Source: Actinomycetota bacterium (GTDB lineage: Bacteria > Actinomycetota > Actinomycetes > Actinomycetales > Microbacteriaceae). Taken from it: DNA of 40,688 bases. The translations under genes were made by a program, and so were the position numbers. Shown piece after piece: positions 1 through 40,688 of this stretch. Each line of letters starts with the position of its first letter. Position 1 is the stretch's first letter. A model generated the notes under the pieces. The model had not been told where the DNA came from. It did no database searches and saw only the letters and a list, made by a program, of their open reading frames with translations. Where the stretch lies: positions 1 through 40,688 of the forward strand of contig JAFDWM010000298.1 in assembly GCA_018268455.1 (NCBI GenBank), written 5' to 3'.

Positions 1-187
1 TCACGTATGTGGCTCGGCAAGCCCGGAAACACCCGGCCTCGCAACCCACGGTCTACGCGAGAGGAGGCCCCAGGCTCAACTACCCATAGCGTCTAGGCTC
101 GAACCCGGCGGCGACGCAGCACTCGATCCCGCCCCTCCCGCCGCCGCCCCGTCCCCATCGCATCCGCAGCATCCCGAGAGGATCACC
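1..187. other. Upstream non-coding region of the ABC operon
   Basis: No gene was recognised here. A TAGGCT hexamer at about 92-97 is a plausible actinobacterial -10 box for the downstream operon, but there is no convincing -35. The ribosome binding site GAGAGGA lies just before the ATG at 188. No tRNA or riboswitch fold was recognised. Confidence 0.4.
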
Positions 188-1738
188 ATGCACCGCACCC
201 GCGCCGTCCTGGCCTCGCTCCGGCCGCGCGCCCCGCGCCGTCGCGCCGTCCTCGCCATGGCCACCGGCCTCGCCGCCGCCGCGCTCCTGCTCACCGCGTG
301 CACCGGCTCCCCCGCCCCGGCCGGCACCGGATCCACCGGCGCACCGAACCCCGACGCGACCCTCACCGTCGGACTCGTGCTGGAGCCCTCGAGCCTCGAC
401 ATCCGTCACACGAGCGGTGCGCCGCTCGGCCAGGTGCTCATCGACAACGTCTACGAAGGTCTGGTCACCCGCACCCAGGACGACAAGATCATCGATCGGC
501 TCGCGAAGAGCCACGAGATCTCCGCCGACGGACTCACGTACACGTTCGTGCTCAACGACGGCATCGCCTTCCACGACGGCACAGCTCTCACCTCCGCCGA
601 TGTCGTCGCCTCGCTGCAGACCGTCAAGGATGACGCGACGGTGCAGGGTCACGCCGACCTCGCCGGCGTCGCCTCGATCTCCGCCCCGGACGAGAAGACC
701 GTCGTCATCACGCTCACCCAGCCGAGCCAGAACTTCCTGTTCAGCCTCACCGGCACGGCAGGCCTGGTGTTCCGCACCGGAGACACCACCGACCTGCAGT
801 CCGCGGAGAACGGCACCGGCCCGTTCCGGCTCGGCACGTGGAACAAGGGCTCCTCGCTCACGTTCACCCGCGATGACGCCTACTGGGGCACCAAGGCCGG
901 CGTGAAGACCCTCGTGTTCGACTACATCCCCGACTTCACCGCCGGCGTGAACGCGGCACTGAGCGGTTCGCTCGACGTGCTCACCGCCGTCGACGCGAAC
1001 CTCGCGCCACAGCTCGACGGAAAGTTCGCCATCACCAAGGGGCGAACCACCGACAAGGGCACGCTGGCGTTCAACAACGCCAAGGCGCCGTTGAACGACC
1101 AGCGCGTGCGCGAGGCGCTGCGCCTGGCGATCGATCACAAGGCGATCATCGAGGCGCGCGGCACCGGCACCACCCTGTTCGGCCCGATCCCCCAGCTCGA
1201 CCCCGGCTACCAGGATCTCTCCGGCACCGCGCCCTACGACCCCGACAAGGCGAAGGCGCTGCTGAAGGAGGCAGGGCAGGAGAACCTCACCCTGACACTG
1301 ACGATCCCGTCGTTCTACGGCACGACCGTCCCGCAGCTGCTCACGAGCGACTTCAAGAAGGTCGGCGTCACGCTCAAGGTCAACTCGGTCGAGTTCCCGG
1401 CATGGCTCGACACGGTCTACACCAAGCACGACTACGACCTCAGCTTCGTGCTGCACGTCGAGCCGCGCGACTTCGGCAACTTCGCCAACCCGCAGTACTA
1501 CTTCGGCTACGACAACCCGGAGGTGCAGAAGCTCTACGCCCAGTCGCAGACCGAGCTGGACGCGAAGAAGTCGGCGCAGCTGCTGTCGCAGGCCGCCGAG
1601 ATCGTGGCGAAGGATGCCGCCGCCGACTGGCTGTACGAGGATCAGACCCTCACCGCCGTGCGCCCCGGCGTGAACGGCTTCCCGAAGGACTCGATCAACT
1701 CGCGGCTCGACCTGCGCGCGGTGACGGTCACGAAGTAG
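188..1738 (+). CDS. ABC transporter substrate-binding lipoprotein, SBP_bac_5 family
   Basis: This is the extracytoplasmic binding lipoprotein of a peptide/nickel/opine-class importer, 516 aa, the usual family size. The N-terminus has an arginine-rich stretch, then a hydrophobic segment (about 20-35) ending in a lipobox L-T-A-C with Cys38 as the lipidation site, followed by a Gly/Pro/Thr linker. The mature part opens with the typical TVGLVLEPSSLD segment, and the family block around DGIAFHDGTALTSADVV follows near residues 120-140. The start is fixed by GAGAGGA upstream and by the signal peptide. It is the first gene of a five-gene operon and the next gene starts 10 bp later. The family is clear, but the ligand (peptide, nickel, opine or other) cannot be read from the sequence. 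Confidence 0.93.
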   Translation: MHRTRAVLASLRPRAPRRRAVLAMATGLAAAALLLTACTGSPAPAGTGSTGAPNPDATLTVGLVLEPSSLDIRHTSGAPLGQVLIDNVYEGLVTRTQDDKIIDRLAKSHEISADGLTYTFVLNDGIAFHDGTALTSADVVASLQTVKDDATVQGHADLAGVASISAPDEKTVVITLTQPSQNFLFSLTGTAGLVFRTGDTTDLQSAENGTGPFRLGTWNKGSSLTFTRDDAYWGTKAGVKTLVFDYIPDFTAGVNAALSGSLDVLTAVDANLAPQLDGKFAITKGRTTDKGTLAFNNAKAPLNDQRVREALRLAIDHKAIIEARGTGTTLFGPIPQLDPGYQDLSGTAPYDPDKAKALLKEAGQENLTLTLTIPSFYGTTVPQLLTSDFKKVGVTLKVNSVEFPAWLDTVYTKHDYDLSFVLHVEPRDFGNFANPQYYFGYDNPEVQKLYAQSQTELDAKKSAQLLSQAAEIVAKDAAADWLYEDQTLTAVRPGVNGFPKDSINSRLDLRAVTVTK

Positions 1739-1748
1739 CCTTTCGTCC

Positions 1749-2702
1749 GTGCTCCGCTACGCGCTCACCCGAGGAGCCCTGCTGATCGCAGGGCTCCTCG
1801 TGGCGAGTGCGCTGATCTTCCTCGCGTTGCGCGTCTTCCCCGGCGATGTCGCGCAGCTGCTGGCCGGGGACAAGGCCACCCCTGCGCAGGTCGAGGCGAT
1901 CCGCACCGCGCTCGGGCTCGACCGGCCCGCGATCGTGCAGTACCTGAGCTGGATCGGCGGCGTGCTGCACGGCGATCTCGGCGTCTCCCAGCTGAACGGC
2001 GCCTCAGTGGCCGCCGAGCTCGCGCAGAAGGCCCAGGTCACGGGGCCTCTGGCGGGGCTGTCCCTGCTCATCGCGCTGCTCATCGCGGTGCCGCTGGGCA
2101 TCGGATCCGCGATGCTGCGCGGACGCGCATCCGGCACGGCGCTGAACGTGGCGGCGCAGGCGGTGGCGGCCGTGCCGGTGCTGTGGGCTGGAATGATGCT
2201 CGTCGTCGTGTTCGCGGTGTGGCTGCGCGTGCTGCCCGCGCAGGGCTTCCCGCGCGACGGGTGGGCGGATCCGGGTCAGGCCCTGCAGGCGCTGATCCTG
2301 CCCGCCCTCACGATCGGCGTGATCGAGGGAGCGCTGCTGCTGCGCTTCGTGCGCAGCGCGACTCTGCAGGCGGCCGGGCAGGACTTCGTGCGCACCGCCG
2401 CGGCCAAGGGGCTGAGCCGCAACCGCGCGCTCATCCTGCACGGGCTGCCCGCGGTCGGGCTGTCCGTCATCACCGTGCTGGGCATCCAGGTGGCGGGGAT
2501 CATCGTCGGATCCGTGGTCGTGGAGCAGCTGTTCACGCTGCCCGGCATCGGGCGCATGCTCGTCGCCGATGTCGGCAACCGGGATCTCGTGAAGGTGCAG
2601 GGCGAGCTGCTCGTGCTCACCGGGATGGTGCTCGTCATCGGCTTCCTGGTCGACCTCGTGCACCGCGCGCTCGACCCGCGCCAGCGAGAGGCCGACGAAT
2701 GA
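1749..2702 (+). CDS. ABC transporter permease, DppB/NikB type
   Basis: Inner-membrane permease, 317 aa, GTG start. The N-terminus (LRYALTRGALLIAGLLVASALIFLALRVFPGD) is the standard first membrane segment and periplasmic entry of DppB/OppB/NikB proteins. About six membrane segments are visible. The cytoplasmic EAA-type coupling loop is at about residues 212-230 (DFVRTAAAKGL motif), and the conserved FTLPGIGRM block follows. It should form a heterodimer with the next gene's product. Its stop codon overlaps the downstream ATG (ATGA), so translation is probably coupled. The substrate is undetermined. Confidence 0.93.
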   Translation: MLRYALTRGALLIAGLLVASALIFLALRVFPGDVAQLLAGDKATPAQVEAIRTALGLDRPAIVQYLSWIGGVLHGDLGVSQLNGASVAAELAQKAQVTGPLAGLSLLIALLIAVPLGIGSAMLRGRASGTALNVAAQAVAAVPVLWAGMMLVVVFAVWLRVLPAQGFPRDGWADPGQALQALILPALTIGVIEGALLLRFVRSATLQAAGQDFVRTAAAKGLSRNRALILHGLPAVGLSVITVLGIQVAGIIVGSVVVEQLFTLPGIGRMLVADVGNRDLVKVQGELLVLTGMVLVIGFLVDLVHRALDPRQREADE

Positions 2703-3586
2703 ACGCGCTGCGGCGCCTGCTCCGGTCGGGCCCCGGTGTGTTCGGGCTGATCGTCGTGACCGCGATCCTCGGCACGGCTCTGCTGTCGCTGTTCTGGACT
2801 CCGTTCGACCCCCGCGCGACGGACGTGACGGCACGCTGGCTGCCGCCGGCCTGGCCGCATCTGCTCGGCACGGACCTCACCGGCCGCGACATCCTCAGCC
2901 TGATCATGGCGGGCTCGCGCACCACCGTGCTGGTCGCCGCGGGCGCGGGCGTCGTCGCCACCCTCATCGGGCTCGCGCTGGGCGCGCTGGGCGCGCTCAC
3001 GGCCCGCTGGGTGCGCGAGACGGTGGCCGTGCTCGTCGACATCCTCATCGCCTTCCCCGTGCTGATCATCGCCATGCTCATCTCGACGGTGAACGGCGGA
3101 TCCCTCTGGGTCGTCGTGTGGGCGGTCGGGATCGGCTTCGGCGTGAACGTGGCCCGTGTCACCCGCCCGGAGCTGCGCCGGGTGCAGCACAGCGATTTCG
3201 TGCTCGCCGGGAGGGCCTCCGGACTCAGCCCGCTGCAGAACCTCCTGCAGCACCTGCTGCCGAACATCGCCCCGGTGTTCATCGTGCAGCTCAGCTGGGC
3301 GATGGCGACCGCCGTGCTCGCCGAGGCCGGCCTGTCGTACCTCGGCTTCGGGGCGTCGGTCGTCGACCCGTCCTGGGGCATCCTGCTCGCGGATCTGCAG
3401 CGCTACATCCAGATCCACCCGCTCTCGGTCGTCTGGCCGGGGCTCGCGATCACGATCACGGTGCTCGCGTTCAACCTCCTCGGCGACGCGCTGCGCGACG
3501 CGACCGATCCCACCCTGCGCGCGGACGCGCATCCTCGCCCGCGCACGGCGTCCGCGCCCGCGCACGTCCCCGGGATGACGGCATGA
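2699..3586 (+). CDS. ABC transporter permease, DppC/NikC type
   Basis: The second permease of the importer, 295 aa. An in-frame ORF extends upstream to about 2183, but that part is a shadow of the preceding gene. The ATG at 2699 overlaps the previous stop and gives a normal family length. The N-terminal membrane segment is followed by the family block around HLLGTDLTGRDILS. The EAA coupling loop is at about residues 166-185 (DFVLAGRASGL), and SYLGFG is also conserved. The C-terminal tail after the last membrane segment is Ala/Pro-rich. It overlaps the next gene by ATGA. Confidence 0.93.
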   Translation: MNALRRLLRSGPGVFGLIVVTAILGTALLSLFWTPFDPRATDVTARWLPPAWPHLLGTDLTGRDILSLIMAGSRTTVLVAAGAGVVATLIGLALGALGALTARWVRETVAVLVDILIAFPVLIIAMLISTVNGGSLWVVVWAVGIGFGVNVARVTRPELRRVQHSDFVLAGRASGLSPLQNLLQHLLPNIAPVFIVQLSWAMATAVLAEAGLSYLGFGASVVDPSWGILLADLQRYIQIHPLSVVWPGLAITITVLAFNLLGDALRDATDPTLRADAHPRPRTASAPAHVPGMTA

Positions 3587-4368
3587 GCCTCGAAGTCGAG
3601 AACCTGGTGATCACGATCGGCGGCCGCACCGTCGTCGACGGGGTGTCCTTCACCGTGCCCGACGGTGCCCGCGTCGGCCTGATCGGCGAGTCCGGATCCG
3701 GCAAGTCGCTGACCGCCCTGGCCGTCATGGGGCTGCTCCCGGACGGGGCAGCCGCCTCCGGCAGCGTGCGCTGGAACGGTCGCGAGATCCTCGGCCTTCC
3801 CGACCGGATGCTCGCCGAGATCCGCGGCGACGAGATCGGCATGGTCTTCCAGGAGCCGCGCACCGCGCTGAACCCGATCCGCACCATCGGCCGCCAGATC
3901 GCCGAGGCGATCCGCATCCACGAGCGCATCGACAAGCGCACGGCCCGAACCCGCGCGATCGCCGAGGCCGCTCGCGTCGCGCTGCCGGAGCCCGAGCGGA
4001 TCGTCGACCGCTACCCGCACCAGCTCAGCGGCGGGCAGCGGCAGCGCACCGCGATCGCGATGGCACTCGCCGCCCGGCCGCGCCTGCTCATCGCGGACGA
4101 GCCCACCACGGCGCTCGACGTGACCATCCAGGCCGGCGTGCTGCGCCTGCTGCTGTCGCTGGTCGAATCCGACGGCATGTCGCTCCTGTTCATCACGCAC
4201 GACCTCGCCGTGCTCGCTCAAGTCGCCACGCACGGGGTCGTGCTCGCCGACGGCCGCGTCGTCGAATCCGGGCCTCTGGACACGCTGCTGACCGCGCCCG
4301 TGTCGCCCATCACGCAGGGTCTGCTGCGCGACGCCACCGCCACCCTCTGGCGCGGGGAGGCCGAATGA
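3583..4368 (+). CDS. ABC transporter ATP-binding protein, DppD/NikD type
   Basis: The first of two ATPases, 261 aa. Walker A is GESGSGKS with Lys41, the ABC signature LSGGQ is at 148-152, and Walker B LLIADEP has Asp172/Glu173. The start at 3583 overlaps the permease stop (ATGA). The longer in-frame ORF upstream is spurious. DppD/OppD proteins are usually about 330 aa and end in an oligo_HPY domain. That domain is missing here, so the length is closer to NikD. This is compatible with a nickel/opine-like branch but does not prove a substrate. Confidence 0.93.
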   Translation: MSLEVENLVITIGGRTVVDGVSFTVPDGARVGLIGESGSGKSLTALAVMGLLPDGAAASGSVRWNGREILGLPDRMLAEIRGDEIGMVFQEPRTALNPIRTIGRQIAEAIRIHERIDKRTARTRAIAEAARVALPEPERIVDRYPHQLSGGQRQRTAIAMALAARPRLLIADEPTTALDVTIQAGVLRLLLSLVESDGMSLLFITHDLAVLAQVATHGVVLADGRVVESGPLDTLLTAPVSPITQGLLRDATATLWRGEAE

Positions 4369-5198
4369 GCGACATCACGATCGTCGAGCCGGCCGGAGAG
4401 GCCCGGGTCGCTGCTCCCCTGATCCAAGCCAGGGGCCTGCGCCGCGAGTACCTCGCCGCGAGCACCTCGCCATTCACCCGCCGCACGCGCAGCGTCGCCC
4501 TGGACGACGTGGACCTGGACGTCGCCGACGGCCGCGCGCTCGGTGTGATCGGCGAATCCGGATCCGGCAAGTCGACGCTGATCCGGCTGCTGCTCGGCTT
4601 GGACCGGGCGACCTCCGGCACCGTCGAGATCGACGGCCGGGTCGTCGACGCCTCCGCGTCCGCCCGCTCGCTGCACTGGCTGCGCCGCGAGACCGGTCTG
4701 GTGTTCCAGGATCCGTACGCCTCACTCGACCCTCGCCAGTCCGTGGGCGCGATCGTCTCCGAGCCTCTGCGGGCGCTGGGCATCGGCGGCGACCGCCGGG
4801 CCCGCGTCGCCGAGGTGCTCGCCCGCGTCGGCCTGGATCCGGACATGGCCGCGCGCTACCCGCACGAGTTCTCCGGCGGACAGCGCCAGCGCGTCGCCCT
4901 CGCCCGTGCGATCGCGCACCGGCCTCGGATCCTCGTCGGCGACGAGCCGATGTCGGCGCTGGATGTCACCGTGCGCGCGCAGATCCTCGCGCTGCTGCGC
5001 GAGCTGCGTGCCGACGGCATGACCCTCGTGCTCGTCTCGCATGACATCGGCGTCGTGCAGAACCTGTGCGACGACGTGGCGGTGATGAAGGACGGCCGCA
5101 TCGTCGAGCACGGTGCCACCGCGCAGGTGCTGCACCGCCCCGCGCAGGACTACACGAAGCAGCTGCTCGCCGCGATCCCGGTCATCCCCGGTCGCTGA
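4365..5198 (+). CDS. ABC transporter ATP-binding protein, DppF/NikE type
   Basis: The second ATPase, 277 aa. Walker A is GESGSGKS with Lys69, the signature is FSGGQ at 169-173, and Walker B has Asp193/Glu194. The short insert before the nucleotide-binding core (LRREYLAASTSPFTRR) is typical of DppF/OppF. Like its partner it stops without the oligo_HPY C-terminal extension, so its size matches NikE. It is the last gene of the operon. Its 3' end overlaps the 3' end of the opposite-strand acetyltransferase by 17 bp (5182-5198), which leaves no room for a separate terminator. Confidence 0.93.
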   Translation: MSDITIVEPAGEARVAAPLIQARGLRREYLAASTSPFTRRTRSVALDDVDLDVADGRALGVIGESGSGKSTLIRLLLGLDRATSGTVEIDGRVVDASASARSLHWLRRETGLVFQDPYASLDPRQSVGAIVSEPLRALGIGGDRRARVAEVLARVGLDPDMAARYPHEFSGGQRQRVALARAIAHRPRILVGDEPMSALDVTVRAQILALLRELRADGMTLVLVSHDIGVVQNLCDDVAVMKDGRIVEHGATAQVLHRPAQDYTKQLLAAIPVIPGR

Positions 5199-5712
5199 CA
5201 CCTGCGGGCAGGCTCTTCTGCAGGAAGACCACATCCAGGGAGCGGCCGAACTTCACTCCCACGTTCCTCAGGCGCCCGGCGTCCTCGAAGCCGTACCGGC
5301 GGTGCAGGGCGATCGAGGCCTCCGCCGCGGTCGGCTCGATCACTGCGATGATCTCGCGCAGCCCCGCCGCGACGCTCGCGTCCAGCAGCGCCTGCAGCAG
5401 GGCCTTCCCGAGTCCTCGCCCTGCCGCATGCGGGGCGAGGTAGATCGTGTCCTCGGCGCTGAACCGGTATGCCGACTTCGCGCGCCAGTGCTGGGCGTAG
5501 GCGAACCCGAGCAGAACCTCGCGGTCGCCGTCGTCGTCGACCGCGGCCAGGAACGGCAGGCCGGATTCGGCGAGCAGCTCATACTTGTGCAGCCAGGACT
5601 CGGGTTCGGTCTCCTTCTCGTCGAAGGTGACTGTGGACGTGCGCACGAAGTGGTTGTAGATGTCGCGGATCGCCGGCAGATCCGTGACCTGCACCGGCCG
5701 GATCCGGCTCAT
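5182..5712 (-). CDS. GNAT N-acetyltransferase, phosphinothricin/MddA (Pat) type
   Basis: Predicted acetyl-CoA-dependent N-acetyltransferase of 176 aa. The opening [19 protein letters not shown] and the segment with TSTVTF are characteristic of the Pat/YncA subfamily, whose known substrates include phosphinothricin and methionine sulfone/sulfoximine. The acetyl-CoA loop is the GRGLGKAL block, and [12 protein letters not shown] forms the C-terminal motif. The in-frame extension upstream is a shadow of ung. The ATG at 5712 overlaps the ung stop (ATGA), which implies co-translation with ung. The natural substrate is unknown. A general amino-acid-analogue detoxification role is an inference. Confidence 0.88.
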
Positions 5713-6401
5713 GCGACGCGCCAGTCCACGGGTGCGGCCCCCTGCTGCTCGAGCAGCGCGTTGGCGCGGGAGAACGGTCGGGATCCGAAGAAGCCACGGC
5801 TCGCCGACAGAGGCGAGGGATGCGCCGAGGCGATCACCGGAGCGGATCCCAGCAGCGGCCGGAGGTTCTCCGCATCGCGCCCCCACAGCACGGCGACCAG
5901 CGGCGCGTCCGTCCGCGCGACGAGGGCGCGGATCGCGAGCTCCGTGACCTTCTCCCAGCCCCACCCGCGATGCGACGCCGGAGTGCCGGGGCGCACGGTG
6001 AGCACCCGGTTCAGCAGCAGCACACCCTGATCGCTCCACGATGAGAGGTCGCCGTGCGCGGCAGGGGCGATGCCGAGGTCGCTCTCGAGCTCCCGATAGA
6101 TGTTGCCGAGGCTGCGCGGCAGCGGGCGCACCGCGCGGTCGACGGCGAAGGAGAGCCCGATCGCGTGTCCAGGGGTCGGATACGGATCCTGTCCGACGAT
6201 GAGCACCTTCACCGCATCGAGGGGACGGGCGAACGCCCGCAGCACGTTCGCCCCGGCGGGGAGATAGCCGCGGCCTGCGGCGGTCTCGGCACGCAGCCGA
6301 TCGCCGAGCTCGGCGATGAGGGGCTGCACGGGCGAGAGCGCATCGGCCCACCCGGGATCCATCCTCCCGTCGGCGGCGAGCTCCGCCAGAGTCATCGGCA
6401 T
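5709..6401 (-). CDS. ung: Uracil-DNA glycosylase, family 1
   Basis: Removes uracil from DNA to start base excision repair, in the cytosol. It is 230 aa, close to the family norm. The catalytic water-activating motif [11 protein letters not shown] places the key Asp at residue 72, and GLSF follows. The leucine-loop motif [14 protein letters not shown] begins at His194. The start at 6401 has GAGGCGG seven bases upstream; a second in-frame ATG lies two codons later. It is the upstream member of an overlapping pair with the acetyltransferase. Confidence 0.96.
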
Positions 6402-6450
6402 CGGCAGTCCGCCTCACCGGCCGCACGGTCGCCGGCGACCGGACGCATGG

Positions 6451-7245
6451 TCAGTCCTCCCCGCGGGGACGCAGCGGTCCGCGGGCCAGCAGGTGCGGCG
6501 CGGCCTGCGCCACCGGGCGGATCACGACGAGGTCGAGGTTCACGTGTCCCGGCGCGTTGAGGGCGTAGGTGATCAGGTCGGCGATGTCGTCGGCGACCAG
6601 GGGCTCGCCCACCCCGGAGTACACGGCCTCGGCCGCCGCGGCGTCTCCGCCGAGCCGGCGCAGCGCGAACTCCTCGGTGTGCACCAGGCCCGGCGCGATC
6701 TCGGTGATGCGGATCGGCTCGCCGTGCAGCTCCTGGCGCAGCACCTGCGGGATCATCGCCTCCGCGGCCTTCGCCGCGTTGTACCCGGATCCGCCCGGGT
6801 AGGGGTCGCGGGCGGCGACGGAGGTGACGAAGAGCAGGTCGGCATGGCCGCCGTCCGCCGCAGCCGCGCGCAGCTGAGGCAGCAGGGCCGCGGTGAGCTG
6901 CTGCACGGCCAGCACGTTCGCCTCGAACATCCAGCGCCACTTGTCGGCGAGGCCGTCCTCGACGCGCTCGGTGCCGCGCGCCCCGCCGGCGACGTGCACG
7001 ACCGCGTGCACGGGCCCGGTCTGGGCGAGATGCGTCGCGAGCGCCTCGATCTGATCGGCGTCGGTGAGGTCGGCGGGGAACGCGGTCGCGCCGGTCTGGG
7101 CCGCGAGCGCCTCGAGCCGCTCCGCGCGTCGAGCGACGCCGACGACGTCCCATCCCGACGCGCGGAGCGCCCGCACCGCCGCCTCACCGATCCCGGTGCT
7201 CGCACCGGTCACCACTGCCCGCCTCGCCGCGCCGCTGTTCGTCAT
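6451..7245 (-). CDS. Short-chain dehydrogenase/reductase, YdfG-like
   Basis: Classical SDR oxidoreductase, 264 aa. The dinucleotide-binding motif TGASTGIG is at residues 13-20. The catalytic Ser142, Tyr155 and Lys159 (YNAAK) are present, and the usual NNAG motif reads VAGG. The arginines after the second strand (ARRAER) favour NADP(H). The closest named group is the 3-hydroxy acid dehydrogenase/serine dehydrogenase (YdfG) type, but the substrate cannot be assigned. A TAGCGT box sits exactly six bases before the ATG, so the transcript is probably leaderless. It lies 49 bp upstream of ung on the same strand and may read through into it. Confidence 0.87.
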   Translation of the reverse strand: MTNSGAARRAVVTGASTGIGEAAVRALRASGWDVVGVARRAERLEALAAQTGATAFPADLTDADQIEALATHLAQTGPVHAVVHVAGGARGTERVEDGLADKWRWMFEANVLAVQQLTAALLPQLRAAAADGGHADLLFVTSVAARDPYPGGSGYNAAKAAEAMIPQVLRQELHGEPIRITEIAPGLVHTEEFALRRLGGDAAAAEAVYSGVGEPLVADDIADLITYALNAPGHVNLDLVVIRPVAQAAPHLLARGPLRPRGED

Positions 7246-7251
7246 GCGTCA

Positions 7252-7257
7252 ACGCTA
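7252..7257 (-). promoter_or_regulatory. Predicted -10 box (TAGCGT) for a leaderless SDR mRNA
   Basis: Read on the reverse strand, TAGCGT ends six bases before the ATG at 7245. That is the spacing expected when transcription begins at the start codon. Confidence 0.55.
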
Positions 7258-7323
7258 CGGGATCCGGCCACGATCCTCCGCCTGCGGCCGGGCACGGGCC
7301 CTGCCGTTGTTACGTCACATTTC

Positions 7324-7360
7324 CCGGCGCTTGTTGACAGCGCCGGCGTGTTCGTACTCT
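7324..7360 (+). promoter_or_regulatory. Candidate metY promoter with overlapping inverted repeat
   Basis: A perfect TTGACA (7334-7339) is followed 15 bases later by TACTCT (7355-7360). The -35 lies inside the loop of a perfect 7-bp inverted repeat, CCGGCGC at 7324-7330 and GCGCCGG at 7340-7346. A repressor bound there would cover the -35, or the repeat could be chance. No SAM riboswitch core was found in the roughly 100-nt leader. Confidence 0.45.
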
Positions 7361-7458
7361 CGATGCAAGGCCGCGACCCGGAGCCCGTCGACGGGAACGG
7401 CTTCCTACCCTGCGACGCGATCCCAGTGTCGCTATCGCATGTCGCCCAAGGAGAGATC

Positions 7459-8781
7459 ATGACCGCTGCCGAGAACTGGCGCTTCGAGACCAAGCAGATC
7501 CACTCGGGCGCCGCCCCGGATCCCGTCACGAAGGCGCGTGCCACGCCGATCTACCAGACCACGTCGTACGTGTTCGACAACGCCGACCATGCCGCGAACC
7601 TCTTCGCCCTCGCCGAGTTCGGCAACATCTACACCCGCATCCAGAACCCCACCCAGGATGTGCTCGAGCAGCGCCTCGCCGCCCTCGAGGGCGGCACCGG
7701 CGCCCTCGTGCTGGCCAGCGGCCAGGCCGCCTCCACGTTCGCGATCCTCAACATCGCCCAGGCCGGCGACCACTTCGTCTCGTCGTCCTCGATCTACGGC
7801 GGCACCTACAACCTGTTCAAGTACACGCTCGCCAAGCTCGGCATCGAAGTCACGTTCGTGGAGAACCAGGACGACATCGAGGAGTGGCGCCGCGCCGTGC
7901 GCCCGAACACGAAGCTGTTCTTCGCGGAGACCATCGGCAACCCGCAGATCAACGTGCTGGACATCTCCGGGGTCGCCGAGGTGGCGCACGCGGCGGGTGT
8001 GCCGCTCATCGTCGACAACACGATCGCGACCCCGTACCTGATCCGTCCGTTCGAGCACGGTGCCGACATCATCGTGCACTCGGTCACCAAGTTCCTCGGT
8101 GGCCATGGCACCACCATCGGCGGCGCCATCATCGACGGCGGGAAGTTCGCCTGGTCCCAGAACGTGGAGAAGTTCCCCGGCCTCACCGAGCCGGACGCGT
8201 CCTACCACGGCGCCAGCTACACCACGGCCGTCGGCGACGGCCTCGCCTACATCATCAAGGCGCGCGTGCAGCTGCTCCGCGACCTCGGATCCGCGATCGC
8301 CCCGCAGAGCGCCTGGAACCTGCTGCAGGGCATCGAGACCCTGTCGCTGCGCATCGAGCGGCACGTGCAGAACGCGCAGGAGATCGCCGAGTGGCTGGAT
8401 GCCCGCGACGACGTGGCCAGCGTGAACTACTCGGGTCTGCCCACCTCGCCGTGGTACGCGACCGCGAACACCTATGCCCCCAAGGGCGTGGGCGCCGTGC
8501 TGTCCTTCGAGCTGAAGGGCGGCGTCGAGGCCGGTCGCGAGTTCGTGAACAACCTCGAGCTGTTCAGCCACCTCGCCAACATCGGCGACGTGCGCTCGCT
8601 GGTGATCCACCCCGCATCGACCACCCACGCGCAGCTCACCCCCGAGCAGCAGCTCACCGCGGGCGTCACCCCTGGTCTGGTGCGCCTGTCGGTGGGTCTC
8701 GAGAACATCGACGACCTCAAGGCCGACCTCGATCAGGCTCTCGCCGCCGCACGCAAGGTCACCGAGGCCGCTCGCGCCTGA
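7459..8781 (+). CDS. metY: O-acetylhomoserine (thiol)-lyase
   Basis: PLP enzyme that makes homocysteine from O-acetylhomoserine and sulfide (direct sulfhydrylation), in the cytosol. It is 440 aa, the usual length. The N-terminal block FETKQIHSG and TPIYQTTSY are typical. The PLP lysine is Lys211 in the HSVTKFLGGHG motif, with the VDNTIATP strand upstream. The start at 7459 has a strong AAGGAGAG ribosome site. An in-frame ATG at 7363 is less likely because it lies two bases after the -10 box. The partner metX, which makes its substrate, lies downstream after a strong hairpin. Some family members also use O-acetylserine. Confidence 0.95.
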   Translation: MTAAENWRFETKQIHSGAAPDPVTKARATPIYQTTSYVFDNADHAANLFALAEFGNIYTRIQNPTQDVLEQRLAALEGGTGALVLASGQAASTFAILNIAQAGDHFVSSSSIYGGTYNLFKYTLAKLGIEVTFVENQDDIEEWRRAVRPNTKLFFAETIGNPQINVLDISGVAEVAHAAGVPLIVDNTIATPYLIRPFEHGADIIVHSVTKFLGGHGTTIGGAIIDGGKFAWSQNVEKFPGLTEPDASYHGASYTTAVGDGLAYIIKARVQLLRDLGSAIAPQSAWNLLQGIETLSLRIERHVQNAQEIAEWLDARDDVASVNYSGLPTSPWYATANTYAPKGVGAVLSFELKGGVEAGREFVNNLELFSHLANIGDVRSLVIHPASTTHAQLTPEQQLTAGVTPGLVRLSVGLENIDDLKADLDQALAAARKVTEAARA

Positions 8782-8796
8782 CGGCTCCTGCCTACA

Positions 8797-8837
8797 GACG
8801 AAACCGCTCCGGATCCTGGATCCGGGGCGGTTTCGTC
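8797..8837 (+). terminator. Strong hairpin between metY and metX
   Basis: Arms 8797-8816 and 8818-8837 pair almost without fault; the only wobble is T8808 with G8826. The first 11 pairs are GACGAAACCGC with GCGGTTTCGTC. The apex contains two GGATCC palindromes. No clear T-run follows. It would reduce read-through from metY to metX. Confidence 0.75.
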
Positions 8838-8914
8838 GTCTCCCCCGCACGGCGCTGCACGCCGGGATCCGTAACCTACCCCCACCGGTATCGCGCACCC
8901 AGGAGAATGGATCC

Positions 8915-10123
8915 ATGGACTGGCAGACGACCTCGGAGGACACCGTCCCCTCGGCGCGCGTGACGGAGGCGGATGCCCGGCTCCTGCGCGCCCGCCCGCC
9001 GGCCACCGGAGCGTGGCGCGACGGCGATCCGGCCGGCGATCGTCTGTTCGAGGCGTTCGGCCCGTTCCGCACCGAGAGCGGCGCGGAGCTTCCGCTCATC
9101 CGCGTCGCCTACGAGACCTGGGGCCGTCTGAATCCGGCACGCGACAACGCGATCCTCATCCTGCACGCGCTCACCGGCGACAGCCACGTGGTGGGCGCGG
9201 CCGGGCGCGGGCACGCCACCAGCGGCTGGTGGGGCGATGTCGTGGGCCCGGGCGGCGCGATCGACACCGACGAGTGGTTCGTGATCGCGCCGAACATCCT
9301 CGGCGGCTGCCAGGGCACCACCGGCCCCGCGAGCATCGCGGCGGACGGCTACGAGTGGGGTGCGCGATTCCCGTATCTCACCATCCGCGACCAGGTCTCG
9401 GCGCAGGTGCTCTTGGCGGACGCGCTGGGCATCCCGCGCTTCGCCGCGGTGGTCGGCGGATCCATGGGCGGCATGCACGCCCTCGAATGGGCGGTCACCC
9501 ATCCGGAGCGCCTGGAACGGCTGGCCATCCTCTCCTCTCCCCCGATGACCACCGCCGATCAGCTGGCGCAGAACTTCCTGCAGCTGGAGACGATCCGGAT
9601 GGATCCGCACTTCGCGGGCGGGGAATACTACGACGCGCCCGTCGGTGAGGGTCCGCACCGCAGCCTCGCGCTCGCGCGCCGCATGGCGCTGCTCAGCTAC
9701 CGCAGCCCGAACGAGCTCAACCAGCGCTTCCAGCGCTCCTGGCAGTCCGATGTGTCCCCGCTGGGACGCGGCGGGCGCTTCGCCGTGGAGAGCTATCTCG
9801 ACTTCCACGGCAACAAGTTCACCCGCCGATTCGACGCGAACAGCTATCTGACGCTCGTCGAGGCGATGAACTCGCACGATGTCGGACGCGATCGCGGCGG
9901 GATCGAAGACGCGCTCAAGCGTGTGACGGCGACGACCCTCGTGCTCGGCATCGACACCGACCGGCTGTTCCCCGTCGACGGGCAGCATCGCATCGCGCGC
10001 GGCATCGCGAACACGCTCGACGGCAACGAGGCGGTCGTGCTGGCGAGCGACTTCGGCCACGACGGGTTCCTCATCGAGACCGACGAGGTCGGTCGGCACC
10101 TGCGGCGTCTGCTCGCGAGCTGA
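8915..10123 (+). CDS. metX: Homoserine O-acetyltransferase
   Basis: Alpha/beta-hydrolase-fold enzyme that transfers acetyl from acetyl-CoA to homoserine, the first committed step to methionine. It is 402 aa. The nucleophile elbow GGSMGGM gives Ser183, the likely Asp is Asp349 just before RLFP, and His382 lies in the FGHDGFL motif. The block HALTGDSH near residue 90 and NILGGCQGTTGPAS are hallmarks of MetX. The ATG at 8915 follows an AGGAGAATGG ribosome site. It sits 133 bp after metY. A TAACCT hexamer at 8872-8877 could give it its own promoter after the hairpin, but no -35 is evident. Product is O-acetylhomoserine, the substrate of MetY. Confidence 0.95.
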   Translation: MDWQTTSEDTVPSARVTEADARLLRARPPATGAWRDGDPAGDRLFEAFGPFRTESGAELPLIRVAYETWGRLNPARDNAILILHALTGDSHVVGAAGRGHATSGWWGDVVGPGGAIDTDEWFVIAPNILGGCQGTTGPASIAADGYEWGARFPYLTIRDQVSAQVLLADALGIPRFAAVVGGSMGGMHALEWAVTHPERLERLAILSSPPMTTADQLAQNFLQLETIRMDPHFAGGEYYDAPVGEGPHRSLALARRMALLSYRSPNELNQRFQRSWQSDVSPLGRGGRFAVESYLDFHGNKFTRRFDANSYLTLVEAMNSHDVGRDRGGIEDALKRVTATTLVLGIDTDRLFPVDGQHRIARGIANTLDGNEAVVLASDFGHDGFLIETDEVGRHLRRLLAS

Positions 10124-10136
10124 CCGGAGCGGTCAG
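10120..10136. terminator. Inverted repeat containing both stop codons of metX and the NUDIX gene
   Basis: CTGACCG (10120-10126) and CGGTCAG (10130-10136) are perfect arms around a GAG loop. The metX TGA (10121-10123) and the opposing gene's stop (10133-10135) lie in the arms. It may act as a small bidirectional terminator. Confidence 0.45.
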
Positions 10137-10780
10137 GACAGCTCGAAGCGCCAGGGCAGCTGCTCGGCGACGATCCGCTCGCGCGAGCCCGGCGGGCGTC
10201 CGGCGAGCTCGTCGCCGTCCCAGTGGAAGATCGTGCCGTCCTCGGTGTGCACGTTGCGGGTGCGGTGCACCACCGGGGTCTGAGGCGCGGCGAGCACGGC
10301 GGCGACCGACTCCTCGCCGCGCAGTTCGTGCAGCGTGCGCCAGGTCGGAGGGAAGAGCGTCAGCCCGCCCGCGCCGTGCGCCTCGAGCGCCCGGTCGGGC
10401 GTGAGCCAGCGCGTCTCCGCCACCTCGGCCGGGGACACCGTGATCTCCTGGCCCGGATCCGCCGCGAGGAAGAACCAGGTGCGCACGCGCTTCGGGATCC
10501 CCACCGGCGGCACCCAGCATGAGAGCGGCGAGAGGGCGCCCAGGGCGAGCCCCACCTCCTCCGCGGCTTCGCGCACCGCCGCCCGGCGCGCATCATCGCA
10601 CTCCTCGGCGCCGGGGATCCGGTCGCCGGGGTCGACCATGCCGCCGGGGAACACCCACGCCCCCGCGAATGATCCGCGCGCGGGCCGGCGCAGCAGCAGC
10701 GCCTCGATCCCCTCGGCGCCGTCGCGCAGCACGACCACCGTGCCTGCGACCGGCAGGTCATCGTCGGCGGCGAAGCTCAT
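10133..10780 (-). CDS. NUDIX hydrolase
   Basis: Predicted hydrolase of a nucleoside diphosphate linked to another group, 215 aa. The Nudix box begins with FPGGMVDPGD and ends REAAEEVGL, with a longer spacer between its halves than the classical GX5EX7 form. That resembles the NUDT7/NUDT19-like branch, some of whose members act on CoA derivatives. The substrate is not predictable. The gene converges on metX with nine bases between stops. A TAGCAT box six bases before the ATG predicts a leaderless transcript. Confidence 0.85.
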   Translation of the reverse strand: MSFAADDDLPVAGTVVVLRDGAEGIEALLLRRPARGSFAGAWVFPGGMVDPGDRIPGAEECDDARRAAVREAAEEVGLALGALSPLSCWVPPVGIPKRVRTWFFLAADPGQEITVSPAEVAETRWLTPDRALEAHGAGGLTLFPPTWRTLHELRGEESVAAVLAAPQTPVVHRTRNVHTEDGTIFHWDGDELAGRPPGSRERIVAEQLPWRFELS

Positions 10781-10786
10781 CCGCCC

Positions 10787-10792
10787 ATGCTA
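10787..10792 (-). promoter_or_regulatory. Predicted -10 box (TAGCAT) for a leaderless NUDIX mRNA
   Basis: TAGCAT on the reverse strand ends six bases before the ATG at 10780. No -35 is evident. Confidence 0.5.
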
Positions 10793-10810
10793 GCCAGCGC
10801 GATGCGCGAT

Positions 10811-12052
10811 TCAGATCAGGTCGTGCACCCGCACGGATCCGGTCTCGGTGTGGAAGCGGCGCTGCACCGCGTACGACGCGATCGCGATCCCGAGCCCGAG
10901 CACGGCGAGGCCCGCGCCGACCCAGGACGGCGCGGCGAACCCCCATCCCCAGGCGATCACGAGTCCGCCGAGGAACGCGCCGAGACTGTTCCCGATGTTC
11001 AGCGCCGAGTGGTTGAGCGCCGCGGCGATCGACTGGTTGTCCCCCGCGACCTCCATGAGCCGCGTCTGGATCGCGGGGCTCAGGATCGACGACAGCAGTG
11101 CCATCACGAACGCCAGCGGCACGAGCAGCCAGATCGAGAACGAGCCGAGCGCGAGCAGCACCAGCACCACGGCCATCGCCCCGAGCCCCACCAGCAGGGT
11201 GAGCCGCAGGTTGCGATCGCCGAAGACACCGCCCAAGAGGTTGCCGATGGTCATGCCGAGTCCGAACACGACGAGCGTGATCGGCACCATCCACTGCGGC
11301 GCCCCTGCTCGCTCGGTGACGACGGGCGCGATGTAGCTGTACACGGCGAAGAAGCCGCCGAAGCCGATCGCACCGGTGGCCAGCGCGAACCACACCTGAG
11401 GGCGCCGGAACACGCGCAACTCGGCGCGAAAGGTGCGCGCGGGGTCGCCGGGATGCTCCGGCACGAAGAGGGCGATGCACACCGTGGCGAGGGCGAAGAC
11501 GATCGTGACCACGAGGAACGCGCTGCGCCACCCGACGTGCTGACCGAGGAAGGTCCCCGCCGGGACCCCGACGACGTTCGCGATGGTGAGGCCGGTGAGG
11601 ATGAACGCGACGCCCTTCGCGCGCTTGCCCGGGCCGAGCACGTCGGCGGCGACGAGGGCGCCGATCCCGAAGTACGCCCCGTGCGGGAGACCCGCGATGA
11701 AGCGTGCCAGGCCGACCGTCTCGAAGGTGGGCAGCACCACGGCGAGACCGTTGCCGAGGGTGAGCGCGATCGCGAGGCCGATCATGACCCGGTGCCGCGG
11801 GAAGCGGGCGACGAGACCGGCGATCGTCGGCGCGCCGACCACGACGCCGAGGGCGTACAGCGAGACGAGGATCCCGGCGCGTCCGATCGCCTCATCCTGG
11901 TTCTGCGCCCACAGCTGCGGGAGCAGATCCTGCGCGATGTTCGGGAGCAGGCCCATGGCGACGAACTCGGTCATGCCGATGCCGAAGCTGCCGATGGCGA
12001 GGGAGAGGAGCGCCCTCGTCGCCGCACCCCTCGAGAGGCTCGAGGGTTTCAT
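10811..12052 (-). CDS. MFS transporter, DHA1-like drug/sugar efflux type
   Basis: Twelve-segment major facilitator protein, 413 aa. The opening segment SFGIGMTEFVAMGLLP followed by NIAQDLLP is typical of the DHA1 group that contains AraJ, YdhP and CmlA-like exporters. GLPHGAYFGIGALVAADVLGPGKRAKG forms the segment-4 region, and a charged central loop (PEHPGDPARTF) separates the two six-helix halves. Transport is presumably proton-driven. The substrate is unknown. A TAGACT box six bases before the ATG predicts a leaderless transcript. The NUDIX gene follows on the same strand 30 bp later with its own -10. Confidence 0.88.
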   Translation of the reverse strand: MKPSSLSRGAATRALLSLAIGSFGIGMTEFVAMGLLPNIAQDLLPQLWAQNQDEAIGRAGILVSLYALGVVVGAPTIAGLVARFPRHRVMIGLAIALTLGNGLAVVLPTFETVGLARFIAGLPHGAYFGIGALVAADVLGPGKRAKGVAFILTGLTIANVVGVPAGTFLGQHVGWRSAFLVVTIVFALATVCIALFVPEHPGDPARTFRAELRVFRRPQVWFALATGAIGFGGFFAVYSYIAPVVTERAGAPQWMVPITLVVFGLGMTIGNLLGGVFGDRNLRLTLLVGLGAMAVVLVLLALGSFSIWLLVPLAFVMALLSSILSPAIQTRLMEVAGDNQSIAAALNHSALNIGNSLGAFLGGLVIAWGWGFAAPSWVGAGLAVLGLGIAIASYAVQRRFHTETGSVRVHDLI

Positions 12053-12058
12053 CCCCTC

Positions 12059-12064
12059 AGTCTA
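12059..12064 (-). promoter_or_regulatory. Predicted -10 box (TAGACT) for a leaderless MFS mRNA
   Basis: TAGACT on the reverse strand ends six bases before the ATG at 12052. Confidence 0.55.
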
Positions 12065-12117
12065 CGGGGATGAGAGCGAGGCCCGAACGCGCTCGCGACG
12101 CACCCACCATGCATATC

Positions 12118-12145
12118 AGGAATCGCCTGGCGATCTGTCCTTTTT
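12118..12145 (+). terminator. Orphan intrinsic-terminator-like hairpin with T-tract
   Basis: AGGA (12118-12121) pairs with TCCT (12138-12141), and inside it ATCGC (12122-12126) pairs with GCGAT (12130-12134). Five T residues follow at 12141-12145. No plus-strand gene lies upstream within 1.9 kb. It would stop RNA coming from antisense to the MFS/NUDIX genes, or it is a relic. Confidence 0.4.
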
Positions 12146-12264
12146 CTCTATGCGCCCCTTCTCTTGTTCGTACATATCTGCTGAACTCGGTTCATGGAAG
12201 CCACCGATCTGAACCTGGGTGAGGAGCCCGTCGTTGACGGTTCCCGGGCCGCCACCGCACCAGA

Positions 12265-12348
12265 ATGATCTACCGCGAGCGCGAAAACGGCACGACCGAA
12301 GTCACCACCCCGACCGGCTTCCACACCACCGACCCACCACCCTTCTGA
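12265..12348 (+). pseudogene. Possible C-terminal remnant of a DUF222/HNH-type protein
   Basis: An open stretch of 27 codons begins MIYRERENGTTEV, passes through TTPTGFH and ends DPPPF before a TGA. The Thr-Pro-Thr-Gly plus proline ending resembles the tails of DUF222/HNH (13E12-type) proteins that are abundant and often broken in Microbacteriaceae. The resemblance is from memory only. The frame is closed upstream at 12235-12237, so nothing else of such a gene is present. It could be chance. Confidence 0.25.
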
Positions 12349-12367
12349 GGCCGGGCAGCAGGTGCGC

Positions 12368-12694
12368 TCAGGCGCCGTCCTCGATCGCCCGCTCGAGGCG
12401 TTCGATCTTCCCGTCGATCTCGCCCGAGTAGCCGGGGCGGATGTCGGCCTTGAGCACGAGAGCCACGCGGGATCCGAACGGCATCACGGCCTCGGTGGCT
12501 CGCTTCACGACATCCATCACCGTGTCCCAGTCCGGGCCCTCGATCTCGGTGAACATGCTGGTCGTGCGGTGCGGCAGTCCGGAGGCGCGGACGACGGCGA
12601 CGGCTGCGGCGACCGCATCGTGCACGGACGCGTCGGCGCTCTCGGCGCGGTCGGGTGCGGATCCGCTGGGGGCGACGGAGAAGGCGACGAGCAT
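12368..12694 (-). CDS. MTH1187/YkoF-type thiamine-binding protein
   Basis: Small cytosolic protein of 108 aa in the thiamine-binding (formerly DUF77, MTH1187) family. The N-terminus MLVAFSVAPSG, the central HRTTSMFTEIEG and the helix with DTVMDVVKRATE match the ferredoxin-like fold of the family. A longer in-frame ORF runs upstream to 14251 but overlaps the next gene, and the ATG at 12694 gives the family length. It shares one base with the upstream glycosyltransferase stop (TGATG), so it is co-translated as the last gene of a three-gene operon. Family members bind thiamine or related ligands; the exact role here is unknown. Confidence 0.85.
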   Translation of the reverse strand: MLVAFSVAPSGSAPDRAESADASVHDAVAAAVAVVRASGLPHRTTSMFTEIEGPDWDTVMDVVKRATEAVMPFGSRVALVLKADIRPGYSGEIDGKIERLERAIEDGA

Positions 12695-14040
12695 CAGGAC
12701 CTCCTGGTTTCGGGAAGCAGGGCGACAGGACGGATCGGCGTGCGCACGACCGCACGGATCGCGAGCACGCAGATCACGACGACCATCACGTTGCGCGCGC
12801 TCAGCACTGCGATGGGCAGTGCCTCCGCATGCAGCAACCGGTCGTACAGGACAGGGTAGACCGCCTGGGTCAGCAGGTAGTCGACGAGGACCGCGATCGC
12901 GGGCACCCGCGCCCGCGGGGCGTCGACAAGGATCCACAGCACCACCGGCGTGAGAAGCCACACCTGGAACTGCGGGGATCCGACCTTGTTGCACGCGATG
13001 AGGATCGCGACCAGCGCCAGCATCGTGGCGGGCAGCAGGCGCCGCACCGACGCACCGCGGCGCAGCTTCCACAGGGCGAGCGCGGTGACCGCGATCACGC
13101 CGAGCACCATCAGCGGCGTGAGCAGAGCGGCCACGACGTCGACGCCGGGTCCGCTGAGCTGGAAGGTGAGGATCTGCCGGTCGTATTCGATGCGCGTCAC
13201 CCCGATCTGGGTGAGCCACAGCAGCGGTGTGGCCCCGACGGCCTCGATCTGCAGTCCGCGACCGGACATCTGGCTGAGGAACCCGAGCAGGTTCTTCGTT
13301 CCGCCCAGCAGTACGAGGCCGAGCACCACGATGACGGTGACGGTCGCGGCGGAGACGATCATCCGGATCCGTCCGCGGACGAGAGCGACGCCGGCGACGA
13401 GCAGCGCCCCGGGCCAGATCTTGATCCAGGCGCCGATCGTGAACAGGGCGCTCGCGACGGCCGGCCGTGCCAGCAGCCACAGGCCGCCGACGATCGCCAG
13501 CGGCACGGTGATCGCATCGATCCGGAACATCGCGATGGGCCCCAGCGCCACGAGCGCTACGATCCAGAACCACGCGGCACGACGGCGGATCCGGCTCCGG
13601 GCCGCCCGCGCACCGCGCAGCAGCAGCGCGAACCCGACCGCGTCGAGCGCGGTGACGAGGACCGACCAGGCGACGACGTAGCTCGCGGATCCGACCGCGT
13701 ACGCACCGGGGAACAGGGGGTGCAGCAGCACGGAGATCCCCTGCGCGATGAGCATCGGCAGCAGCGCGAGCTGCGGGTAGACCCAGCTCTCCGTCACGCC
13801 CACGATCGGGCCGCCGCTGAGTGCCTGACGTGCCCACGGCTCGTACACGAACACGGTGTCGCCCATGGCCAGAGCAGGCAGCTTCCAGCCGATGGTCGCC
13901 GCGTAGACGTGCGCCACGACGAATCCCAGCCACAGCACCACCAGCAGAGTGACCGGGCGTCGGCTCGCCGGGGACACCGCCCCGGATGATCGTCCGACCG
14001 GTTCGGTGCCGGTCGGCCCGGGTCGTTCGGCAGCGCTCAC
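12694..14040 (-). CDS. Polytopic membrane glycosyltransferase, GT87/DUF2029-like
   Basis: Integral membrane protein of 448 aa with about ten hydrophobic segments. An early acidic motif (MGDTVFVYEPWA) follows the first segment, as expected for GT-C-fold, polyprenyl-phosphate-sugar-dependent enzymes, and FTIGAWIKIWPGALL resembles the GT87 family signature. In actinobacteria such proteins add mannose or arabinose to envelope glycans. That role is an inference here. It starts with GTG overlapping the upstream stop (GTGA), and its stop overlaps the next start. It sits oddly between a metabolite-repair enzyme and a thiamine-binding protein, which share no obvious pathway with it. Confidence 0.75.
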   Translation of the reverse strand: MSAAERPGPTGTEPVGRSSGAVSPASRRPVTLLVVLWLGFVVAHVYAATIGWKLPALAMGDTVFVYEPWARQALSGGPIVGVTESWVYPQLALLPMLIAQGISVLLHPLFPGAYAVGSASYVVAWSVLVTALDAVGFALLLRGARAARSRIRRRAAWFWIVALVALGPIAMFRIDAITVPLAIVGGLWLLARPAVASALFTIGAWIKIWPGALLVAGVALVRGRIRMIVSAATVTVIVVLGLVLLGGTKNLLGFLSQMSGRGLQIEAVGATPLLWLTQIGVTRIEYDRQILTFQLSGPGVDVVAALLTPLMVLGVIAVTALALWKLRRGASVRRLLPATMLALVAILIACNKVGSPQFQVWLLTPVVLWILVDAPRARVPAIAVLVDYLLTQAVYPVLYDRLLHAEALPIAVLSARNVMVVVICVLAIRAVVRTPIRPVALLPETRRS

Positions 14041-14972
14041 GCGTCGTCCTCCTCGTCGTCCCGCGCGACATGCCCGGTGTCATCGATCGTCGTCCCGAAC
14101 GCCGCCGGGAGCGCTTCGGCCACGTCCAGCGCCGTGATCGGGCGGCCGGCGGCGGGCCCGAGGGCACCCGCGGCGATCCGCCCGGCGCGTCCGTGCAGCC
14201 ACGCGCCCGCGGCGGCGAGCTCGGCGAGCGGGGCCTGGCCGTCGGCCGCACGATCGGCCGCCACGAGAGCGCCGATCACCCCGGCCAGCACATCCCCGGT
14301 ACCGGCGGCGGCGAGCCAGGGCGTCCCCGCGTCGACGGCGAGCACCGCGTCGCCGTCCGACACGAGCGTGATCGCACCCTTGAGCAGCACCACGCCGCCG
14401 AGCGCCGCGGCCGTCTCCCGCACGGCGGCGGCACGTGCGGACGGGTCGCGCAGCACATCGGTTCCGAGGTCCGCGAGCCGCAGCGCGGTGCGCAACACCG
14501 CGAACTCGCGCTCGTGCGGCGTCGCGACGACCGGAGCAGTCGGTGCCGGCAGCAACGTCAGCGCCCCCGCATCGACGACCACCGGATCGACGCCGTGCAG
14601 CGGCTGCAGATCGTCCGGAGGCTGAGGACCCGCGTCATGAGCGGGGCGGGCACGATCATCGGCGCCGGATCCGATCACCCACGCGTGCGCGCGCACGGCG
14701 CGATCGCCGGGCTCGACCACGACGGTCTCCGGACGGCGCGCGAGCACGAGGTCGGCCGCCCGCCGCGGTCCGAGGTAGACGACGTAGCCCGCGCCGGCGC
14801 GCCACGCGCCTTCCACGCCGAGCACCGCGGCGCCGGGGAACGCGTCCGATCCGGTCCGCAGCGCGACGATGCCGCGCGTGCGCTTGTCGGCGTCGGTGCC
14901 GGGCACCCGCAGCAGACGCCGGGTGTCGTCGGCAGTCCAGCGACGCACGGAACCGGCGGAGAGAAGTGGCAT
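14037..14972 (-). CDS. nnrD: ADP-dependent NAD(P)H-hydrate dehydratase
   Basis: Repairs hydrated NAD(P)H back to NAD(P)H using ADP or ATP, in the cytosol. It is 311 aa with a ribokinase-like fold. The motifs KRTRGIVALRTGSDAFPGAA at the N-terminus, WVIGSGADD, LLKGAITLVSDGD and the nucleotide-binding AAGTGDVLAG are diagnostic. It is the stand-alone dehydratase: the epimerase domain (NnrE), fused to it in many bacteria, is absent from the window. The start at 14972 was chosen from family length; upstream in-frame sequence overlaps the oppositely oriented OYE gene. A TAGCAT box lies eight bases before the ATG. First gene of the operon. Confidence 0.92.
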   Translation of the reverse strand: MPLLSAGSVRRWTADDTRRLLRVPGTDADKRTRGIVALRTGSDAFPGAAVLGVEGAWRAGAGYVVYLGPRRAADLVLARRPETVVVEPGDRAVRAHAWVIGSGADDRARPAHDAGPQPPDDLQPLHGVDPVVVDAGALTLLPAPTAPVVATPHEREFAVLRTALRLADLGTDVLRDPSARAAAVRETAAALGGVVLLKGAITLVSDGDAVLAVDAGTPWLAAAGTGDVLAGVIGALVAADRAADGQAPLAELAAAGAWLHGRAGRIAAGALGPAAGRPITALDVAEALPAAFGTTIDDTGHVARDDEEDDA

Positions 14973-14980
14973 GGGACATG

Positions 14981-14986
14981 ATGCTA
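14981..14986 (-). promoter_or_regulatory. Predicted -10 box (TAGCAT) for nnrD operon
   Basis: TAGCAT on the reverse strand lies eight bases before the ATG at 14972. This allows a leaderless or near-leaderless transcript. The divergent OYE promoter is about 80 bp away. Confidence 0.45.
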
Positions 14987-15068
14987 CTGGGCGTGGCTCT
15001 GCGACCTGCCCTGCGCAGCCGGATGCGCGGATCCGTCGCCTCCGGAACCCGGCACCTCGCACCGCGGG

Positions 15069-15074
15069 TAGCGT
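15069..15074 (+). promoter_or_regulatory. Predicted -10 box (TAGCGT) for a leaderless OYE mRNA
   Basis: TAGCGT ends seven bases before the GTG at 15082. No ribosome site is present, which supports a leaderless start. Confidence 0.5.
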
Positions 15075-15081
15075 CGAAGCC

Positions 15082-16149
15082 GTGAGCCATCTGTTCTCCC
15101 CGCTGACCCTGCGTTCGCTGACTCTGCCGAACCGGCTCTGGGTCTCCCCCATGTGCATGTACAGCGCCGTCGAGGGGCTGCCGAACGACTGGCACCGCAC
15201 GCATCTCGCGCAGTTCGCCTCCGGCGGTGCCGGCCTCATCGTCGCCGAGGCCACGGCCGTCGTGCCGGAGGGGCGCATCTCCCCGCGCGACACCGGGCTG
15301 TGGAACGACGCCCAGCGTGACGCGTGGGCGCCGATCGTGCAGAGCGTGCACGATCGCGGGGGTCTGATCGGCGTGCAGCTCGCACACGCCGGGCGCAAGG
15401 CGTCGACGTGGTGGCCATGGGCGCCCCAGCGCGGATCCGTCCCTGTCGCCGACGGAGGATGGCAGACCACCGCGCCTTCCGCCATCGCGTTCGCCGGCTT
15501 CGCGGAGCCGGAGGCGCTCGATGCGGCGGGCATCGCCCGCATCGTCGACGGCTTCCGCACGGCGACCCGACGCGCGCTGGATGCCGGGTTCGACGCGATC
15601 GAGTTGCACGCCGCGCACGGCTATCTGCTGCACCAGTTCCTGTCGCCGCTGAGCAACCTGCGCACCGACGACTATGGCGGATCCCTCGAGAACCGGGCGC
15701 GTCTGCTGCTCGAGGTCACCGATGCGGTGCGAGCAGAGACCGGCGAGGACGTTCCGCTCCTGGTGCGCCTCTCGGCGACCGATCACGCACCCGGCGGCTT
15801 CACCCCCGAGGAGGCCGCACGCGTCGGCGGCTGGGCGACCGAATACGGCGCCGACCTCATCGACGTCTCCAGCGGCGGTCTCGTCGCCCACCAGCGCATC
15901 GATGCGCACCCGGGTTATCAGGTGCCGCTCGCGGCGACCGTGCGCCAGGGCGGGCGGATCCGCTCCTCCGCAGTCGGTCTGCTCACCAGCGGTGCGCAGG
16001 CAGAGGCCGTGCTCGCCGCGGGCGACGCCGACGCGATCTTCGCCGCCCGCGAATGGCTGCGCGACCCCCATTTCGCGCTCCGCGCCGCGCACGAGCTCGG
16101 CGCCGAGGTGCCGTGGCCCGACCAGTACCTCCGCGCGCGCTGGCACTGA
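15082..16149 (+). CDS. NADH:flavin oxidoreductase, Old Yellow Enzyme (YqjM-like)
   Basis: FMN-dependent ene-reductase of 355 aa. The opening LFSPLTLRSLTLPNRLWVSPMCMYS is typical of the YqjM/thermophilic-like OYE branch, with the redox-tuning Cys in MCMYS. The block GVQLAHAGRKAS contains FMN- and substrate-contact residues. HAAHGYLLHQFLSPLSNLRTD is the family signature, and the catalytic-site pair lies in the HAGRK region. It starts at a GTG placed seven bases after a TAGCGT box. The longer in-frame ORF upstream is a shadow of nnrD. Substrates are activated alkenes in general; the natural one is unknown. Confidence 0.9.
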   Translation: MSHLFSPLTLRSLTLPNRLWVSPMCMYSAVEGLPNDWHRTHLAQFASGGAGLIVAEATAVVPEGRISPRDTGLWNDAQRDAWAPIVQSVHDRGGLIGVQLAHAGRKASTWWPWAPQRGSVPVADGGWQTTAPSAIAFAGFAEPEALDAAGIARIVDGFRTATRRALDAGFDAIELHAAHGYLLHQFLSPLSNLRTDDYGGSLENRARLLLEVTDAVRAETGEDVPLLVRLSATDHAPGGFTPEEAARVGGWATEYGADLIDVSSGGLVAHQRIDAHPGYQVPLAATVRQGGRIRSSAVGLLTSGAQAEAVLAAGDADAIFAAREWLRDPHFALRAAHELGAEVPWPDQYLRARWH

Positions 16150-16176
16150 GTACCGGCCGGGCTCCGGCTCAGTGCC
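16142..16176. terminator. Inverted repeat spanning both stop codons (OYE / CNNM)
   Basis: GGCACTGAG (16142-16150) and CTCAGTGCC (16168-16176) are perfect 9-bp arms. Both convergent genes therefore end in the same His-stop sequence. The inner CCGG repeats can extend the stem. Likely bidirectional terminator. Confidence 0.6.
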
Positions 16177-17230
16177 GCAGTCCGCGGCGCGTGATGTCGC
16201 GCACCTCGCCGACGAGCTCCTCGATGATGTCCTCGAGGAACAGGATCGCCGTGGTCTCTCCCGCCGCGTCGCGCACCTGCGCGAGGTGGCGGCCCGCGCG
16301 GCGCATGATCGTGAGGGCGTCCTCGAGGTCGGTGTCCTCCTGCATCGGCACCATCTGATGGATCCGCTTCGCCGGAATCGGCTTGACCGCATATGCGCCG
16401 GCATCGGGACCCTCGGCGGAACGGATCACATCCTTCAGGTGCACGTACCCGACGGGGGCGCCCGCGGCGTCGACCATCACGTAGCGCGAGAAGCCGTGCT
16501 TCGCCACAGCATGCTCGACATCATCAGGGGTCGCGTCGAGCGGGAGGGTGACGAGACTCGCAAGCGGCACCGCGACGTCCTTCGCATCCTTGTCGGTGAA
16601 CTCGACCACGGCGCTCACCGTGCCGGCCGCGTCGTCCAGCACCCCCTCGCGGCGGGACTGGTCGACGATCGTCGCGACCTCGTCGAGCGTGAACGTCGAG
16701 GCCGCCTCGTCCTTCGGCTCCACCCGGAACAACCGCACGACGCCGTTCGAGGTGGCGTTCAGCGCACGAATCACCGGGAAGAAGACCTTGGAGACCCAGA
16801 CCAGCGGCGTCGCGAGGATCAGCACAGCCCGGTCCGGCACCGAGAAGGCGAGGTTCTTCGGCACCATCTCACCGAACACGACGTGCAGGAACGACACGAT
16901 GACGAGCGTGATCACGAACGCGATCGCGTCGACGGCCGCCTCGCCCAGCCCGAACAGCCCCAGCGGGGCCGCGAGCAGGTGGTGGATCGCGGGCTCAGAC
17001 ACGTTCAGGATCAGCAGGGAGCACACGGTGATGCCCAGCTGCGAGGTCGCGAGCATGAGCGTGGCGTGCTCCATCGCGTACAGGGCGGTGCGCGCAGAGC
17101 GGGATCCGCGCTCGGCGAGCGGCTCGACCTGCGAGCGCCGCGCCGAGATCACGGCAAACTCGGCGCCGACGAAGAACGCGTTCAGCGCGAGCAGCACGAA
17201 CAGCCAGGCGATTCCGGCCCAGTCGCTCAT
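16169..17230 (-). CDS. CNNM/CBS-domain membrane protein, lacking the C-terminal CorC_HlyC domain
   Basis: Membrane protein of 353 aa in the CNNM (DUF21) family, which is linked to Mg2+ (and Co2+) export or homeostasis. The N-terminal CNNM transmembrane module (about 1-190) starts WAGIAWLFVLLALNAFFVGAEFAVISARRS and contains the conserved FGEMVPKNLAFS motif. A paired CBS regulatory module follows (about 200-335) and ends FLEDIIEELVGEV. The protein then stops, so the C-terminal CorC_HlyC domain present in the upstream paralogue is absent. Its ATG overlaps the paralogue's stop (ATGA). The two probably form one complex; this is inferred from coupling and homology. Confidence 0.88.
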   Translation of the reverse strand: MSDWAGIAWLFVLLALNAFFVGAEFAVISARRSQVEPLAERGSRSARTALYAMEHATLMLATSQLGITVCSLLILNVSEPAIHHLLAAPLGLFGLGEAAVDAIAFVITLVIVSFLHVVFGEMVPKNLAFSVPDRAVLILATPLVWVSKVFFPVIRALNATSNGVVRLFRVEPKDEAASTFTLDEVATIVDQSRREGVLDDAAGTVSAVVEFTDKDAKDVAVPLASLVTLPLDATPDDVEHAVAKHGFSRYVMVDAAGAPVGYVHLKDVIRSAEGPDAGAYAVKPIPAKRIHQMVPMQEDTDLEDALTIMRRAGRHLAQVRDAAGETTAILFLEDIIEELVGEVRDITRRGLRH

Positions 17231-18537
17231 CGGATTCCCTCCTCGCCGGCCGGGGTCGCGACGAACCGGATCCGATCCACCCGCCGCCCCTGCATCCGCA
17301 CCACGTGCAGCGTGCCGCCCGGCACGGGCACCTCATCGCCGACCTTCGGCAGCCGTTCGAGCACGCTCATCACGTAGCCGCCGACGGTGTCGTACACGTC
17401 GCCCTCCGGCACCTCGATGCCGGCGCTGGCGCGCAGCTCATCCGGGCGCAGCTCTGCCGGGAACGCGATGCCGTCACGGGTGCGCACGACGCCGGCCCGG
17501 CTGCGGTCGTGCTCATCGGACACCTCGCCGACGATCTCCTCGACCAGATCCTCCAGGGTCGCGATGCCCGCCGTGCCGCCGTACTCGTCCACGACGATCG
17601 CGAGCTGGTAGCCACCGCCGCGCAGTTCGGCCACAAGCGCATCCAGGTGCACGGTCTCCGGCACCCGCAGCGGCTCGGACGCCAGAGCTCCGACCGGCAC
17701 CTCGGTGCGGCGTTCGCGCGGCACCGACACGGCCGCCTTCAGATGCACGACGCCGGTGATGTCGTCGAGATCCTCGTCGTAGACGGGGAAGCGGCTGTGC
17801 CCGGTGCGCCGAGCCAGCCGGATGACGTCGTCTGCGGTGTCGTCGGCCGCGATCGCGTGCATGCTGGGGCGCGGCGTCATGACGTCGCCCGCGGTGAGCC
17901 GGGCGAAGCCCAGGCTGCGGTCGAGCAGGGTCGCCGTGTCCTCCTCGAGCAGTCCCGCACTCGCGGAACGGCGCACGAGCGAGCTGAGCTCCTCCGCCGA
18001 GCGCGCGCCGCTGAGCTCCTCCTTGGGCTCGATGCCCATGGCACGAAGCACGGCGTTCGCGGATCCGTTCAGCAGCGCGACGATCGGGCGGAACACCCAG
18101 GTGAACGCGGTCTGGAATGGGATCACGAGCTTCGCCGTCGCCACCGGCAGCGCCATCGCGAAGTTCTTCGGCACGAGCTCGCCGAGGATCATCGACAGCG
18201 TGGTGGCCACGAGCATCGCGATGACGACGGCGATCGTGACGGTGACCGGTTCCGGGATCCCCCAGCCGGCGAGCACGGGACGCAGCAGGTTCGACAGCGC
18301 CGGCTCCATGGTGAAACCGGTCAGCAGCGTGGTCAGCGTGATGCCGAGCTGCGCAGACGAGAGATGCGTCGACGTGATCTTCAGCGCCGCGATCGTCATG
18401 CCGAGCCGGCTCTCGCCGCGATCCCTGCGTGCTTCCAGGTCCGCGCGGTCGAGGTTGACGAGCGCGAACTCGCTGGCGACGAACAATCCCGTCCCCGCGA
18501 TGAGCAGAAGCCCCACGCCCAACCAGATGTAATCCAT
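17227..18537 (-). CDS. CNNM/CBS/CorC_HlyC membrane protein (putative Mg2+ exporter)
   Basis: Full-length CNNM-family protein of 436 aa, related to CorC/MpfA/HlyC-type transporters. The CNNM module (about 1-200) has the first helix [21 protein letters not shown] and the motif [14 protein letters not shown]. The CBS pair (about 210-345) contains [10 protein letters not shown] and [16 protein letters not shown], and the CorC_HlyC domain (about 350-430) ends with a KVGDEV strand. A GTG at 18540 is one codon earlier. The ATG at 18537 was preferred because GGAGGTGA (18552-18545) is seven bases away. The start overlaps the stop of an upstream 23-codon ORF (TGATG), and the ribosome site lies in the 3' arm of a hairpin. 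Mg2+ export is inferred from the family. Confidence 0.9.
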
Positions 18538-18608
18538 CACGGTGTCACCTCCGCCGAAGCGGAGACAGGGCTGTGGGGCGAGGTACTACAGGCAGGAGGG
18601 TCGTCCAT
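18537..18608 (-). CDS. Candidate 23-aa proline-rich leader peptide of the CNNM operon
   Basis: An ORF of 23 codons begins Met-Asp-Asp-Pro-Pro and has Pro at positions 4, 5, 11, 14 and 23, including the tandem CCT CCT codons that are unusual in this GC-rich DNA. A TAGAAT box ends ten bases before its ATG, giving a 5' leader of only about 3-5 nt. Its stop TGA overlaps the CNNM start (TGATG). Acidic-plus-proline N-termini are known in E. coli MgtL to destabilise ribosomes when Mg2+ is low. Nothing else in the short sequence resembles a folded protein. Calling it a regulatory leader peptide is an inference from layout, and it could be a chance ORF. Confidence 0.5.
   Translation of the reverse strand: MDDPPACSTSPHSPVSASAEVTP
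18549..18564 (-). promoter_or_regulatory. SD-sequestering UUCG hairpin before the CNNM gene
   Basis: On the reverse strand CTCCGC (18564-18559), TTCG (18558-18555) and GCGGAG (18554-18549) form a six-pair stem with the very stable UUCG tetraloop. The 3' arm overlaps the ribosome site GGAGGTGA (18552-18545) of the CNNM gene. The hairpin lies inside the leader ORF, so a ribosome finishing that ORF would open it. Confidence 0.55.
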
Positions 18609-18626
18609 GGTAGGCACGATTCTACC
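18609..18626 (-). promoter_or_regulatory. CNNM operon promoter (TAGAAT) inside an inverted repeat
   Basis: TAGAAT (18624-18619, reverse strand) matches the -10 consensus at five of six positions. GGTAG (18626-18622) and CTACC (18613-18609) form an inverted repeat with an 8-nt gap that spans the -10 and the expected start point. No clear -35 is visible. Confidence 0.5.
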
Positions 18627-18721
18627 GGCGCGGGCTCCGCCCGATGCTGAGCGGACGCCGTGCCGAACGCGTCGCGGCACCCTCGAGGTCAAGCCGTCGG
18701 CACGCCCGATCCGGACGCCCA

Positions 18722-18747
18722 CGCTCGCGCTGTCCTTAGCGCGAGCG
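18722..18747 (-). terminator. Terminator-like hairpin after guaB1
   Basis: CGCTCGCGCT (18722-18731) and AGCGCGAGCG (18738-18747) pair perfectly over 10 bp with a 6-nt loop. The hairpin begins 32 bases after the guaB1 stop. No T-run is seen. Confidence 0.55.
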
Positions 18748-18779
18748 CGCGAGACGAGCGAGCCCGCGTGCCGGACGGG

Positions 18780-20243
18780 TCACCAGCTGACCGGGAGCGC
18801 CTTGCCCTCCTCGTAGCCGGCCGCGGACTGCAGGCCGACCAGCGCGCGTTCGTGGAACTGCGGCACGGAGGATGCCCCGGCGTAGGTGAAGGAGGAGCGC
18901 ACGCCCGACGTGATCATGTCGACGAGGTCCTCGACGCCCGGGCGGAGCGGATCCAGGTAGATGCGCGACGAGGAGATGCCCTCGGCGAACAGCTCCTTGC
19001 GGGCGCGCTCGTACGCGTCCAGGCGTCCGAACCGAGCCTGCACGGCCTTGGTCGAGGCCATCCCCCAGCTCTCCTTGTAGATGCGGCCCTCGGCGTCGGT
19101 CTGCAGCTCCCCCGGCGCCTCGATGGTGCCCGCGAACCAGGATCCGATCATCACCGATGCGGCGCCCGCCGCCAGCGCCAGCGCGACGTCGCGGGGGTAG
19201 CGCACTCCCCCGTCCGCCCACACATGCGCGCCGAGCTGCGCCGCAGCCTGCGCCGTCTCGAGCACGGCGGAGAACTGCGGCCGGCCGACGGCAGTCATCA
19301 TGCGCGTCGTGCACATGGCTCCTGGCCCCACACCGACCTTGAGGATCGATGCTCCCGCCTCGACGAGGTCGCGCACGCCGTCGGCCGTGACGATGTTGCC
19401 GGCGACGATCGGGATCCCGAGATCGAGCGCCGCCACTGTGCGCAGCGCGGCCAGCATGCCCTCCTGATGCCCGTGCGCGGTGTCGACCACGAGCGCGTCG
19501 ACGCCCGCGGCGGCGAGCGCAGTGGCCTTCGCGGCCACGTCGCCGTTGATGCCGACGGCGGCCGCGACGACGAGCCGGCCCGAGGAGTCGACGGCCGGGC
19601 GGTACAGGGTCGAGCGCAGAGCGCCGCGGGCGGTCTGCGTGCCGACCAGGTGCCCGTGATCGAGCACGCACACCATCTCCGCCTCGACCGCGGTGATCGC
19701 ATCGAACGCCGCGCGCGGGTCGGACACGTCCTCGGCATCGAGCGCAGGGGTGTCCGCACGCACGAGATCGCCGAGCTGCGCATCGCGCAATGCCGTGGCG
19801 AGCCGGGCCGCGGGCAGGATCCCCCGGATCGCGTCGACGTGCACGCCCTCGGATCCGCCCGGCGCGTCGGCGACGACGATGCCGTGCCCCGCCGTCGCCG
19901 GCAGCAGCCGCAGCGCGTCCTCGACGGTGGCGAGCGGGGACAGCACCAGCGCGGTGTCCCAGGCCGCGGGCTGGCGCTTCACCCAGCGGATCGCGGCGTC
20001 GAGATCCTGCAGCGGCATATCCTGCGGCAGCACCCCGATGCCACCGCGGCGGGCGAGGGTCGCGGCGAGCCGCGGACCGGTTACCGAGTTCATGTTCGAG
20101 GCGACGAGCGGGATGGTCGCACCGGTCCCGTCCTGGGGCGCCAGATCAACCTGCAGACGGCTCGTCACCGCGGATCGCCGCGGCACGAGGAACACGTCGG
20201 AATACGTCAGATCGACCATCGGGGATTCGCCGGAGAACTGCAT
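18780..20243 (-). CDS. guaB1: GuaB1 family IMP dehydrogenase-related protein (GMP reductase)
   Basis: 487-aa member of the IMPDH/GMPR superfamily, close to the roughly 480 aa of mycobacterial GuaB1. The start at 20243 gives MQFSGES followed by DLTYSDVFLVPRRS, the family N-terminus; the 34 extra in-frame codons upstream lack this pattern. A CBS pair occupies about residues 90-205. The catalytic loop KVGVGPGAMCTTR contains Cys311, and the flap and C-terminal barrel follow. Mycobacterial GuaB1 acts as a GMP reductase that returns GMP to IMP, and that role is assumed here. A TACCCT box six bases before the ATG fits leaderless expression. It diverges from kgd. Confidence 0.9.
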   Translation of the reverse strand: MQFSGESPMVDLTYSDVFLVPRRSAVTSRLQVDLAPQDGTGATIPLVASNMNSVTGPRLAATLARRGGIGVLPQDMPLQDLDAAIRWVKRQPAAWDTALVLSPLATVEDALRLLPATAGHGIVVADAPGGSEGVHVDAIRGILPAARLATALRDAQLGDLVRADTPALDAEDVSDPRAAFDAITAVEAEMVCVLDHGHLVGTQTARGALRSTLYRPAVDSSGRLVVAAAVGINGDVAAKATALAAAGVDALVVDTAHGHQEGMLAALRTVAALDLGIPIVAGNIVTADGVRDLVEAGASILKVGVGPGAMCTTRMMTAVGRPQFSAVLETAQAAAQLGAHVWADGGVRYPRDVALALAAGAASVMIGSWFAGTIEAPGELQTDAEGRIYKESWGMASTKAVQARFGRLDAYERARKELFAEGISSSRIYLDPLRPGVEDLVDMITSGVRSSFTYAGASSVPQFHERALVGLQSAAGYEEGKALPVSW

Positions 20244-20249
20244 GGCCCC

Positions 20250-20255
20250 AGGGTA
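20250..20255 (-). promoter_or_regulatory. Predicted -10 box (TACCCT) for a leaderless guaB1 mRNA
   Basis: TACCCT on the reverse strand ends six bases before the ATG at 20243. This is a weaker match than the TAGNNT boxes elsewhere in the window. Confidence 0.4.
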
Positions 20256-20288
20256 GCCTTCCGCGCCCGTCCGGAGCCCTGGACACGT

Positions 20289-20294
20289 TAGGCT
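20289..20294 (+). promoter_or_regulatory. Candidate -10 box (TAGGCT) for kgd
   Basis: TAGGCT would place transcription start near 20301 and give a leader of about 78 nt. The leader holds a small hairpin, CCCGAG with CTCGGG. No -35 is evident. Confidence 0.35.
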
Positions 20295-20378
20295 TGAGAC
20301 CCGAACGCGTGGCCATACCCGAGAGGTCCTCGGGGCGGACCCCACCGCGGTTTCAGCGATGAAAGAGGGCGATCGAGC

Positions 20379-23300
20379 GTGTCGAGCCAGGTGACCGGCG
20401 TCGGGACTTCAGGAGATGGAGAGTTCGGGGCCAATTCCTGGCTCGTCGACGAGCTGTACGAACAGTTCAAGGTCGACCGCAACTCCGTCGACAAGGAGTG
20501 GTGGCCGGTTCTCGAGAACTATCACCCCTCCGACCAAGCCGCCGCTCCGGCCGCGGCCGCGCCTGCGGCGGCCCCCTCTGCGGCGCCCGCTCCCGCCGCG
20601 CACCCCGTGACCGCGCCGATCCCCGTGATCGGGCAGCAGCCCGTGGCCCGCACGACGACGAAGCCGGCCCGCGAGGCGCCCATCCCGGCGCAGGCCCAGG
20701 ACCGCGCGACCGGCCAGGGCGGCGACGAGTCGCACGCAGACGTCGTCACCCCGTTGCGCGGCATGCCGAAGACCCTCGCCGCGAACATGGACGAATCGCT
20801 GACCGTCCCCACCGCGACGAGCGTGCGCACCGTGCCCGCGAAGCTGATGATCGACAACCGCATCGTCATCAACAACCACATGTCCCGCACCCGCGGCGGC
20901 AAGGTCTCCTTCACGCACCTCATCGGCTGGGCGCTGATCCAGGCCCTCAAGGAGTTCCCCAGCCAGAACGTGTTCTACGCGGAGGTCGACGGCAAGCCCT
21001 CGGTAGTGTCGCCCGCGCACGTCAACCTGGGCATCGCGATCGACATCCCCAAGCCCGACGGAACCCGCGCCCTGCTGGTCCCGTCGATCAAGCGCGCCGA
21101 CACGCTCACGTTCAGCGAGTACCTGTCCGCGTACGAGGACCTCATCGTCCGCGCGCGCGGCAACAAGCTCACCGCCGGCGACTTCCAGGGCACCACGCTG
21201 TCGCTGACGAACCCCGGCGGAATCGGCACCGTGCACTCCGTGCCGCGTCTGATGAAGGGCCAGGGCTGCATCATCGGCGCCGGCGCCCTCGAATACCCGG
21301 CCGAGTTCCAGGGCGCCAGCCAGAAGACCATCGACGTGCTCGGCATCGGCAAGACGATCACGCTCACGAGCACCTACGACCACCGCGTCATCCAGGGCGC
21401 CGGATCGGGCGAGTTCCTGAAGAAGGTGCACGAGCTTCTCATCGGCGAGAGGGAGTTCTACGAGGGCATCTTCCGGGCGCTGCGGATCCCCTACGCGCCG
21501 ATCCGCTGGAACAAGGACATCGCGGTCGACCTCGCCGAGCGCATCGACAAGACCGCGCGCGTGCAGGAGCTGATCAACTCCTACCGCGTGCGCGGCCACC
21601 TGATGGCCGACATCGACCCCCTCGAGTACGTGCAGCGCACGCACCCCGACCTCGAGATCGAGACCCACGGGCTCACGTTCTGGGATCTCGACCGCGAGTT
21701 CGTCACGAACGGGTTCGGCGGCCAGCGCCAGCTCAAGCTGCGCGACATCCTCGGCGTGCTGCGCGACTCGTACTGCCGCACCATCGGCATCGAGTACATG
21801 CACATCCAGGATCCGGACCAGCGCCGCTGGTTCCAGGACAAGATCGAGGTCAAGTACGTCAAGCCCGGCCACGACGAGCAGCTGCGCGTGTTGAGCAAGC
21901 TCAACGAGGCGGAGGCCTTCGAGACCTTCCTGCAGACCAAGTACGTCGGCCAGAAGCGCTTCTCGCTCGAGGGCGCCGAGTCCCTCGTCCCGCTGCTGGA
22001 CGAGATCCTGCAGGGTGCGGCGGGCGCCGGCCTGGACGGCGCCGCGATCGGCATGGCCCACCGCGGCCGCCTGAACGTACTCGCCAACATCGCCGGCAAG
22101 ACGTACGGCCAGGTGTTCCGCGAGTTCGAGGGCTCCACCCAGCCGGGCAACCAGCGCGGATCCGGCGACGTCAAGTACCACCTGGGCAAGGAGGGCACGT
22201 TCGTCGCCGACGACGGCGCAGAGCTGCCGATCCTCCTCGCGGCGAACCCGTCGCACCTGGAGACCGTGGACGGCGTGCTCGAGGGCATCGCCCGCGCGAA
22301 GCAGGACCGCAAGCCGATCGGCACGTTCACCTGGTTGCCGATCCTGGTGCACGGAGACGCCGCCTTCGCGGGCCAGGGCGTCGTCGTGGAGACGCTGCAG
22401 ATGTCGCAGCTGCGCGGCTACCGCACCGGCGGCACCGTGCACGTTGTCGTGAACAACCAGGTGGGCTTCACCACCCTGCCCAACGACTCGCGCACCTCGG
22501 TGTACGCGACCGACGTCGCCAAGACCATCCAGGCTCCGATCCTGCACGTGAACGGCGACGACCCGGAGGCCGTCGTGCATGTCGCGCAGCTCGCCTTCGA
22601 GTACCGCGAGAAGTTCCACCGCGACATCGTGATCGACCTGGTCTGCTACCGCCGCCGCGGTCACAACGAGGGCGACGACCCGTCGATGACCCAGCCGCTG
22701 ATGACCGACCTCATCCAGGCCAAGCGCTCTGTGCGCAGCCTGTACACCGAGGCGCTCGTCGGCCGCGGCGACATCACCCAGGAGGAGTACGACCAGGCCA
22801 AGGCCGACTTCCAGAACCGCCTGGAGATCGCCTTCGCGGAGACGCACGCCGTCGAGACCGGCGCCACGCCGATCGCGCCGGACCTCGCCCCGATGGACGA
22901 GCAGACCGGCTCGCTCGAGATGAGCGGCGTGCCGCTCGAGGTCGTGCACCTCATCGGCGACGCACACGCGAACCAGCCCTCGGGCTTCACCGTGCACGCG
23001 AAGCTGAAGCAGGCGATGGACAAGCGCGTCGACATGAGCCGCAACGGCTCCATCGACTGGGGCTTCGGCGAGCTGCTCGCGTTCGGCTCGCTGCTGGTCG
23101 AGGGAATCCCGGTGCGCCTGGCCGGCCAGGACTCGCGGCGTGGCACCTTCGTGCAGCGCCACGCGGTGCTGCACGACCGCGCGAACGGCCAGGAGTGGCT
23201 GCCGCTGGCGAACCTCTCCGACAACCAGGCCCGGTTCTTCGTCTACGACTCGCTGCTCAGCGAGTACGCGGCGCTCGGGTTCGAGTACGGCTACTCGGTG

Positions 23301-24074
23301 GAGCGTCCCGAGGCTCTGGTGCTCTGGGAGGCGCAGTTCGGCGACTTCGTGAACGGCGCCCAGTCCGTGATCGACGAGTACATCTCCGCGGCCGAGCAGA
23401 AGTGGGGCCAGCAGTCGAGCGTCGTGCTGCTGCTGCCGCACGGCTACGAGGGCCAGGGGCCGGACCACTCGTCCGCGCGCATGGAGCGGTTCCTGCAGCT
23501 GTGCGCCCAGGACAACATGACCGTCGCGCGCCCTTCCACGCCGGCGAGCTACTTCCACCTGCTGCGCCGCCAGGCGTACGCGCGTCCGCGCAAGCCGCTG
23601 ATCGTGTTCACGCCGAAGGCGATGCTGCGCCTTCGCGGTGCGACCAGCGCGGTCGAGGACTTCACACAGGGCCGCTTCGAGCCGGTCATCGACGACACCC
23701 GCGAGCTCGATCGGGATGCCGTCAAGCGCGTGATCTTCCACTCCGGCAAGGTGCACTGGGACCTGGTGAGCGAGCTCGAGAAGAACCCGCACCCCGAGAT
23801 CGCGCTGGTGCGCGTCGAGCAGCTGTACCCGGTGCCGCTGCGTGCGCTCAAGACGGTCGCCGACACGTACCCGAACGCCGAGATCGTCTGGGTGCAGGAG
23901 GAGCCGGAGAACCAGGGTGCCTGGCCGTTCCTCGCCCTGCACTTCCAGACGGTGCCCGGACCGCGCGTGGTGCGCCCGATCACGCGCGCGGCCTCGGCCG
24001 CGCCGTCGACCGGATCCTCGAAGGTGCACGCCCGCGAGCAGGCCGACCTGATCAGCCGGGCGCTCACACTCTGA
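20379..24074 (+). CDS. kgd: Multifunctional 2-oxoglutarate dehydrogenase E2/E1 (2-oxoglutarate decarboxylase)
   Basis: TCA-cycle enzyme of 1231 aa with the fused actinobacterial layout. A short N-terminal helix (SWLVDELYEQF, then EWWPVLENY) precedes an Ala/Pro-rich linker at about 50-110, with no lipoyl domain. Next come an E2-like succinyltransferase domain (about 115-365; catalytic His335 in DHRVIQG), then the ThDP-dependent E1 part with MAHRGRLNVL, GDAAFAGQG near 659-667 and RRRGHNEGDDPSMTQP. It starts with GTG, with GAGGG upstream. In relatives, OdhI/GarA inhibits this enzyme; no such gene is in the window. It converges on the Eis-like gene across a strong hairpin. GGATCC sites are sparse in it. 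Confidence 0.96.
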   Translation: MSSQVTGVGTSGDGEFGANSWLVDELYEQFKVDRNSVDKEWWPVLENYHPSDQAAAPAAAAPAAAPSAAPAPAAHPVTAPIPVIGQQPVARTTTKPAREAPIPAQAQDRATGQGGDESHADVVTPLRGMPKTLAANMDESLTVPTATSVRTVPAKLMIDNRIVINNHMSRTRGGKVSFTHLIGWALIQALKEFPSQNVFYAEVDGKPSVVSPAHVNLGIAIDIPKPDGTRALLVPSIKRADTLTFSEYLSAYEDLIVRARGNKLTAGDFQGTTLSLTNPGGIGTVHSVPRLMKGQGCIIGAGALEYPAEFQGASQKTIDVLGIGKTITLTSTYDHRVIQGAGSGEFLKKVHELLIGEREFYEGIFRALRIPYAPIRWNKDIAVDLAERIDKTARVQELINSYRVRGHLMADIDPLEYVQRTHPDLEIETHGLTFWDLDREFVTNGFGGQRQLKLRDILGVLRDSYCRTIGIEYMHIQDPDQRRWFQDKIEVKYVKPGHDEQLRVLSKLNEAEAFETFLQTKYVGQKRFSLEGAESLVPLLDEILQGAAGAGLDGAAIGMAHRGRLNVLANIAGKTYGQVFREFEGSTQPGNQRGSGDVKYHLGKEGTFVADDGAELPILLAANPSHLETVDGVLEGIARAKQDRKPIGTFTWLPILVHGDAAFAGQGVVVETLQMSQLRGYRTGGTVHVVVNNQVGFTTLPNDSRTSVYATDVAKTIQAPILHVNGDDPEAVVHVAQLAFEYREKFHRDIVIDLVCYRRRGHNEGDDPSMTQPLMTDLIQAKRSVRSLYTEALVGRGDITQEEYDQAKADFQNRLEIAFAETHAVETGATPIAPDLAPMDEQTGSLEMSGVPLEVVHLIGDAHANQPSGFTVHAKLKQAMDKRVDMSRNGSIDWGFGELLAFGSLLVEGIPVRLAGQDSRRGTFVQRHAVLHDRANGQEWLPLANLSDNQARFFVYDSLLSEYAALGFEYGYSVERPEALVLWEAQFGDFVNGAQSVIDEYISAAEQKWGQQSSVVLLLPHGYEGQGPDHSSARMERFLQLCAQDNMTVARPSTPASYFHLLRRQAYARPRKPLIVFTPKAMLRLRGATSAVEDFTQGRFEPVIDDTRELDRDAVKRVIFHSGKVHWDLVSELEKNPHPEIALVRVEQLYPVPLRALKTVADTYPNAEIVWVQEEPENQGAWPFLALHFQTVPGPRVVRPITRAASAAPSTGSSKVHAREQADLISRALTL

Positions 24075-24091
24075 GACCGTCGCCCTGTACT

Positions 24092-24127
24092 CGAAGCGGC
24101 GTCCCGGGATCCCGGGGCGCCGCTTCG
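24092..24127. terminator. Strong bidirectional hairpin between kgd and the Eis-like gene
   Basis: CGAAGCGGCG (24092-24101) and CGCCGCTTCG (24118-24127) are perfect 10-bp arms. The interior CCCGGGATCCCGGG is itself palindromic, with GGATCC at the tip. It lies in the 78-bp gap between convergent stops. Confidence 0.8.
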
Positions 24128-24152
24128 TCGTCCAGCGGGCGCGGCCGCCGGT

Positions 24153-25469
24153 TCAGTACCAGATGCTGAGAGTCGGCGCCACGGCGGTGCCGAATGCGTC
24201 CTCGATCTCGACGGCGACCTCGGCCGATGCCGTGATCCTGCCCGCCGCACGCAGCGTGGTCGCGCTCACCCCGCCGAGGTACAGCGAGCTCAGCGCGTCG
24301 ACGCCGAGCTCGACGTCGGGCGCCGCGTCGGCGGCCGACACGACGGCGGATCCGCTCGCATCCACCCGCAGCCGCCAGTCGCCGTCGGCGAACCCGAGCG
24401 GATCCATCACGCGCAGGGTCAGATCGAGCGGGCCACGGTAGGCACGCGCCCCCAGCGCGGCCGGCACATCCAGGATCCGCAGCCAGCCATGATCGTGCAC
24501 GACGGTCTGCACCGCACGCTGATCACCCACGAGCCACGGCAGCGGATCGTCCACCGGACGCAGGTCGGCCTGCACGGTGCGGACCAGGTCATGGTTCACC
24601 GCGAACGCCCACAGCGCGCGCAGCGCCTCCGGCGTCTCGGCGGCGAGGTGACGGATCGCCAGATCGGCGCCGAACTCCTCCGCGAGCTCGTCCAGCGTGT
24701 ACGCGAGCGCGCCGCGGGTGATGCCCGCGCCGTCCACGGCGCGCACGCCCCGCACGGACCTCGCCTTCTCGTCGCCGGGCACGAGCGCGGCCATCCGCCG
24801 CCAGCGCAGCGGCCAGCCGGGAATGTCTCCGCCGCGCGCGAGGCGCGAACGCTCGTGCACCTCGCCGAGCGCCACCATCAGCGCATCCGGCTCGAGGTAC
24901 TCGACCCTCATGGCGCCGTCCGCAGCCGGGAGCGCGATGCCACCCGCGCGCCGCGCGTCGACCTGCATCCGAGCGACCGGGATCGCCGGTCCGAAGCCGT
25001 AGCGACCATAGATCGTCGCCTCGCTGGCGGTGAGCCCCGCCACGGGAACGCCCGCCGTCGCGGCCGCGCGCAGTTCTCCCTCCAGCAGGCTGCGTGCGAT
25101 GCCGCGCCGGCGGTGCGTCGCGGAGACCGTGACGGCGCTGATCGCCCACATCGGCAGCACGACGCCGCCCGTGCCGGGAATCGTCATCGGCGTCACCCAG
25201 CTGTCGACGGTCGCCACCGGAAGCGCGTCCGCGTCCGCGGACGCCTCGAACACGCCGATGTTGCGGCGCTCCCGCATCATCTCGGTGCTGAGCGCGATCT
25301 GCTCTTCGCGTGGTTCGCCGTCGAGGAAGCCCCGGGCGTCGGCGCGGGCGAAAGCCCTCGCCGACGCAGGATCCGCCATGTCGACGATCCGGTAGTCGAG
25401 TCCTGCGGCTCTCAGACGGGCGAAGGACTGCGGGTCGACGGGGACGGTGCGTGCGTCGAGGGTGTGCAT
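24153..25469 (-). CDS. Eis-like GNAT N-acetyltransferase
   Basis: 438-aa protein with the three-part Eis layout: two GNAT lobes and a C-terminal SCP2-like domain. The acetyl-CoA loop is THRRRGIA (about 119-126), following the core strand MWAISAVTVS. Tyr154 in SEATIYGRYGFG corresponds to the general-acid tyrosine of mycobacterial Eis, and the chain ends in an aromatic residue (SIWY), matching the Eis use of the terminal carboxylate as a base. Mycobacterial Eis acetylates aminoglycosides and lysines; the substrate here is unknown. A TAGTCT box six bases before the ATG predicts a leaderless transcript separate from rsrA. Confidence 0.88.
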   Translation of the reverse strand: MHTLDARTVPVDPQSFARLRAAGLDYRIVDMADPASARAFARADARGFLDGEPREEQIALSTEMMRERRNIGVFEASADADALPVATVDSWVTPMTIPGTGGVVLPMWAISAVTVSATHRRRGIARSLLEGELRAAATAGVPVAGLTASEATIYGRYGFGPAIPVARMQVDARRAGGIALPAADGAMRVEYLEPDALMVALGEVHERSRLARGGDIPGWPLRWRRMAALVPGDEKARSVRGVRAVDGAGITRGALAYTLDELAEEFGADLAIRHLAAETPEALRALWAFAVNHDLVRTVQADLRPVDDPLPWLVGDQRAVQTVVHDHGWLRILDVPAALGARAYRGPLDLTLRVMDPLGFADGDWRLRVDASGSAVVSAADAAPDVELGVDALSSLYLGGVSATTLRAAGRITASAEVAVEIEDAFGTAVAPTLSIWY

Positions 25470-25475
25470 TCCCTC

Positions 25476-25481
25476 AGACTA
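25476..25481 (-). promoter_or_regulatory. Predicted -10 box (TAGTCT) for a leaderless Eis-like mRNA
   Basis: TAGTCT on the reverse strand ends six bases before the ATG at 25469. It lies in the short gap after rsrA. Confidence 0.55.
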
Positions 25482-25525
25482 GCCAGCACCTCCGACGCCG
25501 CCCGCGGGCGGGAGCCCGGACCGGC

Positions 25526-25771
25526 TCAGTGCGCGGCGGCCTCCACGGCGCGCAGGCGCGCCATCACCTGATCGCGCAGCTCCTCGGGAGCGGACTCCTT
25601 GCAGGCACGTGAGACGACCTCGGTCAGCGTCGTCGCGACCAGCGCCTCCTCGGCGCAGGACGGGCAGTGCTCCAGATGCTCGCGGATGTCCGCGTGCTCC
25701 GTCCTGCACATCTCGTTGCGGAGGTACTCCTCCAGATCCTGCCGCGCCTTGGTGCAACCGCAGTCGGTCAT
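25526..25771 (-). CDS. rsrA: Zinc-containing anti-sigma factor, RsrA family
   Basis: 81-aa thiol-disulfide switch that binds and inhibits SigR in reduced, zinc-bound form and releases it on oxidation. The ZAS motif H-x3-C-x2-C is His32, Cys36 and Cys39. Additional cysteines are Cys4, Cys6, Cys22 and Cys57, and an N-terminal Cys is a known redox partner in Streptomyces RsrA. The longer ORF in this frame is a shadow of sigR. The ATG at 25771 overlaps the sigR stop (ATGA), as expected for a sigma/anti-sigma pair made in fixed ratio. In mycobacteria the equivalent is RshA. Confidence 0.93.
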
Positions 25772-26445
25772 TTCGTGCTCCTTGTGCCAGCCGCGGCGAT
25801 GCCTCGCTCCGCGGCGTAGTCCGCCAGCAGCTCCCGCAGCATTCGGCGCCCGCGGTGCAGGCGGCTCATCACGGTGCCGATGGGGGTCTTCATGATGTCG
25901 GCGATCTCCTGATAGGCGAAGCCCTCGACGTCGGCGAGGTACACCGCCAGCCGGAAATCCTCCGGCACCGCCTGCAGCGCCTCCTTGACGACCGAGGCCG
26001 GCATGCGGTCGATGGCCTCGGCCTCGGCCGAGCGGCTGCGCGAGGCCGTGGTCGACTCCGCGCCGCCGAGCTGCCAGTCCTCGAGCTCGTCGATCGTGCC
26101 CTGATACGGCTCGCGCTGCTTCTTGCGATAGATGTTGATGTAGGTGTTGGTCAGGATCCGGTACAGCCACGCCTTCAGGTTGGTGCCCTGCGTGAAGCTC
26201 GCCCAGGATGCGTACGCCTTGACGAACGTCTCCTGCACGAGATCCGCCGCGTCCGCCGGGTTGCGTGTCATCCGCATGGCGGCGGCGTACAGCTGATCCA
26301 TGAAGGGGATCGCCTGCTCCTCGAATTCGCGACGAGGATCGGCGGACTCGACGTCGGCCGATTCGTGCTGCGGTGCCTGATCGTTCATCGCCAGCCAGTC
26401 TAGGCCGACGGCGCCGACCGTCACCGGTTCGAGCGTCGCGAGCAT
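25768..26445 (-). CDS. sigR: ECF RNA polymerase sigma factor, SigR/SigH family
   Basis: Sigma factor for the thiol-oxidative stress response, 225 aa from the chosen start. Sigma-2 contains [14 protein letters not shown] and [19 protein letters not shown], and sigma-4 contains [25 protein letters not shown]. The reading frame is open to 26517, but the ATG at 26445 has GAGGGAG eight bases upstream, and a perfect SigR-type promoter lies between 26499 and 26524, inside the longer version, which excludes that start. A shorter start at 26388 lacks a good ribosome site. SigR-dependent autoregulation is therefore likely. It is divergent from aroA. Confidence 0.93.
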
Positions 26446-26498
26446 TCGTTCTCCCTCGCTGTGCGGCCTCCCCTGTCGAAGGCCTTCAGTAAGGTGGA

Positions 26499-26524
26499 AA
26501 CCGATGAGCGCCCCCACCTATTCC
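26499..26524 (-). promoter_or_regulatory. SigR-type autoregulatory promoter of sigR-rsrA
   Basis: Reverse strand: GGAAT (26524-26520), an 18-base spacer, then GTT (26501-26499). This is the exact SigR/SigH consensus arrangement GGAAT-N18-GTT. It lies over the first codons of the divergent aroA and would start transcription about 45-50 nt before the sigR ATG at 26445. Confidence 0.75.
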
Positions 26525-27838
26525 CCCGCACCGCGCGGCCGCTGGGTCGCGCCCGTCGCGAGCGGCCCTCTGCACGCGCGGCTGCGCATTCCCGGATCCA
26601 AGTCGCTCACGAACCGCGAACTCGTGCTGGCGGCGATCGCCGACGGAGCGGCGGTGGTGCGCGCCCCCCTGCACTCCGACGACTCTGCGCGGATGATCGA
26701 CGCGCTGCGGGCCCTCGGGACCGGCGTGCAGGAGGAGCAGGGAACGGGCGGCTTCGGCCCCGATCTGCGCATCCTTCCGGGGCGTCTCACCGGCGGCGTC
26801 ACGATCGACTGCGGACAGGCGGGCACCGTGATGCGGTTCATCGCCCCGCTCGCGGGTCTCGCCGACGGCGACGTGGTGCTCACCGCCCACGAGACCGCGC
26901 TGCACCGCCCGATGGGGGCGATGATCCGGGCCCTGCGCGACCTCGGTGTCGACGTCGAGGACGACGGCAGCTGGGCGCTGCCGTTCACCGTGCGCGGCCG
27001 CGGGCACATCCGCGGCGGGCGCGTCGAGATCGACGCCTCGGCCTCGAGCCAATTCGTCTCGGGTCTGCTGCTCGCCGCGCCCCGTTTCGACGTCGGCCTG
27101 CACCTCGTGCACACCGGAGAGCGGCTGCCGAGCATGCCGCACATCGACATGACGGTCGAGGCGCTCACCCGCCGCGGCATCAAGGTCACCCGCCCCGCAC
27201 CCGGCGAATGGATGGTCGAGGCAGGCGTACCCCGCGCGCGCGACACGGCGATCGAGCCCGACCTCTCCAACGCCGCGCCGTTCCTCGCCGCGGCCCTGGT
27301 GCGCGGCGGCGAGGTGACCATCGACGGCTGGCCATCCCGCTCCACCCAGCCGGGCGCGCTGCTGCCCCGCCTGCTCGAACAGCTCGGCGCGAAGTCCATC
27401 CTCGACGGCGGCGCTCTCACCGTGCGCGGCACGGGCGTCGTGCGCGGCGTCCAGATCGACCTCGGCGCGGCCGGTGAGCTGGCGCCGACCTTCGCCGGCC
27501 TCGCCGCCCTCGCCGACGCGCCCACCGTGCTCACCGGCATCGGGCACATCCGTCTGCACGAGACCGACCGCATCGCGGCGCTGGCGGGCAACCTGCGCGC
27601 CCTCGGCGGCGACGTCGAGGAGCTCGAGGACGGGATCCGCATCGTCCCCGCACCGTTGCGCGGCGGCACGTGGCCGGCACATCACGATCACCGGATGGCC
27701 ACGACGGGAGCCCTGATCGGGCTGCGCGTGCCCGGCGTCGAGATCGACGAGATCGGCACGACGGCGAAGACGCTGCCCGAGTTCACCCAGCTGTGGGAGC
27801 ATCTGCTTCCGGACGTCGGTGGGAGCGCGCCCGCGTGA
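26504..27838 (+). CDS. aroA: 3-phosphoshikimate 1-carboxyvinyltransferase (EPSP synthase)
   Basis: Sixth step of the shikimate pathway, joining shikimate-3-phosphate and PEP, in the cytosol. It is 444 aa. The N-terminal phosphate-binding motif [11 protein letters not shown] contains Lys33. [10 protein letters not shown] is the PEP-loop motif, HRPMGAM follows, and [21 protein letters not shown] is the C-terminal family signature. AAGGTGG precedes the ATG. Its first codons carry the divergent sigR promoter, so the two genes may interfere. The stop overlaps the rsgA GTG (GTGA). The adjacency of aroA, a SigR/SigH pair and RsgA is also seen in mycobacteria. Confidence 0.95.
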
Positions 27839-28881
27839 GCTGGCTCGACGACGACGGCGACGACGAGCTCGACGACTTCGACGAGTCTCGGATCCGGGTG
27901 CGCCCGAATCCGAAGGCCAACCGTCCGCGCACGAAGCGCAGGCCCGCGCACAGCGATGCGGAGATCGGCCGCGTGCTCGGCGTCGATCGCGGCCGATACC
28001 AGGTGCTGCTCGGCGAGGGCACCCCCGAGGAGCGCATGCTGACCGCAGCCAGGGCCCGTGAGCTGCGCCGCACGCCGATCGTGACCGGCGATGCCGCACG
28101 CGTGGTCGGCGACCGCTCCGGCGAGGACGGCACCCTCGGCCGCATCATCGGCATCGTCGAGCGCACCTCGCTGCTGCGGCGCAGCGCCGACGACACCGAT
28201 CAGGTGGAGCGGGTGATCGTCGCCAACGCCGATCAGATGCTCGTCGTGGTGGCCGCCGCGGATCCCGAGCCCCGCGAGCGCCTCGTCGACCGCTACCTGG
28301 TGGCGGCGCTGGACGCGGGGATCCGCCCGCTGCTGGTCGTCACGAAGACCGACCTCGCGGATCCTGCGGAGTTCCTCCGGCACTTCGAGGGGCTCGATCT
28401 GAGGGTTTTCACGAGTGCGCGCGGCGAGATGCCTGTGGAGGAGATCGGATCGGCCCTCGTGGGTCACTCGACCGTCTTCGTCGGCCACTCGGGCGTCGGC
28501 AAGTCGACGCTCGTGAATGCGCTCGTGCCCGGCGCGGGGCGCGCCACCGGACATGTGAACGAGGTCACCGGCCGCGGCCGGCACACCTCCTCCTCGACGG
28601 TGTCGCTGCGCTACGTGTCGCCCGCGGGATCCGGCTGGGTGATCGACACGCCGGGCGTGCGGTCATTCGGCCTGGGGCACGTGGATCCGCAGAACATCCT
28701 CGCCGCGTTCACCGAACTCGCGGCGATCGCCGAGGACTGCCCGCGCGGCTGCACTCACCGTTCCGACGCGGAGGACTGCGCGCTGAACGAGGCCGCGGCC
28801 GACGGCCGGCTCGGCCCGGCGGGGCTCGCCCGCCTCGAGTCCCTGCAGCGGCTGCTGGCGACCTTCGCAGACAAGCTCTGA
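27835..28881 (+). CDS. rsgA: Small ribosomal subunit biogenesis GTPase
   Basis: Circularly permuted GTPase that assists late 30S maturation, 348 aa. The order is OB-fold (about 40-110), then G4 (TKTDLA), then the P-loop GHSGVGKST with Lys223, then G3 DTPGVRSF. A C-terminal zinc knuckle has Cys302, Cys306, His308 and Cys315. The CPRGCTH spacing is one residue shorter between the first two cysteines than in E. coli. The first 30 residues are Asp/Glu-rich (DDDGDDELDDFDE). The GTG start overlaps the aroA stop, so the pair is co-translated. Upstream in-frame sequence is an aroA shadow. Confidence 0.94.
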   Translation: MSWLDDDGDDELDDFDESRIRVRPNPKANRPRTKRRPAHSDAEIGRVLGVDRGRYQVLLGEGTPEERMLTAARARELRRTPIVTGDAARVVGDRSGEDGTLGRIIGIVERTSLLRRSADDTDQVERVIVANADQMLVVVAAADPEPRERLVDRYLVAALDAGIRPLLVVTKTDLADPAEFLRHFEGLDLRVFTSARGEMPVEEIGSALVGHSTVFVGHSGVGKSTLVNALVPGAGRATGHVNEVTGRGRHTSSSTVSLRYVSPAGSGWVIDTPGVRSFGLGHVDPQNILAAFTELAAIAEDCPRGCTHRSDAEDCALNEAAADGRLGPAGLARLESLQRLLATFADKL

Positions 28882-28907
28882 CACGCGCCGCGGGCGACAC
28901 CGGCCGA

Positions 28908-28913
28908 TAGCCT
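28908..28913 (+). promoter_or_regulatory. Predicted -10 box (TAGCCT) for a leaderless bcp mRNA
   Basis: TAGCCT ends six bases before the ATG at 28920. There is no ribosome site. Confidence 0.55.
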
Positions 28914-28919
28914 GGACGG

Positions 28920-29396
28920 ATGACTGCGCCGCGCCTGGAACCCGGATCCCCCGCCCCCGACTTCACCCTGCCCGACCAGAACGGCGCGCCCGTCTCGCTG
29001 CGCGACCTGCGCGGGAATCGTGTCGTGCTGTACTTCTACCCGGCGGCCATGACGCCCGGCTGCACGACCGAGGCCTGCGATTTCCGCGACAGCCTGGCCT
29101 CCCTCCAGGGCGCCGGATACACCGTGCTCGGCGTCTCCCGCGACGATGTCGCGAAGCTCGCACGGTTCGCCGAGCGCGATGCGCTCACCTTCCCCCTGCT
29201 CAGCGACGTCGACCTCGCCGTGCACCAGGCCTACGGCGTCTGGGGCGAGAAGAAGAATTACGGCAAGGTCGTCCAGGGCGTCATCCGCTCGACGTTCCTG
29301 ATCGATGAGCACGGCGTGATCACGCACGCGCTGTACAACGTCAAGGCCACCGGCCATGTCGCGCGGATCCGCAAGCTCCTGGGCCTCACGGGCTGA
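28920..29396 (+). CDS. bcp: Thioredoxin-dependent thiol peroxidase (Bcp/PrxQ family)
   Basis: Reduces hydrogen peroxide and organic peroxides using thioredoxin, in the cytosol. It is 158 aa. The peroxiredoxin motif PxxxTxxC runs from Pro41 to the peroxidatic Cys48, and Cys53 five residues later is the resolving cysteine of the PrxQ type. The C-terminal segment contains RSTFLIDEHG. It lies 38 bp after rsgA but has its own TAGCCT box six bases before the ATG, so an independent leaderless transcript is likely. A peroxide-detoxifying gene close to sigR/rsrA fits a thiol-stress neighbourhood, although no SigR promoter was seen in front of it. Confidence 0.94.
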   Translation: MTAPRLEPGSPAPDFTLPDQNGAPVSLRDLRGNRVVLYFYPAAMTPGCTTEACDFRDSLASLQGAGYTVLGVSRDDVAKLARFAERDALTFPLLSDVDLAVHQAYGVWGEKKNYGKVVQGVIRSTFLIDEHGVITHALYNVKATGHVARIRKLLGLTG

Positions 29397-29411
29397 CCCT
29401 GGCGGCGTCAG
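29393..29411. terminator. Short inverted repeat with both stop codons (bcp / membrane protein)
   Basis: CTGAC (29393-29397) and GTCAG (29407-29411) flank a 9-nt loop. Both opposing stop codons lie in the arms. It is short, and weak as a terminator. Confidence 0.3.
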
Positions 29412-29842
29412 TCGCGCGCGTCGCCGGATCCGGGATCCTCGGGCCCCTCGCCGTCGGATCCGCGGCGCGCCGCCTCGCCCTCGCGCTTGATCAGCAGGAT
29501 CAGCAGCACCGCGCCGATGGCACCGGGAATCGCGAGTGACAGCACGAAGCCGGCCGGGAAGGGCTGCACGCCGAGGGCGCTCAGCGCCGTCGCGATCGCG
29601 AGGATCTGCACGACGAGTCCGCCGCTGCGACCGAACGAGTGCCCGCGCAGCACGGCCACGGCGAGCGCGCCCAGACCGACCGCGCCCACCACGGTGAGGC
29701 CGATGAGCCCCAGCGCGGAGGGCGGCGAGTACGCCCCGCCCGCGCTCAGCCCGAACACCTCGGTCAGCGCGATCACCAGCAGTGCGACGGCTTCGAGGGC
29801 GAGCAGCCCCGCCGCCGCGATGGTCAGTCTCGACGTGCGCAT
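29408..29842 (-). CDS. Unknown four-helix membrane protein
   Basis: 144-aa protein with four hydrophobic segments at about 8-28, 42-64, 74-93 and 96-116, followed by a short basic turn (LIKREGEAARR) and an acidic Gly/Asp/Pro-rich tail of about 25 residues. No catalytic or binding motif is visible and the family was not recognised. The ATG at 29842 has GGGAGAG close upstream. It converges on bcp with 11 bp between stops and diverges from whiB1. It might be associated with envelope or stress functions because of its neighbours, but that is speculation. Confidence 0.7.
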   Translation of the reverse strand: MRTSRLTIAAAGLLALEAVALLVIALTEVFGLSAGGAYSPPSALGLIGLTVVGAVGLGALAVAVLRGHSFGRSGGLVVQILAIATALSALGVQPFPAGFVLSLAIPGAIGAVLLILLIKREGEAARRGSDGEGPEDPGSGDARD

Positions 29843-29902
29843 CGCTCTCCCGGTTCGTCGGCAGTTCCGCGGGGATTCACCCGCAGTTCAGAAAACCCTT
29901 GA

Positions 29903-29932
29903 TTGACGGGGTTCCATGTAAGAGAATAGAAC
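29903..29932 (+). promoter_or_regulatory. Candidate whiB1 promoter
   Basis: TTGACG (29903-29908) and TAGAAC (29927-29932) are 18 bases apart. This would give a leader of about 130 nt. TGTG and CACA (29939-29942 and 29947-29950) form a small inverted repeat at the expected start point. Its spacing does not fit a CRP site. Confidence 0.4.
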
Positions 29933-30067
29933 AAGCCATGTGCTCCCACAGCGGCGTGGGGCGGGCGACAGCTCGCATCACAGATGGGCGACGCCCCCGA
30001 ACGCCGCCCGTGACCCAAGAGCCCGCGATCCGCGAGGCTCATGACATTTCCACACTGAGGAGCCCCC

Positions 30068-30316
30068 ATGGATTGGCGCGACAAGGCCGCCTGCCTGACT
30101 GTCGACCCCGAGCTGTTCTTCCCCGTCGGGAACACCGGACCTGCTGTCGATCAGATCGAGAAGGCGAAGGCCGTGTGCGCCCGGTGCACCGTCACCGAGG
30201 TCTGCCTGCAGTACGCCCTCGAGTCCAGCCAGGATTCGGGCGTGTGGGGCGGCCTCAGCGAAGACGAGCGCCGCGCCCTCAAGCGCCGCGCAGCCCGCGC
30301 CCGCCGCGCCGGCTGA
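30068..30316 (+). CDS. whiB1: WhiB1-type iron-sulfur transcriptional regulator
   Basis: 82-aa Wbl protein. Cluster ligands are Cys9, Cys37, Cys40 and Cys46, the same positions as in mycobacterial WhiB1, and the start MDWRDKAAC and the block DPELFFPVGNTGPA are nearly diagnostic. GVWGG and the basic tail ERRALKRRAARARR form the DNA-binding end. WhiB1 carries a nitric-oxide-sensitive [4Fe-4S] cluster and binds the primary sigma factor. The ATG follows GAGGAG. It converges with pdtaS, the same neighbour pair as Rv3219/Rv3220c. Confidence 0.95.
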   Translation: MDWRDKAACLTVDPELFFPVGNTGPAVDQIEKAKAVCARCTVTEVCLQYALESSQDSGVWGGLSEDERRALKRRAARARRAG

Positions 30317-30332
30317 GCCGGTCCGGCTCAGC
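30312..30332. terminator. Inverted repeat containing both stop codons (whiB1 / pdtaS)
   Basis: GCTGAGCC (30312-30319) and GGCTCAGC (30325-30332) are perfect 8-bp arms around GGTCC. The whiB1 TGA and the pdtaS stop sit in opposite arms. Likely bidirectional terminator. Confidence 0.55.
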
Positions 30333-31812
30333 TCTTCACCCACCGCATCGGAATGTCGATCGTGACGACCGTGCCCGCCCCGTCGGAGCCGTTCCAGACG
30401 ATCGTGCCGCCGAGTTCGCCCTGGATGAGGGTGCGGATGATCTGCGTGCCCAGGCCCTGACCGATCCGCCCCTCGGGCAGGCCGTGTCCGGTGTCGCTCA
30501 CGATCACGCGCAGGTTCTCCTCGGTCCGCTGCGCCTCGATCGTGACGACGCCCTCCTGACCGGCCAGCCCGTGCTCCACGGCGTTCGTCACGACCTCGGT
30601 CAGTGCGAGCGCCAGCGGCGTCGCGTACTCGCTGGGCAGCACGCCGAACCGGCCCGTCGACTGCGTGCGCGCGCGTGTGTTCGGCGCTGCGGCGACCTCG
30701 GCGACCAGCTTCAGCACCCGTGCGAAGACCTCGTCGAAGTCCGCCTTCTGGGCGAGCCCGCCGGCGAGCGTGTCGTGCACCACGGCGATCGACTCGACCC
30801 GGCGCATGGCCTGGGTGAGCGCGTCCCGAGCCTCTTCCGAGTGCGTGCGTCGTGCCTGGATCCGCAGCAGCGATGCGACGGTCTGCAGGTTGTTCTTCAC
30901 CCGGTGGTGGATCTCCCGGATGGTGGCGTCCTTGGTGATGAGCTCCTGCTCCTGGTGACGCAGCTCGGAGACATCCCGGCACAGCACGATCGCGCCGATG
31001 CGGGTGCCGTGATCGCGCAGCGGTATCGCCCGGAGCGACACCGTCACCCCGCGGGCCTCGATGTCGGTGCGCCAGGGCGCACGGCCGGTCACGACCACCG
31101 GGAGGGATTCGTCGACCTGGCGCGACGGCGGGACGATGCGGGTGGTCACCTCGACCAGCGATTCCCCCTCGAGCTCCTCGTCGAAACCCATCCGATTGAA
31201 CGCGCTGAGCGCGTTCGGGCTCGCGAACGTCACCACGCCGTCGACGTCGATGCGGATCAATCCGTCGGATGCGCGCGGCGCGCCCCGGCGCGGTGAGGTG
31301 GGAGCGGACAGGTCGGGGAAGTCCCCCGCCGAGATCATGCCGAACAGGTCATCGGCGGCCTCATTGAACGTGATCTGCTGACGCGACGGGGTGCGGGCTT
31401 CGCCGAGGTTCGTGTGCCGCGTGAGCACGCCGATGGGACGGCGCTGCCCGTTCTCACCGCGACGAGAGCGCCCGATCGGCACGGCGCGCACGCGCGTGGG
31501 CGTCTCCTCGAACCAGTCCGGATTCGAGGAGTCGACGATGGAGGCGCTGTCGAAGGCGCCCTGCACCTGGGTGCGCCACTGCGGTCGCACCCGCTCCCCC
31601 ACGATGTCGCGGTAGAACAGGGTGGCCGCGCCGCTCGGACGGGTGTGCGCGACCGCGACGAATGAATCATCCGCGGTCGCGATCCAGATCACGATGTCGG
31701 CCGAGGCGAGATCGGCCAGAAGCTGTCCGTCCCCGGCGAGGCGATGCAGCCATTCGACGTCTTCGTCTTCGAGGCGGCCCTGAGCCTGGGCGAGATCGCT
31801 GAGTGTCGACAC
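30328..31812 (-). CDS. pdtaS: Cytosolic sensor histidine kinase, PdtaS type
   Basis: 494-aa kinase with no membrane segment. An N-terminal GAF-like domain (about 1-160) is followed by a PAS domain (about 185-285, with RIDVDGVVTFASPNALSAF). A HisKA_2 dimerisation helix has the phospho-acceptor in IHHRVKNNLQ (His303), and the C-terminal HATPase has TNAVEHGL and SDTGHGLP. PdtaS partners the RNA-binding antiterminator regulator PdtaR, which is not in this window. The GTG start lies six bases after a TAGGCT box, and no ribosome site is needed. The adjacency to whiB1 supports the assignment. Confidence 0.93.
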   Translation of the reverse strand: MSTLSDLAQAQGRLEDEDVEWLHRLAGDGQLLADLASADIVIWIATADDSFVAVAHTRPSGAATLFYRDIVGERVRPQWRTQVQGAFDSASIVDSSNPDWFEETPTRVRAVPIGRSRRGENGQRRPIGVLTRHTNLGEARTPSRQQITFNEAADDLFGMISAGDFPDLSAPTSPRRGAPRASDGLIRIDVDGVVTFASPNALSAFNRMGFDEELEGESLVEVTTRIVPPSRQVDESLPVVVTGRAPWRTDIEARGVTVSLRAIPLRDHGTRIGAIVLCRDVSELRHQEQELITKDATIREIHHRVKNNLQTVASLLRIQARRTHSEEARDALTQAMRRVESIAVVHDTLAGGLAQKADFDEVFARVLKLVAEVAAAPNTRARTQSTGRFGVLPSEYATPLALALTEVVTNAVEHGLAGQEGVVTIEAQRTEENLRVIVSDTGHGLPEGRIGQGLGTQIIRTLIQGELGGTIVWNGSDGAGTVVTIDIPMRWVKS

Positions 31813-31818
31813 CCTGCC

Positions 31819-31824
31819 AGCCTA
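31819..31824 (-). promoter_or_regulatory. Predicted -10 box (TAGGCT) for a leaderless pdtaS mRNA
   Basis: TAGGCT on the reverse strand ends six bases before the GTG at 31812. Confidence 0.55.
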
Positions 31825-31873
31825 GGGCGCGAGGACCGGAGCGCCGCACCGTTTCCGTGGCCGGCGCCGCGTG

Positions 31874-32260
31874 TCAGAGGATCGCGAGGGTGGTCGCCCG
31901 CCAGCGCCGGTCCAGACCCTCCAGCCGCACCGCGACGGCTCGCGCCCGGCCGGGCGTCTGCACGACCAGGTTCGCCTCGACCACCCCGTCCGCCGGCTCG
32001 GACAGATGAACCGAGAGGATCTGGAATGTCGGCCGCACCGCCGGAACGCCCCGAGCGCTGCGGGCGCGGGCGGACAGGCCGGCCCTCGTCGCCAGGACCA
32101 GGAACGCGTCCTCGGTGAGCCATCGCGCAAGCTGATCCGCTTCGCGCACACCCGCCAGCACCTCGAGCACGCCGCACGTCAGAGCCTCCAGCAGCGGCCG
32201 CGGATCGGGCAGCTCGGCCGTCGGCGTCGGCTGGGGTGCGAAATCTTCGAGCGTCATCAT
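31874..32260 (-). CDS. Rv3235-family protein
   Basis: 128-aa cytosolic protein of the small actinobacterial Rv3235 family, whose function is unknown. It has a short Pro-rich N-terminus (LEDFAPQPTPTAELPDP), a helical segment with LEALTCGVLEVLAG and ADQLARWL, and a C-terminal beta-rich half ending LEGLDRRWRATTLAIL. The start at 32260 has GGAG eight bases upstream and is followed by a second Met. The longer in-frame ORF runs through the divergent promoter region. The family gene lies near secA in M. tuberculosis as well. A role connected with secretion or division is only suggested by context. Confidence 0.78.
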   Translation of the reverse strand: MMTLEDFAPQPTPTAELPDPRPLLEALTCGVLEVLAGVREADQLARWLTEDAFLVLATRAGLSARARSARGVPAVRPTFQILSVHLSEPADGVVEANLVVQTPGRARAVAVRLEGLDRRWRATTLAIL

Positions 32261-32346
32261 GGCGGTACTCCGGTGGCGATCGGACGAACGGTCTGGCCAG
32301 CATTCGAGCACAACGGAGGCCGTCATGTGCGGGATCCGACGAGAAA

Positions 32347-32355
32347 TGTGGATAA
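32347..32355 (-). promoter_or_regulatory. TTATCCACA (DnaA-box-like) motif, copy 1
   Basis: TGTGGATAA, followed by C, lies 38 nt before the start at 32394. It equals the consensus DnaA box on the reverse strand. The same ten bases recur at 33333-33342 at nearly the same distance from another start. Confidence 0.5.
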
Positions 32356-32380
32356 CCCGTATACCGGTCTCGGAGTCCCG

Positions 32381-32386
32381 TAGCCT
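32381..32386 (+). promoter_or_regulatory. Predicted -10 box (TAGCCT) for a leaderless mRNA of the coiled-coil gene
   Basis: TAGCCT ends seven bases before the ATG at 32394. No ribosome site is present. Confidence 0.5.
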
Positions 32387-32393
32387 CGTCCGC

Positions 32394-32990
32394 ATGGAAT
32401 GGGACCGGCTGTTCGAGGACCTCGAGGATCAGATCGCCTCGGGGTGGGAAGCCGAGCGCGCAGCCCTCGATGCCGAGGCCGAGCGGCTGCGGATCGCGCG
32501 ACTCGACCTGCGTGCGCGACTCGGCGCGCTCGCCGACGAAGGCACGACGGCGACGGCGGTCCTGGCCGACTCCACCGTCGTGACCGGCGCGCTGCGTGCC
32601 GTGGGCGCGGACTGGGCGGCGCTGCAGCCGGAGACCTCGCGAGGCCTGGTGCTGCTCCCGTCCGCCGCCGTCGAGCTCTGGAAGCTCGATCACGGCGCTC
32701 TGCTGTCCAGCGGCGCCTCGGCCGCGGCGCTGAGCCCGCTGCGCGAGCGCATGACGCTCGGCTTCGTGGTGCGCGATCTCGCCCGCCGGCGCAGCGGAGT
32801 CACCGTGCGCACGCGGTCGAGCACCGTGCTGTCCGGCACGATCGATCGCGCCGGCTCCGACCACTTCGACCTCGCGCTGCACGACGCCGGCGCCCCCCGG
32901 CGCACCCAGGCCATCCGCGGCTTCCGGATCGTGCCGTTCAGCGCGGTCCTGTCGATCGGCACCGACGGCCCGGCACCGGGCATCGGCTGA
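32394..32990 (+). CDS. Unknown protein with N-terminal coiled coil
   Basis: 198-aa protein of unrecognised family. Residues 1-50 are strongly helical and charged (FEDLEDQIASGWEAERAALD) and probably form a coiled coil. Residues 55-130 contain short strands (TVVTGALRAVG, then GLVLLPSAAVEL). Residues 130-190 form a second alpha/beta part with FVVRDLARRRSG and a basic patch, ending in a strand with FRIVPFSAVLS. No catalytic motif is seen. The upstream in-frame extension from 32259 contains no ribosome site. It diverges from the Rv3235-family gene and precedes the convergent HTH gene. Shared motifs upstream suggest co-regulation with the SAF gene. Confidence 0.72.
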   Translation: MEWDRLFEDLEDQIASGWEAERAALDAEAERLRIARLDLRARLGALADEGTTATAVLADSTVVTGALRAVGADWAALQPETSRGLVLLPSAAVELWKLDHGALLSSGASAAALSPLRERMTLGFVVRDLARRRSGVTVRTRSSTVLSGTIDRAGSDHFDLALHDAGAPRRTQAIRGFRIVPFSAVLSIGTDGPAPGIG

Positions 32991-33004
32991 CGGAGCCGCC
33001 GCGC

Positions 33005-33283
33005 TCAGTCCCCGCTGCGCAGCGGCGGGCCCCACAGCTCGGGGAAGCTGGCCGCGTTCGCCTGCCGCCACAGCGCACGACGCCGCACGTCCTCGGCCTG
33101 CTCGGCGAGGTAGTCATCGATCGATGCCTCCTCGATGCGCCAGGCCGCGGGCGACCCGAGTCGCGCACCCCGCAGGCTCCCCTGCTGCACCAGGTCGACG
33201 ATCTCATCGACCCGGACACCGAGAAGCTCGGCGACCTGGGCCGGGGCGAGATAGCGCGGTGCAGGCGTGGATGCGTCGGGCAT
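33005..33283 (-). CDS. Small helix-turn-helix (excisionase/MerR-like) DNA-binding protein
   Basis: 92-aa protein. Residues 9-55 are the excisionase-type winged HTH: LAPAQVAELLGVRVDEIVDL, then the wing with SLRGARLGSPAAWRIEEASIDDYL. A short helical tail (EDVRRRALWRQANAASF) follows. Such proteins occur as excisionases, BldC-like regulators or single-domain MerR relatives. No integrase or other mobile-element gene is nearby, so a chromosomal regulator is more likely. The ATG at 33283 was chosen because the upstream in-frame sequence overlaps the divergent SAF gene. It lies between two genes that share the TGTGGATAAC motif, so it is a candidate for the protein binding there. Confidence 0.78.
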   Translation of the reverse strand: MPDASTPAPRYLAPAQVAELLGVRVDEIVDLVQQGSLRGARLGSPAAWRIEEASIDDYLAEQAEDVRRRALWRQANAASFPELWGPPLRSGD

Positions 33284-33332
33284 GCACCCATTGTGCTCTC
33301 CGCGGAGGGGCGTCGCGAGACTCCACCGGGGC

Positions 33333-33341
33333 TGTGGATAA
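33333..33341 (-). promoter_or_regulatory. TTATCCACA (DnaA-box-like) motif, copy 2
   Basis: TGTGGATAA, followed by C, lies 39 nt before the SAF gene start at 33381. It sits in the gap between the divergent HTH and SAF genes. Confidence 0.5.
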
Positions 33342-33380
33342 CTTCGAGGACGTCGGAGCGGAATCTGTGAGCATGAGGTC

Positions 33381-33998
33381 ATGAGCACCGCACGCGCCGT
33401 CCGCCGGCCCTGGACCGACCTGCGCTTCTTCATCGGCCTCGCCCTGATCGTCCTCGCCGTCGCCGGCGTGTGGTTCATCGTCGCAGCCGCCAAGCAGACC
33501 AGTCCGGTGCTGCAGGCCGCGCACACGATCGTCCCGGGCGAGCCGCTGACCTCCGCCGACGTGCGCGTCGTCGACGTCGCCCTCGGCACCGTCGGCACCG
33601 GCTATCTCACGCCGGGCACGCTCGAGCCCGGGCTCATCGCCGCACGCACGATCACGGAGGGCGAGCTGGTGCCGGTCGCCGCCGCCGCGGATGCCGATGC
33701 GGGGCGCACCACCGCCGTCGTCATCCGCAGCGCGGTGCCGGTGCCGTCCACCGTCGCCAAGGGCACGGAGGTTGAGCTGTGGTCCGCCGCACCGCTCGCG
33801 GAGGGGCGCGGCTTCGAGGAGCCGCGCGTGCTGCTGCCTGATGCCACGGTCGCCTCCATCGACCGCGACGAAGGCCCGCTCTCCGCGAAGACCGTCACGC
33901 TGGAGCTCGTCGTGGACCGTGCCGCGGTCGGCGATGTGCTCACCGCGCTCACCGGAGGCGCTTCGCTCTCCGTCGTGCCGAAGGGGGCCCGGTCGTGA
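33381..33998 (+). CDS. SAF-domain membrane-anchored protein (CpaB-like)
   Basis: 205-aa protein with one N-terminal transmembrane helix (about 14-34, FFIGLALIVLAVAGVWFIVA) and an external SAF domain (about 45-115; AAHTIVPGEPLTSADVRVVDV and LIAARTITEGELV). This is the fold of CpaB/FlgA-type pilus and flagellar assembly proteins. A second beta-rich part runs to the end. There is no pilin, TadA/B/C or secretin gene in the window. Its stop overlaps the start of the ATPase gene (GTGA), so the pair is co-translated. A role in a reduced surface-assembly system is possible but not shown. Confidence 0.82.
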   Translation: MSTARAVRRPWTDLRFFIGLALIVLAVAGVWFIVAAAKQTSPVLQAAHTIVPGEPLTSADVRVVDVALGTVGTGYLTPGTLEPGLIAARTITEGELVPVAAAADADAGRTTAVVIRSAVPVPSTVAKGTEVELWSAAPLAEGRGFEEPRVLLPDATVASIDRDEGPLSAKTVTLELVVDRAAVGDVLTALTGGASLSVVPKGARS

Positions 33999-35242
33999 CC
34001 GGTGTCGTGCTCGCACTGCCCGCCGAGCGCGCGCATTCCCTCGCCGAGGAGCTCGAGCTGGCCGGCGTGGAGGTCATCGTCCGGATGGCACCCGAGGATG
34101 CTGCCCGGCTCTCCGCGCACGCCCCGGAGCTTCATGACGCGGACGCGCTGATCATCCCCGCCGACCGGGGCTGGCTGAGCGCCGCCCTCCGCAGCGCGTG
34201 CGACCGGGCCGGAGTGCGGATCCAGACGCTCGGCGACGGCCCCTCAGCGGCCCGGGTGGCGCGCCGGCACGGGCTCGCCGCTCCCCTGCCGCAGACCGCC
34301 AGCGGCTGGGATGTCGCAGATGCGCTGCGCGCCGACGTCTCCGTTCCGGTCGGCTCGGATGAGGATGCGGAATCCGACGCTCCGCGCAACCGGATCATCA
34401 CCGTCTGGGGCCCGCACGGCGCCCCGGGGCGCAGCACTCTGGCCGTGCAGCTCGCCGCGGTGCTCGCCGCGCCCGATCGCGGCGTCGCCCTCGTCGACGC
34501 CGACACGCACGCACCATCGCTCGCTCTCATGCTCGGACTCACCGACGACGGGCCCGGCATCGCCGCCGCCTGCCGCCGCGCCGAGCTCGGCCTGCTCGAC
34601 GGCGCCGAGCTGAGCAGGCTCGCGACCCCGGTCGAGACGGCAGGAGGCACGATCGATGTGCTGGTCGGCCTCAACCGCCCCGGCCGCTGGCCCGAGCTCT
34701 CCGCGGCCCGGATGCAGGGCGCGCTGGAGGCCTGCCGCCGCTGGAGCGCGGTCACCGTGGTCGACGTCGCCGCCGCACTGGAGGCGGACGAGGAGATCGT
34801 GAGCGATCTGGACGGTCCGCGGCGCAATGCGGCCACCCTCGCCGCGCTGCGCGGCGCGGACCGGATCGTGGCGGTCGCGAACGCGGATCCGCTCGGCATC
34901 TCCCGCTTCGTGCGCGGGTATGCCGAGCTGCGCGCCGAGATCGGAGACGCTCCCGTGATGGTCGCGGTGAATCGGGTGCGCCCCGGTCCGCTCGGCGTCG
35001 ACGCCAGAGGGCAGATCCGGCGCGCGCTGGATCGCTTCTCCGGGATCCGCGACGTGCAGTTCCTGCCCGAGGATCGTCGCGCGCTCGACGCCGCCGCACT
35101 GCACGCCCGTCCGGTGACGGACGTCGCCGGACGCTCCGCGTTCACGACGGCCGTGCGTGCGCTCAGCAATGCGCTGCTACGCGACGAGCGCGCGGCAGCG
35201 CCCGCCAGGCGCCGCCGCCGAGACGCCCGCGTTCCGGCGTGA
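33995..35242 (+). CDS. CpaE/MinD-like P-loop ATPase with altered Walker A
   Basis: 415-aa protein. Residues 1-125 form a receiver-like N-terminal domain, as in CpaE, and residues 133-400 form a MinD/ParA-like ATPase. The P-loop reads GPHGAPGRST (139-148): the catalytic Walker lysine is Arg146 and the signature lysine position is His141. The downstream motif VALVDADTHAPS keeps Asp168 and Asp170. Related actinobacterial CpaE- and Ssd-like proteins also carry non-canonical P-loops, so this may be a family trait. ATP may bind without normal hydrolysis. The C-terminal ten residues are Arg/Ala-rich. It is coupled to the SAF gene and converges on the aminotransferase gene. Confidence 0.82.
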   Translation: MTGVVLALPAERAHSLAEELELAGVEVIVRMAPEDAARLSAHAPELHDADALIIPADRGWLSAALRSACDRAGVRIQTLGDGPSAARVARRHGLAAPLPQTASGWDVADALRADVSVPVGSDEDAESDAPRNRIITVWGPHGAPGRSTLAVQLAAVLAAPDRGVALVDADTHAPSLALMLGLTDDGPGIAAACRRAELGLLDGAELSRLATPVETAGGTIDVLVGLNRPGRWPELSAARMQGALEACRRWSAVTVVDVAAALEADEEIVSDLDGPRRNAATLAALRGADRIVAVANADPLGISRFVRGYAELRAEIGDAPVMVAVNRVRPGPLGVDARGQIRRALDRFSGIRDVQFLPEDRRALDAAALHARPVTDVAGRSAFTTAVRALSNALLRDERAAAPARRRRRDARVPA

Positions 35243-35266
35243 TCCCGAAAGTCGGCCGGGTGCGGA

Positions 35267-36487
35267 CTATTGGCGGTAGCCGGCCAGGAAGTTGCCGAGA
35301 CGCTCGATCGCCTCGGTGATCACGCGAGGCTCGGGCAGCGTGACCACCCTCAGGTGGTCGGGGCTCGGCCAGTTGAAGCCCGTGCCCTGCACCAGCAGGA
35401 TGTGCTCGGCGACGAGCAGGTCGTAGATCAGCTTCGCGTCGTCGCGGATCTCGTGCACGTTCGGGTCGAGTCTCGGGAACGCGTACAGGGCCCCCTCCGG
35501 CTTCACGCAGCTGACACCGGGGATCGCCTCCAGGCCCTGCCACGCCGCGTCCCGCTGCAGGTGCAGACGTCCCGTCGGCGCGATCAGCGCATCGATCGAC
35601 TGCACGCCCCCGAGCGCGGCCGCGACGGCCTGCTGCGCGGGCACGTTGGGGCAGAGCCGGGTCGACGCGAGCAGGGTGATGCCCTCCAGGAAGCCCTTGG
35701 CGTGCGCCTTGGGCCCCGTGATCACCATCCAGCCGGAGCGGAAACCCGCCACCCGGTACGTCTTGGACAGGCCGTTGAAGGTGAGGCAGAGCAGGTCGGG
35801 AGCGACCGTCGCGGTCGGGATGTGCTGTGCGTCGTCGAACAGGATCCGGTCGTAGATCTCATCGCTGAGCAGCAGCAGGTCGTGCTCGCGCGCGATCTGC
35901 ACCATGCCCTCGATCACCTCGCGCGAGTAGACCGCACCGGTGGGGTTGTTCGGGTTGATGATGACCATCGCCTTGGTCTGCGGCGTGATCTTGGACCGGA
36001 TGTCCTCGAGATCGGGGTTCCAGCCGTTCTCCTCGTCGCACAGATAGTGCACCGGGGTGCCGCCGGCAAGGCTCGTCATCGCGGTCCACAGCGGGTAGTC
36101 CGGCGCCGGGATGAGCACCTCGTCCCCGGAGTCGAGCAGCGCCTGCATGGTCATCGTGATGAGCTCGGAGACGCCGTTGCCGAGGTACACGTCATCGGGA
36201 TCCACGGCCGGGAAATCCGGCGTCTGCTCGTAGCGGCTGACCACGGCACGGCGCGCGGTGATGATGCCGCGGCTGTCGCTGTACCCGTGCGAGGCCGGCA
36301 GCGTCTCGATCATGTCGCGCACGATCTGATACGGCGCGTCGAAGCCGAAGATCGCCGGGTTTCCGGTATTCAGCTTGAGGACGGCGTGTCCCTCTGCCTC
36401 CAGCCGCGCCGCCTCGACCAGCGCGTTGCCGCGGATCTCGTAGAGGACGTTGCGCAGTTTGGAGGATTGATCGAAGGTTCTCGCCAT
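35267..36487 (-). CDS. Class I PLP aminotransferase, AlaA/AspC type
   Basis: 406-aa cytosolic aminotransferase, probably glutamate:pyruvate or aspartate type. NTGNPAIFGFDAP near residue 40 is typical of the AlaA group. YLGNGVSELI, NPNNPTGAVYS and LSDEIYDRILFD follow, and the PLP lysine lies in LSKTYRVAGFRSGW. Alanine synthesis is the most likely role in this subgroup, but specificity is not certain. A TAGTCT box six bases before the ATG at 36487 predicts a leaderless transcript, and a secA terminator precedes it. Confidence 0.92.
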   Translation of the reverse strand: MARTFDQSSKLRNVLYEIRGNALVEAARLEAEGHAVLKLNTGNPAIFGFDAPYQIVRDMIETLPASHGYSDSRGIITARRAVVSRYEQTPDFPAVDPDDVYLGNGVSELITMTMQALLDSGDEVLIPAPDYPLWTAMTSLAGGTPVHYLCDEENGWNPDLEDIRSKITPQTKAMVIINPNNPTGAVYSREVIEGMVQIAREHDLLLLSDEIYDRILFDDAQHIPTATVAPDLLCLTFNGLSKTYRVAGFRSGWMVITGPKAHAKGFLEGITLLASTRLCPNVPAQQAVAAALGGVQSIDALIAPTGRLHLQRDAAWQGLEAIPGVSCVKPEGALYAFPRLDPNVHEIRDDAKLIYDLLVAEHILLVQGTGFNWPSPDHLRVVTLPEPRVITEAIERLGNFLAGYRQ

Positions 36488-36493
36488 CCGGCC

Positions 36494-36499
36494 AGACTA
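36494..36499 (-). promoter_or_regulatory. Predicted -10 box (TAGTCT) for a leaderless aminotransferase mRNA
   Basis: TAGTCT on the reverse strand ends six bases before the ATG at 36487. Confidence 0.55.
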
Positions 36500-36532
36500 C
36501 CGCCGGGAGAGAACGCCTCCGTCCCCGGCGGC

Positions 36533-36558
36533 GGGAGCGGATCCGAAGACCCGCTCCC
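36533..36558 (-). terminator. Terminator-like hairpin after secA
   Basis: GGGAGCGG (36533-36540) and CCGCTCCC (36551-36558) pair perfectly with a 10-nt loop, six bases after the secA stop. A GGATCC sits at the stem-loop junction. Confidence 0.6.
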
Positions 36559-36563
36559 CCGAT

Positions 36564-39368
<2,805 letters not shown>

Positions 39369-39569
39369 GGATTCCATCTCCCTCGGGTGTCATGTGCCCG
39401 CGCGCGTCGCGCGCACGGCATACGGGTTCATGTTACCGGCCCGTGACCTCGGGATCCTGTGCGCACGGGTGGCTCCGCGGGAACGTTCGCTGTGAGCGTC
39501 GAAGCGGCCGATTCCCCTGCCGCGCGCTGCTCGACGAGAGCGACACGCGTCCGCGCTCCCGCCCGATGA

Positions 39570-39595
39570 TTTCCGCGTATGCATATGCTCGGAAA
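39570..39595. promoter_or_regulatory. Palindromic AT-rich region before padR
   Basis: TTTCCG (39570-39575) and CGGAAA (39590-39595) are inverted arms around a 14-nt core that holds the nested palindromes TATGCATA and GCATATGC. A TATGCT (39584-39589) could serve as -10. It is a candidate autoregulatory operator for the PadR protein. Confidence 0.45.
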
Positions 39596-39619
39596 CAGAT
39601 TCCGGGAAAAGAGATATCG

Positions 39620-40225
39620 ATGTCCGTTCGGCAGAGCCTCCTCGCCATCCTCGATCAGGGCCCCTGCTACGGCTACCAGCTGCGGCACGAGTTCGATCGC
39701 CGCACCGGATCCACCTGGCCGCTCAACGTCGGGCAGATCTACAACACGCTGGAACGCCTCGAACGCGACGGACTGGTCGAGCGCGGCGACGCCGACGAGG
39801 CCGGCCATGTGTACTGGGCGATCACCGGGGCCGGTGCCGCAGAGGTGGCCGGCTGGCTCTCCTCTCCCGAGCGGGCAGCCGGCACGCGGAACGAGCTGGC
39901 GATCAAGCTCGCCGTCGCCGCGACGCTGCCCGGGGTCGACGTGACGGCCGTGATCCAGACCCAGCGCCGCGCGTCCGTCGACCAGCTGCAGGAGCTGCAG
40001 CGCGCGACGGACGCCGGATCCGCACCGGACGGACCCGAGGAGCTGGCCCGCACACTGGTGGCCGACGCGATGATCTTCGCCGCCGAGGCCGAGGTGCGCT
40101 GGCTCGACCACATCGCACATCGCCTCACCCTGCACCCGCAGCACGCGCTCGAACTCGAGCTCTCCACCGAGCGCCCGAAGCGCGGCCGCCCGTCGAGGAG
40201 CGCGGCCGCGAGCACGGCGGCCTGA
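39620..40225 (+). CDS. PadR-family transcriptional regulator
   Basis: 201-aa regulator. The N-terminal winged helix (about 1-85) begins MSVRQSLLAILDQGPCYGYQL, with the family blocks VGQIYNTLERLERDGLVER and YWAITGAG. The C-terminal dimerisation helices (Vir_act_alpha_C type, about 95-185) end in a basic tail with RPKRGRPSRS. The in-frame ORF is longer, but the ATG at 39620 gives the family start; the upstream 75 codons cover the secA promoter side. Its target is unknown; no adjacent transporter gene is visible, although PadR regulators often control one. It diverges from secA. Confidence 0.88.
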   Translation: MSVRQSLLAILDQGPCYGYQLRHEFDRRTGSTWPLNVGQIYNTLERLERDGLVERGDADEAGHVYWAITGAGAAEVAGWLSSPERAAGTRNELAIKLAVAATLPGVDVTAVIQTQRRASVDQLQELQRATDAGSAPDGPEELARTLVADAMIFAAEAEVRWLDHIAHRLTLHPQHALELELSTERPKRGRPSRSAAASTAA

Positions 40226-40303
40226 CGCACCGGCGCATCCCGGATCCGTGCCATGATCGCCCAGGGCGTAGCCGATGCACAGCCAGGGCACGGCCCGGGC
40301 TCA

Positions 40304-40309
40304 TAGGAT
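40304..40309 (+). promoter_or_regulatory. Predicted -10 box (TAGGAT) for a leaderless mRNA
   Basis: TAGGAT ends seven bases before the ATG at 40317. No ribosome site is present. Confidence 0.5.
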
Positions 40310-40316
40310 CGGGGCC

Positions 40317-40688
40317 ATGGCCGGATTCTGGGGCAAGCGCAAACGCGAACAGGAAGAACTGCAGGCGCAGGACGCGGATCTCGCGCGCCGCGCGGAGCAG
40401 GCGATCGTGGCGGCGGACGAGCGGATCCGCACCTCGACGGACGAGCTCGCCTTCGCGACGGCGGAGCTGGGCGAGCAGATGACGGCCGACTTCCTGGCGG
40501 CGCTCAACGCCGTGCGCTCGCACATGGGCGAGGCCTTCCAGCTGCACCAGCTGAACCACGACGAGATCCCGGACACCCCCGAGGAGCTGCGCACCCGCAA
40601 CGCCCGCATCGTGCAGCTGTGCCAGTGGGCCGAGGATCTGATCGACGAGAAGTCCTCCGCGATCGCCGACTCCGTCAACCGCGTGCGC
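40317..40688 (+). CDS. Unknown coiled-coil protein, partial at the window end
   Basis: At least 124 codons, open to the last base of the window, so the C-terminus is missing. It begins MAGFWGKRKREQEELQAQDADL, a basic patch followed by a long charged helix. The region DELAFATAELGEQMTADFLAALN continues the helix, and later residues are also helical with HQLNHDEIPDTPEEL between helices. No signal peptide or membrane segment is visible and the family was not recognised. It lies downstream of padR and could be its target. A TAGGAT box seven bases upstream gives it a promoter of its own. Confidence 0.7.
   Translation, partial: MAGFWGKRKREQEELQAQDADLARRAEQAIVAADERIRTSTDELAFATAELGEQMTADFLAALNAVRSHMGEAFQLHQLNHDEIPDTPEELRTRNARIVQLCQWAEDLIDEKSSAIADSVNRVR

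Follow-up and report, generated by a model that had tools for sequence, protein, structure and literature searches.

The window (the whole stretch of DNA analysed here, 40,688 nucleotides) comes from a genome of 3.6 Mb. Species genomes were scanned with the CNNM protein described below, and the nearest relatives place this genome in Microbacterium. Its minus strand carries a gene, P0001 (17227..18537), for a protein in which the CNNM, CBS and CorC_HlyC domains all score above cut-off. The gene opens with an ATG, and we amend the first-pass annotation of this DNA with an alternative GTG start one codon upstream (18540). A second CNNM + CBS protein (P0002, 16169..17230, minus strand) is encoded by a frame that overlaps the end of the P0001 gene. 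By homology only, P0001 is a putative Mg2+ exporter; the best NCBIfam match of P0001 is PaeA (polyamine export), at a score far under cut-off, and PaeA-like polyamine export is a possible alternative. Upstream of P0001 and its leader lies a guaB1-type GMP reductase gene (18780-20345, NCBIfam match above cut-off), and at some loci of other genera, such as L094 and L113, the leader is likewise preceded, by eye, by the end of this gene. The window's own genome has two CorA genes and no match to MgtE. A similar leader on importers was considered and set aside, since by eye no Asp-Asp-Pro-Pro reading frame occurs in the 150 nt 5' of either CorA frame.

The elements that the first-pass annotation had read upstream of P0001 are all present on the minus strand. 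A -10-like box, TAGAAT (18619..18624), lies 10 nt 5' of the ATG (18608) of a 23-codon reading frame, MDDPPACSTSPHSPVSASAEVTP (18537..18608, TGA at 18539-18537), with five prolines and tandem CCT at codons 4-5. Codons 2-5 (GAC GAC CCT CCT, 18594..18605) encode Asp-Asp-Pro-Pro, the conserved core. CCT is as rare as had been claimed, making up 2.6% of proline codons in homologous CNNM genes. The leader TGA overlaps the CNNM ATG (18537) as TGATG, and a hairpin, CTCCGC-TTCG-GCGGAG (P2, 18549..18564), holds in its 3' arm the CNNM Shine-Dalgarno (SD) site GGAGGTGA (18545..18552), located from the sequence and the anti-SD duplex score. Because no SD site is seen 5' of the leader ATG in the window sequence, the position of the TAGAAT box predicts a leaderless transcript or one with a 5' UTR of 0-3 nt. 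Scans for two-box sigma-70 promoters and for terminators found none, a result that does not contradict a leaderless promoter with a -10 box only. No Rfam riboswitch model, the M-box included, matches positions 15000-22000 at E values of 1 or less, and a Mg2+ riboswitch of a known family was set aside on that basis.

Conservation of the leader and its link to CNNM genes

To describe the leader within the genus, we used the best 80 loci of 563 relatives from the CNNM-protein scan of species genomes; they belong to Microbacterium, apart from a few records named to family or phylum only and one Agromyces. One locus (L081) starts inside the gene, leaving 79 loci and the window, or 80 leaders. The first-pass annotation had proposed aligning the leader across relatives, and the alignment bears it out: the start reads M-D-D-P-P in 79/80 leaders and M-E-D-P-P in the other, each of the 80 ATGs has a TANNNT box at a distance of 9 or 10 nt on its 5' side, and lengths (20 to 37 codons) change by whole codons, as where codon 7 is missing in L038, L060 and L068. 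Relative to the aligned position of the CNNM ATG, the stop falls at -2 in 75/80 (it deviates in L072, L076, L077, L082 and L083), the exact TGATG is found in 74/80, and L056 lacks a CNNM ATG at the aligned position. In-frame indels, synonymous change and the preserved stop/start overlap make the reading frame coding-like. It is a short leader with acidic and proline residues at its N-terminus, as in leaders of the IRD (MgtL-like) type, and its stop overlaps or abuts the next start, as in leaderless coupled small ORFs. Cysteine sensing was dropped as a candidate because, in the 80 leaders, residue 7 is Ser seven times and Arg or Tyr four times.

This arrangement is closely tied to CNNM genes. 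Over both strands of the 79 loci (1.1 Mb) there are only 16 non-leader TANNNT-N9/10-ATG sites, none with Asp or Glu at residue 2. In the window's own genome ATG-GAN-GAN-CCN-CC occurs at 4 sites, and the CNNM site alone is boxed (6-12 nt) and reads M-D-D-P-P. We then scanned 120 Microbacteriaceae genomes from 85 genera for a box followed by ATG-GAY-GAY-CCN-CC and obtained 45 matches at 10 nt and 29 at 9 nt, in 70/120 genomes, with 0 matches to a reversed control pattern in the same 120. Seventy-two of the 74 matches sit no more than 250 nt before a CNNM start, and the remaining 2 lie near contig ends where the following bases read, by eye, as a CNNM N-terminus; the boxed M-D-D-P-P thus precedes CNNM genes in 74/74 cases. 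Most members of the family retain this peptide start, and its occurrence is linked to a single gene family.

A CNNM match was found in 119/120 of the family genomes, and the region 5' of the primary gene was scanned in each. By a strict rule, [M/V][D/E][D/E]PP, a leader is present in 82/119 and absent in 37/119; a boxed uORF starting M-[D/E] occurs in 20 further genomes (in one, G020, it is CNNM itself), and 17/119 have no leader by either rule. A few of those 17 show related starts by eye, e.g. MGEPPS (L225, L292). The TANNNT box stands at 9 or 10 nt in 83/95 family leaders, and in the 88 family leaders counted under a lenient rule, the distance from the stop to the CNNM start candidate that fits best is -13 to +25 nt. 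CNNM paralogs are second copies of about 58-61% identity; 12 of 14 were fetched, and 9/12 of these loci carry a strict leader. The paralog leaders, which come from several genera, begin MDDPP or MEDPP (L230, L231, L234, L238-L241, L306, L307), with S/H-H-x-P-x-P often next.

Beyond the family, 37/85 loci have a boxed uORF whose end falls at the CNNM start, against 1.4% in shuffled upstream DNA, and 48/85 loci have no boxed uORF. An acidic residue occurs at positions 2-5 in 21/37 of these leaders and [D/E]PP within the first 20 residues in 7/37; others are Pro-rich and basic. Because of these counts, we regard the leaderless-type coupled uORF as the wider feature and Asp-Asp-Pro-Pro as the one specific to Microbacteriaceae. 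Other actinomycete families have uORF starts of their own before CNNM that resemble one another among neighbours (L137-L139, L152, L155, L158, L160, e.g. MSSDAR.DSDPPST), and the starts MSTPPDDPPSRR and MDGSSCSTC were seen by eye before CNNM, with no box match.

Selection on the leader peptide and its codons

For comparison between genera we used 90 strict leaders of 130 loci from genera other than Microbacterium, a set chosen by the motif itself. As the first-pass annotation had asked of synonymous sites, the Asp and Pro codons vary between genera while the residues stay constant, with two to four synonyms at each of Asp2, Asp3, Pro4 and Pro5 (codon 2: GAC 56, GAT 33, GAA 1; codon 4: CCT 62, CCC 25, CCG 3; codon 5: CCT 38, CCC 26, CCG 23, CCA 3). 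Residue 7 and those after it show no common sequence, and lengths range over 11-63 codons. Codon choice is itself biased: codon 4 is CCT or CCC in 166/170 leaders and CCG in 4/170, although CCG makes up 55-61% of the proline codons in CNNM genes, and in Microbacterium rare codons with T or A in third place predominate at codons 4, 6, 8 and 9, where GC3 is 0.08, 0.09, 0.01 and 0.35 against about 0.9 expected. The Asp-Asp-Pro-Pro start is under amino-acid selection, with codon-level selection besides. The rare codons may reflect slower decoding, tRNA-Pro choice or an open 5' end.

These patterns bear on three other explanations of the conserved start. Strong nucleotide conservation within Microbacterium would suit a motif acting as DNA or at the RNA 5' end, or else a small protein with a function of its own, in place of a leader peptide; against this stand synonymous changes at codons 2-5 between genera, in-frame 3-nt losses, and peptides that can be as short as 11 residues and share no C-terminal part. 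We consider this reading highly improbable. A second explanation is that coupling is constitutive, the leader merely delivering ribosomes while Asp-Asp-Pro-Pro holds output at a constant low level and has no sensing role. Leaderless coupled small ORFs are over-represented in mycobacteria according to the published account (PMC4633059), and the rare codons leave the 5' end more open than synonymous recodes do (mean unpaired 0.61 vs 0.54). A fixed dose, however, needs no identical four residues before CNNM across dozens of genera, and no other boxed M-D-D-P-P site was found in the 120 genomes. We find constitutive coupling rather unlikely.

The main rival is a proline sensor, in which the leader reads Pro-tRNA charging, TrmD-made m1G37 on tRNA-Pro, or EF-P, and not acid-driven destabilisation; slow decoding of Pro4-Pro5 would halt the ribosome and leave CNNM off, and Mg2+ may enter via TrmD. 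The avoidance of CCG at codon 4 fits such a sensor, as do the published description of MgtL, with CC[C/U] at codons 3, 5 and 7 and a smaller Mg2+ response in a trmD mutant (PMC6335274), and the leaders of other families, with [D/E]PP in some and proline-rich starts without early acids in others. Against it, Asp2-Asp3 are about as constant as the prolines, in the motif-chosen set and also in the unselected genus set, CCG is found at codon 5 in 23/90, and rare codons ending in T or A are also seen at Ser6 and codons 8-9, where Pro-tRNA offers no explanation. We judge a proline sensor unlikely as the basis of the leader. Destabilisation driven by acidic residues and proline, which we prefer, leaves in its turn the non-acidic Pro-rich leaders of other families (e.g. 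MPSRP...) unexplained.

Predicted RNA structure over the CNNM start

To assess the hairpin that the first-pass annotation had proposed to mask the CNNM ribosome site, we used 28 gap-free leaders of 32 equal-length rows, leaving out L054, L060, L068 and L073, in which the arm is shifted. Within these 28 leaders, 93.9% of cells are paired and 14 cells show a double change, each value being reached by 0/500 shuffles; 3 pairs have a double change, a number reached by 22/500 shuffles, in a shuffle that ignores relatedness. Sliding P2 out of register lowers pairing to 49-64%. The loop is not kept among relatives, and UUCG as a special element was dropped.

Folding three clades apart (n = 28, 10 including the window, and 10) shows the window hairpin to be one part of a larger predicted fold. 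The separate consensus folds add a long-range helix, P1, in which leader GCCCCAC pairs with CNNM GUGGGGC and up to 5 further pairs form, and which is predicted to enclose both P2 and a start-codon hairpin, P3. In the window the 5' strand of P1, GCCCCAC-A-GCCC(T), covers leader codons 10-14 (18567..18579), the 3' strand, (T)GGGC GTGGGGC, lies inside CNNM at codons 7-11 from the alternative GTG (18510..18521), and P3, GATG-GATTA-CATC (18526..18538), is predicted only. RNAalifold returned no structure on the mixed-clade alignment A2, probably from the mixing of clades.

P1 was assessed on 71 sequences, namely the window and 70 of the 79 loci, with 3 duplicates and 6 long leaders out. Pairing reaches 95.1%, against 38-57% when the strands are slid; the shuffle control (46/500 and 38/500) and covariation are uninformative for this helix because P1 hardly varies. 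We consider that independent support for P1 comes from the frozen codons on its CNNM side. Numbering from the alternative GTG, codons 9-10 read GTG GGG in 77/78 genes (18510-18516 in the window); no other four-fold site at a well-conserved residue within CNNM codons 1-180 is as invariant, and GGG makes up 14% of glycine codons in CNNM genes. CNNM codon 7 is TTG in 71%, against a background of 1.8%.

Among the 80 leaders of the Microbacterium set, opening the SD site and start costs 16.0 kcal/mol, against 12.6 kcal/mol in synonymous recodes; 94% of the leaders are costlier than their recodes, and 31% have a p of 0.05 or less singly. Outside Microbacterium the values are 12.2 vs 11.2 kcal/mol, with 56% of 79 above recodes. 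A shorter test gave 10.5 vs 8.5 and 9.6 vs 8.4, and the window alone has a p of 0.07 in the longer test and 0.44 in the shorter. The proposed masking hairpin thus stands within Microbacterium, where it covaries, but masking is weak outside that genus. Because of this weakness, and because the UUCG hairpin is not conserved, we take the family-wide core to be coupling plus Asp-Asp-Pro-Pro, with the hairpin not part of it. Within Microbacterium the folds suggest a predicted, partly covarying lock on the CNNM start, which a ribosome translating the leader would open.

Proposed regulation of CNNM and comparison with known leaders

We lean towards a reading in which this is a leaderless, cis-acting leader that is translationally coupled to CNNM. 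Ribosomes would pause at its Asp-Asp-Pro-Pro start or be lost there, and CNNM would be made only while translation proceeds well. Judging by the box spacing, the transcript would begin with the leader ATG or no more than about 3 nt away from it, and the ribosome would load straight onto its 5' end. With nascent Met-Asp-Asp-Pro-Pro on conserved rare codons, weak ribosomes, such as those expected at low Mg2+ by analogy with MgtL, would stall or dissociate early in elongation. A surviving ribosome would pass the 3' half of the leader, open the structure over the CNNM ribosome site and start codon, stop at the overlapping TGA and hand over to CNNM, which would be off at low Mg2+ and on at sufficient Mg2+.

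Leader translation, drop-off, Mg2+ as the signal and the sign of control are inferred. Mg2+ is the most likely signal, and OFF at low Mg2+ the most likely sign, because of four published observations: the ribosome drop-off of MgtL at EPDP (PMC11282234), the induction of Salmonella corC and mgpA (yoaE) by Mg2+ (PMC12421838), and two statements that the latter source cites from others, namely that CorC carries an N-terminal IRD sequence and that loss of the YoaL start lowers MgpA (PMC12421838). The Mg2+-induced corC and mgpA also provide published parallels for a sign opposite to that of MgtL. OFF at low Mg2+ is favoured further because translation would fail before the ribosome reaches P1 and P2. 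This bears on the reverse sign, in which leader drop-off would free the CNNM ribosome site and raise CNNM at low Mg2+. Asp2 and Glu5 of Salmonella mgtQ are described as promoting mgtB translation in this way (PMC8092293); here, drop-off at codons 4-6 would occur 5' of P1 and P2 and leave both closed, no freeing structure appears in the consensus folds, which are the only folds considered for this point, and in Salmonella high Mg2+ induces genes with a CorC domain (PMC12421838). We consider the reverse sign very unlikely.

Known leaders resemble this one in part, as compared by their published descriptions. MgtL of mgtA in E. coli and Salmonella is likewise a short leader with an acidic and proline-containing start (EPDP), CC[C/U] codons and a link to Mg2+ transport, but it governs Rho termination of an importer and is on at low Mg2+, whereas the CNNM leader is of the leaderless type, is coupled to a putative exporter and has its stop on the start codon. 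MgtQ of mgtB in Salmonella is a uORF with Asp2 and Glu5 in which translation is aborted, with an effect on a hairpin that masks the SD; unlike the leader described here, it has eight codons, lies inside an operon and opens the SD of an importer by drop-off (PMC8092293). The enterobacterial YoaL-YoaE (MgpA) and CorC (YbeX) systems involve Mg2+-induced CorC-domain genes, YoaL overlaps MgpA, and the YoaL start codon is needed for MgpA translation (PMC12421838), yet MgpA is a TerC-CBS-CorC protein and not a CNNM, and a Mg2+ role of YoaL is suggested there. Mycobacterial leaderless coupled small ORFs are joined to their gene by an RTGA overlap, and neither an Asp-Asp-Pro-Pro class nor a CNNM target was seen in the account consulted (PMC4633059).

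There are thus, in the accounts available, precedents for each part, i.e. leaderless coupled ORFs (PMC4633059), IRD leaders and SD locks. The titles and abstracts listed by literature searches yielded no described CNNM leader in actinobacteria and no precedent for the combination, the target, the family-wide reach or the polarity. It is possible, and we propose it tentatively, that the leader is an independently evolved ribosome-fitness gate of actinomycetes, most evidently of Microbacteriaceae, for CNNM alone, a convergent Mg2+ gauge with exporter polarity whose lock in Microbacterium includes the GTG GGG codons; independence would here be from the enterobacterial MgtL, YoaL and CorC leaders, with nascent-chain-driven ribosome drop-off as the shared principle. 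If confirmed, ribosome destabilisation driven by acidic residues and proline would emerge as a sensing principle that recurs, one that a compact reporter system could probe in soil bacteria. To our knowledge, little is known of responses to excess Mg2+ outside enterobacteria and M-box users, or of the regulation of CNNM exporters.

Three loci depart from the usual form of the leader. In L274 and L275 very short boxed leaders, MDPDSCRP and MDPDSCSPS, stand before CNNM, with Asp and Pro alternating as in MgtL. In L226 (G041) the MDDPPS leader lies about 30 nt ahead of the aligned CNNM start and its frame continues into CNNM uninterrupted by a stop, as if the leader were fused to the protein, an arrangement that may be compared with the IRD reported at the CorC N-terminus.
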